Part shown: positions 1-64,000 of the stretch, piece by piece
Layout: the number at the start of each line of letters is the position of its first letter
Position numbering within the stretch: the first letter of the stretch is position 1
Assembly (NCBI RefSeq): GCF_030545015.1
Contig: NZ_CP120653.1
Location: 248,001-312,000, forward strand
Direction of reading: 5' to 3'
DNA length: 64,000 bases
DNA from: Myroides sp. JBRI-B21084
GTDB taxonomy: Bacteria; Bacteroidota; Bacteroidia; Flavobacteriales; Flavobacteriaceae
The notes under the pieces: generated by a model
What the model saw: the letters and a program-made list of their open reading frames with translations, nothing else
The model's database searches: none
Told to the model about the DNA's origin: nothing
Program-made: the position numbers and the translations under genes

Positions 1-37
1 CGTCGTGTCGTTTTAATGTTTTTTCTCGCTTTGCCAT
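1..37 (-). CDS. Partial unknown CDS, N-terminus only
   Basis: Reading the minus strand from an ATG at 37, twelve codons (MAKREKTLKRHD) run to the window edge without a stop. The start lies behind an A-rich leader typical of this genome. The short basic N-terminus recalls small phage DNA-binding proteins, but twelve residues cannot identify a family. The inverted-repeat site at 56-76 sits 19 bases upstream. The gene could be the next one of the element or the first host gene beyond its end. Confidence 0.35.
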   Translation of the reverse strand, partial: MAKREKTLKRHD

Positions 38-55
38 TTGTTTTTTGTTTAATTA

Positions 56-76
56 GATACTTATTTGATACCGAAA
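56..76. repeat. Left copy of the 21-bp inverted site with tandem GATAC boxes
   Basis: The plus strand reads GATAC, two bases, then ATTTGATACCGAAA. The same sequence with only the two spacer bases changed occurs on the opposite strand at 6906-6926. The two GATAC boxes are 11 bases apart in both copies, about one helical turn, as expected of a protein binding site. It may be an integrase arm or core site at the element end, or a regulator operator. Confidence 0.65.
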
Positions 77-149
77 ATGAATAATAACACCCAAAACACT
101 ACAATCCAATACTTTATGTTTTATTATTCTAGTTCCGTAAGGACTATTT

Positions 150-716
150 CTATTTTTTTAAATGAAATTCAACTACTTTGTTTAAATAGCTGTTTATAAT
201 ATTAATTCCTGTAATTGCTCTGTAATTTTTTTCTTTACACGCTTTAAACTTACTTACTTTGCTTTTTAAGTAATATTCAAACAATTCATATTCTTTATTG
301 GTTTTATCAATTAAAGAAACTTTTGCTAATTCATAAACAAACATTTTGAATACAACAGTATTTGCACCAACATTGAATTGAACCTCTTTAAATCTCTTTT
401 TAATGCACTTCATTAGATCCTCATACTTTGGGGGTTCAACCTTAACCGTATTTTTATACTGAATATTATTTGCTGTGTATTTTTCATTACAGTTAATTAT
501 TTCGGTTTGCCCTTTTCTCATTGGCTGTTTTTTAAACACCTCTAAAGCTAACTTGTATGAGTTTATACGTTTGCCATCGAATACAAAATACCCTTTGTCA
601 TTTACTTTTAAAATTCGATTTTTAACAGCATTGAGTACCTCTATATTTTCATTGATCCAAATATTTTTATACTTCGTTGCTTTAAAACCTTTTTCAATTA
701 ATTGATCTTTGTTCAT
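150..716 (-). CDS. Unknown element protein, 188 aa
   Basis: An open frame of 188 codons encodes a basic, soluble protein with no signal peptide, no membrane segment and no motif I recognise. Its start overlaps the last 23 bases of the terminase-small-like gene upstream, so the two are probably translated together. It is the last complete gene of the minus-strand series before the window edge. From its place it could take part in packaging interference, regulation or DNA handling, but nothing in the sequence shows which. Confidence 0.7.
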   Translation of the reverse strand: MNKDQLIEKGFKATKYKNIWINENIEVLNAVKNRILKVNDKGYFVFDGKRINSYKLALEVFKKQPMRKGQTEIINCNEKYTANNIQYKNTVKVEPPKYEDLMKCIKKRFKEVQFNVGANTVVFKMFVYELAKVSLIDKTNKEYELFEYYLKSKVSKFKACKEKNYRAITGINIINSYLNKVVEFHLKK

Positions 717-1014
717 CTCTAACCTTTTTTAAATATCTACTTATTGTTGGAATACTTTTATTTAAAACTTTTGCTATTTGTTCAATTTTCATTTTTTTAT
801 CTGTAAACATTTCAAAAGCTTTTTTTTCAATTTGTTTGCCCGCTTTTTGTTCTGTCCATTTTTCAGCCTTTTGCCAACTTTCAAGCGTTCTAACTGTAAC
901 ATTCAATAATTTGCTTATTTCGGCAAAATTTAACCCTAACAAATAATACCTTAAAGCATTTGCCTTATCTTCTAAAGTGTATTTGTTTCTAGTTCTTTTC
1001 GTTTTATCACTCAT
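694..1014 (-). CDS. Small helix-turn-helix protein, terminase small subunit-like
   Basis: The 106-residue basic protein has an N-terminal helix-turn-helix at about residues 14-48. The pattern (basic start, YYLLGLNFAEISKLLNV, then TLESW and a Trp-rich EKW turn) is like the DNA-binding domain of gpP/gp16-type terminase small subunits. A second helix-turn-helix follows at about 70-100 (IEQIAKVLNKSIPTISRYLKK). It overlaps the 188-aa gene downstream and lies beyond the 650-base gap from rep. In a satellite this protein would direct packaging, but a transcription regulator or transposase-type helix-turn-helix fits as well. No large terminase gene is visible. Confidence 0.65.
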   Translation of the reverse strand: MSDKTKRTRNKYTLEDKANALRYYLLGLNFAEISKLLNVTVRTLESWQKAEKWTEQKAGKQIEKKAFEMFTDKKMKIEQIAKVLNKSIPTISRYLKKVRDEQRSIN

Positions 1015-1668
1015 AAAAAATGCTTAATGTGTATAATGATACTTTTTAAAAATTGATGGTATTTAAATAATACTAAAACCAATTAAAACCGAGGTTTTTA
1101 TAATGATATTTAGCTATGTAATAAATTGATAGTTTATTGATATTTTTAAAAGGACTACCCCCCCTAATTAAAAAACCGAGTAAGAAACCTTTTTGAATAC
1201 TTGAACAACTACTTTTTTAATGATATAGATATAAATTCAATAGCATTTATTCTACAACTAGGCTCTAAACTAATAGTTATTGCTACTTTATGATATTTTA
1301 CTTTTAACATGGTGCATTAACTACCTTTTTACTGTTCCCTTTTGGTAAATACCTCCATTCCTAGTAATACAGTAGTTTTATATGCTTACATCTCCCTTTC
1401 GGGAGTATCTTACAAGCTACCGAAATAAAAAAAAGCCTGTATAGGTGCTTTTGATTTAAAAAAATGTTTCAAAATATATCAATACAAAATCAAAATACAT
1501 ATAAACAACTGAATAACAGTATTTTAAAAAAGTTACCTAAAGGGGAATTTTTAAAATAAAAAGTGCATTGTATTTTGTATTTAATAAAAATGTATATTTG
1601 TTATGTAATTATACTCTCGGTTAGTCCCTTGGTGTGGACATTACTATAAAGCAGACTTTTGTCTGCTT
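1015..1668. other. Non-coding region of the element, candidate origin region
   Basis: This 650-base stretch has no convincing gene. It holds a run of seven C (1158-1164) in otherwise AT-rich DNA, a short perfect hairpin CTCCC-TTTC-GGGAG (1392-1405), a looser hairpin AAAAGC...GCTTTT (1431-1452), and a strong stem-loop at its end next to rep (1648-1669). A 33-codon open frame on the minus strand (1209-1310) is too short to trust. Its place directly beyond the replication initiator gene suggests a replication origin, which is inference. Confidence 0.45.
1392..1405. repeat. Perfect short hairpin in the non-coding region
   Basis: CTCCC and GGGAG pair around a TTTC loop. GC-rich stems are rare in this element, so it stands out. 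It could be part of the nick site or origin recognised by the II/X-like Rep, or only a transcript stem. Confidence 0.4.
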
Positions 1669-1669
1669 T
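1648..1669 (-). terminator. Stem-loop at the 3' end of rep
   Basis: A nine-base perfect stem, AAAGCAGAC paired with GTCTGCTTT around a TTTT loop, ends on the rep stop codon. The U-tract on the minus strand is short (CTTTATAG), so termination may be partial; on the plus strand it is followed by T-rich sequence. Confidence 0.6.
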
Positions 1670-2628
1670 TATATTTTCATATAATATTGTTTTTCCAAAA
1701 GATACAGTTCAACATACTTTTTAACTATCTTTTTTTGAATGCGTATAAACTGTTGTTTAACATTATGCCAATTTTCAACAAACTCTTTTATATTGTAGTA
1801 AACACGCCTAGTAATAGTACCGTTTTCAAACTCTTTTTTAAATTTTTCAAGTACTTCAATCGTTCCATTGTAAATAAGATCTTTTGCAATCTCAATTTTA
1901 ATTTTATGTGTTCCAGTTGGTGCTTGTAGATCACTATAAAAATTTAGCTGATCCCATTCTTTAAAAAACTGATCTTGTAAGGCTTCTAAATTCGACAACT
2001 CAATAAACTGTGATAACTCCTTTTTTTCTTGTCTGCGATAAATAGTTTCGATCCTTAACACTCCAAAAGCTTCATGTGAATTACTTATCCTTTTATCTTT
2101 CATTTCGTTGTGCTTATCGTATATCTTAAAAACCTTTTTTAAGTCCCTGTGCGATCTTGTAAGTTTCATGCGATCATCTTTTACAATAGGGCTTAAATAA
2201 AACGCTTTCGGGTTTAAATATTCATTACCAATACTTAATACTTCATTAATCAATTCCTTTAAATCATTACCAAAAAAGAAACTTATACCTATTTCAAAAT
2301 GCAAAACACAAAAACCCTCAATATCTAATTCAAGATTTGTAAAAAGTGTTTTTATTGTTTCCTGTGCTTCATTCATAGTAAAAGCATCAAAATTTGTAAG
2401 CTTATTTTTACACAGATAATTTTTATACTTATGCAAACTACCCGATATTATAATTTTATCATCGGTAGTAATTTGAACATACAAACCACCACAAAAATTT
2501 TTGGTATCCTTATTATTGTACTCTATTCCTTTTTTTGTTTGAATTTTGTCTAAATATGCAATTTTAACCAACCTTTCTAAAACCGTTTGAGGGCTTTTTC
2601 TTCGTTCTATTTTAAAATTGTCAATCAT
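1669..2628 (-). CDS. Phage/plasmid replication initiator, II/X-like family
   Basis: The 319-residue protein shows marks of the gpII/gpX-type replication proteins of filamentous phages and related Bacteroidota elements. These are a GSLHKYKNY segment at about residue 78 followed by TNFDAF, a FEIGISF segment at about 133, a KIYDKHNE segment whose Tyr may act in nicking, and LRIETIYRR. Such proteins nick one strand of the origin and start rolling-circle replication. It has its own intergenic upstream region and is followed by a hairpin and the long non-coding gap. The family call rests on motif resemblance, without a profile search. The catalytic residues are not assigned with certainty. Confidence 0.65.
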   Translation of the reverse strand: MIDNFKIERRKSPQTVLERLVKIAYLDKIQTKKGIEYNNKDTKNFCGGLYVQITTDDKIIISGSLHKYKNYLCKNKLTNFDAFTMNEAQETIKTLFTNLELDIEGFCVLHFEIGISFFFGNDLKELINEVLSIGNEYLNPKAFYLSPIVKDDRMKLTRSHRDLKKVFKIYDKHNEMKDKRISNSHEAFGVLRIETIYRRQEKKELSQFIELSNLEALQDQFFKEWDQLNFYSDLQAPTGTHKIKIEIAKDLIYNGTIEVLEKFKKEFENGTITRRVYYNIKEFVENWHNVKQQFIRIQKKIVKKYVELYLLEKQYYMKI

Positions 2629-2689
2629 TTATTTTTTATTATTTTTGCAATGTGATTATGCTTTTTTGCATACTCATTTTTGGACACAC

Positions 2690-2722
2690 AAAAAACCGAC
2701 TACCTCATTTAGTCGGTTTTTT
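2690..2722 (-). terminator. Strong terminator after the excisionase-like gene
   Basis: A 13-base perfect stem (2690-2702 with 2710-2722) encloses a seven-base loop and ends in six T on the minus strand. It closes the small-gene operon and separates it from rep, so rep needs its own promoter between 2629 and 2689. Confidence 0.85.
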
Positions 2723-2726
2723 ATTT

Positions 2727-3023
2727 TTATTGACTTTGTTGTACAGTATTTATTAAATACTCCAAATCTTCCCTTTTAAATAATACTTTAGAGTACTTTT
2801 GCTGTTTTACTTGAATTGGTTTTAATAAACCTTTTTCAACATAACTATTTAATGTATTACGTGAGCATTTTAAAAACTCACATGCTTCATTAACTGTCAT
2901 TGTTTCCTTTTGATTTTTAGCCAAAAGTTTAAGCACGCACTTTGTTAAGTACTCAATTTTACTAGTTTGGGCTTGCCATTCCTCGTAAGGTATATGTACT
3001 ATGCCAAATTTTTCGCCACTCAT
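2727..3023 (-). CDS. Excisionase-like MerR/HTH_17-type DNA-binding protein
   Basis: The 98-residue protein ends in a winged helix of the HTH_17 or excisionase type at about residues 42-92: MTVNEACEFLKCSRNTLNSYV, then a KGLLKPI wing and a final FKREDLEYLI helix. Proteins of this kind in Bacteroidota elements act as recombination directionality factors or small regulators, often encoded near the integrase and rep. The first 40 residues look like a short coiled segment. It begins a few bases after the 195-aa gene and is followed at once by a strong terminator. Role as Xis is inference. Confidence 0.7.
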   Translation of the reverse strand: MSGEKFGIVHIPYEEWQAQTSKIEYLTKCVLKLLAKNQKETMTVNEACEFLKCSRNTLNSYVEKGLLKPIQVKQQKYSKVLFKREDLEYLINTVQQSQ

Positions 3024-3030
3024 TTTTGAA

Positions 3031-3618
3031 CTATTTTAAACGATTAATAATATTAGGATCTGTTTTAAATGTTGCGTTCGGGTTATTACCCATACTATTA
3101 AAGCCGAAACAAGCAGATAAAAACTGTAAATCATTATTAAACTTCAGCTTATTTGATATACTGTTTAGCGTGCTTGCAACTTCATTTAGTTTATTCCATA
3201 CTTCTAATTGTTCCGAAGTTTCAGCAAAAATTGTAGCACTTTCTTCAATTCTTTTTACTTCTGCAGTAGTTAATACAATAGATCCATTTTCATAGGTATA
3301 TCTATCAAAACCATACAACATTGGGGTACTTTCCAATTCGTTTACAATTTTTATTATTTCATGAGGAATTTCTAACAATTCAAAAGCCTTAATTACGTTT
3401 ACCTTTATACCGTTAATTACTACGCCTGTACCATTTGTTAATTGATCTAAAACATACTCTTTAGGATTTGAAAACACCATTTCAATATTTTCATTTGTAA
3501 TTTTAAACCCTTTATTTACAAGTATTTGTATTAAGTCATTGTAAATCTTAATACGATCCAAAGCGTCTTTTTTTACACGTTCTATTGATGAATTACATTT
3601 AAAAATTGCTTGTTTCAT
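3031..3618 (-). CDS. Unknown element protein, 195 aa
   Basis: An open frame encoding a soluble, mostly helical protein with no signal peptide or membrane segment. The middle part (about residues 110-150) is rich in Glu and has heptad-like spacing. I do not recognise the family. It lies seven bases upstream of the excisionase-like gene and shares its direction, so it probably belongs to the same early operon. Confidence 0.65.
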   Translation of the reverse strand: MKQAIFKCNSSIERVKKDALDRIKIYNDLIQILVNKGFKITNENIEMVFSNPKEYVLDQLTNGTGVVINGIKVNVIKAFELLEIPHEIIKIVNELESTPMLYGFDRYTYENGSIVLTTAEVKRIEESATIFAETSEQLEVWNKLNEVASTLNSISNKLKFNNDLQFLSACFGFNSMGNNPNATFKTDPNIINRLK

Positions 3619-3642
3619 TTTATATTATTTTTTAAATTTTAT

Positions 3643-3867
3643 TTAATTTTCTTGTTTTAGGCTTTCTAAAAAGTTAATAACCGCATTTACATTATACACA
3701 TCATCTTCGTTAATGTGTATTTCTTCTTTATTATAAATACAAGATTGTATGTATAAAAAAAAGGTATTTCTTATGCTTTTGGCGTATTCCGCAAATCCAT
3801 TAGAATTATTTTCTAATTCACTAATTTTTTCTAGGTTCTGTTTTTGTACTTCACTTATTGTTTTCAT
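3643..3867 (-). CDS. Small unknown element protein, 74 aa
   Basis: I start this gene at the ATG at 3867 (MKTISEVQ), because the longer frame would need a TTG five codons upstream. The protein is acidic and helical with no recognisable motif. It lies between two other small genes in the same direction and follows a stem-loop at 3904-3927. Confidence 0.55.
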   Translation of the reverse strand: MKTISEVQKQNLEKISELENNSNGFAEYAKSIRNTFFLYIQSCIYNKEEIHINEDDVYNVNAVINFLESLKQEN

Positions 3868-3903
3868 ATATTTGTAATTCAATTAGTTAAAAATCATTTT
3901 TAG

Positions 3904-3927
3904 AGGAACATGCGCCAACATGTTCCT
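3904..3927. terminator. Stem-loop between small element genes
   Basis: AGGAACATG pairs perfectly with CATGTTCCT around a six-base loop. On the plus strand it is followed by seven T, on the minus strand only by CTAAAAATG. It sits five bases after the stop of the 81-aa gene and could be an attenuator or an RNA-stability element for the minus-strand operon. Confidence 0.6.
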
Positions 3928-3931
3928 TTTT

Positions 3932-4177
3932 TTAAATTCGGTTTATAGGGCTTTCATTATACTTTAAAGCTTTTTCTTTTGCTATTTCAATTTGCTCTTT
4001 AGAATTATGAATTAAAGCTTTAACCATAATTTCACACTCATTTTCATTATAAGCATCGCCATACATTTTTAATTTGGTTTGTAATTCCTCTATTTCAAAA
4101 AGTATTGCATTTTGCTTTTTACCATTTCTAGTAAGTAGGGGCGTTTTTTTTTCTAAAAAGTGAGTCCAGTATTTCAT
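3932..4177 (-). CDS. Small unknown element protein, 81 aa
   Basis: A charged, helical protein (KYWTHFLEKKT start) with no recognised domain. It is one of four consecutive genes of 59 to 81 codons between the control region and the 195-aa gene. Such runs in temperate elements usually hold early regulators and anti-host factors, but nothing here assigns a role. ATG start; stem-loop right after the stop. Confidence 0.55.
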   Translation of the reverse strand: MKYWTHFLEKKTPLLTRNGKKQNAILFEIEELQTKLKMYGDAYNENECEIMVKALIHNSKEQIEIAKEKALKYNESPINRI

Positions 4178-4210
4178 GTTTAAATAAGATTTAAATAGTG
4201 TTTAAATGAA

Positions 4211-4447
4211 TTAATCAAGTATTTTTAAATTTTTATCTAAACGAATACATTCCTCTGTGGGTATTAAATCCAAAGCAATTTCTAAAAGGTTAGAAACATC
4301 AAAGGCACTCAATTCTTTTTCTTTTGCACCCTCTTGTATTAATCTTAAACCAACAATACAAGCTTTTAAAATACTTTCTTGTTTCCACGCTAAATCCTCA
4401 TAATTTTGCACGTTTACTTTTGCTTTTTGATCTGTAATTTTTAACAT
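4211..4447 (-). CDS. Small unknown element protein, 78 aa
   Basis: A helical protein with a central stretch at about residues 25-60 (ILKACIVGLRLIQEGAKEKE then a DVSNLLEIALDLIP segment). The pattern resembles small Bacteroidota element proteins of unknown function. It lies about 30 bases after the 59-aa gene in the same direction. No signal peptide or motif allows a role to be named. Confidence 0.55.
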   Translation of the reverse strand: MLKITDQKAKVNVQNYEDLAWKQESILKACIVGLRLIQEGAKEKELSAFDVSNLLEIALDLIPTEECIRLDKNLKILD

Positions 4448-4477
4448 ACTTACTAGTTTTTATTTTTGGATAATGAT

Positions 4478-4657
4478 TTATAAAAATTTTATTGATTGAA
4501 TATTTACAGGAAATCTATTCCCTTTAGTATCTTCTACTACAAAAGCATTTATACTATTATGAATAATGCTTACTGTTTCGCCACTATTTGCATATTTTAC
4601 TACACAACCTTTACTTTTAAAAATTGAGTAAATATCATTTAGTAAAATGGCTTTCAT
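4478..4657 (-). CDS. Small element protein, 59 aa, translationally coupled
   Basis: A 59-codon frame starts at the ATG at 4657-4655 and ends with TAA at 4480-4478. Its ATG shares a base with the stop of the Cro-like gene (TAATG on the minus strand), the classic coupling arrangement. The product begins MKAILLNDIYSIFKSKGCVV and ends in a small beta-rich part with GNRFPVN. The frame fills a gap between genes in the same direction exactly, which supports it in spite of its length. It resembles small beta-barrel or WYL-like fragments only vaguely, so no function is given. Confidence 0.65.
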   Translation of the reverse strand: MKAILLNDIYSIFKSKGCVVKYANSGETVSIIHNSINAFVVEDTKGNRFPVNIQSIKFL

Positions 4658-4878
4658 TACACAGCTAATAAGCTTTCAAACTCTAATAATAGTTGGTTTT
4701 CTTTTTCCTTTTCTTCACGCAATATTTTTAAAGCTTCCTCTAAAATTTGAGTTTTATTTTTAGGAACACATTTACCATTAAAAAAATTCAATACTGTTAA
4801 ATAACCTGTATTTGTTCTTAAAGCAATTTCTCTAATTGCTCCATGTGGTAAACCCTTTTTAATTTTTAAAATGTTCAT
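4657..4878 (-). CDS. Cro-like helix-turn-helix regulator, 73 aa
   Basis: The short protein has a lambda-repressor-like helix-turn-helix at about residues 10-48 (LPHGAIREIALRTNTGYLTV, then LNFFNGK) followed by a Glu-Lys helix. It is divergent from the XRE repressor gene across a 125-base region with repeated TTACACA boxes. By analogy with temperate phages it would be the Cro-side regulator and the first gene of the early minus-strand operon. It is coupled by TAATG to the 59-aa gene. Confidence 0.65.
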   Translation of the reverse strand: MNILKIKKGLPHGAIREIALRTNTGYLTVLNFFNGKCVPKNKTQILEEALKILREEKEKENQLLLEFESLLAV

Positions 4879-5003
4879 TTTGTGTAATTTTAATGAGTTT
4901 TAATACATTTTTTTATACTTTTGTAAGGACATTACACAGCAAATATACAAACAATGTGTAATAATTGTATAATTTTTTACACATTTTTTACACAAAACAC
5001 ATT
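4879..5003. promoter_or_regulatory. Divergent control region with five TTACACA boxes
   Basis: Between the Cro-like gene and the repressor lie TTACACA heptamers at 4932-4938, 4977-4983 and 4988-4994 and their complement TGTGTAA at 4881-4887 and 4955-4961. The copies at 4931-4938 and 4955-4962 form an inverted pair, ATTACACA and TGTGTAAT. This is the layout of an operator region serving two divergent promoters and is probably bound by the XRE repressor, the Cro-like protein or both. Confidence 0.7.
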
Positions 5004-5663
5004 ATGACTAAAGAAGATTTTATACAACTGCGTGAAAATCTAGGACTTACGCAAACAGAATTAAGTGAAAAAATTTCTATAAGTAGAAGTACAATAGCTA
5101 AAATTGAAACAGGTAAAATTGATATTTCAGTAAAAATTGAAAAGAAATTTCTTGAATACATTAAAGGTTTAGAAAAAACCGATTTACTTGATTCAAGTTC
5201 ATTAATTAATGAAATGAGTTATTTTGATGTTATATCCGAAAATGATTATCAACAAATAGAAAAATACGCAATAACACATGCTGACACTTTAAAAATTAAG
5301 TTTTACTTAAAATTTTCTGAAACATTTTTAAGAGGGATAACAGATAGTAATTTTAGTTCTGTAACAGATATTATTAAAAACATAAATAATATTTTTGAAA
5401 TAGCTGAAAAGCTAGGAATTACAGAAGATGAATATTACAATACAAAATTTTATAGTTTAGGTTCGCCAAATTCCTACATAAATAGATCTTTTGAAGATTA
5501 TCAATTTAATGAAATGGATTTTAATAATAGAAAAATTAAAGACGTTTTTAGATATTTAATATTAGAAAGTATTAAAGACGATTTAGAAATAAATCTTACA
5601 AGTAGAATTAACTACCTAAAAAGTGGTATTGGAATTTTAGATATTAAAAAAGGGACTTATTAA
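5004..5663 (+). CDS. XRE-family repressor of the element
   Basis: I start at the ATG at 5004 (MTKEDFIQL); a longer frame would use a TTG inside the operator cluster. The 219-residue product has an XRE helix-turn-helix at about residues 5-50 (LRENLGLTQTELSEKISISR then STIAKIETG). The remaining 150 residues are helical, acidic and unrecognised. No LexA-like Ser-Lys protease domain is visible, so SOS-type self-cleavage is not suggested. It is the only plus-strand gene of the element and is divergent from the early operon, as expected for a maintenance repressor. Its stop lies in a two-way terminator. Confidence 0.8.
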   Translation: MTKEDFIQLRENLGLTQTELSEKISISRSTIAKIETGKIDISVKIEKKFLEYIKGLEKTDLLDSSSLINEMSYFDVISENDYQQIEKYAITHADTLKIKFYLKFSETFLRGITDSNFSSVTDIIKNINNIFEIAEKLGITEDEYYNTKFYSLGSPNSYINRSFEDYQFNEMDFNNRKIKDVFRYLILESIKDDLEINLTSRINYLKSGIGILDIKKGTY

Positions 5664-5677
5664 ATAGTCCCTTTTTT
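5646..5677. terminator. Bidirectional terminator between repressor and integrase
   Basis: A 12-base perfect stem (5646-5657 with 5666-5677) with an eight-base loop has A and T tracts on both sides. It overlaps both convergent stop codons, so each gene ends within it. Confidence 0.9.
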
Positions 5678-6839
5678 AATCAAAATTTACAGCTTTAATA
5701 TCGTTTGTTATTGTTTGATCCATTATATGTGCATAAATTTGAGTGGTTTCTAGTTTTCTATGCCCTAATATTTTACCAACTGTGGTAATGGGTACACCCT
5801 TATAAATTAAATAAGTAGCTGTTGTATGCCTTGCACTATGAAAAGTTATCTTTTTATCAACTTTAGCGAGGTTTTTTATCTCTTTAAGTATTCTGTTGCA
5901 ATGTTGGTTAGTTACTTCTTTAAAACACAAATTTCGCCCTAATACCGTATATTTATTAATTATTCGTTTTGGTTTACCATTAAACAAAGTATCAATAGGT
6001 ATTTTTACAACATCGCTTGTTTTTTCCATATCTAACACAAGCCAATCACTACCCTCAATATTTTTAATATTATTTCTAGTTAAAGCGAAAACATCACCGT
6101 AACGCAAACCTGTATAAACAGAAAACATAAACATATCACGCACGTATTTTTGTGCATCGGTTTCTAGTTCAACATCTTCAATTTTTATTATTTCCTGTGG
6201 GGTTAAATAAACTTTTTTACTTTCTTCCTGTTCTACTTTGAAAGTTCTAAACGGATAATCTTTTAAATCAATATACCCTTTATTAATTGCAGTATTTACA
6301 TGTGTTTTTATATGTTTAAAATACTTGTAAATCGTATTTTTACTAGGGTTATATTTCTTGATTAAATGTTTCTTAAACCGATCTAAAAAATCATAGTTTA
6401 GATCATCAAAATAAACAACCTTTCTAAATTCATTAAGTTTTGATAATGTGGCAGTATGATTTTTTTTAGTTCCTACTTTTAAATTCATTTCCTCAATTTC
6501 ATTTGTCATAAATTCGGTAAATGATTGAGGTTTATTTGAATTTAAAAAAGTTTCAATACTTTCAAGATTAAAAGACCTGTTTTTATTAATATGCTCTAGT
6601 TCTATTTCTTCAATTCTGTTTATAAGATCCTTTATTGATTTATTTAAAAAAATAGAGTTAGGATAATCTGTTTTAATAGTAGCAGTCTTTTCACTCCAGT
6701 ATTTCGGCTCTAAATAAATATTTGTAGTTAAATATTTTCTTTTACCGTTCAAATAGCATTCTACTTGAATTAAAGCTTTACCCTCTTTATTGAGGGCTTT
6801 CTTACGATTATAAATCGTTTTAAATTTAATTTTTTGCAT
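5676..6839 (-). CDS. Tyrosine recombinase (integrase) of the element
   Basis: The 387-residue enzyme has three parts: an N-terminal arm-binding domain of the Bacteroidota type (about residues 1-60), a SAM-like core-binding domain (about 105-200), and a C-terminal catalytic domain. The catalytic set is complete: Arg246 (TGLRYGD), His334 and Arg337 (HSARH), His360 (GHRKLE) and the nucleophile Tyr369 (IYAHI). It would cut and rejoin att sites by a 3'-phosphotyrosine link. It lies at the tRNA-proximal end of the element and is transcribed inward. Its upstream region holds the right copy of the inverted GATAC site. Full length, with no sign of decay. Confidence 0.95.
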   Translation of the reverse strand: MQKIKFKTIYNRKKALNKEGKALIQVECYLNGKRKYLTTNIYLEPKYWSEKTATIKTDYPNSIFLNKSIKDLINRIEEIELEHINKNRSFNLESIETFLNSNKPQSFTEFMTNEIEEMNLKVGTKKNHTATLSKLNEFRKVVYFDDLNYDFLDRFKKHLIKKYNPSKNTIYKYFKHIKTHVNTAINKGYIDLKDYPFRTFKVEQEESKKVYLTPQEIIKIEDVELETDAQKYVRDMFMFSVYTGLRYGDVFALTRNNIKNIEGSDWLVLDMEKTSDVVKIPIDTLFNGKPKRIINKYTVLGRNLCFKEVTNQHCNRILKEIKNLAKVDKKITFHSARHTTATYLIYKGVPITTVGKILGHRKLETTQIYAHIMDQTITNDIKAVNFD

Positions 6840-6905
6840 TTTTTTTCATTTTTGGACATAACAAAAATATAAAAAATAGCAATCGAAAATACAGTTTCTA
6901 ATTTA

Positions 6906-6926
6906 TTTCGGTATCAAATGGGTATC
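6906..6926. repeat. Right copy of the 21-bp inverted site with tandem GATAC boxes
   Basis: The plus strand reads TTTCGGTATCAAAT, two bases, GTATC: the reverse complement of 56-76 except for the two spacer bases. It lies 67 bases upstream of the integrase start and about 80 bases from the tRNA terminator. An 8-bp inverted repeat, TATTGATA (6932-6939) with TATCAATA (6958-6965), follows and may belong to the same recombination site. Confidence 0.65.
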
Positions 6927-7003
6927 AAAAATATTGATATTCTTTGAATAATTTTTTTATCAATAAAAAGTTAAATAACTGATTTTCAACATAATTAAAT
7001 AAA

Positions 7004-7029
7004 AAAAGCACTCAAATTTGAGTGCTTTT
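7004..7029 (-). terminator. Terminator of the tandem tRNA genes
   Basis: AAAAGCACTCAAA is followed directly by its complement TTTGAGTGCTTTT, a 13-base perfect palindrome one base beyond the 3' end of the tRNA. It shows that integration left the tRNA transcription unit whole. Confidence 0.8.
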
Positions 7030-7030
7030 G

Positions 7031-7104
7031 TGGTCCCACCTGGGCTCGAACCAGGGACCACCTGATTATGAGTCAGGTGCTCTAACCAACTGAGCTATAG
7101 GACC
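7031..7104 (-). tRNA. tRNA with CAT anticodon (Met or lysidine-type Ile), copy 2
   Basis: The 74-base cloverleaf is complete: seven-pair acceptor stem (GGTCCTA with TGGGACC, one G-T), D arm GCTC/GAGC, anticodon stem CCTGA/TCAGG with loop CTCATAA (anticodon CAT), and T arm CCTGG/CCAGG with TTCGAGC. CCA is not encoded. CAT may be elongator Met or, with lysidine, Ile for AUA. Identical to the copy 26 bases upstream. Confidence 0.95.
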
Positions 7105-7130
7105 GGCATTTTTACAACTTGTGCTTGTTG

Positions 7131-7204
7131 TGGTCCCACCTGGGCTCGAACCAGGGACCACCTGATTATGAGTCAGGTGCTCTAACCAACTGAGCTATAG
7201 GACC
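7131..7204 (-). tRNA. tRNA with CAT anticodon (Met or lysidine-type Ile), copy 1
   Basis: Identical in all 74 bases to the gene at 7031-7104 and separated from it by 26 bases. The pair is probably cotranscribed from the right and ends at the palindrome 7004-7029. The same uncertainty between Met and Ile2 applies. Confidence 0.95.
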
Positions 7205-7271
7205 GGCTACTTAACGTTAGCGAGTGCAATATTAAGGCAAATTCTTAATTTTTACAAGTACTTTTTAATTT

Positions 7272-7673
7272 TTATTTAATTTCTTGGCACAATTCAATAA
7301 GTACTCCATTGGTGCCTTTTGGGTGTAAAAAGGCAACTAATTTGTTATCAGCACCTTTCTTTGGTTTTTCGTTTAAAACTACAAATCCTTCTTTTTGTAA
7401 ACGCGCAATTTCGGTTTCAATATTTTCAACATCAAATGCAATATGGTGTATACCTTCGCCTTTTTTTTCTAAGAATTTTGCAATGGGCGAATCTGGTTTA
7501 GTAGCTTCTAAAAGTTCAATTTTATTGGGTCCATTCATAAAAAACGATGTTTTTACTCCTTCGCTTTCTACTTCTTCTTCTTTATAAGCGGGTGCGCCAA
7601 AAAGTTTTTCAAACAAAGCGTTCGATTCTTGTAAATTTTTAACGGCAATACCAATATGTTCTATTTTACGCAT
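7272..7673 (-). CDS. mce: Methylmalonyl-CoA epimerase
   Basis: The 133-residue protein is a single vicinal-oxygen-chelate domain pair with expected metal ligands: His in KIEHIGIAV near the start, His in GIHHIAFDV at about residue 85, and Glu in GVLIELCQ at the end. It interconverts (R)- and (S)-methylmalonyl-CoA in propionate metabolism. I start at the ATG at 7673 (MRKIEHIG), which matches the family; the longer frame adds 28 unrelated residues and runs into the divergent rbfA promoter. No mutase gene is nearby. Confidence 0.9.
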   Translation of the reverse strand: MRKIEHIGIAVKNLQESNALFEKLFGAPAYKEEEVESEGVKTSFFMNGPNKIELLEATKPDSPIAKFLEKKGEGIHHIAFDVENIETEIARLQKEGFVVLNEKPKKGADNKLVAFLHPKGTNGVLIELCQEIK

Positions 7674-7739
7674 ATGTTTTAATTTTTGTTTGTACAAAGA
7701 TAAATATATATCTGAACGTTTTTTTGTATTTTTGCAGGT

Positions 7740-8132
7740 ATGGAAACAAACAGACAAAAAAAAATGGGGGCTTTGTTACAAGCCGACCTAGTTGATATAT
7801 TACAAGGAGAAATTCGTAAAAACGGAATTTCAAACTTAATAATAACCGTTTCAAAGGTTAATATTACTACCGATTTATCTATTGCTAAGGTGTATTTAAG
7901 TATTTTTCCTACCGAAAAAGCGGGTGAATTGTTAAAGGCTATTCAATCAAACGCACCACTTATTAAACATGATTTGGCGCAACGTGTTAAAAATCAATTG
8001 CGTAAAGTACCTAATTTGATTTTTTATATTGATGATAGTTTAGATTATATCGAAAAAATTGATTCTGCTTTAAAAGGTGATGAAAACCCTATTGAAAATA
8101 GAGAGCTACTTGATCGTAGAAAGAAAAAATAA
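7740..8132 (+). CDS. rbfA: 30S ribosome-binding factor A
   Basis: The 130-residue protein has the RbfA KH-like fold signature: METNRQKKMG start, LLQADLVDILQ, then VSKVNITTDLSIAKVYLSIFP and the end VPNLIFYIDDSLDYIEKID. It assists late 16S rRNA 5'-end maturation and cold adaptation. A TATTTTTG -7 box at 7727-7734 leaves only five bases before the ATG, so the mRNA may be leaderless or nearly so. It is followed six bases later by a LolC/E-like permease gene, a pairing usual in this family. Confidence 0.95.
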   Translation: METNRQKKMGALLQADLVDILQGEIRKNGISNLIITVSKVNITTDLSIAKVYLSIFPTEKAGELLKAIQSNAPLIKHDLAQRVKNQLRKVPNLIFYIDDSLDYIEKIDSALKGDENPIENRELLDRRKKK

Positions 8133-8138
8133 CTGTAT

Positions 8139-9338
8139 TTGAACACCGTATTTTATATAGCCAAAAGGTATGCTTTTAGTAAAAGCAAAACAAAAGCCAT
8201 AAATATTATTACCCGTATTTCAACCATTGGAATTGTGGTAAGTAGTATGGCTTTGTTTGTGGTTTTATCAGTTTTTAGTGGTTTAGAACAATTTGCTTTA
8301 TCGTTTGCAAATAAAATTGATCCCGATTTAGTGGTGTTACCCACTAAAGGTAAAACCATAAATTTAACACCTACACAAGAGCAAAAATTACAGCAATTAT
8401 CAAAAAGCATTAAGTTTTCACATGTTATTGAAGACCGCGTGATTTTTACTTATGGCGATAAGCAAATTGTGGCTTTTATTAAAGCGGTTGATAAAAATTA
8501 TACCCAAACGGTTGCTATAAATAACCACATTGCTTACGGACAATGGTTGCAACCAAATACGAACGATGCAGTTTTAGGGAATGGTTTGGCAAATGAAATG
8601 TCGGCTGGAATGTATTCTAACGATAAGTTATTAGAAGTTTTAGCCATGAAACCCGGTAAAGGTTTAATTACAATGCCTAATGACGCTTACAACAAATTGC
8701 CTTTGTATCCATCGGGTATATACAGTTTAAACAATTTAGAAACCGATAACAAATATATTTATACCGATATAAATATTGGCAGAAATTTGTTAGATTATAA
8801 AAACAATCAGGTATCAAAAATAGAATTTAAAGTTTTACAAAACTTTTCAGAAAATGAAGCTGTTAAAACATTAAAAGATATTTTTCCAAATCAAATAATA
8901 AAAAATCGTTCGCAATTAAACGAAGGGTTGTATAAAATGCTAAAAACCGAAAGTTTGGCAATTTATTTAATTTTTACCTTAATAATTATTGTAACCTTGT
9001 TTTGTTTAACTGGTGCTTTAATAATGATAATTTTAGAAAAAAAAGAGCATATTAAAACTTTATACGATATAGGATTTACCCAAAATAAATTGAAACGTAT
9101 TTTTTTATATCAAGGGCTAATTTTGGCAATTTCGGGTATTGTTATAGGTTTAGCATTGGGTATTTTAATTACTTTTTTACAACAAAAGTTTGCTTTTATT
9201 AAAGTAGCCGATGATTTTCCGTATCCAGTAATTTTTAGTTGGCAAAATACGCTATTAGTTGTTGCAACTTTGTTAATTTTAAGTATAATTGCATCTTTTA
9301 TTGCTGCAAGTAGAATAAAAATTTTGATGAATAAATAA
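8139..9338 (+). CDS. LolC/LolE-like ABC transporter permease
   Basis: The 399-residue protein has one N-terminal membrane segment (about residues 25-48), a large periplasmic domain, and three C-terminal segments in an FtsX domain (about 270-395, with EKKEHIKTLYDIGF). This is the layout of lipoprotein-release and MacB-type permeases. The start is TTG at 8139 (MNTVFYIAKRYAFSKSK in frame), since the usual FYIAKRY N-terminus lies directly after it and no ATG fits. It follows rbfA by six bases. The ATPase partner is not nearby. Confidence 0.85.
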   Translation: MNTVFYIAKRYAFSKSKTKAINIITRISTIGIVVSSMALFVVLSVFSGLEQFALSFANKIDPDLVVLPTKGKTINLTPTQEQKLQQLSKSIKFSHVIEDRVIFTYGDKQIVAFIKAVDKNYTQTVAINNHIAYGQWLQPNTNDAVLGNGLANEMSAGMYSNDKLLEVLAMKPGKGLITMPNDAYNKLPLYPSGIYSLNNLETDNKYIYTDINIGRNLLDYKNNQVSKIEFKVLQNFSENEAVKTLKDIFPNQIIKNRSQLNEGLYKMLKTESLAIYLIFTLIIIVTLFCLTGALIMIILEKKEHIKTLYDIGFTQNKLKRIFLYQGLILAISGIVIGLALGILITFLQQKFAFIKVADDFPYPVIFSWQNTLLVVATLLILSIIASFIAASRIKILMNK

Positions 9339-9401
9339 TTTTTGTATTTTTATAACATTATTTTAAAAAGATTACTAATTAACTCAACTAAATAATTTAA
9401 G

Positions 9402-9764
9402 ATGAAAAAGATTTTGTTCTTTATCGCTATAGTTTCCTTTTCAACCATTGGATTCACAGCATGTTCTGAAGACGATACCGTTATGGAAACGCCAACGGCT
9501 AATCCAAATCCAAATGTTAGCAATCAATTAGTTTTAAAAACAAATGCTGCAAATAACTTTGTACCACTTGGTCAATCGGTTATGTTATCAACTACAAGTA
9601 ATGGTACTGCTATTACTGATGTAGTTTATTATGTAGATGGGGTTAAAATTCCTGGTAATACGTATAAACATAGTACTATAGCAAATGTTAAAATACAATC
9701 TAAATTAGCAGGTTATTTAGATAGCAACGTTGTAACAGTTCAATTTGCACAAAAGCCTTTTTAA
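9402..9764 (+). CDS. Small putative lipoprotein, 120 aa
   Basis: A signal peptide with lipobox IGFTAC puts the acylated Cys at residue 21, followed by an acidic SEDD linker and a Pro-Asn stretch. The remaining 75 residues are beta-rich (VVYYVDGVKI, NVKIQSKLAGYLDSN) and look like a small Ig-like or PKD-like domain that describes a substrate-binding or structural surface. No family was recognised. It is a single gene closed by a strong terminator. Confidence 0.7.
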   Translation: MKKILFFIAIVSFSTIGFTACSEDDTVMETPTANPNPNVSNQLVLKTNAANNFVPLGQSVMLSTTSNGTAITDVVYYVDGVKIPGNTYKHSTIANVKIQSKLAGYLDSNVVTVQFAQKPF

Positions 9765-9783
9765 TTGCTAAAATACCAAATAT

Positions 9784-9816
9784 AAACCCTTACAATTTTA
9801 TTTGTAAGGGTTTTTT
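9784..9816. terminator. Terminator after the small lipoprotein gene
   Basis: AAACCCTTACA pairs with TGTAAGGGTTT around a short AT loop and is followed by a run of T on the plus strand; the A-rich other side lets it also serve the convergent protease gene. Confidence 0.85.
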
Positions 9817-9838
9817 TATAGGTAAAAGTGAATTAATA

Positions 9839-11857
9839 TTATTTTTTAATGAATTTAAAGCTTTGATTATCAGTTTTTAAATGATAATTTCCAGCTTCAA
9901 AACCAGACACATCAATTTTTAAGTTAGTTTCGCTTGTTTCAAAAGTTTTAATCAATTGACCTGTATTTGTGAAAATTTGAATTGATTTTTTACTAGCATC
10001 TTCAAAATCAATATTTAAAACATTGGTAACAGGGTTAGGATATAAATTTACTTTTTTAGTTTCAAATTCTGGAGCAGATAAACTATTTATAAAAATTACC
10101 CCATAATCTTCAATATCGCCTACATTAAATTGCGAAGTACAATTTAACTTTGAATTAGATATATTTAAACGGTCGTGCATAATACGCATTCTTAAAACAA
10201 TATTTTTAACTACGTTTGCTGGCGGAACAAAAAAATAGCTAAAAGCTTGATTGCTTGTTCCTGTTGGAATTGTTTCGTTTGCAATTTGTTCGTTTGTTTC
10301 AAAAACACCGTTATTATTAAAATCTATATAAGCATGTAAAATGGAATTATCTTTAATAGAAAAATGATTATTATTAATATAGATACTTAAGTTTGAAGCT
10401 CCTGCAGCATTAGCTTGTGTAATATAAGAACAACTATAATTATTATAGCCCTCGTTTCTATTTTTAATTGTAAGATTATCGATATTATTTAATTTAACAC
10501 GATTAATTGAATAGAAAAATTGCCCAACATTTAACGAAGTAGGTGTACAGAAATTAACCGAATTTGCTGAAACAATCTCAATAACATCTGTTTTAGTTAA
10601 CGTACTAGCGCCTACATTATTTGTAACAGTTAATTTTATAGAGTAAATACCTGTTTGATTTATAGTTATAGTAGGGTTTGATTCGTTAGAAACCATAAAC
10701 GTTTGTCCGTTTTTAATAATTTCCCATTTTGTAACATAATTTCCCAAAGAAGTACTGTTAAAAGTATTTAGAAAACAAGTTGATGAATTTCTTAAAACGA
10801 TTGGCGAACCAGCGCAAAAATATTGTTTAGAAGTTCCGTCGGAATCGTTTACATAAAATTTAGCTTGCGGACTTTGAGTCATTGTAAAAACCGTGTTATT
10901 AGCAGGTAAGTAAGACGATCTATAAAACGGAACAGCACTTTGCATTCGGGCAATTTGTAAGGGCGTAAGCACTTTTCGGTATTCATCATAAGTATACGTC
11001 ATGTAGTTATGTTTGTAGGTAGAATTGTTATCGCCCGAACATGAATTGGCAGCATTTAAAACCAAATCTAAAGGATGATTTTTAATATGCGGTGGGGTAT
11101 CGGCAATACAATCTCCATCGGCACCACAACCATTAATTTGTGTAGGACAATTTGTGCCAGTTGAACCCTGAAAAGTATGCATTAAATTTAAACTATGTCC
11201 AATTTCATGTGTAAAAGTAGCACTTTCAGGATTTGCTAAATTATCATGTCTAATAAAAGTACCATCAACAGCTGTTCCATGTGCAGTAGGGTAGTATGCA
11301 TAGGCAGTTACACTTGAAGATGATGTAATTTTATTTACAACCCACACATTGTAATATTGCGTATTGTTCCATTTTGATAAGGCACGAATGGTATTTGCAT
11401 CTACACCATTATCAGATGTTGAATATGCGTTGCCATAAGAAACATACGCCTGATTTGTGCTGTAATTAATACGATTAATACCTGTAGAACACGAACCGTT
11501 TGGTGCTTTTGTAGCCAATACAAATTGTATGTTGGTATTGCCACTATTTGGGTGGTTGTGTTTATTAATTAAATTGTTATTTAAACGTTCTAATGCTTTG
11601 TAAATAGCTAGATCGCTTATATTTGAGCCGGTTCCAATTGGCTCGCCAGTATGTATCACGTGGAAAACAATTGGAATATAATAAGTTACCGGATTTTTTG
11701 CTTTTAGATTAATTTGGGATTGATAAAATTTTTCAAAAGTTTCATCATAATCGGTTTGTAAATTATAAATTGTACCACAGTTTTGTTCGGGTTCGTTTCT
11801 TTGGGCAGAAGCAAATACGGTACACAGGCAAATTGTTAAGAATAATAATTGTTTCAT
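9839..11857 (-). CDS. Secreted M43-like zinc metalloprotease with type IX sorting domain
   Basis: The 672-residue protein has a signal peptide (cut after about residue 18), a pappalysin-like catalytic domain (about 55-310), a PKD-like domain (about 330-430), a GEVED-type domain (about 440-590, ending GDIEDYGVIF), and a C-terminal sorting domain (VNLYPNPVTNVLNIDF) for the type IX system. Zinc ligands are His217, His221 and His227 with Glu218 as base; a Met-turn-like NYMTY lies downstream. The motif is HEIGHSLNLMH, with Asn where M43 enzymes usually have Gly. The enzyme should act outside the cell. Single gene. Confidence 0.85.
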   Translation of the reverse strand: MKQLLFLTICLCTVFASAQRNEPEQNCGTIYNLQTDYDETFEKFYQSQINLKAKNPVTYYIPIVFHVIHTGEPIGTGSNISDLAIYKALERLNNNLINKHNHPNSGNTNIQFVLATKAPNGSCSTGINRINYSTNQAYVSYGNAYSTSDNGVDANTIRALSKWNNTQYYNVWVVNKITSSSSVTAYAYYPTAHGTAVDGTFIRHDNLANPESATFTHEIGHSLNLMHTFQGSTGTNCPTQINGCGADGDCIADTPPHIKNHPLDLVLNAANSCSGDNNSTYKHNYMTYTYDEYRKVLTPLQIARMQSAVPFYRSSYLPANNTVFTMTQSPQAKFYVNDSDGTSKQYFCAGSPIVLRNSSTCFLNTFNSTSLGNYVTKWEIIKNGQTFMVSNESNPTITINQTGIYSIKLTVTNNVGASTLTKTDVIEIVSANSVNFCTPTSLNVGQFFYSINRVKLNNIDNLTIKNRNEGYNNYSCSYITQANAAGASNLSIYINNNHFSIKDNSILHAYIDFNNNGVFETNEQIANETIPTGTSNQAFSYFFVPPANVVKNIVLRMRIMHDRLNISNSKLNCTSQFNVGDIEDYGVIFINSLSAPEFETKKVNLYPNPVTNVLNIDFEDASKKSIQIFTNTGQLIKTFETSETNLKIDVSGFEAGNYHLKTDNQSFKFIKK

Positions 11858-12079
11858 TTAAAAGTTTTTTTCAAAAGTAATTAATTAATAACATATTTAT
11901 GCTTGTTAATTATTAAAAATACGGCAGTTTTTTTAGTAATATTTTAAAAATAACTACTTAAGTATATCATTTCTACAGCTTTCTTTAATTTTGTTTAAAA
12001 AGATATCCTATATTTGGTATGTTTTTTAGTAAAAAATAAAGTTAAAAATTCACTAATGAGTTTTTAAAAAATTGCTTTT

Positions 12080-15000
12080 ATGAAACCAAGCACCTTGTAT
12101 GCAAAAATTTGTGTATTTGCATTTTTCTTATTTGGGTTGAATTCGTGTGCTACGTATCATGAACAATTGGGTAAATCTTTTAAAAATCAATCAGTTCAGG
12201 CAGATTTAAACTCAGATATTTCAAACGAAATTATTTTATTAGGAGACGTAGGTACAAATAATAAGGTGTACGGTAATAAAGTGCTTTCAGGTGTTGAAAA
12301 TTATATAAAAAATACAAATGTTCCACAAACACTTCTTTTTTTAGGAAATAACGTTTCAAACGAAGGCATTTCTTCTCCTCAAAACATCGAAATTTTAAAT
12401 CAACAAATTAAACTTGCAACTTTAACCAACGGTAAAACGTATTTTTTGCCTGGCACAAATGATTGGGCTAAAGATGAACGTTTACTTACAAATCAAAAAA
12501 AATACGTAGCTAATAAATTAAATAAAAATGCGTATTTACCACCTAAACATAAAGCTATATACGAAGTTGAAATTACACCCAATTGTGTGGTTTTAGCCAT
12601 TGATAGCGAATGGTTTATGCAAGACTGGAACAAACACAATACTATAAATGAGGATAGTTTTATTAAAAATAGAGAAGATTTTTTTGAAGAATTTAGCCGA
12701 TTAATAAACAAAAATCAAAACAAAATAACGGTTGTTGCAATGCACCATCCTATTGTTACAAACGGTGAAAAAGGAGGTTATTTTTCAATTCGCGATCACA
12801 TCTATCCTTATAAAAATGTACCTTTTCCAATTGCGGGAACGTTTGTGAATTTTTTGCGAAAAACATCGGGCGCTAGTGTTAAAGATACGCAGTTTACCCT
12901 TTACCGTAATTTTATCGATCGTTTACAAACCATCACAAAAAATCAAGAACAAGTAGTATTTGTAGGCGCTCACGAAAACAGTTTGCAGTATATTGAAACC
13001 AACGGAATTAAGCAAATTGTAAGTGGTGCTGCAGCTATGCAAGACGAAGCACGAAGTGTGCAACATAAAAGTTTTACAGTTGGTAAATTAGGTTTTGCAA
13101 CACTTAAAATAACAAAGGGTAATAAAGTAAAAGTGCAATTATATACAGTAGAAAACAACGTAAACATTTTGGTTTTTGAAAAATTGATTATGCAACCTGA
13201 TGTTTATGAGAAAAAGTTTGAAGAATTAAATAAAACAACCATAAATACATCGGTTTTTCCTGATAATTCATTAAAAAAGTCAGAAACATATACTTTTTTG
13301 TTTGGCGAACATTATCGGGATTTGTATGCAACCAAACTGCAAACGCCTATTGCTTATTTAGATACATTATATGGTGGCTTAAAACCTGTTTTTTCATACG
13401 CCGATAACAAATCGGTTTCGTTAGTTTTAGAAAATCCAAACGGAAAACAATATCTTTTAAAAAGGTTACGAAAAAGTTCAAAACAATTTTTACAATCGGC
13501 AATTTTTAAAAATACCTACGTACAAGATAAATTAAGTAATACGTATGTTGTAAATTTTTTCGACGATTATTATACGACCACTCATCCGTTTGCGCCTTTA
13601 GTTTTAGCGCCTTTATCAACAAAAGCAGGCTTGTTAACTGCCAGTCCTAAACTATATTTTGTACCTAAACAAAACGCTTTAGGTAAGTACAATGAAACCT
13701 ATGGTAACGAATTGTATTTAATTGAAGAACGGCCTGATAAATCGCAAAAAAACTTAGCTACATTTGGTAACGGTAGTAACATAATAAGTACGCAAGAATT
13801 ATTGGTAAATTTAGAAAAAGATGCCAATTATAGGGTTGATACCCAAATGTATTTACGTGCGCGTTTGTTCGATTTTTTAATAGGCGATTGGGACCGAAAT
13901 CCAAATCAATGGTTTTGGATTGAAAAATGCCTAGAAAAAAGTTGTGTTTACCAACCAATTTCACGTGATCATGACCAAGCTTTTGCCAAAATTGACGGAC
14001 AATTATTGTCGATAATTAATCGATTAAATCCCTTAAAACACATTCAAAATTATAAAGAAAAATACCCAAATCCACGATGGATTACCAAATCGGCCTTTCC
14101 TTTGGATCGATTGTTATTACAAAATACTTCTTTAACTGATTGGGAAAATGAAGCAAATAAATTGGTTACGTTGTTAAGTGACGATGCAATTTATGAGTCG
14201 TTTAATTATTTACCTGTTGAAGTAAAACAAAAATACACTCAGCAAATTATAGCTGTTTTAAAGGAGCGTAGAAATAACTTATTAGAATTTTCTAAGAAAT
14301 ATTATGCCGAACTTTTTAAAGTAGGTACTATTGTTGGCACTAATAAAAATGATGTTTTTACAATTGATACCCAAAAAAATGAAATAAATGTTCAAAAAGT
14401 AAGGACAAATAATTCCGATATACCTTTAGTTTTTAATTATACGTACAACCCCGAAATTACAAAAGAATTATGGATTTATGGGTTAGATGGGGAAGACGTT
14501 TTTAAAGTAACAGGAAAAAAAACAAATACACGTTTAAAAATTATAGGCGGTAGAAATAACGATGAGTACTTAATGCAAACTAAAAAAAGAGTAAAAATTT
14601 TTGATTACTTATCGCAGCAAAATACATTTACACAAAAAGGCAATGCACGTACCATTTTAAAAGATCAATACGCAATAAACCAATTCGATTTTAGAAAAGC
14701 ACCTTTAAACGTACTTGCTATTGTGCCCGACGCAGGTTACAACCGCGATAATGGTGTAATTTTAGGGGTAAACGGTGCGTACACTGTAAATAAGTTCAAT
14801 CAAAATCCATACTCACAAAAACATCAATTTAAGGTAAAATACAGCTTTGCAAATTCGGGTTTATTTGCTGCTTATTCAGGCAGTTTTAAAAACTATTCAA
14901 ATAACGGTTATTGGGTGTTTGATGCGTTGGCAACATCGGCAAATTTCACTAAAAACTTTTTTGGAATTACAAAATTAGATACTTACGATCGACATAAATT

Positions 15001-15757
15001 TAAAGAAAATTACTACCGAGTGCGTACCTCGCAGTTCGATATTAAACCAGGTTATGAATGGAAAGGTCGCAATGGAAGTTCATTTTTAATAAATGCTACT
15101 TATGAATCGGTTAAAATTGAACAAACCAACAACCGAATTATTGATGAATACTTAAAATACAATGTGTTTGAAACTTATCAACGAACCAATTTTATTGGTA
15201 GCAGCATAAAATATAAGTTTGAAAACTATAATAATGTTTACGAACCTACAACAGGTTTAGGCTTTATGTTGCATTTTGGTAGCAGATTTTTTACAGATGA
15301 TTTTAAAAGCAATCATCAATATTTAAATTCTAAATTAAATTTTGTAGTTCCTTTATCAAAAAATAAAAAAGTTACTTGGTCTTCAACATATTATCTTGAA
15401 AAAGTTTTTGGTACAAAATATCATTTTTATCAAGCAGCAACCATAGGTGCAAATAACGGATTGCGTGGTTATCGCATGCAACGTTTTTTAGGGAATTCAT
15501 CGTTTGTTACTAGTAACGATATTCGTTTTAAAATGAACGAAATTGAAAATAGCTTTTTACCTATGAGTTATGGTATTTATACAGGTTACGATACTGGAAG
15601 GGTTTGGAATAAATTAAGTGTTAATAAAGAATGGTACGATAGTTACGGATTGGGTTTTTGGTTAAATGCTATCGATTCGTTTAGTGCGCATGCAGGAATT
15701 TTTACAAGTAAGGAAGAACCCGCATTGGTAACTTTTGGTATTGGATTTAGTTTTTAA
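12080..15757 (+). CDS. Lipoprotein fusion: degenerate metallophosphoesterase and surface-antigen barrel
   Basis: The 1225-residue protein has a lipobox ending at Cys23, a calcineurin-like phosphoesterase domain (about 50-360), a middle domain (about 400-800) with the conserved LIGDWDRNPNQWFW and ISRDHDQAF segments, and a C-terminal Omp85/BamA-like barrel (about 880-1225, ending FGIGFSF). Homologous architecture is common in Flavobacteriia. The phosphoesterase metal motifs are altered: GNN (89-91) for GDN, GTND (125-128) for GNHD, and GAHEN (296-300) for GHEHN, while GDVG and MHHP remain. Hydrolase activity is doubtful. Likely outer-membrane, function unknown. Confidence 0.8.
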   Translation: MKPSTLYAKICVFAFFLFGLNSCATYHEQLGKSFKNQSVQADLNSDISNEIILLGDVGTNNKVYGNKVLSGVENYIKNTNVPQTLLFLGNNVSNEGISSPQNIEILNQQIKLATLTNGKTYFLPGTNDWAKDERLLTNQKKYVANKLNKNAYLPPKHKAIYEVEITPNCVVLAIDSEWFMQDWNKHNTINEDSFIKNREDFFEEFSRLINKNQNKITVVAMHHPIVTNGEKGGYFSIRDHIYPYKNVPFPIAGTFVNFLRKTSGASVKDTQFTLYRNFIDRLQTITKNQEQVVFVGAHENSLQYIETNGIKQIVSGAAAMQDEARSVQHKSFTVGKLGFATLKITKGNKVKVQLYTVENNVNILVFEKLIMQPDVYEKKFEELNKTTINTSVFPDNSLKKSETYTFLFGEHYRDLYATKLQTPIAYLDTLYGGLKPVFSYADNKSVSLVLENPNGKQYLLKRLRKSSKQFLQSAIFKNTYVQDKLSNTYVVNFFDDYYTTTHPFAPLVLAPLSTKAGLLTASPKLYFVPKQNALGKYNETYGNELYLIEERPDKSQKNLATFGNGSNIISTQELLVNLEKDANYRVDTQMYLRARLFDFLIGDWDRNPNQWFWIEKCLEKSCVYQPISRDHDQAFAKIDGQLLSIINRLNPLKHIQNYKEKYPNPRWITKSAFPLDRLLLQNTSLTDWENEANKLVTLLSDDAIYESFNYLPVEVKQKYTQQIIAVLKERRNNLLEFSKKYYAELFKVGTIVGTNKNDVFTIDTQKNEINVQKVRTNNSDIPLVFNYTYNPEITKELWIYGLDGEDVFKVTGKKTNTRLKIIGGRNNDEYLMQTKKRVKIFDYLSQQNTFTQKGNARTILKDQYAINQFDFRKAPLNVLAIVPDAGYNRDNGVILGVNGAYTVNKFNQNPYSQKHQFKVKYSFANSGLFAAYSGSFKNYSNNGYWVFDALATSANFTKNFFGITKLDTYDRHKFKENYYRVRTSQFDIKPGYEWKGRNGSSFLINATYESVKIEQTNNRIIDEYLKYNVFETYQRTNFIGSSIKYKFENYNNVYEPTTGLGFMLHFGSRFFTDDFKSNHQYLNSKLNFVVPLSKNKKVTWSSTYYLEKVFGTKYHFYQAATIGANNGLRGYRMQRFLGNSSFVTSNDIRFKMNEIENSFLPMSYGIYTGYDTGRVWNKLSVNKEWYDSYGLGFWLNAIDSFSAHAGIFTSKEEPALVTFGIGFSF

Positions 15758-15777
15758 ATTTTGAACTTATAAAGTTT

Positions 15778-16221
15778 TTAAAAAGCATTTAAAGGTATAT
15801 AAAACCCCATAGAAAAGGTGAAACCATTAATAGGTTTTACATTTTCTTTTGTTTTAATATCAAACCCATAACCCAAACCAATTTCTACAATTGTTGCTAC
15901 CGATAAACCTACTTTTGGAGTAAGGGTATAAGGTGTAATTTCACTTTCTACAAACGGAATAATTAAGCGATTAAAAGTAGGGTAGTAGGTTAAACTACCT
16001 TCGGGTATTGCTAAAAATTGATTTCTAAAATAAGCTAATTGCGCATTTGCTTCTAATTTAAAACCCATTGTATTATTAGCAAACGGCTGAACGTAATAGC
16101 CACCTAATTTTAACATATTGCCTGCTTGCGATTGGTACGTAATTGTTGGACCTAACAAAAAATCTTGCGCATTAGCATGTAAGCCAAAAGCTAAAGCGGT
16201 AATTACAAAAAGGTTTTTCAT
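15778..16221 (-). CDS. Small exported protein, beta-barrel-like, 147 aa
   Basis: A clear signal peptide (cut after HANAQ at about residue 19) is followed by alternating hydrophobic strands with aromatic girdles and an end in FTFSMGFYIPLNAF, like an eight-stranded outer-membrane protein. No named family was recognised. It is convergent with the long lipoprotein gene, 20 bases away, and is followed by no clear terminator. Confidence 0.65.
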   Translation of the reverse strand: MKNLFVITALAFGLHANAQDFLLGPTITYQSQAGNMLKLGGYYVQPFANNTMGFKLEANAQLAYFRNQFLAIPEGSLTYYPTFNRLIIPFVESEITPYTLTPKVGLSVATIVEIGLGYGFDIKTKENVKPINGFTFSMGFYIPLNAF

Positions 16222-16274
16222 TGAATGAAAAGTCTTATTAGGTTGATAGAAAAAGTGAATCTATTTAGTAAAAA

Positions 16275-16301
16275 CCTTACAGCTAAAAGGTAACTGTAAG
16301 G
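16275..16301 (-). terminator. Terminator of the tpiA operon
   Basis: On the minus strand CCTTACAG pairs with CTGTAAGG around an 11-base loop and ends in five T. It lies 12 bases after tpiA. Confidence 0.8.
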
Positions 16302-16313
16302 CTTTTAAAATAT

Positions 16314-17063
16314 TTAAATTGCATTAATAATAGTAGTAAAATCATTTACATTTAAAGCAGCGCCGCCTACTAAGCCACCATCAACATCGGGTTGTGAAAA
16401 AATGGTTGCTGCGTTATCTGGTTTAACGCTACCGCCGTATAAAATAGTTACGTTATTTGCTAAACTTCCGTATTGGTGCGCAATTTGTTCACGAATAAAC
16501 TGGTGCATTTCCTGAGCTTGTTCTGGCGATGCTGTTTCACCGGTACCAATTGCCCAAACAGGTTCATAAGCTATTATAATGTTTTCCCAAGCTTCTTTTG
16601 GCAAGTGAAATAACGAATCTTTTAGCTGATAAAAAACAACGTTTTGAAACTGTTTGCTTTTGCGGTCTTTTAATTCTTCACCCACACAAAAAATAACGCG
16701 CATGTTGTGTTTTAAAGCGGTATCTACTTTGTTAGCTAATAAAGCGGGAGTTTCTTTAAAATATTGTCTGCGTTCAGAATGTCCTAAAATTACTGTTTGT
16801 ACGTTAATACTTGTAAGCATATCGGCCGAAATTTCACCGGTAAAAGCACCGCCTTCTGCTTGGTGCATGTTTTGTGCAGCTACAGTTATATTGGTGTCTT
16901 CAAGTATTTGTGTAGCCAACATTAAATTTGTAAAAGCTGGTGCAACTAGTACTTCAACTTCTTTACCAGTTGGCATTTCGTTTACCAATTGGTTTAAAAA
17001 AGCTGTAGTTTCTGGAGCATTTTTATGCATTTTCCAATTGCCGGCAATTATTTTATGTCTCAT
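16314..17063 (-). CDS. tpiA: Triosephosphate isomerase
   Basis: The 249-residue TIM barrel has the full active site: Asn9 and Lys11 (GNWKM), His95 (GHSERRQ) and Glu167 (AYEPVWAIGTG), plus the phosphate loop GGSV near residue 210. It converts dihydroxyacetone phosphate and glyceraldehyde 3-phosphate in the cytoplasm. The start lies two bases after the stop of the TlpA-like gene, so it is the last gene of an operon that begins with the MauE-thioredoxin gene. Confidence 0.97.
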   Translation of the reverse strand: MRHKIIAGNWKMHKNAPETTAFLNQLVNEMPTGKEVEVLVAPAFTNLMLATQILEDTNITVAAQNMHQAEGGAFTGEISADMLTSINVQTVILGHSERRQYFKETPALLANKVDTALKHNMRVIFCVGEELKDRKSKQFQNVVFYQLKDSLFHLPKEAWENIIIAYEPVWAIGTGETASPEQAQEMHQFIREQIAHQYGSLANNVTILYGGSVKPDNAATIFSQPDVDGGLVGGAALNVNDFTTIINAI

Positions 17064-17065
17064 AA

Positions 17066-17605
17066 TTAAGGTTGTAAATTATCTAATGTTTTTATTAAAA
17101 GGGTGTCGTTAGCAACAATGGCTTTTTTAAGGGCTATTTTTCCTTGGGCGTCAACAACAATATATCGTGGAATCCAATCTAAATCAATTGATTTTCCAAA
17201 TTCACCACTCATTTTTTCATTTAAATAATAGTGATTTCCATTTAATTGGTGTTTTTTAACTCCTTCGGCCCATTTTTCTTTTGATTTATCTAACGATATA
17301 AACACAAACGCAGTTTTTGGATATTTTGCTTGTAATTTTTTTAATTCGGGAAATCCTTTGATACAGTCAGAGCACCACGATGCCCAAATTTCTACAACAA
17401 TAGGCGACCCTTTATGTTGTGCTAAAATGTTTTGAAACGAAATGTTGTTCCCTAATTCATCAACAAATAATTTATTTAATGTTACAGTACTAAAGGTATT
17501 GTTTTGAACCATTGCGGTATCATTTTTTTCGGAATTTTCTTTTTTAGATTGACAACCAATTGTTAATAATCCAAAGGTGCATAAAAGGGCAAACATTTTT
17601 TTCAT
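17066..17605 (-). CDS. TlpA-like thioredoxin lipoprotein
   Basis: The 179-residue protein has a lipobox at Cys18 (LLTIGC) and a thioredoxin fold with the CSDC active site at Cys78-Cys81 (WASWCSDCIKGFPEL). The cis-Pro motif (DWIPRYIVVD) is at about residue 150. It is a periplasmic disulfide reductase of the TlpA/ResA type, anchored to a membrane. It lies between oppB-like and tpiA genes and shares the operon with a second membrane thioredoxin, which suggests a common role in envelope redox balance. Confidence 0.85.
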   Translation of the reverse strand: MKKMFALLCTFGLLTIGCQSKKENSEKNDTAMVQNNTFSTVTLNKLFVDELGNNISFQNILAQHKGSPIVVEIWASWCSDCIKGFPELKKLQAKYPKTAFVFISLDKSKEKWAEGVKKHQLNGNHYYLNEKMSGEFGKSIDLDWIPRYIVVDAQGKIALKKAIVANDTLLIKTLDNLQP

Positions 17606-17634
17606 GGCAAATTTAATTTCTGATATTAAAGTTA

Positions 17635-18711
17635 TTATTTTAATTTGATACGTGGATCTAAATAAGCATAAATTACATCAACTAAAACTGTTATAAGAAC
17701 AAAAGTGGTTGCAACTACAATTACCGATCCCATTATCACGGGTAAATCTAATGTATTTAACGCATCAACAATTTCTTTACCAAGACCATTCCAACCAAAA
17801 ATATATTCAACAAAAACGGCTCCTGCTAACATTGATGCAAACCAGCCCGACATTGCCGTAACTACTGGATTTAAAGCGTTTTTTAAAGCGTGTTTTGTAA
17901 TGATTTTATAGGTTGATAATCCTTTTGCTTTTGCCGTGCGTATGTATTCTTGGTTTAATACTTCTAACAATGAATTTCGCATTAACTGAATTACTACGCC
18001 TAATGGTCGTATTCCTAAAACAACAGCAGGTAAAATGGCGTTTTTTAAGGCTACATGAATACCTTCGCCAAAATCGTCTACTTCGTACAAGCTACCGGTC
18101 ATGTTTAACCCTGTAAATTTATGCCAAGCAAAACCAAAAAGCCAAGCAAATAAAATAGCACTAAAAAACGATGGAACACTCATGCCTAAAGTGCTAATAA
18201 ACGCTATCAATCTATCGAAAAAACTATTGGCATATAAGGCAGATAAAATCCCTAAAAAAACACCTAAAAGTAAAGCAATTACTATTGATAATACAGCTAA
18301 AACTACTGTACTAGGCAATGTATGTGCAATTATTGTGGTTACTTTTTTACCGTTTTTTTGAAAACTTTCGCGTAAGTAAGGTGTTTTTAAAACAACATTT
18401 ACTTTTTTTGTTGTAAACACAACAAAACCGTTGTATTTTGATTTGTTAAAATATGTGTAATGATCGGGTTGTTTTTTGTGTATTGAAATTAGTGATAAAT
18501 CGTTCAAATAATAGCCGTATTGATTAATTAATGGTTGATCAAACCCATATTTTTTTTTAATTAACGCCAATTGTTCCGAATTTTCATTTTGATCTAACAT
18601 CATTCGGGCAGGATCGCCAGGTAAAATGTTAAAAAGTATAAACACAACAGTAACAACGCCAAAAAGCGTGAATAACGAATAGCCTAATTTGTTTAAGAAA
18701 TATTTAAGCAC
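17635..18711 (-). CDS. Oligopeptide/dipeptide ABC transporter permease, OppB/DppB family
   Basis: The 358-residue protein has a first membrane helix with the family pattern ending NILPGDPAR, then about 100 periplasmic residues, and five C-terminal helices with the BPD permease loop (EYIRTAKAKGLS). It would form half of the membrane channel of a peptide importer. The start is GTG at 18711, which shares a base with the TAG stop of the upstream gene (TAGTG), so translation is coupled. No OppC, ATPase or binding protein lies in the window; partners must be encoded elsewhere. Confidence 0.88.
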   Translation of the reverse strand: MLKYFLNKLGYSLFTLFGVVTVVFILFNILPGDPARMMLDQNENSEQLALIKKKYGFDQPLINQYGYYLNDLSLISIHKKQPDHYTYFNKSKYNGFVVFTTKKVNVVLKTPYLRESFQKNGKKVTTIIAHTLPSTVVLAVLSIVIALLLGVFLGILSALYANSFFDRLIAFISTLGMSVPSFFSAILFAWLFGFAWHKFTGLNMTGSLYEVDDFGEGIHVALKNAILPAVVLGIRPLGVVIQLMRNSLLEVLNQEYIRTAKAKGLSTYKIITKHALKNALNPVVTAMSGWFASMLAGAVFVEYIFGWNGLGKEIVDALNTLDLPVIMGSVIVVATTFVLITVLVDVIYAYLDPRIKLK

Positions 18712-19793
18712 TACTTTTTAATTTCGGAATAATTCTTTTTTAGCAAGCTTTTCAATTCAGAACCCACAAATTTTTTCTCGTTAATGCCGTCCCATTCTTT
18801 TATTTTGTTACCATTCCATAAATAGATTATGCCAGGTGTATCTTTATTGTTTCCTAATAACTTCCAAAACGGAATTACTTCAATAATTTTATATGGATAA
18901 TTAGCACCTGCAAATGCAAAGAAATCTGGAATTTTCTCAGGTTCTTCGTTCATAAATACAATTTGAATTTTAGGAAAGTTTTTATCCTTAGCTTTCATTT
19001 CCGTTAATTCTTTTGCAACATCGCGGCAGTGCTCACAACCAGGAACAAACAAAGCTAATATTTTTTTTCCTTGATCTATATTAGAAAAATACTGTGTGTA
19101 GCCCGATTTAGTTTTAGCAGGTTCATCAACTACAAGTTTAGCAATTTCAGAAGTTTCGGTTACAGTTTCTGTTGTAGGAGTTTCTTCAATTGGTGCAACA
19201 CTTACGTTAGTTTGCGTTTCGATAGCAGGTTGCTCAATAGCCGTTTCGGTACTTACTTCAACTGTTTTTGGTTGAATAGGAGCTATCATAAACAATGCTA
19301 AAATTGATGCAAATTTTACGGTACCTAAAACCCAAATATTACTTTTTTCGGTTGCGGTTTTAGGTGTTACAAAAAGGTAAATTACCAATAAAATAAGAGC
19401 AACAATGTTTTTAATAATAGCTTCGATAGGTGTCATAGGTAACAAACTGCCAAAACAACCACAGTTTCCAGAATTTCCGCCTGTTTGTAACGTATCAATT
19501 GTTAAATGCACAGTAAAAACAACCAGCATTAACATTGTTGCAGGAATTACAATTCTACGTAAAAAATTATTTTGCAATAATAATAGGCCTAAAGCCAATT
19601 CAATACCAATTAAAATTCTTGAAAAATAAACTGCAAAATCTTCAGAAAAACCCATTGGGTACAGTTGTTTTACTTCAAAAGTTGAAATAGCAAAATACGG
19701 ACTTGGATATAGTTTTGCAACAGCAGAGATTAGGAATAAAAACGAAATAATTATTCTAATTGTCCACGGTAAATATTTTTTTAAGTTTTCCAT
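18711..19793 (-). CDS. MauE/DoxX-type membrane protein with C-terminal thioredoxin domain
   Basis: The 360-residue protein has four membrane segments in the first 150 residues (DoxX/MauE type, with GNCGCFG after the third), a fifth at about 155-175, a Thr-Glu-rich linker and a C-terminal thioredoxin-like domain with CEHC (FVPGCEHCRDVAKEL). This resembles the Bacteroides BT_3928 family. It may pass electrons from membrane to periplasmic thiols. It begins the operon with oppB-like, tlpA-like and tpiA genes. Its stop is coupled with the GTG start of the next gene. Confidence 0.8.
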   Translation of the reverse strand: MENLKKYLPWTIRIIISFLFLISAVAKLYPSPYFAISTFEVKQLYPMGFSEDFAVYFSRILIGIELALGLLLLQNNFLRRIVIPATMLMLVVFTVHLTIDTLQTGGNSGNCGCFGSLLPMTPIEAIIKNIVALILLVIYLFVTPKTATEKSNIWVLGTVKFASILALFMIAPIQPKTVEVSTETAIEQPAIETQTNVSVAPIEETPTTETVTETSEIAKLVVDEPAKTKSGYTQYFSNIDQGKKILALFVPGCEHCRDVAKELTEMKAKDKNFPKIQIVFMNEEPEKIPDFFAFAGANYPYKIIEVIPFWKLLGNNKDTPGIIYLWNGNKIKEWDGINEKKFVGSELKSLLKKNYSEIKK

Positions 19794-19832
19794 GTTTAAA
19801 ATTTTCTAAATAAAGTATATAAAAATTGATTG

Positions 19833-20375
19833 TTAATTGGCAAAATTCATTAAAATTAAAGCAAAAACGGCGTAATTAATCATATCTTGGTAATTAGCTT
19901 CTAAACCTTCAGATACAATAGTTTTACCTTTGTTATCTTCAATTTGTTTAACGCGTAACAGTTTTTGTAAAATAATATCGGTATGCGATGCAATGCGCAT
20001 GTCTCTCCACGCTTCGCCGTAATCGTGGTTTTTATTCATCATTAATTCTTTGGTAATAGCAATATGTTTATCGTACAAATCAATAGCTTCTTGGTTTGTT
20101 AAATCGGCTTCTTTAGAAACTCCTTTTTCTAACTGAATCAACGCCATAATGCTGTAATTTATAATACCAATAAATTCGGCACTTTCGTCTTCATCAATTT
20201 TGCGAACATCGTTTTCTTGTAACGATCTAATTCTGCATGCTTTAATATATATTTGATCGGTTAACGATGGCAACCTTAAAATACGCCAAGCACACCCGTA
20301 ATCTTGTAATTTATTAACGTATAATTGTCTGCAAATGGCAATTATTTTATCATATTGTTCAGCTGTTGAAAGCAT
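19833..20375 (-). CDS. DUF1599 family protein
   Basis: I start at the ATG at 20375 (MLSTAEQYDKI), giving 180 residues. The protein consists of two similar halves, each with the DUF1599 pattern: KLQDYGCAWRILRLPSLTDQ near residue 25 and KNHDYGEAWRDMRIASHTD near residue 118. Each half resembles a nucleotide-pyrophosphohydrolase-like all-alpha unit, but activity is not shown. It is divergent from folP and is a conserved neighbour of folP and the MauE-thioredoxin gene in Flavobacteriia. Confidence 0.85.
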   Translation of the reverse strand: MLSTAEQYDKIIAICRQLYVNKLQDYGCAWRILRLPSLTDQIYIKACRIRSLQENDVRKIDEDESAEFIGIINYSIMALIQLEKGVSKEADLTNQEAIDLYDKHIAITKELMMNKNHDYGEAWRDMRIASHTDIILQKLLRVKQIEDNKGKTIVSEGLEANYQDMINYAVFALILMNFAN

Positions 20376-20462
20376 ATATAAGTATCTTTGTATAAATTTT
20401 ATCAAAAATAACAATCTGTAGGCAGAATAAAAATAAAAGCAGTAATTTATTCAAAATAAATA

Positions 20463-21293
20463 ATGAAATCAATAAACTGTAATGGCAAATTAATCACTTT
20501 TGAATCGCCAAAAGTAATGGGTATTTTAAACATAACGCCTAATTCTTTTTTTGATGGTGGTTTGCATTCATCATTAGAAAAAATAGAACAACAAACCGAA
20601 AAAATGTTGACAGAAGGTGCCGATATTATTGATGTAGGTGCTTATTCAACCCAACCAAACGCTCCTTTTGTAACAGAAGAGGAAGAACTACAACGTATTT
20701 TACCGGTTTTAAAACATTTAGTGAATCAATTTCCAAATGCCGTTTTTTCGGTAGATACATTTCGTGCCGAAGTAGCTAAACAAACATTAGATTTAGGTGC
20801 TGCAATTATTAACGATGTTTCGGCAGGTAATTTAGATGATAAAATGATGCAGGTTGTAAGTAGTTTTAAAGCACCCTATATAATGATGCATATGAAAGGA
20901 ACGCCCCAAAATATGCAGCAGTTTACTAATTATGACGATGTGATGCACGAAATGATTTATTATTTTTCTGAAAAAATAAATCAAGCGCAACAAAATGGTA
21001 TTATTGATGTGATTATTGACCCCGGATTTGGTTTTTCTAAAACGTTAGACCAAAATTACGAAGTGTTGAATAAGTTGGAACTTTTACAAAATTTAGATGT
21101 GCCAGTACTTTCGGCACTTTCAAGAAAATCAATGATTTACAAGTTTTTTGATACCACACCGCAAGAAGCTTTAAACGGTACAAGTGTTTTAAATACCATT
21201 TCACTAATAAAAGGAGCCAATTTATTGCGTGTACATGATGTAAAACAAGCTGTAGAATGTGTTAAACTTTATAAAAAAGCATATGAAAATTAA
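20463..21293 (+). CDS. folP: Dihydropteroate synthase
   Basis: The 276-residue TIM barrel shows the family motifs: MGILNITPNSFFDGG at the start, GADIIDVGAYSTQP, FSVDTFRAEVAKQ, INDVSAG, and the end ALSRKSMIYKF with RVHDVKQ. It joins p-aminobenzoate to the pterin pyrophosphate in folate synthesis and is the sulfonamide target. Its last 11 bases overlap the start of the next lipoprotein gene. Confidence 0.97.
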   Translation: MKSINCNGKLITFESPKVMGILNITPNSFFDGGLHSSLEKIEQQTEKMLTEGADIIDVGAYSTQPNAPFVTEEEELQRILPVLKHLVNQFPNAVFSVDTFRAEVAKQTLDLGAAIINDVSAGNLDDKMMQVVSSFKAPYIMMHMKGTPQNMQQFTNYDDVMHEMIYYFSEKINQAQQNGIIDVIIDPGFGFSKTLDQNYEVLNKLELLQNLDVPVLSALSRKSMIYKFFDTTPQEALNGTSVLNTISLIKGANLLRVHDVKQAVECVKLYKKAYEN

Positions 21294-21870
21294 AATAATA
21301 CTTATGATTTTAGGCTCGATATTTTTAACATCGTGCCAACAAAAAGAAATGAAAATTAGTCGTTCTAATTTTTCGGTTGAAGCACAAATCACCGATTTTA
21401 GTCCGGTTTATATTTCTAAAAACGATAAAGGAAAAGTTACGATTAATAAAAACAATGTAATTGGTAATACACATTGGGTGGTGTCGGTTGATAGAGGTTT
21501 AAACTTGCAAGAAATAGCTCCTTTTTTGCAAGAAATAACGGTAAAAAAATACCAAAAAGAAGGTATGCATAAAGATACAAAAACTATTTATTTTGTTTAC
21601 AGCGATACTCTTCACAAACAAAATGCGTATGTAAAAATGCCTTTTAAAAACTTTGCTTTAGAAGAGCAACCTGTTTATGAATTGGGTAATGGAGTTCAAA
21701 GTTTACATTTAAAATCGGTAGCCGATGTTAAAAATCTATTTGATAAAACACAAACATATTTAATACGAATTGATAAAAATGTAAGTGTTGAAACTTTTGT
21801 TAATATCCTAATCGAATTAGAAAAACAAAAGCTTTCACAAAGTTTGAATAGTGAAGTTTATGTGAATTAA
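21283..21870 (+). CDS. Putative lipoprotein, 195 aa
   Basis: The start is the ATG at 21283 (MKIKIILMILG), which overlaps the end of folP by 11 bases and gives a signal peptide with lipobox FLTSC. The mature part is basic and beta-rich with no recognised domain; it contains NTHWVVSVDRGL and a final LIELEKQKLSQSL helix. The overlap implies cotranscription with folP, yet nothing links it to folate. Function unknown. Confidence 0.7.
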   Translation: MKIKIILMILGSIFLTSCQQKEMKISRSNFSVEAQITDFSPVYISKNDKGKVTINKNNVIGNTHWVVSVDRGLNLQEIAPFLQEITVKKYQKEGMHKDTKTIYFVYSDTLHKQNAYVKMPFKNFALEEQPVYELGNGVQSLHLKSVADVKNLFDKTQTYLIRIDKNVSVETFVNILIELEKQKLSQSLNSEVYVN

Positions 21871-21885
21871 TTTTTTTGGGGGGAT

Positions 21886-21913
21886 TGTCACATCGAGCGA
21901 AGTCGAGATGTCT
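21886..21913. repeat. REP-like intergenic repeat, CGAGCGAAGTCGAG core
   Basis: The unit reads TGTCACATCGAGCG then AAGTCGAGATGTCT. It is a variant of the short interspersed repeat with a TCGAGCGMAGTCGA core that is widespread in Flavobacteriia intergenic DNA. TCGA-GCGAAG-TCGA can form a small stem. Only one copy lies in this window. Confidence 0.6.
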
Positions 21914-22035
21914 AAAACTATAAACAGTAATTTTTACAAAGATTTGGCTAAAGCCTTTTCTATCAACATTAAGTCTTCATCGAACTAAAGTTCAACGCAA
22001 TTCAACTTTAAACCTTAAACTTCAAACAAAATAAT

Positions 22036-22509
22036 TTACTGATGATGATACGGTTCATTCTTTAAAATTGTAAAACCACGGTAAATTTGTTCGATCACAA
22101 ACAAACGAACCATTTGGTGCGAAAACGTCATTGCCGAAAGCGATATTTTTCCATTTGCTTTTTTGTAAACATCATCAGAAAAACCATACGGTCCACCAAT
22201 AACAAATACTAACGTTTTTATACCAGCGTTCATCTTTTTTTGTAGTTCATCGGCAAAACCAACGCTGCTAAAACTTTTTCCGTTTTCATCTAACAAAATT
22301 AAATGATCGGTTGCAGTCAATTTACTTAAAATTAGTTCACCTTCTTTTTGTTTTTGTTGCGCTTCCGAAAGGTTTTTTACGTTTTTAATATCGGCAATAA
22401 TTTCTAAATCAAACTTAATGTAAAAACCCAAACGTTTGGTGTATTCGTCAATTAACGCTTGTAGGTTTTTATTATCGGTTTTACCAATTGCTAAAAGTTT
22501 AATGTTCAT
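22036..22509 (-). CDS. rlmH: 23S rRNA pseudouridine-1915 N3-methyltransferase
   Basis: The 157-residue SPOUT enzyme shows MNIKLLAIGKTD at the start, LDENGKSFSSVGFA, the knot motif FVIGGPYGF, and the end ISLSAMTFSHQMVRLFVIEQ then IYRGFTILKNEPYHH. It methylates a pseudouridine in helix 69 of the ribosome, using S-adenosylmethionine. I start at the ATG at 22509; the longer frame only adds six unrelated residues. Confidence 0.97.
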   Translation of the reverse strand: MNIKLLAIGKTDNKNLQALIDEYTKRLGFYIKFDLEIIADIKNVKNLSEAQQKQKEGELILSKLTATDHLILLDENGKSFSSVGFADELQKKMNAGIKTLVFVIGGPYGFSDDVYKKANGKISLSAMTFSHQMVRLFVIEQIYRGFTILKNEPYHHQ

Positions 22510-22539
22510 AGAAATTTGTTTTTGCAAAAATAGGGTAGT

Positions 22540-22881
22540 TTAGCCAATTGTCAAACCATTTTCTACAGCTTTTCCCGGAGCCAGCAATGTAACTTCTTTA
22601 TTGCTGCCAACAACCCCTAAAACTAAGCATTCGCTCATAAAATCGGCAATTTGTTTGGGAGGGAAATTTACCACAGCAACAATCTGTTTATCAATTAAAT
22701 CATCAACACCATACAAAACAGTGATTTGTGCCGATGTTTTTTTAACACCTATTTCGGTTCCAAAATCAATCCATAATTTATACGACGGATTTTTTGCTTT
22801 TTCAAACGCTTGAGCGTCAATAACTGTTCCTACACGTATATCGATCTTCTCAAAATCGTTCCAAGAAATTTCAGGTTTCAT
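22540..22881 (-). CDS. csaA: tRNA-binding domain protein, CsaA-like
   Basis: The 113-residue protein is a single OB-fold tRNA-binding domain with the CsaA pattern: WNDFEKIDIRVGTV, NPSYKLWIDFG, KTSAQIT and SECLVLGVVG. CsaA proteins bind tRNA and have been linked to chaperone and secretion functions. It lies 30 bases upstream of rlmH on the same strand, so the two may be cotranscribed. Confidence 0.9.
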   Translation of the reverse strand: MKPEISWNDFEKIDIRVGTVIDAQAFEKAKNPSYKLWIDFGTEIGVKKTSAQITVLYGVDDLIDKQIVAVVNFPPKQIADFMSECLVLGVVGSNKEVTLLAPGKAVENGLTIG

Positions 22882-22953
22882 TATTGTTTTAGCTGTTATT
22901 TAGATTAAAAAATACCAAAATTTTGTACTTTAGCATTTAAAGATAGAAAAAAA

Positions 22954-23814
22954 ATGATATCAGCAGAACAGTTTCAAAACGAATTAGAATTAATTATACA
23001 AAATGCCATTCGTGAAGATGTAGGCGATGGCGATCACAGCTCCTTAGCTTGTATACCTGCAAATGCTATGGGAAAAGCAAAATTATTAGTAAAAGACGAA
23101 GGGATTTTAGCAGGAGTTGATTTTGCAAAAATGGTTTTTAATTATGTGGATCCAGAAATGGAGGTTGAAGTTTTAATTACCGATGGAACACCAGTAAAAT
23201 TTGGTGATGTTGCGTTTTACGTTACTGGTAAATCGCAATCAATACTTAAAGCTGAACGCGTTGTTTTAAATGCCATGCAACGTATGAGTGCCATTGCAAC
23301 CAAAACTAAGTTTTTTGTAGATTTAGTTGCTGGTACAAACGCAAAAGTATTAGATACCCGCAAAACAACGCCTGGAATACGTGCCATTGAAAAATGGGCG
23401 GTTAAAATAGGCGGTGGTGAAAACCATAGATTTGCATTGTACGATATGATTATGTTAAAAGACAATCATATTGATTTTGCTGGTGGAATTACGCAAGCAA
23501 TTACCAAAACAAAACAGTATTTAAAAGATACAAATAGAGATTTAAAAATAATTGTTGAAGCCAGAAATTTAAAAGAAATTGAAGAAATTCTTACAAACGA
23601 TGGTGTATATCAAATTTTAATAGATAATTTTAATTACGAGGATACCAAAACGGCCGTTGCCATGATAAACGGTAAATGTTTTGCAGAATCATCGGGTAAT
23701 ATTAATGAAAAAACCATTCGTAATTACGCAGAATGTGGTGTAGATTTTATATCAAGCGGCGCTTTAACACATTCTGTTTACAACATGGATCTAAGCTTAA
23801 AAGCGGTTTTATAA
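22954..23814 (+). CDS. nadC: Quinolinate phosphoribosyltransferase
   Basis: The 286-residue enzyme shows EDVGDGDHSS near the start, ERVVLNAMQRMSAIAT, the LDTRKTTPGIR motif, GGGENHRFALYDMIMLKDNHI, and VEARNLKEIEE. It makes nicotinate mononucleotide from quinolinate for NAD. Catalytic Arg and Lys residues of the DTRKTTP and KDNH motifs are all in place. The next gene begins one base after its stop. Confidence 0.97.
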   Translation: MISAEQFQNELELIIQNAIREDVGDGDHSSLACIPANAMGKAKLLVKDEGILAGVDFAKMVFNYVDPEMEVEVLITDGTPVKFGDVAFYVTGKSQSILKAERVVLNAMQRMSAIATKTKFFVDLVAGTNAKVLDTRKTTPGIRAIEKWAVKIGGGENHRFALYDMIMLKDNHIDFAGGITQAITKTKQYLKDTNRDLKIIVEARNLKEIEEILTNDGVYQILIDNFNYEDTKTAVAMINGKCFAESSGNINEKTIRNYAECGVDFISSGALTHSVYNMDLSLKAVL

Positions 23815-23815
23815 A

Positions 23816-24739
23816 TTGGGTAAAAATGCAATAAAAATAACAAAGTTGCCTATTATTGGTAACCTTATAAAGTTTTCTATGCGGTGTAAAATACCAGGCT
23901 TAGAAGGTTTGTCGTTATACCAACTTTTGCGTATTTACATAAACGGAATTATAGAAGGAGCCATTAATTATAAAGCAGGTTCTATTGCGTTTACCTTTTT
24001 TATGGCGCTTTTTCCGTTTGCTTTATTTTTATTAAACTTAATACCTTATATTCCTGTTGCTAATTTTCAGGAAAGTTTTTTGTTGTTTGTAGAAGATAAT
24101 GTACCACCAAATACCTACGATGCTATTGAATTAATTTTAATAGATATTATGAGTAATTCCTATAAAAGTTTGTTATCAACAGGGGTAATTATGTCTGTGA
24201 TTTTTATGGCAAATGGGGTAAATGCAATCATAAATGGCTTTCAATCATCGGCACATTTAAGCATATCGCGCAATTTTTTTAAACAATATGTTATAGCTAT
24301 AATATTATCGGTTTTATTAAGTTTAATGTTGGTATTATCGTTAGCTGTTTATTTAACAGTTGAAGTTTATATGCATGTTGCCAATTATCCATGGCTTGCA
24401 GATTTAGGTAGAAACATTTTTGTTTTTTTAATGATTTTATTCACTGTATCTATCCTATATAAATTTGGTACAAAAGAAACTAAACATTTATCGTTTATAT
24501 CTTATGGTTCGGTATTTACAACGCTTTTAATGTCATTAACATCGGTTGCATTTGGGTTTTATGTATCAAAATTCGCAAAATATAACGAATTGTACGGATC
24601 AATTGGCACGCTTTTGGTAATAATGATATATATTTGGATAAACTGTATGATTTTATTATTAGGTTTTGAATTAAATGCTGCGATATATGCTGCAAAACGT
24701 AGAAATTTGTATATTAGTAACAATAAAAACAGAAATTAA
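23816..24739 (+). CDS. YihY/UPF0761 family inner membrane protein
   Basis: The 307-residue protein has six predicted membrane segments, first at about residues 55-80 after the LSLYQL region, with the family sequence SIAFTFFMALFPFALFLLNL. The final helix contains WINCMILLLGFELNA. The start is TTG at 23816, one base after nadC, because the in-frame KLPIIGNLIKF N-terminus matches homologs. Once linked to RNase BN by error; its true role is unknown, perhaps membrane transport. Cotranscribed with nadC and the DUF2147 gene. Confidence 0.88.
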   Translation: MGKNAIKITKLPIIGNLIKFSMRCKIPGLEGLSLYQLLRIYINGIIEGAINYKAGSIAFTFFMALFPFALFLLNLIPYIPVANFQESFLLFVEDNVPPNTYDAIELILIDIMSNSYKSLLSTGVIMSVIFMANGVNAIINGFQSSAHLSISRNFFKQYVIAIILSVLLSLMLVLSLAVYLTVEVYMHVANYPWLADLGRNIFVFLMILFTVSILYKFGTKETKHLSFISYGSVFTTLLMSLTSVAFGFYVSKFAKYNELYGSIGTLLVIMIYIWINCMILLLGFELNAAIYAAKRRNLYISNNKNRN

Positions 24740-24741
24740 AT

Positions 24742-25167
24742 ATGAAAAATGTATTAGCAACCCTTGTTTTAACTGCAATTGCATCCATTAGCATGCAAGC
24801 ACAATCGGTAACTGGTAAATGGAAAACTATTGACGATGAAACGGGTAGAGCAAAATCAATAGTTGAGATTTCAGAAAACAAAGGGAAAATTTATGGGAAA
24901 GTTGTAGAAATTCTAACAGAAAAGAAAGAAGCAAAATGTGATAAATGTCCTGGTTCTGATAAAGGTAAACCCGTAAAAGGATTAACCATTATTAAAGGAT
25001 TAAAAAAAGATGGTAAAGAATACTCAGGTGGTTCTATCACCGATCCGTCTTCGGGTAAAGTATATAAATGTGTAGTAAAACTTAACGGTGCCGATAAATT
25101 AGACGTTCGCGGGTACATTGGCATTCAAGCATTAGGGCGAACACAAACTTGGGTTCGCGTTAAATAA
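24742..25167 (+). CDS. DUF2147 exported protein
   Basis: A signal peptide (cut after SMQAQ) precedes a DUF2147 domain: VTGKWKTIDDETGRAKSIVE, CDKCPGSDKGKPVKGL, and the ending DVRGYIGIQALGRTQTWVRV. The fold is a small lipocalin-like barrel. The pair of Cys in CDKC is conserved in the family and may form a disulfide. It starts two bases after the YihY gene and is followed by a terminator. Periplasmic, function unknown. Confidence 0.85.
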   Translation: MKNVLATLVLTAIASISMQAQSVTGKWKTIDDETGRAKSIVEISENKGKIYGKVVEILTEKKEAKCDKCPGSDKGKPVKGLTIIKGLKKDGKEYSGGSITDPSSGKVYKCVVKLNGADKLDVRGYIGIQALGRTQTWVRVK

Positions 25168-25187
25168 ATTAAGAAAAATAAAACTTT

Positions 25188-25220
25188 AAAACCTGCATGA
25201 TTTTAAATTCGTGCAGGTTT
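25188..25220 (+). terminator. Terminator after the nadC operon
   Basis: AAACCTGCA (25189-25197) pairs with TGCAGGTTT (25212-25220) around a 14-base loop and is followed by ATTTTAT. It closes nadC-yihY-DUF2147. Confidence 0.75.
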
Positions 25221-25272
25221 ATTTTATGTATTATCTACCAAAAATCCATTTAAAATTCATAAAACCTTTTTG

Positions 25273-25280
25273 TACATTTG
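25273..25280 (+). promoter_or_regulatory. TACATTTG -7 box of priA
   Basis: A match to the Bacteroidota TAnnTTTG -7 box ends four bases before the ATG at 25285. Transcription would then start at or within a few bases of the ATG, which also rules out the upstream TTG at 25270 as start. No clear -33 box was found. Confidence 0.5.
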
Positions 25281-25284
25281 TTAC

Positions 25285-27735
25285 ATGGATTATTTCATTG
25301 ATGTTGTTGTACCTTTATCAATTACAACAACTTTTACATATAAAGTTACCCAAGCCGAATATGATTTTTTACAAGTAGGCATGCGTGTTGCCGTACCTTT
25401 TGGTAAACGCCAAGTTTATACAGCTGTAGTTTTTAATAAACACAACCAAAAACCACAATTGTATGAACCAAAAGAAATTTTAACAATTATTGATGAAGAA
25501 CCAATTGTATCCAACACACAAATTGAATTTTGGCAATGGTTGGCAAATTACTATATGTGTTCGGTAGGCGAAGTGTATAAAGCAGCACTTCCATCGGCTT
25601 TATTGTTAGAAAGCGAAACAATTATTAGTTTAAATAGCAAACTTACGGTTGATTTTTCACAATTAACCGATGATGAATTTTTGTTGTATGAAGCTTTTGA
25701 GAAACAACCCATTTTACGTTTTGTTGAGGTTCAAAATATTTTAAATAAAAAAAAGGTTTTTAATGTAATTGATGCCCTTTTAAAAAAAGAAATAATCTAT
25801 TTAAACCAACATTTACAAGAAAAATACAAACCTAAATTAATAAAATACGTAGCTTTAAACGAACAATTTAAGCAAGAAGATCAATTAAAACATCTGTTAG
25901 ATCATCAATTAAAAACAGAAAAGCAACGATCGGTAGTTCTTAAATACTTTCAATTAAAAACTCAAACAGATACAATAGAATTAAAAAAACTATTACAAGA
26001 AGCACAGGTTTCTACAACTATTTTTAATACGTTAGAAAAAAAAGAAATTTTTAAAACGTATACGTTAGCACAAGACCGTATACAGTTTTCAAAAGCATTT
26101 TTAAACAATATTGAATTTACCAATAAGCAACAAACAGCACTTGAAAATATACAAACAGCATTTAAAAAATACGATGTAACCTTGTTAAATGCTGTTACCG
26201 GCGCTGGTAAAACCGAAATGTATATTGAACTAATAAAAAAAATAATTGTAAACAACCAACAAGTATTGTTTTTGGTGCCAGAAATAGGATTAACCACACA
26301 ATTAGTACAACGCTTAATTGCTTATTTTGGTAATAAAGTAGCTGTTTATAATTCAAAATATTCCGAGAACGAAAGGGTAGAAGTATACCGTAATGTATTA
26401 AATCAATCTGAAAAAGCACAAATAGTAATAGGTTCACGCTCGTCTGTTTTTCTTCCTTTTAAAAATTTACAATTCATAATTGTAGATGAAGAACACGAAA
26501 CAAGTTATAAACAATCTAATCCAGCACCGCGTTTTCACACCCGTGATGCAGCTATTGTATTAGCTAAAATATTTAACGCTAAAGTGTTATTAGGTTCGGC
26601 CACACCAAGTTTAGAAAGTTATTATAACGCTTATCAACAAAAATATGGTTATGTTGCTTTAGAACAGCGTTTTACCAATGTGCAATTGCCCGAAATTGTT
26701 TTAGTTGATTTAAAAGAAGCGCGTAAAAAGAAAGAATTGAATGGTTTTTTTAGCGTTAAATTAATAGATGCAATTAACGAAGCATTTTATAATGGTGAAC
26801 AAGTACTGCTTTTTCAAAACCGTCGTGGTTTTTCGCCTGTTTTAGAATGTTTAACATGCGGTCATGTGCCGCAATGTACCATGTGCGATGTAAGTTTAAC
26901 GTATTATAAACGACAGAATTATTTAAAGTGTCATTATTGCGGCTATACTATGGGTATGCCCACGAAATGCCATTCGTGCCAAAGTAACGATTTAACTACA
27001 AAAGGATTAGGAACGGAACAGATTGAAGAAGCTTTACGAGCCATTTTTCCTACTAAAAATATTGTACGAATGGATCAGGATACAACTCGGGGTAAATTTG
27101 CCTTTGAGCGTATGATTGATAGCTTTAAAAACCGTGAAATAGATGTGATTGTTGGTACCCAAATGATTGCCAAAGGACTTGATTTTGACAATGTTTCATT
27201 AGTTGGAATTATGAATGCCGATCATTTGTTAACCTTACCCGATTTTAGAGCTTACGAACGTGCTTATCAGCTTTTAACACAAGTTTCGGGGCGTGCTGGT
27301 CGTAAAAATAAGCAGGGTAAAGTAATCATGCAAACATACAACCCTTATCATAATACATTGCAACAAATTACCCAATACAATTATGCGGCTATGTTTAAAG
27401 AGCAAATGTATGAACGCTTGCAATTTAAATACCCACCATTTTATAGGTTGATACGTTTGCAAATGAAAAATCCAAATTTCGAAAAGGTAAAAGAAGCAGC
27501 TCATTGGTTAGCAACAAATTTACGCAATCATATACCCGATATTATTGTGTTAGGTCCACAAGAACCGTCAATAAATCGAATAAGAAATGAATACATTCAA
27601 GTGATTTTAATTAAGTTACCAATAAATAAATCGGCGCAACAAATAAAATTAGCTGTGCAAAAAAGCATTAATAGTTTAGACAGTATAGGTGCGTTTAAAT
27701 CGGTAAAAACAACAATTAATGTCGATTTTTATTAA
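25285..27735 (+). CDS. priA: Primosomal protein N', replication restart helicase
   Basis: The 816-residue helicase has the N-terminal DNA-binding part (MDYFIDVVVPL), Walker A with Lys309 (TGAGKTE, Ala where Ser is usual), DEEH at 401-404, and eight Cys of two zinc sites (CLTCGHVPQCTMC and CHYCGYTMGMPTKCHSC). Helicase motifs V-VI follow (GTQMIAKGLDF, VSGRAGR). It reloads DnaB at stalled forks. I start at the ATG at 25285. Single gene. Confidence 0.97.
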   Translation: MDYFIDVVVPLSITTTFTYKVTQAEYDFLQVGMRVAVPFGKRQVYTAVVFNKHNQKPQLYEPKEILTIIDEEPIVSNTQIEFWQWLANYYMCSVGEVYKAALPSALLLESETIISLNSKLTVDFSQLTDDEFLLYEAFEKQPILRFVEVQNILNKKKVFNVIDALLKKEIIYLNQHLQEKYKPKLIKYVALNEQFKQEDQLKHLLDHQLKTEKQRSVVLKYFQLKTQTDTIELKKLLQEAQVSTTIFNTLEKKEIFKTYTLAQDRIQFSKAFLNNIEFTNKQQTALENIQTAFKKYDVTLLNAVTGAGKTEMYIELIKKIIVNNQQVLFLVPEIGLTTQLVQRLIAYFGNKVAVYNSKYSENERVEVYRNVLNQSEKAQIVIGSRSSVFLPFKNLQFIIVDEEHETSYKQSNPAPRFHTRDAAIVLAKIFNAKVLLGSATPSLESYYNAYQQKYGYVALEQRFTNVQLPEIVLVDLKEARKKKELNGFFSVKLIDAINEAFYNGEQVLLFQNRRGFSPVLECLTCGHVPQCTMCDVSLTYYKRQNYLKCHYCGYTMGMPTKCHSCQSNDLTTKGLGTEQIEEALRAIFPTKNIVRMDQDTTRGKFAFERMIDSFKNREIDVIVGTQMIAKGLDFDNVSLVGIMNADHLLTLPDFRAYERAYQLLTQVSGRAGRKNKQGKVIMQTYNPYHNTLQQITQYNYAAMFKEQMYERLQFKYPPFYRLIRLQMKNPNFEKVKEAAHWLATNLRNHIPDIIVLGPQEPSINRIRNEYIQVILIKLPINKSAQQIKLAVQKSINSLDSIGAFKSVKTTINVDFY

Positions 27736-27773
27736 AAAAGCAATGTGTGTAAATATAAAAAAGTAAGAAACAG

Positions 27774-27805
27774 TTTGCTAAAAACAATAAACTGTTATAT
27801 ATTTG
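27774..27805 (+). promoter_or_regulatory. Promoter of the rpsF operon
   Basis: TTTG (27774-27777), 20 bases, then TATATTTG (27798-27805) is an excellent fit to the Bacteroidota vegetative promoter. It leaves a leader of about 27 bases before rpsF. Confidence 0.75.
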
Positions 27806-27838
27806 CACCCAATTTTATAACAAATAAATATTTTTATT

Positions 27839-28180
27839 ATGAATCATTATGAAACTGTTTTCATTTTGAATCCCGTTTTATCTGAAACTCAGGTAAAGGA
27901 AACAGTAGCAAAGTTCGAAGAATTTCTTGCTTCAAAAGGGGCTAAAATGATCTCTAAAGAAGATTGGGGCTTAAAAAAATTAGCTTACGAAATTCAAAAC
28001 AAAAAAAGTGGTTTTTACCATTTGTTTGAGTACACTGTAGCAGGTGATGCTATTATTGGTTTAGAAACAGAATTCCGCCGTGATGAGCGCGTTATGCGTT
28101 TCTTAACAGTAGCTTTAGACAAGCATGCTATTTCTTGGGCTGAAAGAAGAAGAGAGAAATTAAAAACTAAAAAAGCGTAA
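27839..28180 (+). CDS. rpsF: 30S ribosomal protein S6
   Basis: The 113-residue protein shows [34 protein letters not shown], and [21 protein letters not shown]6 pairs with S18 on the platform of the small subunit. First gene of rpsF-rpsR-rplI, five bases before rpsR, with a strong promoter upstream. No single-strand binding protein gene lies between, as is usual in this phylum. Confidence 0.98.
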
Positions 28181-28185
28181 TTATC

Positions 28186-28482
28186 ATGTCAACAATTGAG
28201 CAATCTGCAAAAGGAAAAAAAGACGGAGATATCAGATATTTAACGCCGTTAAACATTGAAACAAACAAAACAAAAAAATATTGTCGTTTCAAAAAATCAG
28301 GAATCAAATACATCGACTATAAAGATGCTGATTTCTTATTAAAATTTGTTAATGAGCAAGGTAAAATCTTACCTCGTCGTTTAACAGGAACTTCTTTAAA
28401 ATACCAAAGAAAAGTATCTGTAGCTGTAAAACGTGCACGTCACTTAGCTTTAATGCCTTACGTTGCAGATTTATTAAAATAA
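28186..28482 (+). CDS. rpsR: 30S ribosomal protein S18
   Basis: The 98-residue basic protein has the S18 core [38 protein letters not shown] and [13 protein letters not shown] Bacteroidota N-terminal extension of about 28 residues precedes the core. Second gene of the S6-S18-L9 operon; a 67-base gap precedes rplI. Confidence 0.98.
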
Positions 28483-28549
28483 AAACAATTTAAGTTGTTG
28501 CCTCGCAACTAAGCGGGCTAACTTCTAATTTTTAAAAAAGGACAACAAC

Positions 28550-28990
28550 ATGGAAATTATCTTAAAACAAGATGTTAACAAATTAGGATTTAAAGACGAT
28601 ATCGTTACTGTAAAACCAGGTTACGGTCGTAACTATTTAATTCCACAAGGTATGGCTGTATTAGCTACACCATCTGCTAAAAAAGTATTAGCAGAAAACT
28701 TAAGACAACGTGCACACAAAGAAGCAAAATTAGTTGCAGATGCTAACGCTACTGCTGAAGCTTTAAAAGCTTTAGAAATTAAAATTGCTGTTAAAGCAGG
28801 TGGTGAAAAATTATTTGGTTCTGTTACTAACGCTGATATTGCTGCTGCTTTAGAAGCTAACGGTCAGTCTATCGATAAAAAATTCATTACTTCAGGTACA
28901 ATCAAACGTTTAGGCAAATATGCTGCTAACGTTCGTTTACACCGCGATGTAATCGTTGAATTACCATACGAAGTTGTTGCTGCTGAGTAA
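28550..28990 (+). CDS. rplI: 50S ribosomal protein L9
   Basis: The 146-residue protein starts MEIILKQDVNKLGFKDDIVT and carries the L9 signature GYGRNYLIPQGMAVLAT, an Ala-rich connecting helix, and the C-terminal domain (KLFGSVTNADIAAAL). It binds 23S rRNA domain V. Its leader contains a GGACAACAACATG start region, and a terminator closes the operon. Confidence 0.98.
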   Translation: MEIILKQDVNKLGFKDDIVTVKPGYGRNYLIPQGMAVLATPSAKKVLAENLRQRAHKEAKLVADANATAEALKALEIKIAVKAGGEKLFGSVTNADIAAALEANGQSIDKKFITSGTIKRLGKYAANVRLHRDVIVELPYEVVAAE

Positions 28991-29012
28991 TTAGCTGCAA
29001 AATAGTATATTT

Positions 29013-29038
29013 AAAACCTTCTTTTTTAAGAAGGTTTT
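29013..29038 (+). terminator. Terminator of the rpsF-rpsR-rplI operon
   Basis: AAAACCTTCTT pairs with AAGAAGGTTTT around a four-T loop and ends in more T. Confidence 0.9.
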
Positions 29039-29067
29039 TTTATTTTTAATAAAATTAAATTTATCCT

Positions 29068-29637
29068 ATGGATTTTTTAAAATTGAACCCTTTGTTGCAA
29101 AATAATTCTGTAAGTATTTCGGTGAGTACTTACAATTCGCCTTTAGGTACTGTTTTGATTGCAGCTACTTGTGAAGGAATTTGTTTGGTTGAATTTGATT
29201 CTAGGATACATCTTAAAAAAAATGTTTTAAAATTAGCAACCCAATTAAATGGTTTTTTTGTGAACAATGAAAATGAATATATTAATCAATTAAAGGTTGA
29301 ATTAGGGTTGTATTTTAATCAAAAGCTACAAAAATTTACGGTTCCTTTGGTTTTTTCTGGCACACCTTTTCAGCAAAAAGTATTTCAATCATTATTAGCA
29401 ATTCCGTATGGTACAACAACTACCTATAAAAAACAAGCAGTACAATTAGGTAATGTAAAAGCAATTAGGGCCGTTGCTACAGCTAATGGTTTAAATAAAA
29501 TTGCTATTGTGGTTCCTTGTCACCGTGTTGTAGGAAGTAATGGTGAATTGGTAGGTTATGCAGGTGGATTAAATAAAAAGCAAGCCTTATTGCAGCTTGA
29601 AGGTACTTTAAACCAAAACCAATTAGTTTTGTTATAG
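29068..29637 (+). CDS. Methylated-DNA--protein-cysteine methyltransferase
   Basis: The 189-residue protein ends in the alkyltransferase domain: FQQKVFQSLLAIPYGTTTTY, RAVATANGLNKIAIVVPCHR with acceptor Cys151, then GYAGGLNKKQALLQLEG. It removes O6-methyl groups from guanine by moving them to Cys151 and is used once. The N-terminal 60 residues form the usual ribonuclease-like domain; no AraC or AlkA part is fused. Single gene after a terminator. Confidence 0.93.
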   Translation: MDFLKLNPLLQNNSVSISVSTYNSPLGTVLIAATCEGICLVEFDSRIHLKKNVLKLATQLNGFFVNNENEYINQLKVELGLYFNQKLQKFTVPLVFSGTPFQQKVFQSLLAIPYGTTTTYKKQAVQLGNVKAIRAVATANGLNKIAIVVPCHRVVGSNGELVGYAGGLNKKQALLQLEGTLNQNQLVLL

Positions 29638-29681
29638 TTTTTGTACAAAAATCTATTTGTTAAAACATTTTAAATATATTC

Positions 29682-29710
29682 TTGATAATAAACGGATAGC
29701 TTTATCTTTG
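29682..29710 (+). promoter_or_regulatory. Promoter of the acyltransferase gene
   Basis: TTG (29682-29684), 18 bases, TATCTTTG (29703-29710) matches the Bacteroidota consensus and lies 14 bases before the ATG at 29725. Confidence 0.65.
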
Positions 29711-29724
29711 CAAAAATTTCTTGA

Positions 29725-30618
29725 ATGAAATATCTAGTATTTTTAATAATTTATGCAGTGTTATGGTGTATTTCTATAATGCCATTTGCTGTTTTATATA
29801 TGCTTGCAAATGTAGTTTATGTGCTTGTTTATTATGTGGTTAGGTATCGTGTTAAAACAGTTCGCGCTAATTTGGCTCTTGCTTTTCCGCATTTAACGGC
29901 TATTGAACGTAAAAATATAGAAAAAAAGTTCTACCACCATTTGTGTGATTTGTTTTTAGAAATGATTAAAACAATAACGGTTTCGCAAAAACAATTAGAT
30001 AAGCGTTTTGTTTTTAAAAATGTTGAATTATTAAAAGAATTTGAGCAAAAACAAAAAAGCATTATTTTAATGTTACCACACTACGGCAATTGGGAGTGGG
30101 TGATAGGTTTGGGTAAGCATATAGATTTTAAAGGTTTTGGTATATATAAAAAATTAGCAAATAAATATTTTGATAAACTTTTTAGAGACATACGTTCGCG
30201 CTTTAATGCCGAATTAGTATCAACACACCAAACTTCAGGTGTAATACGTGAAAATCAAGCTAAAAATTTGTATGGTGTTTATTTGTTTTTAAGCGACCAA
30301 ACGCCTTTGTTGCGTGAAAACTTACACTGGGAACCATTTATGGGAGTAGAAGTACCTGTGCATATGGGGGCTGAGGCTTTAGCTAGAAAACTAAACATGA
30401 ATATTTTGTATTTAAACGTTGAAAAAGTAAAACGTGGGTATTATGAAGCATCGTTTAGTGTAATAACCGATGATATTAAAAGCGAACCTAAATACAAACC
30501 AACCCGCATGTTTTTAGATAAGGTTGAAGATCAAATAAAAAATGCGCCCGAATTTTACTTCTGGACGCATAAACGTTGGAAACATAAAGACCAAAAAAAC
30601 AGCTTTAAAACAAATTAG
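29725..30618 (+). CDS. Lipid A-type lysophospholipid acyltransferase (LpxL/HtrB family)
   Basis: The 297-residue protein has an N-terminal membrane helix (residues 1-40) and the acyltransferase motif LPHYGNWEW at about residue 120, whose His and Glu form the HX4E pair. Further family segments are YGVYLFLSDQTPL and FYFWTHKRWK near the end. It would add an acyl chain to lipid A or a related lipid at the inner membrane. Its last four bases overlap the convergent META-domain gene. Preceded by a good promoter. Confidence 0.9.
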   Translation: MKYLVFLIIYAVLWCISIMPFAVLYMLANVVYVLVYYVVRYRVKTVRANLALAFPHLTAIERKNIEKKFYHHLCDLFLEMIKTITVSQKQLDKRFVFKNVELLKEFEQKQKSIILMLPHYGNWEWVIGLGKHIDFKGFGIYKKLANKYFDKLFRDIRSRFNAELVSTHQTSGVIRENQAKNLYGVYLFLSDQTPLLRENLHWEPFMGVEVPVHMGAEALARKLNMNILYLNVEKVKRGYYEASFSVITDDIKSEPKYKPTRMFLDKVEDQIKNAPEFYFWTHKRWKHKDQKNSFKTN

Positions 30619-31370
30619 TTCTTTTTAAAGATCATTTTTAGTTCGTCAGCGGTGTAAAAATGTAATTCGTTATTTATTACTTTATATTTTGTAATTGTTT
30701 TTAATTCTTTTAAAAAATCGTGTTCCATATTTTCATGAATACATGCTTTTCTGGTAACTGCTAAATTACTAAAACGAATGTAGTTGTTATCAAAATAAAT
30801 AGGACCGTTATAACCGTTACAGCCTGTATTTCCTGTTACGTATTTATCTTCGTTTTCAAATGCAATATAAGGTGTTTTAGTGTATTTGGTAACAGGTATT
30901 TCGTTGCCTTTAAACATTGTTAATGTCCATTTCCCAAATAAATTTACAGGAATAACATAATCACCACAGCCATTTAAGTTTTGTTCTTTATTATTGGCTG
31001 TTAAAACAGCATCAAGCGTATAATCATTTATTTTTGATGTTGTTTTGTTGGTACACTTGTTGTATTGTACAGTAATTCTAATTTTTTGCTTGCCTTTTTC
31101 GGTACTAATTTGCTTTACATTAGCATCTTGCGCCATATTAACCGCTGTTATATTGTAAACATCACGGGTACCATTTAAATCTTTGTAAACTAAAAAGGTG
31201 TCGTTAAATTCTATGCTCCAAAATGAATCGTTGCTACCTCCTTTAAAATAAGGTTGAAACGTTTTTTCGTTAAAATCCATATTAGAAATTGTAGTGTTAG
31301 TTTGTTTGCTTTTACATGCTAAAAAACAAGTGGTTAAAGCTAAAAATAAAATTAAATGTATTTTTTTCAT
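30615..31370 (-). CDS. META-domain lipoprotein
   Basis: The 251-residue protein has a lipobox ending at Cys19 (CFLAC), an NlpE-like or unassigned first half, and a C-terminal META/HslJ domain (about 140-250) with GKWTLTMFKGNEI, TGNTGCNGYNG and AVTRKACIHENMEHDFLKEL. META domains occur in heat-shock and envelope-stress lipoproteins. It is convergent with and overlaps the acyltransferase gene by four bases. Function not known. Confidence 0.85.
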   Translation of the reverse strand: MKKIHLILFLALTTCFLACKSKQTNTTISNMDFNEKTFQPYFKGGSNDSFWSIEFNDTFLVYKDLNGTRDVYNITAVNMAQDANVKQISTEKGKQKIRITVQYNKCTNKTTSKINDYTLDAVLTANNKEQNLNGCGDYVIPVNLFGKWTLTMFKGNEIPVTKYTKTPYIAFENEDKYVTGNTGCNGYNGPIYFDNNYIRFSNLAVTRKACIHENMEHDFLKELKTITKYKVINNELHFYTADELKMIFKKN

Positions 31371-31412
31371 GAGGAATTATTTTATTTAAAAGTACAAAAT
31401 TTTGCATAAAAA

Positions 31413-31442
31413 AATCTCAAAGTTTTAATTTACTTTGAGATT
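31413..31442 (-). terminator. Terminator of fabG
   Basis: On the minus strand AATCTCAAAGT pairs with ACTTTGAGATT around an eight-base loop and ends in seven T. Confidence 0.88.
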
Positions 31443-31463
31443 GTATTTATTTTTTTTGAGATA

Positions 31464-32210
31464 TTAGGTTAACATACCTCCATCAACATTAATAACTTGT
31501 CCAGTAATGTATGTAGCTAAATCAGAAGCTAAGAACACACATGCATTAGCAATATCGGTAGGTGTACCACCACGTTTTAATGGAATAGCGTCTGTCCAAC
31601 CTTTAACAGTTTCTTCACCTAATTTAGCAGTCATTTCGGTTTCAATAAAACCAGGAGCAACTACATTACAACGAATGTTTCTTGAACCTAATTCTAAAGC
31701 TACCGATTTTGAAAAACCAATGATACCTGCTTTAGAAGCTGCGTAATTAGCTTGACCTGCATTACCTTTTACACCTACAACAGAACTCATGTTAATAATA
31801 ACTCCGTTTCTGTTTTTTAGCATGGTTTTTTGCACGGCTTTAGTCATGTTAAAAACCGATTTTAGGTTTACATCCATCACATTATCAAAATCATCTTCGC
31901 TCATACGCATTAACAAATTATCTTTAGTGATACCGGCATTGTTTATAAGTACGTCTACGGTACCAAAAGTAGTTAAAACGTCATCAACTAAACTTTGCGC
32001 TTCATTAAAATCTGCAGCGTTTGATTTATATGATTTAGCTTTAACACCTAATGCTGTTAATTCATTTTCTAACGAAATGGCTGCTTCTGCAGAAGAGCTG
32101 TATGTAAAAGCTACGTTAGCGCCTTGGTTTGCAAAAGTTAAAGCAATTCCTCTACCAATTCCGCGAGTTGCACCAGTTATGATTGCGGTTTTTCCTTCTA
32201 GTAATTTCAT
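31464..32210 (-). CDS. fabG: 3-oxoacyl-[acyl-carrier-protein] reductase
   Basis: The 248-residue short-chain dehydrogenase shows the cofactor loop TGATRGIGRG, NNAGIT, the catalytic Ser in NMSSVVG, Tyr and Lys in YAASKAG, and the end ITGQVINVDGGM. It reduces 3-oxoacyl-ACP with NADPH in fatty acid synthesis. It stands alone with its own terminator. Confidence 0.95.
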   Translation of the reverse strand: MKLLEGKTAIITGATRGIGRGIALTFANQGANVAFTYSSSAEAAISLENELTALGVKAKSYKSNAADFNEAQSLVDDVLTTFGTVDVLINNAGITKDNLLMRMSEDDFDNVMDVNLKSVFNMTKAVQKTMLKNRNGVIINMSSVVGVKGNAGQANYAASKAGIIGFSKSVALELGSRNIRCNVVAPGFIETEMTAKLGEETVKGWTDAIPLKRGGTPTDIANACVFLASDLATYITGQVINVDGGMLT

Positions 32211-32260
32211 GTAATACGTTTTTTAACACATTTAGGCAAATATAAAATAAAAATAAAAAA

Positions 32261-33154
32261 CTACAATTCGGTTGGGTCTTTAAACTGGTATTTTTTATGA
32301 TTGCGCCATGAAACACCTAAACCTGCTTGTATTTTATTGGGATTGTTTTGGAAATTACTTCCTGTAAATCCATCAATTTGTAAGTTTTGATGCACTTTAA
32401 AAGTTATTCCTACTTTTAAAAAGGCATCATTTTCAAAAGGTACTGTTTGGTTAAAATATTTACGAGAAATAGAGCCTTGATGTTCACCAAATAAGCTCCA
32501 ATTATTATTTATACCTAGCGATGCAGTTACAATATATCCAATGTTTATAAACTCGTTTTCGGTAACATTTTCGCCAATAAAATTATATGTAATACTAAAT
32601 CGCTTGCTTAAATGTTGCTGTGCAATAAGCATTGTTTTTAAACCAACATCGGGTAAATTAGGGTAGTATAAATTGTTTTTTGTGTTAAATTGTGCTCCGG
32701 CATATATTGATATTGCGGGAATTAACCTTTTCCACTTAAAGCGTTGGTTTGCTTTCCAGCTATAAACATTTCGTTTTTCAACATAGTATTTGTAATGGTC
32801 GTACAATAAAAATTTGGCTCCAAAATTAAGTTGACGAAAACCACTGTTTGTTTCATTTAAATTTCCGTTTGTTATTTGATTGCTGGAAAAATTAAATTCG
32901 CCAATAAATTCTAATTGTTCTAATAAATCGCCGTATCGTAATTGTATTTGATAGTTTTGTTGTTTGTTTTCGTTGTTGTTTTCAAAAGTGTCGTTTTGAT
33001 AACTAAACCCACCCTCTATTTGAAAAATTTCTTTACTTACGCTGTAAGCACCCATTGACGAACTAGGGCGGTTGGTGTTGATATCTTTAGTGTATTGTGC
33101 ATTAGTTGCATGTATGGTACCTAAAAAAGCGATTATAAATAACTGTTTTTTCAT
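32261..33154 (-). CDS. Outer-membrane channel-like protein (phenol MetA-pathway type)
   Basis: A signal peptide (cut after HATNAQ) is followed by about 275 residues of amphipathic strands starting INTNRPSSSMGAYSVSKEIF, then a FQIEGGFSY strand, typical of the putative transporter family related to MetA of phenol degradation. It ends in LGVSWRNHKKYQF. Substrate unknown. Its first four bases overlap the end of the spermidine-synthase-like gene, so it is the last gene of an operon led by an XRE regulator. Confidence 0.75.
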   Translation of the reverse strand: MKKQLFIIAFLGTIHATNAQYTKDINTNRPSSSMGAYSVSKEIFQIEGGFSYQNDTFENNNENKQQNYQIQLRYGDLLEQLEFIGEFNFSSNQITNGNLNETNSGFRQLNFGAKFLLYDHYKYYVEKRNVYSWKANQRFKWKRLIPAISIYAGAQFNTKNNLYYPNLPDVGLKTMLIAQQHLSKRFSITYNFIGENVTENEFINIGYIVTASLGINNNWSLFGEHQGSISRKYFNQTVPFENDAFLKVGITFKVHQNLQIDGFTGSNFQNNPNKIQAGLGVSWRNHKKYQFKDPTEL

Positions 33155-33819
33155 GCTGTTTTTTGTATTACAATTAGATGATTGTGTCCGTATAGATTTT
33201 TAAACGATTGTACGGCGAAATTTTTTTGCAATAAATCAATTAATTTTTGATTACGTAATTCGTGTTCATCATTCAAAATAAAAGTGTTTAAAATAGCTGT
33301 TCCATTAATTTTTAAAATGTTGTGAATTTGCATAATAAAGCTGTTATTAAAAACAAATTCAGGAATTTCAGAATCGGTAAATAAATCTACTATTATTAAA
33401 TCGAATGTTTTTTTTGTATATTTTATAAACTGAAGTGCGTCGTTATTTATAATTTCAAGCGATTTATCAGGAATAATACCAAAATCGTTCATGGCAATTT
33501 GAATAACAATAGGATCTATTTCAACAGCGGTAATCAAACCTTCGGTTTTAAATTGTTGCTGCAACTGTTTAATAACATCGCCACCACCCAAACCTAATAC
33601 TAAAATAGTAGATGCTTTACTAGTAAAATTACTTTTAGTTTGTACTAATCCTTTTTGTAAAACCTTACCCAAATTGCCGTAAGAGTAGTTAGTGTTTTGG
33701 GTATCTAAAACTTTGGATCCATTTACCCAATTAATTTCTAAAACGCCGTTATGTACCGATTGGTATTTTTTTTCGGGTATTATATTTAAGTAGCTAAGGT
33801 ATTTTTTTAAAATATTCAT
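33151..33819 (-). CDS. Spermidine-synthase-like / class I methyltransferase-fold protein
   Basis: The 222-residue protein has the nucleotide-binding motif VLGLGGGDVIKQL, an acidic cofactor residue (AVEIDPIVIQIA), NNDALQFI and IIVDLFTDSEIP. This is the SpeE-like arrangement, but the N-terminal beta domain is short, and the polyamine-binding DSSDP-type motif is replaced. It could be a methyltransferase. It lies directly after the XRE regulator gene with no gap and overlaps the outer-membrane gene by four bases. Confidence 0.78.
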   Translation of the reverse strand: MNILKKYLSYLNIIPEKKYQSVHNGVLEINWVNGSKVLDTQNTNYSYGNLGKVLQKGLVQTKSNFTSKASTILVLGLGGGDVIKQLQQQFKTEGLITAVEIDPIVIQIAMNDFGIIPDKSLEIINNDALQFIKYTKKTFDLIIVDLFTDSEIPEFVFNNSFIMQIHNILKINGTAILNTFILNDEHELRNQKLIDLLQKNFAVQSFKNLYGHNHLIVIQKTA

Positions 33820-34311
33820 TTAAGGTTTATACTGTTTAAAACTGCCATTGCTGTAAAAAATAACAATGCTATCAATTTTTTGTGCATCGAAAGATAAAAC
33901 GTTTTCTACATTATTGCTCATTTTTTCAGAAATATTTTCGTTTTGTATTGGTTTCGAAAGTTCTGTTTCAAACAAATTTGGTTCTAAATTATTCTGTGTG
34001 ATGGTTTGTTGAGTGTTTATAATTGTATCCTTAAAAGTTTCATCAAAATTTAAAGTAGGTGTGTGGTTTGTTTCATTGTTTTCTGGTTGATTGGAATTTG
34101 CTAAAAAAGGTTCTTTTCCATAAATCAACCATTCTAAATTTAGGGTTGGAAAGGTAGTGTGTACCTTCATTATAAATTCTAAACTTGGTTTGTTTCGCTC
34201 TGAAATCAGATGCGAAATTGTAGCTTTTGGTACGTTAATTTTATCGGCCATTTCTGTGGTTGTTAAACCAAAATGTTGCATAACTTTTTGCAACTGTGCA
34301 CTAAACTTCAT
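33820..34311 (-). CDS. XRE-family regulator with conserved short C-terminal tail
   Basis: The N-terminal XRE helix-turn-helix spans about residues 1-60 (MKFSAQLQKVMQHFGLTTTE, then ISHLISERNKPS) and the rest is a Gln-Asn-Thr-rich linker of about 85 residues ending in SIVIFYSNGSFKQYKP. I start at the ATG at 34311; the ATG two codons earlier is also possible. It leads an operon with a spermidine-synthase-like and an outer-membrane gene. Upstream lie TTACAATTGTAA palindromes, suggesting it controls itself and possibly the divergent peptidase. Confidence 0.8.
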   Translation of the reverse strand: MKFSAQLQKVMQHFGLTTTEMADKINVPKATISHLISERNKPSLEFIMKVHTTFPTLNLEWLIYGKEPFLANSNQPENNETNHTPTLNFDETFKDTIINTQQTITQNNLEPNLFETELSKPIQNENISEKMSNNVENVLSFDAQKIDSIVIFYSNGSFKQYKP

Positions 34312-34345
34312 AAGCAATATTTATTAAAATATACAAAATATACGT

Positions 34346-34545
34346 GTTACAATTGTAAACTTACAATGTTTTACAAATGTAAACAATATTTAATTTACAA
34401 TTGTAACTAACAAAAAATACATGAAGTATTTATTTAATTGAATTACGGTTTTGTATTGGTTTGTAGTTGTTTATGCTATACTTATAATATGTTAAAGTAT
34501 AACTTTTTATTTACGTGTTTACAAAAATAAACAATTGTAAACAGT
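34346..34545. promoter_or_regulatory. Divergent intergenic region with TTACAATTGTAA palindromes
   Basis: Two perfect 12-bp palindromes TTACAATTGTAA lie at 34347-34358 and 34395-34406, with several TGTAAAC or GTTTACA half sites between and after them, and a third partial palindrome (ACAATTGT, 34531-34538). Spacing of the two full copies is 48 bases. This is an operator array between the divergent XRE operon and the M14 peptidase gene. Confidence 0.7.
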
Positions 34546-34594
34546 ATCAAATTTCAATTTTAGCTGTTATCTTTGTTCAAAATTAAATACGCAT

Positions 34595-35683
34595 ATGCAA
34601 TTTTTAAATCAAGTAGAAATTAATCAACGATATTTTACAAATAAGCATTTAGAAAACGTTTTAGAACAGTTAGATTCTTCTATATTTAAAACATCGGTTT
34701 TAGGTAAAAGTGTTCAACAAAAAAATATATATAAAATTGAATTTGGTTCGGGTAATTATAAAGTTTTGCTTTGGTCGCAAATGCATGGAAACGAAACCAC
34801 AACTACAAAAGCTGTTATTGAATTTTTAATAAATTTAAACACTACTAAAAATCTAAATTGGTTAAACTATTTTAGTTTTACTTTTATACCGATATTAAAC
34901 CCAGATGGAGCTGAAGCTTTTACACGTGTTAACGCCAATAAAGTTGATTTAAATCGCGATTCGGTTGATTTATCGCAACCTGAAGCTCAAATTTTAAGAA
35001 ATGCTTTTAACACCTTTAAGCCCAATTTAGCTTTAAATATGCACGATCAGCGCACTATTTTTTCGGTTGGTTCAACTAATAATACTGCTACGCTTTCTTT
35101 TTTAGCACCTGCATTTAACCAAGCGCGTACAATTAATGAAACTCGCACATTTGCTATGCAATTAATTGCATCAATGAATACTGAACTGCAAAAAGTTGTT
35201 CCAAGCCACATAGGTAGGTTTGACGATGGTTTTAATTTAAATTGTATAGGCGACATGTTTACTTACCTTAACACACCAACAATTTTGTTTGAAGCAGGGT
35301 TCTTTAAAAACGATTACCAAAGAAATGTAGCTCAAAAATTAGTTTTTAATAGTTTAAATCATTTATTTAATAGTATAATTACTAAAGAATATGAACGTTT
35401 TACGGTGACTAATTATTTAGAGATTCCTGAAAATGAAAAGAATTATGTAGATGTTGTAATTAAAAATTTTACATCAACAAACCCTAATTTTATTAACAAA
35501 AAAGCACTTCCGGTAGTGTTTAAAGAAGTGATTTTAAATAATGAATTGCATTTACAGCCCCAAATTGATTTTGATTCGGCACCTAACTATCAATTTGCGC
35601 ACCTTCAACTAAATGCCCAACTACAAGAAATTAATAATCAAGAGCAGCTGCTTAAAGTGTTACAGGATGTGATAATTCCATAG
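34595..35683 (+). CDS. M14-family zinc carboxypeptidase
   Basis: The 362-residue protein has no signal peptide and carries zinc ligands His64 and Glu67 (MHGNE), His150 (LNMHDQR) and the general base Glu233 (FEAGFF), with the substrate-binding VDLNRD at about residue 117. It would cut C-terminal residues or amide bonds of small peptides in the cytoplasm. The C-terminal 90 residues are a less conserved domain. It is divergent from the XRE operon, whose operators lie in its upstream region. Confidence 0.88.
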   Translation: MQFLNQVEINQRYFTNKHLENVLEQLDSSIFKTSVLGKSVQQKNIYKIEFGSGNYKVLLWSQMHGNETTTTKAVIEFLINLNTTKNLNWLNYFSFTFIPILNPDGAEAFTRVNANKVDLNRDSVDLSQPEAQILRNAFNTFKPNLALNMHDQRTIFSVGSTNNTATLSFLAPAFNQARTINETRTFAMQLIASMNTELQKVVPSHIGRFDDGFNLNCIGDMFTYLNTPTILFEAGFFKNDYQRNVAQKLVFNSLNHLFNSIITKEYERFTVTNYLEIPENEKNYVDVVIKNFTSTNPNFINKKALPVVFKEVILNNELHLQPQIDFDSAPNYQFAHLQLNAQLQEINNQEQLLKVLQDVIIP

Positions 35684-35810
35684 CAAAAACGCAGTAAGAT
35701 GTTAATGCTTTGCTAAAATCTAAAAAAAAGTTCTATTAAAATACATAATTTATAATAAATCATTGTATTTTTGCAATCACAAATAAAAAATAATTGATAA
35801 AAATTGTTAT

Positions 35811-36290
35811 ATGAGTAAGTTTCGATTAGATGAGATAGATCACCAGATATTAGATATGTTGATTGATAACACACGAGTACCTTTTACTGATATCGCCAAA
35901 AAATTATTAATTTCGGCTGGTACAGTACACGTACGTGTTAAAAAAATGGAAGATGCAGGAATTATTCAAGGTTCATCTTTAACGTTAGATTACGAAAAAT
36001 TAGGTTATTCTTTTATAGCTTACGTTGGTATTTTCTTACATAATACATCGCAAACTAAATTTGTATTAGAGCGTATTAACGAAATTCCTTTTGTTACCGT
36101 AGCACACGTTACAACAGGTAAATTCAATATCTTTTGTAAAATTCGTGCAAAAAACACACGTCATGCTAAAGAAGTTATTTTTATGATAGATGATATTGAA
36201 GGTGTTTACAGAACCGAATCAATGATTTCGTTAGAAGAAAGCATTAACGATAAAAAACGTTTAATGCACACTATTTTTAAAGATTTATAA
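35811..36290 (+). CDS. Lrp/AsnC-family transcription regulator
   Basis: The 159-residue protein has the Lrp helix-turn-helix (LDEIDHQILDMLIDNTRVPF, then AKKLLISAGTVHVRVKKMED) and a C-terminal RAM ligand-binding domain (from YVGIFLHN to the end). Such proteins sense amino acids and control metabolism genes. A TATTTTTG box lies at 35766-35773, 37 bases before the start. A strong terminator begins 22 bases after its stop, on which the next gene starts. Confidence 0.93.
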   Translation: MSKFRLDEIDHQILDMLIDNTRVPFTDIAKKLLISAGTVHVRVKKMEDAGIIQGSSLTLDYEKLGYSFIAYVGIFLHNTSQTKFVLERINEIPFVTVAHVTTGKFNIFCKIRAKNTRHAKEVIFMIDDIEGVYRTESMISLEESINDKKRLMHTIFKDL

Positions 36291-36311
36291 TAGAAATATA
36301 TTGTAATTTTG

Positions 36312-36344
36312 AACTGCTCATTCCAAAAAATGAGCAGTTTTTTT
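36312..36344 (+). terminator. Terminator of the Lrp gene, abutting the next start codon
   Basis: AACTGCTCATT pairs with AATGAGCAGTT around a CCAAAA loop and is followed by five T that touch the ATG at 36345. Confidence 0.85.
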
Positions 36345-37334
36345 ATGGATTCAATTACACAAGCAGTTTTAGGCATAGCCATTGCAAATGTTACTTTAAA
36401 TAAAAATACAACTTTAAAAAAGCAAATTGCATTAGGTATTGCTTTTGCAACTATACCTGATTTAGATTTATTTATAGCTAAATTTTGGAGCGATCCACTT
36501 ACAGAACTAGAAATTCATAGATCGTTTTCACATTCCATTTTGTTTTTTATAGGATTAAGTTTTTTAGGTGCAGGTTTTTTAAAAAAATGGTTTACTTATG
36601 AAACGTTTAAAACGTTATGGATTAGCATTTTTTGTATTTTAATCACACATTCACTTTTAGATATTTTTACTACTTGGGGTACACAAATTTTGTGGCCCTA
36701 TCCTACAAAATTTGCTATAAAATCAATATTTGTAGTCGATTTGTTTTATACCATTCCATTGGCAATGGGTACTTATTTAGGCTTGAAAAACAAACGTAGA
36801 TCGTTTACTTTTGCTGGTTTGTTTTTAAGTTGTTGTTATTTAGTTTGGGGAGTTTTTGTTCAAAATTCGGTTCAAAATTCGCTAAAAGAGCAGTTTTCTA
36901 AACAAAATTCAACAAAAAAGATGCAAATCACTGTTAAGCCAACTTTTTCAAATAGCTTTTTGTGGAATGTACTTATACAAAGTGATAATGGTTTTTACAT
37001 TGGTGATTATTCAGTTTTTGATAAAAAACCAATTCAAACACACTATTTTTCTCAAAATAGTCACTTAATTGCACATATTAATGATAAAAATATCAATCGA
37101 TTAAAAAAAATAAGTTCCAACCAATATATTATTACAAAAAACAATAAAGGTCTTGTTTTTAATGATTTGCGATTTGGTTTGTTAAAAAATAATCACAACA
37201 ATGTTCAATTTGCATTTTCGTATCAATTAATCCCATCACAAAATGGATATAAGGTTTATGAAATTAAAAAGAATCGTAAGGATGGCGTACAACTTTTAAA
37301 AAATATTTGGCTTAGACTTGTAACTCCTAATTAA
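36345..37334 (+). CDS. YdjM-like membrane-bound metal-dependent hydrolase (DUF457)
   Basis: I choose the ATG at 36345 (MDSITQAVLGI), the family's usual start; the longer frame begins inside the terminator stem of the upstream gene. The 329-residue protein has the family motif PDLDLFIAKFW and HRSFSHS, whose Asp and His may hold a metal, and about five membrane segments in the first 180 residues. A periplasmic or cytoplasmic tail of 150 residues follows. Translation from inside a terminator is unusual and is discussed in the findings. Confidence 0.8.
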   Translation: MDSITQAVLGIAIANVTLNKNTTLKKQIALGIAFATIPDLDLFIAKFWSDPLTELEIHRSFSHSILFFIGLSFLGAGFLKKWFTYETFKTLWISIFCILITHSLLDIFTTWGTQILWPYPTKFAIKSIFVVDLFYTIPLAMGTYLGLKNKRRSFTFAGLFLSCCYLVWGVFVQNSVQNSLKEQFSKQNSTKKMQITVKPTFSNSFLWNVLIQSDNGFYIGDYSVFDKKPIQTHYFSQNSHLIAHINDKNINRLKKISSNQYIITKNNKGLVFNDLRFGLLKNNHNNVQFAFSYQLIPSQNGYKVYEIKKNRKDGVQLLKNIWLRLVTPN

Positions 37335-37369
37335 TAAATGCAATTTTAAAAATTAAAAGAAAAATAGAA

Positions 37370-38134
37370 ATGAAAATAATTATATCGCCTGCAAAATCAT
37401 TAAATTTTGAAAACCAAGCGCCTACAAATGTTTTTACAAAGCCTGTTTTTACAAAACAAAGTAAAGAAGTGCATAAAGTTTTAAAAACTTTAAAACCTAC
37501 AGATTTAAGTAGTTTAATGGATATTTCTGATAATTTAGCTCATTTAAACTGGCAGCGCAACAAAACTCGTAAATATCAGTTAAAAGAATTAAATGCACAG
37601 GTTAAGCAAGCTGTTTTTGCATTTAATGGTGATGTTTACACAGGTTTAGATGCCAATTCATTAAACGAAAGTCAAATACTTTATTTACAAAATAAACTAA
37701 ATATACTTTCTGGTTTATACGGTTTATTAAAACCTTTAGATGCTATTGAACCATACCGTTTAGAAATGGGAATTAAATTATCAATAAACGAAAAAAAGGA
37801 TTTATATGACTTTTGGAACGAACATGTAACCTTACAACTTAACAAAGGGGTTAAAAAGAACGATGTACTTATAAATTTAGCTAGTAACGAATATTTTGGT
37901 GCAGTTAACAAAAAGTTACTTAAGGCAAAAATTATAACGCCAGAATTTAAAGAATATAAAAACGGACAATTGAAAATGATTAGTTTTTTTGCTAAAAAAG
38001 CCCGTGGTTTAATGGTGCGTTTTATGGCCGAAAATGGTATTGAAAATGTAGAGGATATTAAAAATTTTAATGTTGAAGGTTATTTGTTTGATAGTAATTT
38101 ATCAACCGATACAAAGTGGGTTTTTACAAGATAA
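37370..38134 (+). CDS. yaaA: Peroxide stress protein YaaA
   Basis: The 254-residue protein starts MKIIISPAKSLNFE and shows AVFAFNGDVYTGLDA, LSGLYGLLKPLD, LINLASNEYFGA and FAKKARGLMVRFM, all typical of YaaA. It binds DNA and limits iron-driven damage during peroxide stress in E. coli. It follows the YdjM-like gene by 36 bases. Confidence 0.95.
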   Translation: MKIIISPAKSLNFENQAPTNVFTKPVFTKQSKEVHKVLKTLKPTDLSSLMDISDNLAHLNWQRNKTRKYQLKELNAQVKQAVFAFNGDVYTGLDANSLNESQILYLQNKLNILSGLYGLLKPLDAIEPYRLEMGIKLSINEKKDLYDFWNEHVTLQLNKGVKKNDVLINLASNEYFGAVNKKLLKAKIITPEFKEYKNGQLKMISFFAKKARGLMVRFMAENGIENVEDIKNFNVEGYLFDSNLSTDTKWVFTR

Positions 38135-38307
38135 TTTATTGGTTATTTAATTATTTTTAAAGACTTTTTAAATAAGGGCTTTTTTTATATTGATTTTTAA
38201 TAAAAAATCAAAAAAATGCTGTTTTAGAATAACATAAAAAAGGGATTTAAATTTTTATAAATAATAAATAAGTAACTTATTTTATGTAAGTAAAACTCCT
38301 TTTTTGT

Positions 38308-38315
38308 TATATTTG
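38308..38315 (+). promoter_or_regulatory. TATATTTG -7 box of the envelope redox operon
   Basis: A perfect TAnnTTTG box lies 26 bases before the start of the DUF5777 gene. No TTG box is found at the usual distance, so an activator may be needed. Confidence 0.45.
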
Positions 38316-38341
38316 TTCAAACAATTTAACAAAAAAATAGA

Positions 38342-39187
38342 ATGATAAAGAAAATTACCCTACTGTTTTTATTATTTTCAGTAAATGCATTTGCCCAAGA
38401 TGATGATTTGTTGAAGGAAATAGATACTTTAAGCATAACCGAAGAATTTGCACCACCGGCATTTAAAGCGCTTCAGGTTGTTACAGCGCAATCTACAAAA
38501 TTAGCAGCTAAAGGAGATTTGTATTTTCTTGTTTCTCACCGTTTTGGTGATTTAAGTAACGGTTTTGATAACTTTTTTGGATTGGATGATGCATCAACAA
38601 AAATTGGATTTATTTATGGAGTTTCAGATAATCTAAACCTTGGTTTAGGTCGTGAAACATTTATGAAAACATACGATGCTAATTTAAAATACAGAATTTT
38701 TAGTCAAACTAATAAATTTCCGGTAGAAGTGGTAGGATACCATACCGTATCTTTAAACTCAGAATTAAGTAAAGATGATTATCCTAATTTAGAATTTTCA
38801 CATCGTGTGGCATATTTAAGTCAACTTTTAATTTCAAAACGATTCAATGAACGTTTTTCATTGCAATTAACACCATCTTACGTTCACAAAAATTTATACA
38901 TTCCTAATACCGATGAAAAAGATCAAATTTTAACCAGTTTAAGCGGCAGATACAAATTAAGTAGAAGAGTGTCATTAAATGGTGAGTATTTTGTGAATTT
39001 TGCAGATTCGGATGTTTATAGAAATCCATTTTCTTTAGGTGTTGATATTGAAACAGGCGGACACGTTTTTCAATTATTATTATCTAATTCTCAAGTTAAT
39101 TCAGATATAGGTTATCTTACAAATGCTGCAGGAAATTGGGAAAAAGGAATCATATATTTTGGTTTTAATTTGTACAGAGTGTTTTAA
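38342..39187 (+). CDS. DUF5777 outer-membrane beta-barrel protein
   Basis: A signal peptide (cut after VNAFAQ) precedes an acidic stretch (DDDLLKEIDTL) and a barrel domain of the DUF5777 type with SHRFGDLSNGFDNFFGLDDA and GRYKLSRRVSLNGEY, ending YFGFNLYRVF with a terminal aromatic. It probably sits in the outer membrane. It is the first gene of a tight operon with a c-type cytochrome, YceI, an exported ankyrin protein and a DOMON protein, so it could be the pore for electron or haem transfer. That role is inference. Confidence 0.85.
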   Translation: MIKKITLLFLLFSVNAFAQDDDLLKEIDTLSITEEFAPPAFKALQVVTAQSTKLAAKGDLYFLVSHRFGDLSNGFDNFFGLDDASTKIGFIYGVSDNLNLGLGRETFMKTYDANLKYRIFSQTNKFPVEVVGYHTVSLNSELSKDDYPNLEFSHRVAYLSQLLISKRFNERFSLQLTPSYVHKNLYIPNTDEKDQILTSLSGRYKLSRRVSLNGEYFVNFADSDVYRNPFSLGVDIETGGHVFQLLLSNSQVNSDIGYLTNAAGNWEKGIIYFGFNLYRVF

Positions 39188-39210
39188 TCGACTTAAAAAA
39201 ATAACTTCAA

Positions 39211-39564
39211 ATGAAAAAAAGTTTCTTATTTATATTAATCGTTTCAGCTGCATTTATTTCGTGTGAAAGTGCTACTTACGAAGAAATTTCAGAAAATAGC
39301 CCCATTACGGAAAAGGTTACATACAACAAACATGTAAAAAAAATAATGGAAGCAAAATGTACTTCATGTCATTCATCAAACGGAAGCGCATCTTCGTTAC
39401 CATTAACAAACTATACACAAGTAAAACAGGTAGTAAACGGTATAATTAATCGCATACAACGTCCAGCGGGTGATCCTTTACGTATGCCACAAGGTGGATC
39501 AATGGCAACTAGCGATATCAATACCATTATAAAGTGGCAACAAGATGGACTTTTAGAAAATTAA
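39211..39564 (+). CDS. c-type cytochrome lipoprotein, single haem
   Basis: The 117-residue protein has a lipobox ending at Cys18 (AAFISC), a haem-binding site Cys50-Thr-Ser-Cys53-His54 and a probable axial Met92 in RMPQGG. A final helix reads DINTIIKWQQDGLLEN, as in planctomycete-type and other small cytochrome c domains. It would be exported, attached to haem by the Ccm or Ccs system, and held to a membrane by lipid. It starts 23 bases after the DUF5777 gene and stops three bases before yceI. Confidence 0.9.
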   Translation: MKKSFLFILIVSAAFISCESATYEEISENSPITEKVTYNKHVKKIMEAKCTSCHSSNGSASSLPLTNYTQVKQVVNGIINRIQRPAGDPLRMPQGGSMATSDINTIIKWQQDGLLEN

Positions 39565-39567
39565 GCT

Positions 39568-40110
39568 ATGAAAAAAATTGTTATACTCATTTTTTTACTT
39601 GGTACTAATGTAATTAGTGCTCAAAAGTATATAACTCAAAAAGGAAAAGTTGCTTTTGAAGCTTCGGTTCCACTTTTTGAAGATGTAAATGCTGTAGATT
39701 CAAATAATGTGACAGTTTTTGATGTTAGTTCTGGTAATATTGCATCGGTATCAAATGTTAAAAATTTTAGATTCACAGTAAAATTAATGGAAGAACATTT
39801 TAACGAAAGTTATGCCGAAACTGCAAAATATCCTAAAACTACGTTTAAAGGAAAAATTATTGGTTTTAAACTATCTGATTTATCATCAACACCCAAAAAA
39901 TATACCATAGATGGAACACTAAATTTTCACGGAGTAGATCGCGCAGTAAAATCTATTGCAACAATTGAAATGAAAGATGGTAAAATTAATATTGTAGGTG
40001 CATTTAAAGCAAAACCAGCCGACTATAAAGTAACTATTCCTAAAATGGTTACAAAAAAAATTGCCGAAGAAGTAAATGTTTCATATAATTTTAATTTAAC
40101 AAAACAATAA
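39568..40110 (+). CDS. YceI-family periplasmic protein
   Basis: A signal peptide (cut after NVISAQ) precedes a YceI lipocalin-like domain: GKVAFEASVPLFEDVNAVDS, FNESYAETAKYPKTTFKGKI, LNFHGVDRAVKS and a YNFNL end. Some YceI proteins bind long isoprenoid chains such as quinones. Next to cytochrome genes it may carry quinone-like electron carriers in the periplasm. Three bases after the cytochrome gene and one base before the ankyrin gene. Confidence 0.9.
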   Translation: MKKIVILIFLLGTNVISAQKYITQKGKVAFEASVPLFEDVNAVDSNNVTVFDVSSGNIASVSNVKNFRFTVKLMEEHFNESYAETAKYPKTTFKGKIIGFKLSDLSSTPKKYTIDGTLNFHGVDRAVKSIATIEMKDGKINIVGAFKAKPADYKVTIPKMVTKKIAEEVNVSYNFNLTKQ

Positions 40111-40111
40111 A

Positions 40112-40636
40112 ATGAAGTTTTTTGTATTGATATGCAGTTTTTTTGTATCGATTGTATCGATGGCTCAAACCGAAGAAAAAAATATTTTTGATATTGCCCG
40201 AAATGGTTCTTTAACAGAGTTGAATGCGTTGGTAGAAAAAAATCCGGAGGTAATTAATGAAATTGATAAAAGAGGTTTTTCGCCTTTAATTATAGCTTGC
40301 TACAGAGGTAATGTATCAGTAGCTGAATATTTAATTGCAAACGTTAAAAATATTAATTATGCAAGTGCACAAGGTACTGCTTTAGCAGGTTTGGTAATGC
40401 ATTTTAATAAGGATTTAGCAGAAAAACTTCTGAAAAATGGTGCAAATCCTAATATTGTTGATTTAAATGGCGAAACTGCTTTGTTTTTAGCTGTAAAAAG
40501 CAATAATGTTGAATTTGTTGAACTACTATTGGCACATAATGCAGATACATCTATAAAAGATAAACAACAAAAAACAGTGTTTGAGTATGCTGTAGAATCA
40601 AACAATCAAACATTAATAAATTTATTAAAAAAATAA
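40112..40636 (+). CDS. Exported ankyrin-repeat protein
   Basis: A signal peptide (cut after VSMAQ) is followed by about four ankyrin repeats: GFSPLIIACYRGNVSVAEYL, then GTALAGLVMHFNKDLAEKLL, GETALFLAVKSNNVEFVELL, and KTVFEYAVESNNQTLINLL. It is a 174-residue periplasmic scaffold. Exported ankyrin proteins in other bacteria assist haem enzymes such as catalase, which fits its place between cytochrome, YceI and DOMON genes; this is inference. Confidence 0.88.
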   Translation: MKFFVLICSFFVSIVSMAQTEEKNIFDIARNGSLTELNALVEKNPEVINEIDKRGFSPLIIACYRGNVSVAEYLIANVKNINYASAQGTALAGLVMHFNKDLAEKLLKNGANPNIVDLNGETALFLAVKSNNVEFVELLLAHNADTSIKDKQQKTVFEYAVESNNQTLINLLKK

Positions 40637-40640
40637 TCGA

Positions 40641-41387
40641 ATGAAGAAAATTTTTACTTTAACTGCTTTATTAGGTGTGTTTGTTGCAAATGCACAATTT
40701 ACATCTAATACTTTAACTTTAGGGTCAACAGGTATGACAGCTAAACTAGAAACCACTACAACAATGGCAACTTTAACCTTAACAGGTAGTAGCACATCGT
40801 ATTTAGCAATTGGTTTTAATGCACAAGGCTCGGGTATGGCTAATGGTTCTGATGCTTTTATTTACACAAATAATAACAATGTAGATTATACTTTTACAGG
40901 TGTTGGTAACACGCCAACTTTAGATGCTGCACAAAATTGGACTATTTCTAGTAATACAGTGGCATCGGGTATAAGAACTATTGTTGCAACAAGAGCATTA
41001 GTTGGTGGCACAGGCGATTTTACAATTCCTAACGCTGCTGGTAACATTGCTATTAGTTATGCAAAAGGAAGTTCAACTACATTAGCAAACCACAACACAA
41101 GTCGTGGGTATAGTACTTTTGTTATGACGGCAGCTGCATCAAACGATACTTTTGAAACAAACAAAGTTAAATTGTATCCAAACCCAACTACCGATATAGT
41201 TAATTTTTCATGTGAAGTTGCAATTAAAAATGTAACTATTTACGATATTACTGGTAAAAAAGTACAATCGGTAGCTTTAAATAATGCAAATTCTATGAAT
41301 ATATCTACTTTGTCAAATGGTGCTTATATTTTTGAAATTGAATTAAATAATAATGTTAAACATTACGAAAAAGTTATAAAAGAATAA
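40641..41387 (+). CDS. DOMON-domain haem protein with type IX sorting domain
   Basis: A signal peptide (cut after VANAQ) is followed by a DOMON domain (about residues 20-160): SYLAIGFNAQGSGMANGSDA, then NHNTSRGYSTF. Met66 and His151 stand at the places of the haem ligands in DOMON b-type cytochromes. The C-terminal 75 residues are a type IX sorting domain (KLYPNPTTDIVNFS, YDITGKKVQ). The protein would be secreted or fixed on the cell surface. It ends the operon, four bases after the ankyrin gene. Confidence 0.85.
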   Translation: MKKIFTLTALLGVFVANAQFTSNTLTLGSTGMTAKLETTTTMATLTLTGSSTSYLAIGFNAQGSGMANGSDAFIYTNNNNVDYTFTGVGNTPTLDAAQNWTISSNTVASGIRTIVATRALVGGTGDFTIPNAAGNIAISYAKGSSTTLANHNTSRGYSTFVMTAAASNDTFETNKVKLYPNPTTDIVNFSCEVAIKNVTIYDITGKKVQSVALNNANSMNISTLSNGAYIFEIELNNNVKHYEKVIKE

Positions 41388-41412
41388 ACTACACTCAATT
41401 TTTTTATATTAA

Positions 41413-41444
41413 AAAAGCGATTTAAATTATTTTAAATCGCTTTT
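41413..41444. terminator. Bidirectional terminator between the redox operon and murF
   Basis: A 14-base perfect stem, 41413-41426 with 41431-41444, encloses a TTAT loop and has A and T tracts on both sides. Confidence 0.9.
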
Positions 41445-41452
41445 GTTATATT

Positions 41453-42742
41453 TTACAAAAATTCAAGTACATTTTCTAAAGCCATTCCTCTTGATCCTTT
41501 AATTAAAATTAAATCGGCATCAATAACATGCTGTTGTAAGTTGGTTATTAAATCTGTAAGTGTTAAAAAGTATTGTAAGTTGTTGTTAACTATTTGGTTG
41601 TCATAAAAATGAGTTCCAACAAAAATAGCTTTTGCGTTGGCATTAACAACTTGTTGAATAACTTGTTGATGTTCTGTATTAGCTTCGTTACCTAATTCAA
41701 ACATATCACCCAAAATCATTGTTTTAGAATTTTGGTTCAGCTGAACAAAATTTTCAATTGCAACTTTCATACTGCTAGGGTTTGCATTATATGCATCAAG
41801 CAGTATTTTTTTATTGTTTATTTCAACCCATTGCGATCTATTGTTTTGTGGTGTGTATTCTTCAATTGCCTGTTTTATATCATTTAAAGAAACATTAAAA
41901 TATGTTCCAATACAAACAGCAAAAGCCATATTGGTTAAATTGTACAAGCCTGTTAATTGAGATGTAATGGTGGTATTTTGTAACTGAAAAGTTGCCATAG
42001 GTTGTGCAAATGCGTTATTTATTTGAACATTTGCTGAAGCATGAGCTTGCATTGAAAATCCAAAATGATTAATTGATTCACTTTTTTGAACTTGTAATGC
42101 ATCGTCGAAATTTACAAAAGCTGTTTTGTCATTTTCTAACAAATACTCGTACATTTCACTTTTACCTTTAATAACGCCTTCAATTCCACCAAAACCTTCT
42201 AAATGTGCTTTTCCAAAATTTGTAATAAAACCAAAATCAGGCTGTGCAATTTTGCAAAGTAATTCAATTTCTTTTTGATGATTTGCACCCATTTCTACAA
42301 TAGCAATATCAGTATCTTCGGTAATAAGCAATAATGTAAGTGGTACACCAATATGATTGTTTAAATTGCCAATAGTAGCAATAGTGTTGTATTTTTTACT
42401 TAAAACGGCATGTAACAGCTCTTTACTTGTGGTTTTTCCGTTGCTGCCAGTTAAAGCAATTATTGGTAAACCAATATGAAAACGATGAAAAGCTGCTAAT
42501 TCTTGTAGTGTTTTAAGTACATTAGGTACAACAATAAGTTTATTGTTTTCTAATTTTTTTAGATTTTGGTCGTCAACAACAGCAAAAGCAGCACCTTTTT
42601 CAATTGCTTGAAGCGCAAATTCGTTTGCGTTAAAGTTATCGCCTTTTAATGCAAAAAACATGCTGTTGGGAAGTATGTTTCGTGTATCGGTACTAACCCC
42701 ATCGCATTGGTTGAAAAGTGAATATAGTTCGAATATTTCCAT
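41453..42742 (-). CDS. murF: UDP-MurNAc-tripeptide--D-Ala-D-Ala ligase
   Basis: The 429-residue Mur ligase has the N-terminal substrate domain (STDTRNILPNSMFFALKGDNF), ATP loop GSNGKTTSK, the VEMGANHQKEIELL segment and the C-terminal LLDAYNANPSSM and LILIKGSRGMALE. It adds D-Ala-D-Ala to the cell-wall precursor in the cytoplasm. It stands alone, outside a dcw cluster. Confidence 0.96.
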   Translation of the reverse strand: MEIFELYSLFNQCDGVSTDTRNILPNSMFFALKGDNFNANEFALQAIEKGAAFAVVDDQNLKKLENNKLIVVPNVLKTLQELAAFHRFHIGLPIIALTGSNGKTTSKELLHAVLSKKYNTIATIGNLNNHIGVPLTLLLITEDTDIAIVEMGANHQKEIELLCKIAQPDFGFITNFGKAHLEGFGGIEGVIKGKSEMYEYLLENDKTAFVNFDDALQVQKSESINHFGFSMQAHASANVQINNAFAQPMATFQLQNTTITSQLTGLYNLTNMAFAVCIGTYFNVSLNDIKQAIEEYTPQNNRSQWVEINNKKILLDAYNANPSSMKVAIENFVQLNQNSKTMILGDMFELGNEANTEHQQVIQQVVNANAKAIFVGTHFYDNQIVNNNLQYFLTLTDLITNLQQHVIDADLILIKGSRGMALENVLEFL

Positions 42743-42823
42743 AAATTATTTTAAAATCAACATTGTTAAAAGGTACAAATTTACAGTTTTTTAAGCTATG
42801 TGAAGTATATCTATAACTACAAT

Positions 42824-44209
42824 CTATACCATGTTTTCAGGTTTTACCCAATGGTCAAACTCTTCTTCGGTTAAATATCCTAAATCAAGAGCTGCTTGTT
42901 TTAATGTACAATTGTTTTTATGCGCAGTTTGAGCGATTTCGGCTGCTTTGTAATATCCAATTTTAGTATTTAAAGCAGTAACCAACATTAATGAGTTGTT
43001 TACTAGTTCATTAATTTTAGAGTGATTTGGTAAAATACCTTGCGCACAATTGTTGTTAAATGAAACACATGCATCACCTAATAATTTTGCCGATTGTAAA
43101 ATATTTGTTGCCATTAATGGTTTAAAAACATTCAATTCAAAATGACCTTGTGTACCAGCAATGGTAATAGCCACATCGTTTCCCATTACTTGTGCAGCAA
43201 CCATTGTTAAAGCTTCGCATTGTGTTGGGTTTACTTTTCCAGGCATAATGGAAGAACCTGGTTCGTTTTCAGGTAAAATCAATTCACCAATGCCTGAACG
43301 TGGTCCTGAAGCTAATAAGCGAATATCGTTTGCAATTTTGTTTAATGAAACGGCAATTTGTTTTAATGCTCCATGCGTTTCTACAATTGCGTCGTGAGCT
43401 GCAAGGGCTTCAAATTTATTTTGTGCCGTTTTAAAAGGTAAATTAGTAAATTTTGAAATGTATTTAGCAACCAAAACATCATATCCTTCAGGAGTATTTA
43501 TACCCGTACCAACGGCAGTTGCACCTAAAGCAATTTCAGATAAATGATTAAGGGTGTTTTTTAATGCATTTAAACCGTAATTTAATTGAGCCGCATATCC
43601 AGAAAATTCTTGACCTAAAGTTAGGGGAGTGGCATCCATTAAATGTGTGCGCCCAATTTTTACAATATTTTTAAAATCTAAGGCTTTTTGTGCTAAAGTA
43701 TCATGTAATTTTTTAACTCCTGGAATTGTAGTTTCCGTAATCATTACCAAAGTTGCAATGTGCATAGCTGTTGGAAATGTATCATTAGATGATTGTGATT
43801 TATTTACATCATCGTTAGGTTTTAAAATTTTTTCATTACTTTCTAAAGATAAACCGGCAAGTATTTGAGCTCTATTTGCAATTACCTCATTCACATTCAT
43901 GTTGGTTTGCGTACCCGAACCCGTTTGCCAGATAACCAATGGGAAGTGTTCATTAAGCTCATTATTTAAAATTTCGTTACAAACGGTTTCAATAGCATTT
44001 CTTTTTTCTATCGATAAAACGCCTAAATCACAATTGGTATATGCAGCAGCTTTTTTTAAAATAGCAAAAGCTTTTATTATTTCAATTGGCATCGAAGCTT
44101 CTGTACCTATTTTAAAGTTATTTCGCGAACGTTCTGTTTGTGCACCCCAATATTTATCAGCAGGCACTTTAACTTCGCCCATGGTATCGGTTTCAATTCT
44201 GTACTTCAT
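42824..44209 (-). CDS. fumC: Class II fumarate hydratase
   Basis: The 461-residue enzyme shows [52 protein letters not shown] and the class signature [13 protein letters not shown]. It interconverts fumarate and malate in the TCA cycle. Homologs also include aspartase, but [10 protein letters not shown] and [13 protein letters not shown] favour fumarase. No iron-sulfur Cys set is present. Single gene. Confidence 0.95.
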
Positions 44210-44292
44210 TTCTAGGTAGTGTTGGTTTACTTAAAGGTAGTACTTTTATTAGGTGAATACTGTATTTTTTTTAGAATTATTTAAGATTTTAG

Positions 44293-44323
44293 TTGGGGTT
44301 GTTAAAGTTTCGTTATATCTTTG
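44293..44323 (+). promoter_or_regulatory. Promoter of the small membrane protein gene
   Basis: TTG (44293-44295), 20 bases, TATCTTTG (44316-44323) fits the consensus. It covers the first possible ATG (44293), so the ATG at 44353 must be the real start. Confidence 0.65.
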
Positions 44324-44352
44324 TAAGCGTATACACAAAAAATTCCGGAATC

Positions 44353-44511
44353 ATGTTTGAATTTCAACAATTTATTGCTTTTTTAATTGGATTAACTATT
44401 ATGACCATGGGTTTTTGGTTAATGATTTTCCTTATTAGCTTTGTATTTTACTGGGCATTTGGAGGAGCAGCTGATCTTATTAAAGAAAATAAAGCTAAAA
44501 GAGATGCATAA
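44353..44511 (+). CDS. Small single-pass membrane protein, 52 aa
   Basis: The ATG at 44353 gives 52 residues: MFEFQQFIAF, then a hydrophobic span of about 30 residues with one or two helices (LIGLTIMTMGFWLMIFLISFV, then FYWAFGGAADLI), and a charged tail KENKAKRDA. No family was recognised. The promoter and following terminator make it a single-gene unit, which supports its being real. Confidence 0.75.
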   Translation: MFEFQQFIAFLIGLTIMTMGFWLMIFLISFVFYWAFGGAADLIKENKAKRDA

Positions 44512-44527
44512 GTAATTTGCGTTAAAA

Positions 44528-44558
44528 AAAAATCCTTTTCAATTTGAAAAGGATTTTT
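44528..44558. terminator. Bidirectional terminator
   Basis: A nearly continuous 15-base palindrome, AAAAATCCTTTTCAA with TTGAAAAGGATTTTT, lies between the small membrane gene and the convergent YebC gene. Confidence 0.9.
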
Positions 44559-44561
44559 TAT

Positions 44562-45272
44562 TTATGCCATGGTTGTATATACATTTTGTACATCGTCGTC
44601 TTCCTCAATTTTCTCTAACAATTTTTCAACATCGGCAATTTGCTCTTCTGTTAATTCTTTTGTTACTTGTGGAATACGGTCAAAGCCCGATGATAAGATT
44701 TCCATATTGCGTTCTTCTAATTCTTTTTGTATAGATCCAAAACTATTAAAAGGAGCATAAATTAAGATTCCATCTTCGTCTTCAAAAATTTCATCAACAC
44801 CAGCGTCTATCAATTCAAGTTCAAATTCTTCTAAATCTAAACCTTCAACTTTAGCAATTCTAAAGTTACAAGTATGATCAAACATAAATTCTACCGAACC
44901 TTGCGTACCTAAAGTACCGTTACATTTGTTAAAGTACGAGCGAATGTTTGCAACTGTTCTGTTGTTGTTATCTGTAGCTGTTTCAATTAAAACGGCAATA
45001 CCGTGTGGTGCATAACCTTCAAATAAAACTTCTTTATAATTGGCTGTATCTTTGTCTGATGCTTTTTTTATGGCACGCTCAACGTTGTCTTTAGGCATGT
45101 TTGCTGCCTTAGCATTTTGAATTACAGCACGTAAACGAGCATTGGTTTCAGGATTTGGTCCGCCTTCTTTAACAGCCATAACTATATCTTTACCAATACG
45201 TGTAAACGTTTTAGCCATTGCCGACCAACGTTTCATTTTTCTTGCCTTTCTAAATTCAAACGCTCTTCCCAT
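44562..45272 (-). CDS. YebC/PmpR-family protein
   Basis: The 236-residue protein has the family start GRAFEFRKARKMKRWSAMAK, then KEGGPNPETNARLRAVIQNA, EGYAPHGIAVLIE and NKCNGTLGTQGSVEFMF. YebC-like proteins act as transcription regulators or, as found recently, assist translation through proline stretches. Common name YebC2-type for those outside recombination loci. Single gene after a shared terminator. Confidence 0.95.
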   Translation of the reverse strand: MGRAFEFRKARKMKRWSAMAKTFTRIGKDIVMAVKEGGPNPETNARLRAVIQNAKAANMPKDNVERAIKKASDKDTANYKEVLFEGYAPHGIAVLIETATDNNNRTVANIRSYFNKCNGTLGTQGSVEFMFDHTCNFRIAKVEGLDLEEFELELIDAGVDEIFEDEDGILIYAPFNSFGSIQKELEERNMEILSSGFDRIPQVTKELTEEQIADVEKLLEKIEEDDDVQNVYTTMA

Positions 45273-45355
45273 TTCTTTTTTAATTAAATTTACGCAAAAT
45301 TATAGAAAAGAAGTTTTCTATAAAAAAAAACACGAATTATTTTAACTGAAAGCAC

Positions 45356-46003
45356 ATGAAAAAAATACTTTTAATAGCTTTTTTGGCAAGTTTTATTAGC
45401 AACGCTCAAGAAAAAGAAACGAATAGAATTGAAATTTCGCCTTTTATTGGAGTTTCATCATCTAATTATTACGGAAACATTAAGCTTGAAAATAATAAAA
45501 ACCTAACTGCGCCTATTTTTGGTGTAGATGGCGATTTTTTTATAAATGATAGATGGAGCATAAAAGCAGGATTTGAATGCCAAACTTTAGGATCAAAGGT
45601 TTATGTTGAAGAATTTGTTGAATACCCAGCAGGTAATTATTATTACGAATATTATTATGCCAAAGAAAAGTTGAAATTTATATCGATTCCTTTACATGCT
45701 AATTTACATTTTGGAAGATTAAAAAACTGGAATTTTAATTTTGGACCAACGGTTGGTTTTATACTTTCGGGCAGTTTTAATGGAGAAAAATTTGATAATG
45801 ATATTTTACGAAAAGAACAGTTTGGATTAGGTATTGGAATAGGTTATAGGTTTGAAATTGATGAAGAATTTAGTTTTGGTATTGATTATCAGGAATATAT
45901 AGGGTTAACGTCTAACCTTAATAGTACTTTTATGTATCCAAAACCATTTATTGGAAATATTTCCGGAAATTTTAACCTTAGACTTATCTATAAATTACAA
46001 TAA
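45356..46003 (+). CDS. Outer-membrane beta-barrel protein, 215 aa
   Basis: A signal peptide (cut after SFISNAQ) precedes a barrel of about eight strands with aromatic ends: FIGVSSSNYYGNI, WSIKAGFECQTLG, FGPTVGFILSG, GIGIGYRFEID and the final FNLRLIYKL. It is of the porin/OmpW-like PorT family seen widely in Bacteroidota. Ligand unknown. It ends with a two-way terminator shared with gcvT. Confidence 0.75.
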   Translation: MKKILLIAFLASFISNAQEKETNRIEISPFIGVSSSNYYGNIKLENNKNLTAPIFGVDGDFFINDRWSIKAGFECQTLGSKVYVEEFVEYPAGNYYYEYYYAKEKLKFISIPLHANLHFGRLKNWNFNFGPTVGFILSGSFNGEKFDNDILRKEQFGLGIGIGYRFEIDEEFSFGIDYQEYIGLTSNLNSTFMYPKPFIGNISGNFNLRLIYKLQ

Positions 46004-46004
46004 C

Positions 46005-46035
46005 AAAAAAGCTACTTTTTAAAAGTAGCTTTTTT
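46005..46035. terminator. Bidirectional terminator between barrel gene and gcvT
   Basis: AAAAAAGCTACT pairs with AGTAGCTTTTTT around a short AT loop, with T tracts on both strands. Confidence 0.88.
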
Positions 46036-46056
46036 TATATAAATTTTCAGCAGTAA

Positions 46057-47139
46057 TTATTTCTTATAAAAAGGTGCTTTTACAACTTGTGCTTTCACAT
46101 CGTTTTTACGTATACGAATAAAAATTTCAGTACCTTCTTTTGCAAATTCTTTATTCACATAACCCATACCAACACCTTTGTTTAAAGATGGTGATTGTGT
46201 TCCTGAAGTAACATGACCAATTACGTTTCCGGCTGCATCAACAATTTCGTAATCGTGACGTGGAATTCCGCGATCAATCAGTTCAAAACCAACTAATTTT
46301 GTAGCCACACCGTTTTCTTTATCTGCTTTAATGTTTTCGCTATTTACAAAATCTTTTGTAAATTTAGTAACCCAACCTAAACCAGCAGCAATTGGCGAAG
46401 TAGTGTCGTTAATTTCGTTACCATATAAACAATAACCCATTTCTAAACGCAATGTGTCGCGTGCAGCTAAACCAATTGGTTTAATACCGTATGGTTCACC
46501 AGCTTTTAAAACTTCGTTCCAAATATGCACAATGTCTTCGTTTTTAGCATAAATTTCAATTCCGCCAGAACCTGTATATCCTGTAGCTGAAACAATTACG
46601 TTTTCTTTACCAGCAAAAGTACCTACTTCAAACGTATAAAATTTAAGGTTAGCCAAATCTACATTTGTAATGCTTTGCATTGCTTGGTTTGCTTTTGGGC
46701 CTTGAACTGCTAATAACGAATACGCATCTGATAAATTTTCTAACGATGCATTCATTGAATTATGAGAAGAAATCCATTCAAAATCTTTATCGATGTTTGA
46801 TGCATTTACAACCATTAAATATTCGTTATCGTTTACTTTATAGGTAATAATATCGTCAACAATCCCCCCTTTATCGTTAGGTAAATAGCTGTATTGCGCT
46901 TTTCCAGGTACTAAAACAGCAGCGTCGTTACTTGTTACTTTTTGAACTAAATCTAAAGCATTTTCGCCCGAAATTTTAAATAATCCCATGTGCGATACAT
47001 CAAAAACACCCACATTGTTTCTAACCGTTTCGTGTTCTATAGTAACGCCTTCGTACTGAACCGGCATATTAAATCCTGCAAAAGGAACCATTTTAGCTCC
47101 TAAAGCAACGTGAACGTCATTTAAAGGTACTTGTTTCAT
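46057..47139 (-). CDS. gcvT: Glycine cleavage system aminomethyltransferase (T protein)
   Basis: The 360-residue enzyme shows [60 protein letters not shown] and [12 protein letters not shown]. It moves the methylene group from the lipoyl H protein to tetrahydrofolate. No gcvH or gcvP is nearby, as is usual in this family. Confidence 0.96.
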
Positions 47140-47210
47140 ATTTGTTGAATGATATTATTTTTTACCAAGCGAAATTACATTAATTTTAAACGATTAACAA
47201 TTTATTGCTT

Positions 47211-49613
47211 TTATAATTTTAATTTTCGCAATCTAAGAGCATTTGCAATTACAGAAACCGAGCTTAAACACATTGCTAATGCAGCAATCATGGGCGATAA
47301 CAAAATGCCTGTAGTGTAATACATTACTCCTGCAGCAACTGCTATACCAATTACATTATAAACAAAAGCAAAAAACAAATTTTGCTTAATATTTTGCATA
47401 ACTTTAGTACTTAAAATATAGGCGTTTTTTACAAGTGAAAAAGAGCTATTTAAAAGGGTTATTTTAGCAAAATCTTGTGCCAAATCAGACCCATTGCCCA
47501 TTGCAATACCAATATCAGCTTTAGCAAGTGCAGGAGCATCGTTTATTCCGTCGCCAATCATTGTAACAATTTTTCCTTCTTTTTGATTTGATTCAATCAT
47601 TGATAGTTTATCTTGAGGCAGTTGTTGTGCAAAAACGTTATTAATGCCAACCTGTTGTGCAATTGCATTTGCTGTGTTTTTATGATCGCCCGTTAGCATT
47701 ATTATTTGTATGTTTTTTGATTGAAGAAATGATACGGTTTCTTTAACTCCGGGCTTTATTGCATCGTGAATAATAGCCAAACCAACCAATTCATTATTTA
47801 TAGAAACGTACGAAACAGTTTTTCCTTGATTTTGAATTTCGGTTACTTTAAATTTTATTTCTTCAGTAATTTCAATGTTATTTTGATTTAGCAACGCTTC
47901 GTTTCCTAAAATTACTTTTTCTTTATTTAATACAGCTTGTATGCCTTTGCCTTGAATAGTTGCTACCATTTTTGCAGGTTCAAATGCTATTTTTAATTCA
48001 TGGGCTTTATTGGTAAATGCTTTAGCAATGGGGTGTTCACTGCTTGCGTTAAGTTGGGCTGTAATTTTAATTAGTTCTTCTTCTGAAATTCTTTTTAATG
48101 GAATGATTTTTTCTAATGATGTTTTTCCTTCTGTTATTGTTCCTGTTTTATCTGTAATTAAAACATTGGTTTTTTGTAAAGATTCTAAAGCTTCAGCTTT
48201 TTTTATTAAGATCCCATATTCGGCTCCTTTGCCAATTCCTACCGAAATAGAAACCGGTGTAGCCAACCCCAATGCACAAGGGCAAGCAATTATTAGTACA
48301 GAAATGGCATTTTGTAAACCAAATAACAACGAGGGATCTTTAGAAAAATATCCCCAATACACAAAACTACAAACTGCAATAAAAACTACTATAGGTACAA
48401 AATACCCTGAAATTTTATCGGCTAAACGCTGAATTGGAGCGCGAGATAAACTAGCTTTGTTTACCATTTCAATAATTTGTGCAATGGTTGTAAATTGCCC
48501 AACTCGGGTTGCTTTCATTGTAAACGATTGATCGGTATTGATACTACCTGCTAAAACCTCGTCGTTTTCTTTCTTGTTTACAGGTAAGGGTTCGCCAGTT
48601 AACAAAGCTTCGTTTACAGATGTATTTCCAGATTGAATGATACCGTCTACTGGTATTTTTTCACCAGGTTTTACCAATAATTCATCGTTAATTTGAACTT
48701 TGTCTATATCAATTTCAGTGGTTTTTCCATTTAATAAAAGCGTAGCTTTTTGCGGAACTAAATTCAATAAATGTTCTAAAGACGATTTTGTTTTTTTGTG
48801 TGCACGTGCTTCTAACCATTGTCCTAAAATCATTAACGTAAAAATTACGGCAACGCTTTCAAAGTAAATGGGTAAATGGCTGTTGTTGTGAAAGGCATGT
48901 TGATTAAAAAACACGTAAATTGAAAATAAATAAGCTGCAATTGCGCCTAAACCAATCAAACTAAACATGTTTAAGTTTAAAGTTTTAAAGGAAACATAGG
49001 CGCGTTTTAAATATTTTTTACCGATTGTTAATACAGCCGTAGCTCCTAAAAATTGCAACCAAAGCGCAACGTTAAACGGAATTATGTTGTAAATAAAACT
49101 ATCGTGATTCATACCCAACATGGCAATAAAAAAAACAGGAACGGTAACTATTGCCGCTTGTAAAAACATAGTTTTTAAAATACTTTCCTCGTTGTTTTTG
49201 GTTGTGCTTCCACCAATTTGCACCAAATCCATACCACAAACGGGGCAGCCAACATTGCTATCGTAAACTTTATCGCCTTCGCAAAGCATTGGGCAATAGT
49301 ATTTACCAGCTAAATGTTCTAACTGTTTGGGCGGTTGGTTATGATTGTTGTGATTATGTGCAGCATGGTGAGCTATTTCTGAAAGTATTTCTGTACCATC
49401 GGCATTTATTGTAATTTCCTGAATGGTGTACGGACCTTTGTGTGAAAGTGCATTTTGTAAATCTTCTAAAGCAATTTTTTTGTTTGTTTCTATAACAGCT
49501 TCAGCAGGATTTAAACTTACTTCAACTTTATCTGCAACGGTTTGTAACGCTTCGGTAACTTTGGCTTGGCAGCCGCTGCACGTCATTTCGTTTATTTTAT
49601 AGCGGGTTTTCAT
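47211..49613 (-). CDS. Copper-type heavy-metal P-type ATPase
   Basis: The 800-residue pump starts at the ATG at 49613 with an HMA domain (Met-Thr-Cys-Ser-Gly-Cys), a His-rich linker (HHAAHNHNNHNQ), and a heavy-metal binding YHS-like zinc ribbon (YYCPMLCEGDKVY, GCPVCGMDL). Eight membrane helices carry Cys444-Pro-Cys446 in the sixth. The phosphorylated Asp is Asp488 (DKTGT), and the hinge GDGINDAPAL is intact. It exports Cu(I) or a similar ion. It follows an HMA-AraC regulator on the same strand, which may control it. Confidence 0.93.
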   Translation of the reverse strand: MKTRYKINEMTCSGCQAKVTEALQTVADKVEVSLNPAEAVIETNKKIALEDLQNALSHKGPYTIQEITINADGTEILSEIAHHAAHNHNNHNQPPKQLEHLAGKYYCPMLCEGDKVYDSNVGCPVCGMDLVQIGGSTTKNNEESILKTMFLQAAIVTVPVFFIAMLGMNHDSFIYNIIPFNVALWLQFLGATAVLTIGKKYLKRAYVSFKTLNLNMFSLIGLGAIAAYLFSIYVFFNQHAFHNNSHLPIYFESVAVIFTLMILGQWLEARAHKKTKSSLEHLLNLVPQKATLLLNGKTTEIDIDKVQINDELLVKPGEKIPVDGIIQSGNTSVNEALLTGEPLPVNKKENDEVLAGSINTDQSFTMKATRVGQFTTIAQIIEMVNKASLSRAPIQRLADKISGYFVPIVVFIAVCSFVYWGYFSKDPSLLFGLQNAISVLIIACPCALGLATPVSISVGIGKGAEYGILIKKAEALESLQKTNVLITDKTGTITEGKTSLEKIIPLKRISEEELIKITAQLNASSEHPIAKAFTNKAHELKIAFEPAKMVATIQGKGIQAVLNKEKVILGNEALLNQNNIEITEEIKFKVTEIQNQGKTVSYVSINNELVGLAIIHDAIKPGVKETVSFLQSKNIQIIMLTGDHKNTANAIAQQVGINNVFAQQLPQDKLSMIESNQKEGKIVTMIGDGINDAPALAKADIGIAMGNGSDLAQDFAKITLLNSSFSLVKNAYILSTKVMQNIKQNLFFAFVYNVIGIAVAAGVMYYTTGILLSPMIAALAMCLSSVSVIANALRLRKLKL

Positions 49614-49732
49614 AATTAGGTACATCTTTTTGTAAAATTACTCCGAAAACCCAAAAATACCTTTACACAATTATAAAAAAAGTTTGTATAATTTAAAGAA
49701 ATTATCAGAAAAAAAATAAACCTTTTAAAGGT

Positions 49733-50305
49733 TTATTTTACTTCAGTATTTTGTAAAACTTCTTCTTTAAAAGTTTTAATTTCTTTAAAATGCGTTGGTG
49801 CTAAACCGGTTACTTTTTTAAATTGGTTGCTTAAATGACCCACCGAACTGTAATTCATTTTATAGGCAATTTCGCTTAATGTTAATTCATCGTAAACCAA
49901 TAATTCTTTAACCTTTTCTATTTTTTGAAGAATGTAGTATTGTTCAATTGTTTGCGATTCTTGGTTAGAAAATAAAGTACTTAACGTTTGGTATTCTGTT
50001 TGTAACTTACTAGCTAAATATTCAGAAAGCGTAATGGTTAAATCGTTCATATCTTTAGAAACCAATTCAATTATTTGATTTTTTATACGTTCAACCAACA
50101 TGCTTTTTTTGTCGCTTAAAATTTCAAACCCCAAAGGTTTTATGGCATTTTCAATTTTATCACGATCGTCAAGTGTAATGGGTTCATGAAATTCAATCAT
50201 ACCTAAATCTACGTCGTTTATATCGTAACCTAAATCTTCCATCGTTTTTTCAATAACCATAATACATCGCGGGCAAACCATATTTTTAATACGTAAGGTT
50301 TTCAT
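49733..50305 (-). CDS. HMA-like/AraC regulator of metal export
   Basis: I start at the ATG at 50305, giving 190 residues. The N-terminal 70 residues resemble an HMA metal-binding domain (LRIKNMVCPRCIMVIEKTMED) with Cys10 and Cys13 as likely ligands. The C-terminal 80 residues are an AraC helix-turn-helix pair (LTLSEIAYKMNYSSVGHLSN then QFKKVTGLAPTHFKEIK). It lies 120 bases upstream of the copper ATPase gene in the same direction. A regulator that senses Cu directly is inferred from the domain pair. Confidence 0.85.
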   Translation of the reverse strand: MKTLRIKNMVCPRCIMVIEKTMEDLGYDINDVDLGMIEFHEPITLDDRDKIENAIKPLGFEILSDKKSMLVERIKNQIIELVSKDMNDLTITLSEYLASKLQTEYQTLSTLFSNQESQTIEQYYILQKIEKVKELLVYDELTLSEIAYKMNYSSVGHLSNQFKKVTGLAPTHFKEIKTFKEEVLQNTEVK

Positions 50306-50479
50306 AAATTTAATTTTTACATAGATTTTTTCAAATATATCATAAACCAATCGGTTATAAAAGTAAAAATATGTTTTTAATTGATTTTTAAAGAAGTTGT
50401 GCTAAAAATCAACCTAAAATTAAGAAAAATGTAACACCTAAATTAAAGCTGAAATTGTACTTTTGACAAAATTTTTATA

Positions 50480-51172
50480 ATGAAAATACAAATTTGGTCG
50501 GATGTTATGTGTCCGTTTTGTTATATAGGGAAGAAGAATTTTGAAGCTGCTTTGGAAACACTTCCGTTTAAAAATGAGGTTGAAGTTGAATGGAAAAGTT
50601 TTCAATTAGATCCTGATTTAACCGAAACATCGGGTTTAAAAACAACAAGTCAATATTTAAGTGAGCGTAAAGGATTAACTACTCAACAAGTTGATCAAAT
50701 GCAACAGCATGTTAAGGAAATGGGTGAAAAGGCGGGTATTCATTTCGATTTTTATAAAAATATAATAGCAAATACCTTTTTAGCTCATAAATTATTACAT
50801 TTTGCAGCTAAAAGCAACAAAGCGAATGATGCGGAAGAATTGTTATTTAAAGCTCATTTTGAAGACGGAGAAAACATTGCCAATGTAAATGTTTTGTTAC
50901 AAATTGCAACAGAATTGGGGTTAAATACAGAACAAGCCAAAGAAATATTAACAACAAATTTGCTTGATAACGAGGTGAATAATGATATTTTAGAAGCAAA
51001 AAATATGGGCGTTTCAGGTGTTCCGTTTTTTGTATTAAATAAAAAATACGCATTATCGGGTGCGCAACCTACTCATTTATTTATTGAAGCTTTAACCCAA
51101 ACCTACAACGAAACGGTTTTAGTAAATGAAACTAAAAATGGGAGTTCGTGTACAATAGACGGTTGTGAGTAA
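50480..51172 (+). CDS. DsbA-family oxidoreductase, FrnE-like
   Basis: The 230-residue protein starts MKIQIWSDVMCPFCYIGKKN, with the CPFC active site at residues 11-14, and has an inserted helical domain and the cis-Pro loop GVSGVPFFVLN near residue 175. No signal peptide is present, so it acts in the cytoplasm. FrnE proteins are linked to oxidative stress and polyketide metabolism. A TACTTTTG box lies at 50458-50465. Divergent from the HMA-AraC gene. Confidence 0.9.
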   Translation: MKIQIWSDVMCPFCYIGKKNFEAALETLPFKNEVEVEWKSFQLDPDLTETSGLKTTSQYLSERKGLTTQQVDQMQQHVKEMGEKAGIHFDFYKNIIANTFLAHKLLHFAAKSNKANDAEELLFKAHFEDGENIANVNVLLQIATELGLNTEQAKEILTTNLLDNEVNNDILEAKNMGVSGVPFFVLNKKYALSGAQPTHLFIEALTQTYNETVLVNETKNGSSCTIDGCE

Positions 51173-51192
51173 TATATAAAAAGTCAAAGTTT

Positions 51193-51225
51193 AAACCTGC
51201 AAAATTTATAGAAATTTGCAGGTTT
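51193..51225 (+). terminator. Terminator of the FrnE-like gene
   Basis: AAACCTGCAAA pairs with TTTGCAGGTTT around an 11-base loop and ends in more T. Confidence 0.85.
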
Positions 51226-51322
51226 TTTTATAAATAAACTTCAATTTTAAATCTTTCAATTATTAAATCTTTCAATTTGATTTCAAAAAGGCTACTTTTG
51301 CAAAGCCTTAAAATTTTTAATC

Positions 51323-52342
51323 ATGTATAAATCAATAATTCGTCCGCTTTTATTCAAATTTGATCCCGAAAAAGTGCATCATTTTACTTTTTCAATGATA
51401 AAAACCATGCATGCTATTCCGGGTATGAAATCGGTATTAAAATCGATCTATCAAGTAAATGATAAAAAATTAGAACGCGAAGTTTTTGGTTTAAAATTTA
51501 AAAATCCAGTAGGTTTAGCTGCAGGTTTAGATAAAGATGCTAAAATATATAATGAATTAGATGCATTTGGTTTTGGTTTTATTGAAATTGGTACCATTAC
51601 TCCTAAACCACAGGAAGGAAATCCTAAAAAACGTTTGTTTCGTTTAAAAGAAGATTCGGGAATTATTAACCGCATGGGCTTTAATAATGGCGGAATTGAC
51701 TTAGCAATAGAACGATTAAAACAAAACAAAGGGGTTTTAATTGGTGGTAATATTGGTAAAAATAAAGTAACACCTAACGAAGAGGCAGTTAACGATTATA
51801 CCATTTGTTTTGAAGCTTTATATCCTTATGTTGATTATTTTGTAGTGAATGTTAGTTCACCTAACACACCAAATTTACGCGCGTTACAAGATAAAGAGCC
51901 TTTAACAGCTTTATTAGCAACCTTGCAAAGTTTAAATGTTAAGAAGCCAAAACAAAAGCCAATTCTACTAAAAATAGCACCCGATTTAACCAATGAACAG
52001 TTATTAGATATCATTGATATTGTAAACGATACCAAAATTGCAGGTGTTATTGCTACAAATACTACCATTGCACGCGATGGGTTACAATCTGCAAATAAAG
52101 TTGAAGTAGGTGGTTTGTCAGGCAAACCATTAACCAAAAGATCTACCGAAGTTATTCGTTTTTTATCAGAAAAAAGTAATAAATCGTTTCCAATAATTGG
52201 AGTAGGAGGTATCCATACTGCAGCCGATGCTTTAGAAAAATTAGACGCTGGTGCAGCGTTAATTCAAATTTATACTGGTTTTATTTACGAGGGTCCTGCT
52301 TTAATTAAAGAAATTAACCAAGCTATTCTAAAACGTAGTTAA
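51323..52342 (+). CDS. pyrD: Dihydroorotate dehydrogenase (quinone), class 2
   Basis: The 339-residue flavoenzyme has the N-terminal membrane-contact helices ([16 protein letters not shown]), [34 protein letters not shown] with the class 2 catalytic Ser, and [15 protein letters not shown]. It oxidises dihydroorotate to orotate with quinone, in pyrimidine synthesis. A TACTTTTG box lies at 51293-51300. Its stop TAA shares a base with the ATG of the LysE gene. Confidence 0.96.
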
Positions 52343-52971
52343 TGACGTTAGATATTATTATATCATTTTTTATTACAAGTTTTGCTTTAACTATATCGCC
52401 TGGACCAGATATAATGTATGTTTTATCTACAAGTTTAGCAAAAGGCAAGCAATTTGGTTTAGCGGCAGCAGTTGGTTTAAGTTCAGGGTTGTTATTTCAT
52501 ACCACATTATTGGCTTTTGGAATTTCAACCTTAATAGTAGCCATTCCATGGTTGTTTTTAGCAATTAAAATATTTGGTTCTTTATATTTATTGCGAATTG
52601 TATATTTTTTATACAAAATACCTTTTCAGCCAATTAGTGTAGAACCAACAACGCAAACCATAACAAAAAGTAATGTATTGCAACAAGTACAACAAGGTTT
52701 AATAATGAATATTTTAAACCCCAAAATTATGTTGTTTTTTTTGTCGTTGTTCCCAACATTCTTAAGGCCAGCTGCGGGTAATTTAAAAATGCAAGTTTAC
52801 ACACTAGGCAGTATAGCCATGATTCAAGCTTTTATTGTTTTTTGTGCAGTTGCCATATTAAGTGGTTATTTAAACACTTTTTTAAAGCAAAACAAATACG
52901 TGCAAGCATATATGAACTACTTTCAAATTGCAATTTTTATTACATTAATTGTTTTTATGTGGATAAAATAA
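52342..52971 (+). CDS. LysE/RhtB-family amino acid exporter
   Basis: The 209-residue protein has five or six membrane helices, with the family patterns ISPGPDIMYVLSTSLAKGKQ and AVGLSSGLLFHTTLLAFG, and GLIMNILNPKIMLFFLSLFP. It exports an amino acid or a homoserine-lactone-like compound. Its ATG overlaps the pyrD stop by one base (TAATG), so it is translated with pyrD. Confidence 0.93.
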   Translation: MTLDIIISFFITSFALTISPGPDIMYVLSTSLAKGKQFGLAAAVGLSSGLLFHTTLLAFGISTLIVAIPWLFLAIKIFGSLYLLRIVYFLYKIPFQPISVEPTTQTITKSNVLQQVQQGLIMNILNPKIMLFFLSLFPTFLRPAAGNLKMQVYTLGSIAMIQAFIVFCAVAILSGYLNTFLKQNKYVQAYMNYFQIAIFITLIVFMWIK

Positions 52972-52996
52972 CTGCTTACAAATTGGATTAATTTTT

Positions 52997-53027
52997 TTTG
53001 TAGATATTTTACTTTCTATTATCTTTG
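52997..53027 (+). promoter_or_regulatory. Promoter of the HMG-CoA lyase gene
   Basis: TTTG (52997-53000), 19 bases, TATCTTTG (53020-53027) is a full consensus match. It ends six bases before the ATG at 53034, so the transcript is probably leaderless. Confidence 0.65.
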
Positions 53028-53033
53028 AAACTT

Positions 53034-53897
53034 ATGAAGCCAGTAAAAATAATAGAATGTCCGCGCGATGCAATGCAAGGCATTAAAATGTTTATTCCTA
53101 CCGAAAAAAAAGTACAATACATACAATCGCTTTTGCGTTGTGGTTTTGACACGTTAGATTTTGGAAGTTTTGTATCGCCTAAAGCCATTCCTCAAATGCA
53201 AGATACTGCAGAGGTTTTAGCGCAATTAGATCTATCGGATACTAAAACAAAATTATTGGCCATCATTGCAAATACAAAAGGTGCCGAAATGGCATCGGTT
53301 CATAATGAAATAAAATATTTAGGCTTTCCTTTTTCAATTTCAGAAAACTTTCAAATGCGCAATACGCATAAAACCATTGCCGAATCTATAGTTACTTTAC
53401 AAGAAATTTTAGAAATCGCCAATAAAACCAATAAAGAGGTTGTGGCGTATCTTTCAATGGGTTTTGGAAATCCGTACGGAGATCCTTGGAATGTTGATAT
53501 TGTTGGTGAATGGACAGAAAAATTGGCAAATATGGGGGTGACTATTTTATCGCTTTCTGATACTGTAGGAAGTTCAACACCTAAAGATATAGATTATTTG
53601 TATTCTAATTTAATTCCTAAATACCCAAATATAGAATTTGGTGCACATTTGCATACCACACCCGATGCTTGGTTTGAAAAAATTGATGCTGCCTATAAAG
53701 CAGGTTGCATTCGTTTTGATGGAGCCATAAAAGGTTTTGGTGGTTGCCCAATGGCAAAAGATGATTTAACGGGAAATATGCCTACTGAAAAAATGTTGAG
53801 CTATTTTACTGCAAATAAAGCAGAAACTAACGTTCAAATGATGTCATTTGAAGCAGCTTATAACGAAGCATTAAAGATATTTAATTTTTATCATTAA
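53034..53897 (+). CDS. Hydroxymethylglutaryl-CoA lyase
   Basis: The 287-residue TIM barrel starts at the ATG at 53034 with KIIECPRDAMQG, then FGSFVSPKAIPQM, SLSDTVGSSTPKDIDYL, FGAHLHTT and the catalytic GGCPMAKDDLTGNMPTE. It cleaves HMG-CoA to acetoacetate and acetyl-CoA in leucine breakdown. The longer frame would begin with TTG inside the -7 box, so the later start is right. Confidence 0.93.
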   Translation: MKPVKIIECPRDAMQGIKMFIPTEKKVQYIQSLLRCGFDTLDFGSFVSPKAIPQMQDTAEVLAQLDLSDTKTKLLAIIANTKGAEMASVHNEIKYLGFPFSISENFQMRNTHKTIAESIVTLQEILEIANKTNKEVVAYLSMGFGNPYGDPWNVDIVGEWTEKLANMGVTILSLSDTVGSSTPKDIDYLYSNLIPKYPNIEFGAHLHTTPDAWFEKIDAAYKAGCIRFDGAIKGFGGCPMAKDDLTGNMPTEKMLSYFTANKAETNVQMMSFEAAYNEALKIFNFYH

Positions 53898-53899
53898 AA

Positions 53900-55429
<1,530 letters not shown>

Positions 55430-55462
55430 TTCTAAGTATTTATACTGGTTATAATATTAAAA

Positions 55463-55492
55463 TAGCCCCCAAAATATATATTTTGGGGGCTA
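55463..55492. terminator. Strong GC-rich terminator after guaB
   Basis: TAGCCCCCAAAAT pairs perfectly with ATTTTGGGGGCTA around ATAT. It lies between guaB and the convergent DsbA-type gene. Confidence 0.88.
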
Positions 55493-55513
55493 AAAATTAG
55501 TATAAAGTTTTGG

Positions 55514-56500
55514 TTATTTTAGTGTCCAAATAGATCCATTTTTAGTGGTTAATTTTTCTAACTTTCCTTTTGCAGTTAAGTCATTTAAAAAGGCTTCACT
55601 ATCTTTTCTAGGTATTTCAGTAAGTTCAGAAAACTCTTTTGCAGTTAACGATTTGTATTTATTAAAAATTGCACTCCAGCTTTTTTCATACGTTTGTTTA
55701 GTAGCTTCGGGCAACATTTTAAGTATAGCATTTTCATAAGAACTGTATGGTTTAGAACCGTAAACAGTTTCTTTACTACCTGTTTTATTTGCAAAAAATA
55801 CAGTAGGGAATCCCCTAACGCCCAATTCGCGTGCTAATTTTAAATCTTCTTCAAAAAGTGTTTTTGCATTTCCTTCATAATCGTTTTTAAAGGTAGCAAC
55901 ATTAAGTCCCACTTTTTTGGCAGCTAATTCTAAGTTTTCCCATTTTGTAATGTTTAGTTTTTTAAGAAAAACCATTTCTCTAATTTCGCGTAAAAATAAA
56001 ATAGCCTTTTCATTATTCTGCATTTGTGCAGCTTTAAAAGCAATTGAAGGTGGGAATGATGAATCTAAAGGGTTTTCTAACCACACATCGCCATCAATAG
56101 GCATGTCGTAATATGCGCTTACTTCGTCCCAATGATGTGCAACATCAGAAGGTTTGCTTATACCACCACTGTTGTAACTCCAATTTGGAAGCAAACCTCC
56201 CATACGGTATTCAATATCTAAATATGTGCCATATTCAAGTTTTAATTTTCGCAATTGCGGTTCAATTCCCCAACAAGAAGAGCAAATAGGGTCGGTGTAA
56301 TAAATTATTTTTACAGGTTTTGTTTCTGAAGTTACTGTGTTCGACGTTACAGCATTTGTTTTGTTTGTAGGCATTTCGCAAATTCCGCTTTCGGGGTTGC
56401 ACAATAACGGGTTTTTTTGTTCCATTTTCTTTTTTGTTTGACCTTGACATCCTAAATTGCCAAGTAGAATGAATAAAGTGACGAATTTTAATAGGTTCAT
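55514..56500 (-). CDS. DsbA-family lipoprotein with C-terminal helical domain
   Basis: I start at the ATG at 56500 (MNLLKFVTLFILLG), giving 328 residues, signal peptide and lipobox LGNLGC. A short linker with Cys pairs (LLCNPESGICEMP) precedes a thioredoxin-DsbA domain (about 60-270) with CSSC (YTDPICSSCWGIEPQL) and a cis-Pro loop VRGFPTVFF. The last 60 residues look like a small winged helix (LTAKEFSELTEIPRKDSEAF). It is periplasmic by its lipobox. Divergent from an HxlR regulator, which probably controls it. Confidence 0.8.
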   Translation of the reverse strand: MNLLKFVTLFILLGNLGCQGQTKKKMEQKNPLLCNPESGICEMPTNKTNAVTSNTVTSETKPVKIIYYTDPICSSCWGIEPQLRKLKLEYGTYLDIEYRMGGLLPNWSYNSGGISKPSDVAHHWDEVSAYYDMPIDGDVWLENPLDSSFPPSIAFKAAQMQNNEKAILFLREIREMVFLKKLNITKWENLELAAKKVGLNVATFKNDYEGNAKTLFEEDLKLARELGVRGFPTVFFANKTGSKETVYGSKPYSSYENAILKMLPEATKQTYEKSWSAIFNKYKSLTAKEFSELTEIPRKDSEAFLNDLTAKGKLEKLTTKNGSIWTLK

Positions 56501-56613
56501 AAGTTCAATTGTTTTTAAATTTTGATATGCCATTTATTGACCCATCACGTTAACAAAGCTAGTAAAACGAATGTTACAAATACCATGAATTTCATTTTGG
56601 AAAGTAGTTTCCT

Positions 56614-56645
56614 TTTGGGAACTGCCAATTAAATAAATATATTTG
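56614..56645 (+). promoter_or_regulatory. Promoter of the HxlR regulator gene
   Basis: TTTG (56614-56617), 20 bases, TATATTTG (56638-56645) matches the consensus closely, 22 bases before the ATG at 56668. Confidence 0.7.
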
Positions 56646-56667
56646 AACGATAAAACGAATATTTTTA

Positions 56668-57036
56668 ATGAAAAAAACGGCCGAAATAAATAAAACGCCT
56701 GTTTGCAAAGTTAGAATGCAAGCAATAAGTGATGTAATGAGTTTGTTGTCAGGTAAATGGAAATTTCATATAATAGGAACACTTATTGAAGGAAATACCT
56801 TAGGTTTTATGGATTTACTTAGAGAAGTAAATGGAATTGGTTCTAAAATGCTATCAAAAGAACTTCAAGATTTAGAAATGAATAAATTAATTAGCCGAAC
56901 GGTTCATAACACTAAACCTGTAACCGTTTCTTATGCAATAACCGAATACGGCCAAACACTTTTACCAATGATAAATGAAATGGCAAAATGGGGTGTTAAT
57001 TATAGAAAAATGGTTTTCAATGAACATGTTATTTAG
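56668..57036 (+). CDS. HxlR-family transcription regulator
   Basis: The 122-residue protein is a winged helix of the HxlR type: CKVRMQAISDVMSLLSGKWK, EVNGIGSKMLSKELQDLEMN, and TEYGQTLLPMINEMAKWG. Cys13 near the start stands where thiol-sensing members of the family (such as YodB, HypR) hold a redox Cys. Divergent from the DsbA-family lipoprotein gene. Control of that gene in response to thiol stress is inferred. Confidence 0.9.
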   Translation: MKKTAEINKTPVCKVRMQAISDVMSLLSGKWKFHIIGTLIEGNTLGFMDLLREVNGIGSKMLSKELQDLEMNKLISRTVHNTKPVTVSYAITEYGQTLLPMINEMAKWGVNYRKMVFNEHVI

Positions 57037-57069
57037 CAAGTACATTTTATAGAAAATGTAAATTACAAC

Positions 57070-57104
57070 AAAAATCGCCATTCAATTTGAATGATGATTT
57101 TTGT
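57070..57104. terminator. Imperfect terminator between the HxlR gene and the permease/peptidase gene
   Basis: AAAAATC-GCC-ATTCAA pairs with TTGAAT-GAT-GATTTTT with an internal mismatch bulge, with T tracts on both strands. Confidence 0.65.
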
Positions 57105-57110
57105 TAAGAA

Positions 57111-60100
57111 CTAATTTACTTTTTTACGATTATCATTACTATCGCGGTCAATTAATTTATTGTAAGGGTCAACCCCAACTTCAATAGGTTTTTTATCAAC
57201 AATAATACTTACTTTGTTATTTACCTTGCTAATTAGGTATTTTTTATTGTACAATTCATTTTCGTATTCGTGAGTACCTTTTATGGTTTTTTCGCCAAAA
57301 ATACCTACTTCAATAAAATCGTTCATAGTGTACGATTGTATTTTTTTGACTCCATCTGTACCTAGTAATGTTTTGCCGTTTGCATCTTTATAAATTTGAG
57401 TACCTTTTGGTGATGTTCGGTATTTTGATGCAATAAACGATATATCTACCTTGTATTTTCCATTTTTTAAAGGGGTAACCTTTACTTTTTTAACTTTATT
57501 ATCGTAAAGAGTAATGGTTTCAAACATATCAGTTATTAAATATTGCAAGTTAGCCGGCGCGTTTGCTTTTAAAAGATTTACAAATTCTATAGAATTGGTA
57601 TAAGGCGCTTCTTGAAATTTAACTTTTTCAACAAATTGTTTTAAAATGTTGTTGAATTTTTTTTCGCCTAAATAATCGCTCATAGCATATAAAACAACCG
57701 AACCTTTATTGTAATGTATGTATTGTTGGTTTTCGTTGTACATTAACGGGTTTTCTTCTTTGTTTTCCCATTTACGTCCTTGTAAGTAACTATCTAAAGC
57801 TTCTTTTAGGAATTTACGCATTTGAAATTTACCGTATTCTTTTTCTAAAACTTTTAAAGAACTGTATTCAGACATAGATTCAGACAACAAAGTTGCGCCT
57901 TTTACATTGGCACCAATTACCTGATGTGCCCACCATTGATGTGCCATTTCGTGCGATACAACCGAGAAAGGATAATCTACACTATTAGGATCTTCTTCAT
58001 CAACCTTTGCAATAAAACCAATAGCTTCAGAAAAAGGCATGGTGTTAGCAAATGCTTGCGCAAATGTACCCATGGTTTTAGGAAATTCTATAATGCGCGC
58101 TTGTTTGTGTTGGTACGAACCAAAATTTTCGCTGTAATATGCCAACGATTTTTTTAAAGCATCCATCATTCGGTTCAAATTATATTCGTGGCCTTTATGG
58201 TAGTAAATTTCTAAATTTAAATTGTTCCATTTTTCACGTTTTACTTGATATTTAGCCGAATTAAAAGCGTAAAAGTTTAGCATTTTTTGATCCATTTTGT
58301 AATGGAAGTAATTTCTGCCATCTTTTTGCCATTCTTTTTGCAAATAACCTGGTGCAATAGCAATTTGGTCGTCTGCTGTACTCACTGTAGTTTCAAACGT
58401 AATCCAATCGGCTTCGTTAGAAATATAAGTGTTTTTACGTGCTTCCGGATCGTTTGTTGCAGCCATACGTTCTCGCGGAGCTAATTTGTATTTTTTACGT
58501 ACGTTATTATCTTCTATTTCAACATTTTGGTTGTATCCAAAAGAAGGAAATATGGTATTGTTTATAAAAGTACCGTTTTCAATAATTGGCGAACGATCTT
58601 TTAACCATGTATTCGGTTTATTTTGCACCACCATTTCAACCTTTAATGAATCGCCTGGATTAAGTGGGGTGTTAAGTTTGTAGATGTCAAAATCCATTAC
58701 GGTATCTTTCATAACCAATTGATACGCCTGGTTAAAATGTATTTTTTTTAAATTTTTACCGTAATTTATAAAAAGAGAATCTACTTTTTTATCAGATTTG
58801 TTAACCATAACGTAATTAACAACTGCTTTGTAATTGCGTTCTTTTGGGAAAATATCCATTGCAACGTTTACATCTACAATGCGTGGTTGTGGATATTTTT
58901 GATATTTTTTGTACTTTTTTTCGAAATCGACTCTTTGTATCTCATATTCTTGAGAAGTGTAATACGGTTCTAATTTTACAGTTTGGAAATACAAGGCATA
59001 TCCCAATCCTAAAAAACCACAGGCTAACACAATTAAAGGAACAACTATTGGAGTTTTTAATCGGCCTAAAGCAATTTTAATGCGTTCTTTAGCGCCAGCT
59101 AATATGCCACGACGCCAAAAAAGGAGTGTTAAGCCGTATAAAACAAATGCAAAAAGCAACCAATATATTTTGTAGTAAAAATAATCGCGTATTGTACCGT
59201 ATCCGTTCATATCGGAATAACTATACCCTGGATCAGAATTAAAATGAAAAACCGATTGTTCAATACCTAATTTTCTTAAAGCAACAGGTAATAATTGTAC
59301 AAGGGCAATACTTATGAAGAATCCAATAAAGTAATTTTTAAAAAATGCTTGAATAAAAAGAGCAAACAATATTAAAATAACATAATCAATTAATTGCAAG
59401 CCAAATAATTCGGTAATGTATTGATCTAATTCAAAATGATAATAACCTGCATATGCTTGAATAATCATTCCCGATGCAATTCCAACCAAAAACACTAAAC
59501 AAACCATTTGTACTAACGCAATAAATTTTGATAATAACAACGACCAATTTGGTATTGCTGTGGCATCTATCAATAAATTTATACGAGATGATTGCGCATT
59601 ATTTAGTAATATACCTGAAAATAAAAATATTAAAATAGATAAAAATATACCTACACCTATGTTAACTAATTGAATAACTTTCCAGGTTACCGGATAGGTA
59701 TTTGTACCAAACATTTCACCCAAACTTATACTTGAAATAAGTATGAAAATTACTAAAACGCCTAATAAAATTATAAAAATCGAATTTTTTAAAATACTTA
59801 GAAATTCAAATTTAGATAAGCGAATAGCAGTTTTAAGATTTGTCCAAAAAGAAAAATTGTACGATACTTTTGGTAAATTTACTTTAACAACGCTGCTAAA
59901 GTTGTTTTTAACCAATCTGTTTCCTTTTTTCTTAAACGATAAATTTATAGGGGATTGATTAAATGAAAATGTAAAATAAGTAGCAATAAAAGCTAAAATA
60001 CCAACTCCAATCCAAATTAAACGATTGTAAATAAGTACGTTATCAAAAGGGATTGATAAAGTGTTTTGTTCATCAATTGTCCAGTATTTTGTAATATATG

Positions 60101-60761
60101 TTAAAGCTTGGTTTCCAAAAGGTTCCCACAATGCAGCCACAAATTTATCGTCAACCTTTGCAGTTAAACTGCTTATAATACCAGGTACAAATAACAAAAT
60201 AATAACTAAAATAACACCTGTATATTGTTTACGAGTTAGTGTAACCAACAAAAAAGTAAGTGCGCCAATAAAAAAAACATTTGGTACAATTAAAATCAAA
60301 TAACTTTGAAAGTAAGCCCAAATATTAATGGGTCCAAGTAATTCTGTGTTTCCAAAAGGCAATAAATTAGCCAACAAAAAACCAATTGCTAATGAAAAAG
60401 TGATAAGTAAAGTAATGCAAAAGCCACTAAAAAACTTTGCAACTAAGTATTGTAATTTATTAAAAGGATACGCAAACAGTAAAGTGTGCATATTGTATTT
60501 ATAATCGCGTGCAACCGTTGCGCCAATTACTGCTGGAATAATAAAATTAATGTAAGTAGCCAAACCGTTTAACATGCTGTTAATAGCAATTGGAGAATTT
60601 ACAAAAGTGTTAGAAGCCGTTGTAACTGTAAAATTATCAAAATAGCCCGAAGCTCCGGCCATTACTAAAAAGGATAGCGTAAAAAAAAGTAAAAAATATA
60701 CATAAAACTGCCAATTTTTAAACCAGCGTTTTGTTTCAAAATTAAAAATAGTACCTAGCAT
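57111..60761 (-). CDS. ABC transporter permease fused to an M1-family aminopeptidase
   Basis: The 1216-residue protein starts with an ABC-2 type permease of about twelve membrane helices (residues 1-600), then a periplasmic M1 peptidase domain (about 680-1200). The zinc motif is His937-Glu938-Met-Ala-His941 (HEMAHQWW) with a downstream SES Glu. Homologs are common in Bacteroidota. Its start codon shares one base with the stop of the ABC ATPase gene upstream, so the two form one transporter. Whether the peptidase processes the transported substrate is unknown. Confidence 0.9.
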   Translation of the reverse strand: MLGTIFNFETKRWFKNWQFYVYFLLFFTLSFLVMAGASGYFDNFTVTTASNTFVNSPIAINSMLNGLATYINFIIPAVIGATVARDYKYNMHTLLFAYPFNKLQYLVAKFFSGFCITLLITFSLAIGFLLANLLPFGNTELLGPINIWAYFQSYLILIVPNVFFIGALTFLLVTLTRKQYTGVILVIILLFVPGIISSLTAKVDDKFVAALWEPFGNQALTYITKYWTIDEQNTLSIPFDNVLIYNRLIWIGVGILAFIATYFTFSFNQSPINLSFKKKGNRLVKNNFSSVVKVNLPKVSYNFSFWTNLKTAIRLSKFEFLSILKNSIFIILLGVLVIFILISSISLGEMFGTNTYPVTWKVIQLVNIGVGIFLSILIFLFSGILLNNAQSSRINLLIDATAIPNWSLLLSKFIALVQMVCLVFLVGIASGMIIQAYAGYYHFELDQYITELFGLQLIDYVILILFALFIQAFFKNYFIGFFISIALVQLLPVALRKLGIEQSVFHFNSDPGYSYSDMNGYGTIRDYFYYKIYWLLFAFVLYGLTLLFWRRGILAGAKERIKIALGRLKTPIVVPLIVLACGFLGLGYALYFQTVKLEPYYTSQEYEIQRVDFEKKYKKYQKYPQPRIVDVNVAMDIFPKERNYKAVVNYVMVNKSDKKVDSLFINYGKNLKKIHFNQAYQLVMKDTVMDFDIYKLNTPLNPGDSLKVEMVVQNKPNTWLKDRSPIIENGTFINNTIFPSFGYNQNVEIEDNNVRKKYKLAPRERMAATNDPEARKNTYISNEADWITFETTVSTADDQIAIAPGYLQKEWQKDGRNYFHYKMDQKMLNFYAFNSAKYQVKREKWNNLNLEIYYHKGHEYNLNRMMDALKKSLAYYSENFGSYQHKQARIIEFPKTMGTFAQAFANTMPFSEAIGFIAKVDEEDPNSVDYPFSVVSHEMAHQWWAHQVIGANVKGATLLSESMSEYSSLKVLEKEYGKFQMRKFLKEALDSYLQGRKWENKEENPLMYNENQQYIHYNKGSVVLYAMSDYLGEKKFNNILKQFVEKVKFQEAPYTNSIEFVNLLKANAPANLQYLITDMFETITLYDNKVKKVKVTPLKNGKYKVDISFIASKYRTSPKGTQIYKDANGKTLLGTDGVKKIQSYTMNDFIEVGIFGEKTIKGTHEYENELYNKKYLISKVNNKVSIIVDKKPIEVGVDPYNKLIDRDSNDNRKKVN

Positions 60762-61636
60762 TAGTTATCATTTTTTAGTGAAACAAAATAAACATCTTCT
60801 AAAATTGGAACTGCTTTAATAAACGTTTCGTTGGGTTGCACATCACTGTACACACGTATGTTTAACGTATTATCTGGATTAAAATTTGTTGATAAAATAT
60901 TGTGTTCTTTATTGTAAGTATCAAATTCGGCACGTTCAATAGTTCTTCTCCAAATTTTACCCTCAAGTAATTCTTCTCCACTTTTAGGTGTTCCTTCAAA
61001 TAAAATTTTACCACCATTTAAAATAGCAACTTCATTGCACAATTCACGCACATCATCAACAATATGTGTTGAGAAAATTACGGTATGATTGGCGCCAATT
61101 TCGCGTAAAACATTTAAAAAACGATGGCGTTCTGCAGGGTCTAATCCTGCTGTAGGTTCATCAACAATTATTAATTGTGGATTGTTTAAAAGCAATTGAG
61201 CTATACCAAAACGTTGTTTCATACCACCAGAATAACCACTTACGCTTTTGTTGCGAACATCGTATAGGTTGGTTAATTGTAAAACTTCGGTTATAATATT
61301 TTTGCGTTCTTCTTTTTTTGTAATTCCTTTAAGTTGGGCAAAATAATCTAATAAAGTTTCTGCCGACATGTTAGGGTATACACCAAATTCTTGCGGTAAG
61401 TATCCTAAAACTTTTCGCAACGCATTTTTATCTTCTAAAACATTAATATCGTTAAAATAAATTGATCCTGTTGAAGGCGTTTGTAAAGTTGCAATAGTAC
61501 GCATTAACGAAGATTTTCCTGCACCGTTGGGCCCAAGTAAACCAAACATTCCTTTACCTATTTCTAAATTTACGTTATCTAAAGCTTTTACGCCGTTTTT
61601 ATAGGTTTTTGTTAAACCCGAAATTTTTAAACTCAT
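60761..61636 (-). CDS. ABC transporter ATP-binding protein
   Basis: The 291-residue ATPase has Walker A GPNGAGKSSLM, Q-loop at YLPQEFGVYP, signature YSGGMKQR, Walker B LIIVDEPTAGLD and the switch His in STHIVDD. The C-terminal 60 residues are a small regulatory domain. The partner is the permease/peptidase fusion. Likely function is export or membrane remodelling rather than import. Confidence 0.95.
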   Translation of the reverse strand: MSLKISGLTKTYKNGVKALDNVNLEIGKGMFGLLGPNGAGKSSLMRTIATLQTPSTGSIYFNDINVLEDKNALRKVLGYLPQEFGVYPNMSAETLLDYFAQLKGITKKEERKNIITEVLQLTNLYDVRNKSVSGYSGGMKQRFGIAQLLLNNPQLIIVDEPTAGLDPAERHRFLNVLREIGANHTVIFSTHIVDDVRELCNEVAILNGGKILFEGTPKSGEELLEGKIWRRTIERAEFDTYNKEHNILSTNFNPDNTLNIRVYSDVQPNETFIKAVPILEDVYFVSLKNDN

Positions 61637-61733
61637 AACTTATTTTTTATAGTTTGATTGATTGAATTTTAAATATAAGTAAAACAATTTACTATATTGT
61701 TACACAGATTACTGTTTTTATTTTTTGGTATAA

Positions 61734-61761
61734 AAAAAGGAAAACTTTCGTTTTCCTTTTT
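61734..61761. terminator. Bidirectional terminator
   Basis: AAAAAGGAAAAC pairs with GTTTTCCTTTTT around a TTTC loop. It lies between the ABC operon and the cysteine-synthase-like gene. Confidence 0.9.
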
Positions 61762-61780
61762 CTTTAATTATTTTGTAATG

Positions 61781-62818
61781 TTATTCTACATATTGAATTT
61801 GACTTTCGGTAACATTTTCGTTAGTTAAAAAGCCTTGTTCGCGCATCCAATCATCGCTGTAAATTTTGCTCATGTAACGCGATCCATGATCGGGAAATAT
61901 AACTACCACGTTGCTGTCTTCTGTAAACTCTTCTTCATTCGCAAATTGGCGTACAGCCTGAAAAGCTGCCCCTGAGGTATATCCTACAAAAATACCTTCG
62001 GTTTTTGAAATTTCACGTGCTGTATATGCAGCATCTTCATCGGTAACTTTTATAAATTCATCAATTACCTTAAAATCGGTTGCAGTTGGTATTAGGTTTT
62101 TTCCCATACCTTCAACACGATAAGGGTAAATTTCATTTGCATCAAATTCATTAGTTTCGTGAAACTTTTTTAAAACCGAACCATAGGCATCAACGCCTAA
62201 AATACGCACATTTGGGTTTTGTTCTTTTAAAAATCGAGCCGTTCCTGAAATGGTACCACCTGTTCCTGAACAAGCAACTAAATGCGTTATTTGCCCGTTG
62301 GTTTGTTCCCAAATTTCAGGACCAGTTGTTTGGTAATGCGCATCGATATTTAGTTCGTTAAAATACTGATTGATATAAACCGAACCTGGGGTTTCGTTAT
62401 GTATGCTTTGTGCTACGCTGTAGTACGATCTTGGATCATCGGCTGCAACATTTGCTGGGCAAACATATACTTTTGCGCCCATGGCTTGCAACATATCTAT
62501 TTTATCTTTTGACGATTTAGACGATACCGCTAAAATACATTTGTAACCTTTAATAATACTCACCATTGCAATGCTAAAACCTGTGTTGCCCGACGTGGTT
62601 TCTACAATTATGCTGCCTGGTTTTAAAATGCCGCGGCGTTCTGCTTCTTCAATAATATGTAAAGCAATGCGATCTTTTGATGAGTGCCCTGGATTAAAAG
62701 CTTCAACTTTTGCATAAAAGTTTCCTTTTAAACCTTGAGATATTTTTTTTAGTTTAATTAAGGGAGTGTTGCCCACAAAATCTAAAATATTCTCATGTGC
62801 ATGAATATCTTTTTTCAT
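61781..62818 (-). CDS. Cystathionine beta-synthase-like PLP enzyme
   Basis: The 345-residue fold-type II PLP enzyme has the Schiff-base Lys48 (HSSKDR), the substrate loop TSGNTG and the phosphate loop GTGGT, and lacks a C-terminal CBS pair. The [11 protein letters not shown] and [15 protein letters not shown] motifs are of the cystathionine beta-synthase branch rather than CysK. It would use serine or O-acetylserine with homocysteine or sulfide. Upstream and downstream genes are not in sulfur metabolism. Confidence 0.9.
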
Positions 62819-62885
62819 TTGTTATGTTTTTAGCGCTTTTTTAACATCGCTATTTCACGGTGCAAAAGTACTGTTTTTTTTGTAA

Positions 62886-64000
62886 TTATTTTTTAATTCC
62901 TTCTAAATCTAAAATAAAGGCAAATTCTTTAGCTACTTCTTTTAACGCTTCAAAACGTCCTGATGCTCCTCCATGGCCTGCATCCATGTTGGTATCTAAA
63001 AACAATAAATTTTTATTGGTGCGTAGGGCGCGTAATTTGGCAATCCATTTTGCAGGTTCCCAATATTGTACTTGCGAATCGTGTAAACCTGTTGATATGT
63101 ATAAATTTGGGTAATCTTGTGGCGCTACATTATCGTAAGGCGAATACGATTTCATATAATCGTAATATTCTTTTTCGTTCGGATTTCCCCATTCATCGTA
63201 TTCCCCAGTTGTTAACGGAATAGAATCGTCTAACATGGTTGTAACCACATCAACAAAAGGTACTTGCGCAATTACCCCGTTGTACAGCTCAGGTGCATCG
63301 TTTAAAACCACACCCATTAACAAACCACCTGCAGAACCACCTTCGGCATACAAATGCGTTGTTGAGGTGTATTTTTGATCGATTAAAAATTTAGAACAAT
63401 CAATAAAATCGGTAAACGTATTTTTCTTTTTAAGTAATTTGCCATTTTCATACCATTCACGTCCTAAATCTTCGCCGCCGCGTATGTGAGCAATGGCGTA
63501 AATAAAACCGCGATCTAATAAACTTAAACGAGCTGTAGAAAAATAGGGCTCCATTGTTGAACCGTACGAACCATAGGCGTATTGAAGCAGCGGATTGGTT
63601 CCATCTTTCTTTAAATCCTTTTTATATACTAACGAAATTGGAATTTTAGTACCATCGGTTGCTGTAGCCCAAACACGTTCTTCGGTATAATTATCTTTAT
63701 TAAAAGTTCCGCCTAAAACTTCTTGCTCTTTTTTAACCGTTTTTTCTTGTGTACGCATGTTAAAATCTATGATTGACGATGGGGTAGCCATAGATTGGTA
63801 ACCGTAACGTAGAATTTCGGTATCAAAATCTAAATTAGTTGTAGTGTATGCGGTGTAGGTTTCGTTGTTAAAAGGTAAATAATACGCTTGTTCAGGATTT
63901 TGCCAAGGCATGATTTTTAAGTGTGACAACCCGTTAAATCGTTCAGAAATAACTAAATAATCTTTAAAAATATCAATTCCTTCTAACAAAACATCATCTC
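62886..64000 (-). CDS. S9-family oligopeptidase (oligopeptidase B-like), cut by the window edge
   Basis: Codons read open to base 64000 (DDVLLEGIDIF), so the gene is 5'-truncated by the window and the visible 371 codons are the C-terminal part. It has the blade end of a propeller and the alpha/beta-hydrolase domain, with nucleophile Ser in GGSAGGLL, the family segment AYGSYGSTMEPYFS, and the catalytic His in GHGGASGRFE. It cuts peptides after basic residues or related sites in the cytoplasm or periplasm. Confidence 0.93.
   Translation of the reverse strand, partial: DDVLLEGIDIFKDYLVISERFNGLSHLKIMPWQNPEQAYYLPFNNETYTAYTTTNLDFDTEILRYGYQSMATPSSIIDFNMRTQEKTVKKEQEVLGGTFNKDNYTEERVWATATDGTKIPISLVYKKDLKKDGTNPLLQYAYGSYGSTMEPYFSTARLSLLDRGFIYAIAHIRGGEDLGREWYENGKLLKKKNTFTDFIDCSKFLIDQKYTSTTHLYAEGGSAGGLLMGVVLNDAPELYNGVIAQVPFVDVVTTMLDDSIPLTTGEYDEWGNPNEKEYYDYMKSYSPYDNVAPQDYPNLYISTGLHDSQVQYWEPAKWIAKLRALRTNKNLLFLDTNMDAGHGGASGRFEALKEVAKEFAFILDLEGIKK

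Follow-up and report, generated by a model that had tools for sequence, protein, structure and literature searches.

What might five exported proteins, encoded side by side in the genome of Myroides sp. JBRI-B21084, do together in the cell envelope? The window analysed, a stretch of 64,000 nucleotides, contains five open reading frames (ORFs) between 38342 and 41387, all on the forward strand and separated by gaps of 23, 3, 1 and 4 bases, in agreement with the closely spaced five-gene operon described in an earlier note on this DNA. The peroxide-stress gene yaaA lies upstream of the operon at 37370-38134. The features of the locus are as follows.

38308..38315, forward strand: possible Bacteroidota -7 box, TATATTTG (weak)
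38342..39187, forward strand: DUF5777 outer-membrane beta-barrel, core gene, 12 strands in the model (Pfam and model)
39211..39564, forward strand: monohaem c-type cytochrome lipoprotein, core gene (sequence features, conservation)
39358..39372, forward strand: CTSCH haem attachment motif (C50, C53, H54), with C, C and H kept in 70/70 relatives
39484..39486, forward strand: Met92, likely axial haem ligand (70/70 relatives)
39568..40110, forward strand: exported YceI-family protein of the DUF5777-linked subfamily, core gene (Pfam, genomic linkage)
40112..40636, forward strand: exported ankyrin-repeat protein, DOMON partner (Pfam, gene adjacency)
40641..41387, forward strand: secreted DOMON-type protein with a C-terminal type IX sorting domain (profile matches, relatives)
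40836..40838, forward strand: Met66, predicted haem b ligand (30/30)
41091..41093, forward strand: His151, predicted haem b ligand (30/30)
41413..41444, forward strand: terminator-like hairpin of 14 pairs, separating the operon from the convergent gene that follows

The signals flanking the operon are less clear than first described. A -7 box had been claimed, and TATATTTG is present at 38308, which we take to be a plausible match to the Bacteroidota consensus. The promoter call is weak, since the TANNTTTG pattern is common across the 64-kb window (1.3/kb) and there is no TTG 17-21 bases upstream of the box. A 14-pair hairpin does follow the last gene, but the "strong" terminator of the earlier description is no commoner than in shuffled sequence (one hairpin found, against a mean of 1.3), so its sole support is that it lies between convergent genes.

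The recurrence of these genes together in other genomes shows that the set is not a product of chance. The search for the same gene order that had been suggested found it in 9 of 150 loci with the window counted, that is, in 8 others. Judged by gene content, the operon is a conserved core with an optional add-on. The core consists of the DUF5777 barrel, a YceI subfamily and the monohaem cytochrome c lipoprotein, usually accompanied by an OB-fold (PF12869) gene, and this set is common to many Bacteroidota and apparently undescribed. Of 296 genomes sampled from the phylum, 111 carry DUF5777, and no paper in the literature available names it. The OB-fold profile of the cassette matches nothing in the window. 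Elsewhere in the genome PF12869 exceeds its cut-off only at C1:1424803 (a 219-aa frame; 5e-14 to the cassette profile), a longer protein that was left uncounted.

The YceI protein matches PF04264 at 7.4e-11 (43.1 bits, cut-off 23.7). Among 149 genomes of the same family, 82 of the 85 places of its subfamily lie no more than 5 kb from DUF5777 and none occurs in a DUF5777-free genome, while 18 of 101 DUF5777 places have no YceI inside 5 kb. YceI is near DUF5777 in 138 of 147 anchored loci. DUF5777 and its dedicated YceI subfamily are thus shown, by their genomic positions, to be a tightly linked gene pair.

The cytochrome has a lipobox Cys, a single CTSCH and Met92, the combination of haem attachment motif and distal ligand expected of a c-type cytochrome, and all its Pfam matches fall below cut-off (Haem_bd, 25.6 against 27 bits). 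C18, C50, C53, H54, M92 and W109 are conserved in all 70 relatives of the first clustering, one of which (L065) is spaced CX4CH; a larger cluster of 135 contains 122 CX2CH and 13 CX4CH proteins. A cytochrome lies near DUF5777 in 125 of the anchored loci and a Rieske protein takes its place in 6, a substitution which makes it very likely that this slot of the core belongs to an electron carrier. In the other 16, no clustered cytochrome and no Rieske gene lies within five ORFs. In three of them (L038, L046, L058) a cytochrome adjoins a second DUF5777 copy; a scan for CX2-4CH spacing found another such frame nearby in five (L079, L083, L088, L093, L124) and none within 4 kb in eight (L054, L059, L072, L077, L086, L092, L095, L098). 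A globin-like reading of a 197-aa lipoprotein in L121 and its relatives was dropped, Pfam giving it no support.

The first protein matches DUF5777 (PF19089) over the whole profile length (1.3e-86; 290.3 bits, cut-off 23.1), and its model, of moderate confidence (pLDDT 66.8, pTM 0.68), has 12 strands. The best structural alignments are with 12-stranded channels, the top VIA-align row being the COG4313 channel 4rl8 (PMC4493636), at 11% identity and tied with other 12-stranded folds; the likeness shown is one of fold and does not imply a function. The earlier note had envisaged a porin-cytochrome conduit: the periplasmic cytochrome would send electrons by way of this barrel to a DOMON haem at the surface, on the pattern of MtrCAB or Cyc2. 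The operon does combine a barrel, a cytochrome and a T9SS surface haem-type protein, its order is identical in the 8 further loci, and cofactor sites are frequent in the surface partners. The known systems share with the cassette an outer-membrane barrel and a cytochrome, but, according to PMC8406198, the MtrCAB/MtoAB barrels have 26 strands and that of Cyc2 has 16, with an inserted multihaem or a fused cytochrome. The Myroides cassette instead encodes, apart from its barrel, a lipoprotein with one CxxCH and thus one haem, and the modelled barrel looks too narrow for an electron pipe. In addition, DOMON and cupredoxin genes are optional, being found also in places without the core, and 83 of the 147 cores lack all five of the named partner types. 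We therefore consider the conduit very improbable.

The last gene encodes a likely type IX cargo: its sorting domain (50.5 bits against 23) is matched by Pfam at 1.3e-12 and by TIGR04183 at 1.5e-13, and SprA_N is present in the genome. The protein itself has no Pfam DOMON match. Seven of the 12 members of its alignment (A3) match PF03351, the best at 5.4e-12, and among full-length relatives L055 scores 30.5 and L080 24.2 bits (cut-off 32.7), with no match for L070 and L111. DOMON proteins that hold haem b do so through axial Met and His ligands, as in cellobiose dehydrogenase. Met66 and His151, already named as ligands in the earlier note, occur in every one of 30 relatives, with the window included, and the protein is predicted to be a haem b protein. 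An AF2 model from five input sequences reached a pLDDT of only 51.9, and a profile of 12 DOMON sequences gave nothing credible against PDB sequences (best E 0.33). WD-40 likeness in a single-sequence PDB search (whole-sequence E to 4.7e-11, designed and natural chains) was taken as chance among repeats; no single stretch passes. The literature, in the parts available, holds nothing evident on type IX-secreted DOMON proteins of this kind.

The ankyrin gene (Pfam, 1.6e-22) is immediately upstream of the DOMON gene in 26 of 27 cases and also in 6 of the 7 DOMON loci that have no core, and so goes with the DOMON gene, not with the core. The arrangement resembles the Ank-KatE and AnkB-KatB pairs (PMC7567364), where an ankyrin gene also adjoins that of an exported haem-type protein, although the partner there is a catalase.

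Elsewhere this pair is replaced by a T9SS cupredoxin or by DUF2271+ApbE. These substitutes and the Rieske protein, together with the Pfam and TIGR matches, bear out the gene families and redox theme first assigned to the operon. Of the places counted in the same-family sample, only 12 of 20 for DOMON and 19 of 37 for cupredoxin are close to DUF5777. From their genomic distribution, T9SS-exported DOMON+Ank, cupredoxin and DUF2271+ApbE are shown to be optional, exchangeable neighbours of the core. Some partners (lamin-tail-like, CBM96-type) have no obvious redox cofactor, and the flavinylation motif shows no significant overall enrichment near the core (9/553 against 3/579 ORFs, p 0.08). It could be that surface genes and core merely share an insertion site, in many genomes of the family that between carB and rmuC, and adjoin one another in Myroides sp. 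JBRI-B21084 with no common pathway: 19 of 20 core-less cupredoxin/DOMON loci sit between carB and rmuC, and among the 60 cassette loci from the family sample 28 have one or both of these genes in the stretch examined per locus. However, the window has neither gene near the operon, and 40 same-genus loci include 13 with rmuC and 1 with carB, yet Ank-DOMON stays with the core, in nine arrangements. Partner labels also fit the DUF5777 tree better than shuffled ones (17 changes, where shuffling gives 30.5 on average), and mere co-location appears quite improbable. We consider rather unlikely a modular system in which a DUF5777-YceI core, with either cytochrome c or Rieske as its exchangeable periplasmic carrier, and T9SS surface carriers that can likewise be exchanged (DOMON with haem b, type-1 copper or covalent flavin) would join an outer-membrane isoprenoid quinone pool to the cell surface without a multihaem conduit.

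What the core acts upon is suggested by YceI, a lipocalin family whose binding of isoprenoids or quinones is described for other YceI proteins in PMC9113575 and PMC8981238; the quinone link drawn earlier is thereby supported as a family trait. The former source proposes that BcnA, a YceI lipocalin, and LcoA, a cytochrome b561, detoxify lipid peroxyl radicals. There too a YceI lipocalin is genetically tied to a redox haem protein in the envelope, whereas the cassette has cytochrome c or Rieske in place of b561, plus the DUF5777 barrel, OB-fold protein and T9SS cargo. Cbp2D/Cbp2E of Cellvibrio japonicus (PMC8981238, PMC12542752) pair a YceI-like X158 with a monohaem cytochrome c (Cbp2D) thought to feed an extracellular redox enzyme, but are secreted CBM proteins linked to LPMO and cellulose, unlike the separate envelope proteins and barrel found here. 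The literature search gave nothing evident on a YceI and cytochrome c operon at the outer membrane. The cassette might also be an envelope antioxidant unit, with YceI and cytochrome or Rieske quenching lipid peroxyl radicals and DUF5777 letting through quinone or oxidised lipids; this would be a narrower version of the explanation preferred below. Mutants of BcnA and LcoA show raised lipid peroxidation (PMC9113575) and Ank relatives serve catalases, but no cytochrome b561 was noticed among the clustered neighbours of the cassette, and we think this unlikely.

Electron handling at the outer membrane is the probable task of the set. Our preference, a tentative one held with less than even confidence, is for a Bacteroidota outer-membrane redox cassette, in which a barrel-fed YceI lipid or quinone unit would have cytochrome c or Rieske at its service, surface redox proteins being an optional extra. 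The 12-stranded DUF5777 barrel would then be no electron pipe; a hydrophobic molecule, for which isoprenoid quinone and oxidised lipid are candidates, would pass through its narrow channel, which may be gated laterally. YceI would bind this cargo in the periplasm, and the cytochrome or Rieske protein would carry single electrons to or from the bound molecule. In loci that have it, the DOMON protein would hold haem b, loaded with Ank's assistance, and may extend the reach of the system to the cell surface.

Nothing related was found in the available parts of the literature on EET in Flavobacterium involving type IX secretion and a cytochrome, and Bacteroidota are not known for monohaem systems that lead to the cell surface. 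Should quinone or oxidised lipid prove to be what the core handles at the outer membrane, DUF5777, a common barrel of uncharacterised role, would acquire a function open to testing, and YceI lipocalins a second cytochrome-type partner. Should the surface modules be wired to the core, they would give Bacteroidota a monohaem path to the cell surface.

The five open reading frames (ORFs), their order and their gaps of 23, 3, 1 and 4 bases, as described in the earlier note, were all borne out by ORF calling. Pfam identified the first as DUF5777 (1.3e-86), the third as YceI (7.4e-11) and the fourth as an ankyrin protein (Ank; 1.6e-22); the second is a small cytochrome scoring below the Pfam cut-offs, and a type IX (T9SS) sorting domain was detected in the fifth by profile search. 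The DOMON domain claimed for this last protein is assigned indirectly: Pfam finds no DOMON match in the window copy but does so in 7 of the 12 sequences of alignment A3, the best at 5.4e-12. Full-length relatives score 30.5 bits (L055) and 24.2 bits (L080), both below the cut-off of 32.7, or give no match (L070, L111). Met66 and His151, its predicted haem ligands, are both invariant (30/30). The -7 box claimed upstream of the first gene is weak, and the supposedly strong terminator is a hairpin at 41413-41444, a plausible terminator. The peroxide stress gene yaaA (PF03883, 37370-38134) lies on the same strand, 207 bases upstream of the operon.

By profile search, PF19089 is present in 71 of 149 family-sample genomes (101 places), 111 of 296 phylum-sample genomes and 136 of 199 genus-sample genomes. 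Stretches were fetched from the family sample (60), the phylum sample outside the family (40) and the genus sample (40), a non-random set hand-picked mainly from the top of the score lists; nine named relatives (Flavobacteriaceae) and the window brought it to 150 loci. ORF calling used a length criterion, starting at the first ATG, and an all-against-all BLAST comparison then sorted the ORFs into clusters. Neighbour counts refer to the 147 loci with a DUF5777-cluster ORF of more than 200 residues, L021, L049 and L084 being excluded because the ORF caller gave no DUF5777 ORF there despite profile-search placement; where a locus held two DUF5777 genes, the first alone was counted.

Within five ORFs of DUF5777, YceI is found in 138 of the 147 loci (BLAST clusters), a cytochrome-cluster gene in 125 and an OB-fold gene in 99 (one protein scanned; PF12869, 42.8 bits, cut-off 23.5). 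A profile search found no OB gene of this kind in the 64-kb window. In an independent YceI profile search of the family sample (149 genomes), 85 places reached E<=1e-42, 82 of them within 5 kb of DUF5777, three farther off in DUF5777-bearing genomes and none in DUF5777-free genomes; of the weaker places, 1 of 58 was near DUF5777. YceI lies within 5 kb at 83 of the 101 DUF5777 places of the family sample.

The lipobox Cys, haem Cys-Cys-His, Met and Trp are kept in 70 of 70 cytochromes of the first clustering, and the larger cluster (n = 135) has CX2CH in 122 and CX4CH in 13. Rieske-cluster genes, one of which was scanned (PF00355, 27.1 bits, cut-off 20.3), occur in eight loci. Six of these loci lack a cytochrome-cluster gene; one of the six (L075) has another haem-motif ORF, and the other five are free of CX2-4CH frames (80-450 residues) to a distance of 4 kb. 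This replacement of the cytochrome by an unrelated protein is the strongest sign that the slot moves electrons. Neither gene lies within five ORFs in 16 further loci (n = 147): three have a cytochrome at a second DUF5777 copy, five have another CX2-4CH frame close by, and in eight, including L077 and L086 near a contig end, no such frame was found nearby. On a FastTree tree of the 147 DUF5777 proteins, used for carrier and partner labels alike, the carrier label (cytochrome, Rieske or other) requires at least 13 changes (shuffles: mean 21.5, minimum 19).

Of the 150 loci, 30 carry a DOMON gene, and nine different arrangements are seen. Three of these 30 loci (L123, L138, L140), with long DOMON proteins bearing further repeats, were added by eye. 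The order DUF5777-cytochrome-YceI-Ank-DOMON is present in 9 of the 150, window included. Within five ORFs of DUF5777 in the 147 loci are T9SS cupredoxin-cluster genes in 15 (one scanned; PF00127, 35.8 bits, cut-off 21.2; copper ligand pattern absent in 3 of 16 members), Lipoprotein_15 genes in eight (one scanned by Pfam), DUF2271-like genes in seven (L005: PF10029, 21.5 bits, below the cut-off of 27.3), six of them beside ApbE (one scanned, 5.6e-83), and lamin-tail-like genes in five (PF00932 below cut-off). None of these five partner types is found in 83 of 147 loci. For the 63 loci with exactly one, the label requires at least 17 changes (100 shuffles: mean 30.5, minimum 25); partners have thus been swapped often, yet inherited more than chance would give.

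In L005, L134, L139, L146, L147 and L149, a DUF2271-like T9SS protein and then an opposite-strand ApbE gene adjoin the core, and four of these six copies carry a DxxTGAT flavinylation motif, which suggests a surface covalent flavoprotein. Small lipoproteins with a DAISGAT motif, possibly ApbE targets, lie upstream of the cassette beside a lipoprotein of about 385 residues (L062:10707-11084, without a Pfam match above cut-off, and L064:3824-4207). In many same-genus loci (L111-L118, L130-L132, L143 and L148), the cassette adjoins, on the opposite strand, a lipoprotein with two CxxCH motifs and a secreted protein labelled FG-GAP-like by eye. A second cassette type (L012, L015, L016, L044, L058) has Lipoprotein_15-cluster genes, with a membrane-bound LytTR regulator adjoining in several loci (one of each gene scanned).

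Partner genes also occur without the core. In the 149 family genomes, the DOMON profile matched at 20 places, 12 of them no more than 5 kb from DUF5777, and the cupredoxin profile at 37, of which 19 are that close. From the 26 far places, 20 loci of 10.5-11.5 kb (L154-L173) were fetched, 13 cupredoxin and seven DOMON, one of the latter with two far places. Cluster profiles found no DUF5777, YceI or cytochrome in them, and an OB gene in one. Nineteen of the 20, with T9SS cupredoxin or Ank+DOMON, sit in the carB-rmuC interval (the gene families were checked in one locus); carB or rmuC is also within the fetched stretch in 28 of 60 family-sample cassette loci, which means that the surface proteins can occupy this site on their own. 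T9SS cupredoxin and Ank+DOMON are alternatives at one chromosomal site. Of 27 Ank genes found with the core, 26 lie directly 5' of the DOMON gene, the exception being an additional Ank in L031; six of seven core-less DOMON loci show this arrangement too, and Ank is therefore a DOMON partner.

DUF5777 is named in none of the papers searched. DUF2271 and ApbE are treated in PMC8238504 and PMC11334425, in whose main texts 'YceI' and 'porin' do not occur. A YceI gene is listed in PMC5429918 among those changed under iron limitation in Riemerella. Lipocalins of the YceI family that have a cytochrome partner play a known part in envelope redox protection (PMC9113575) and are suspected of feeding LPMOs (PMC8981238, PMC12542752), and COG4313 barrels are implicated in the passage of hydrophobic molecules (PMC4493636). 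The porin-cytochrome conduit of the earlier note, with electrons passing through the DUF5777 barrel, is unlikely. Because of these precedents and the tight DUF5777-YceI pairing, we tentatively favour a unit in which DUF5777 would be the channel, YceI the lipocalin and the cytochrome or Rieske protein the carrier, which would handle either an isoprenoid quinone or a lipid and which the surface redox proteins would optionally extend.
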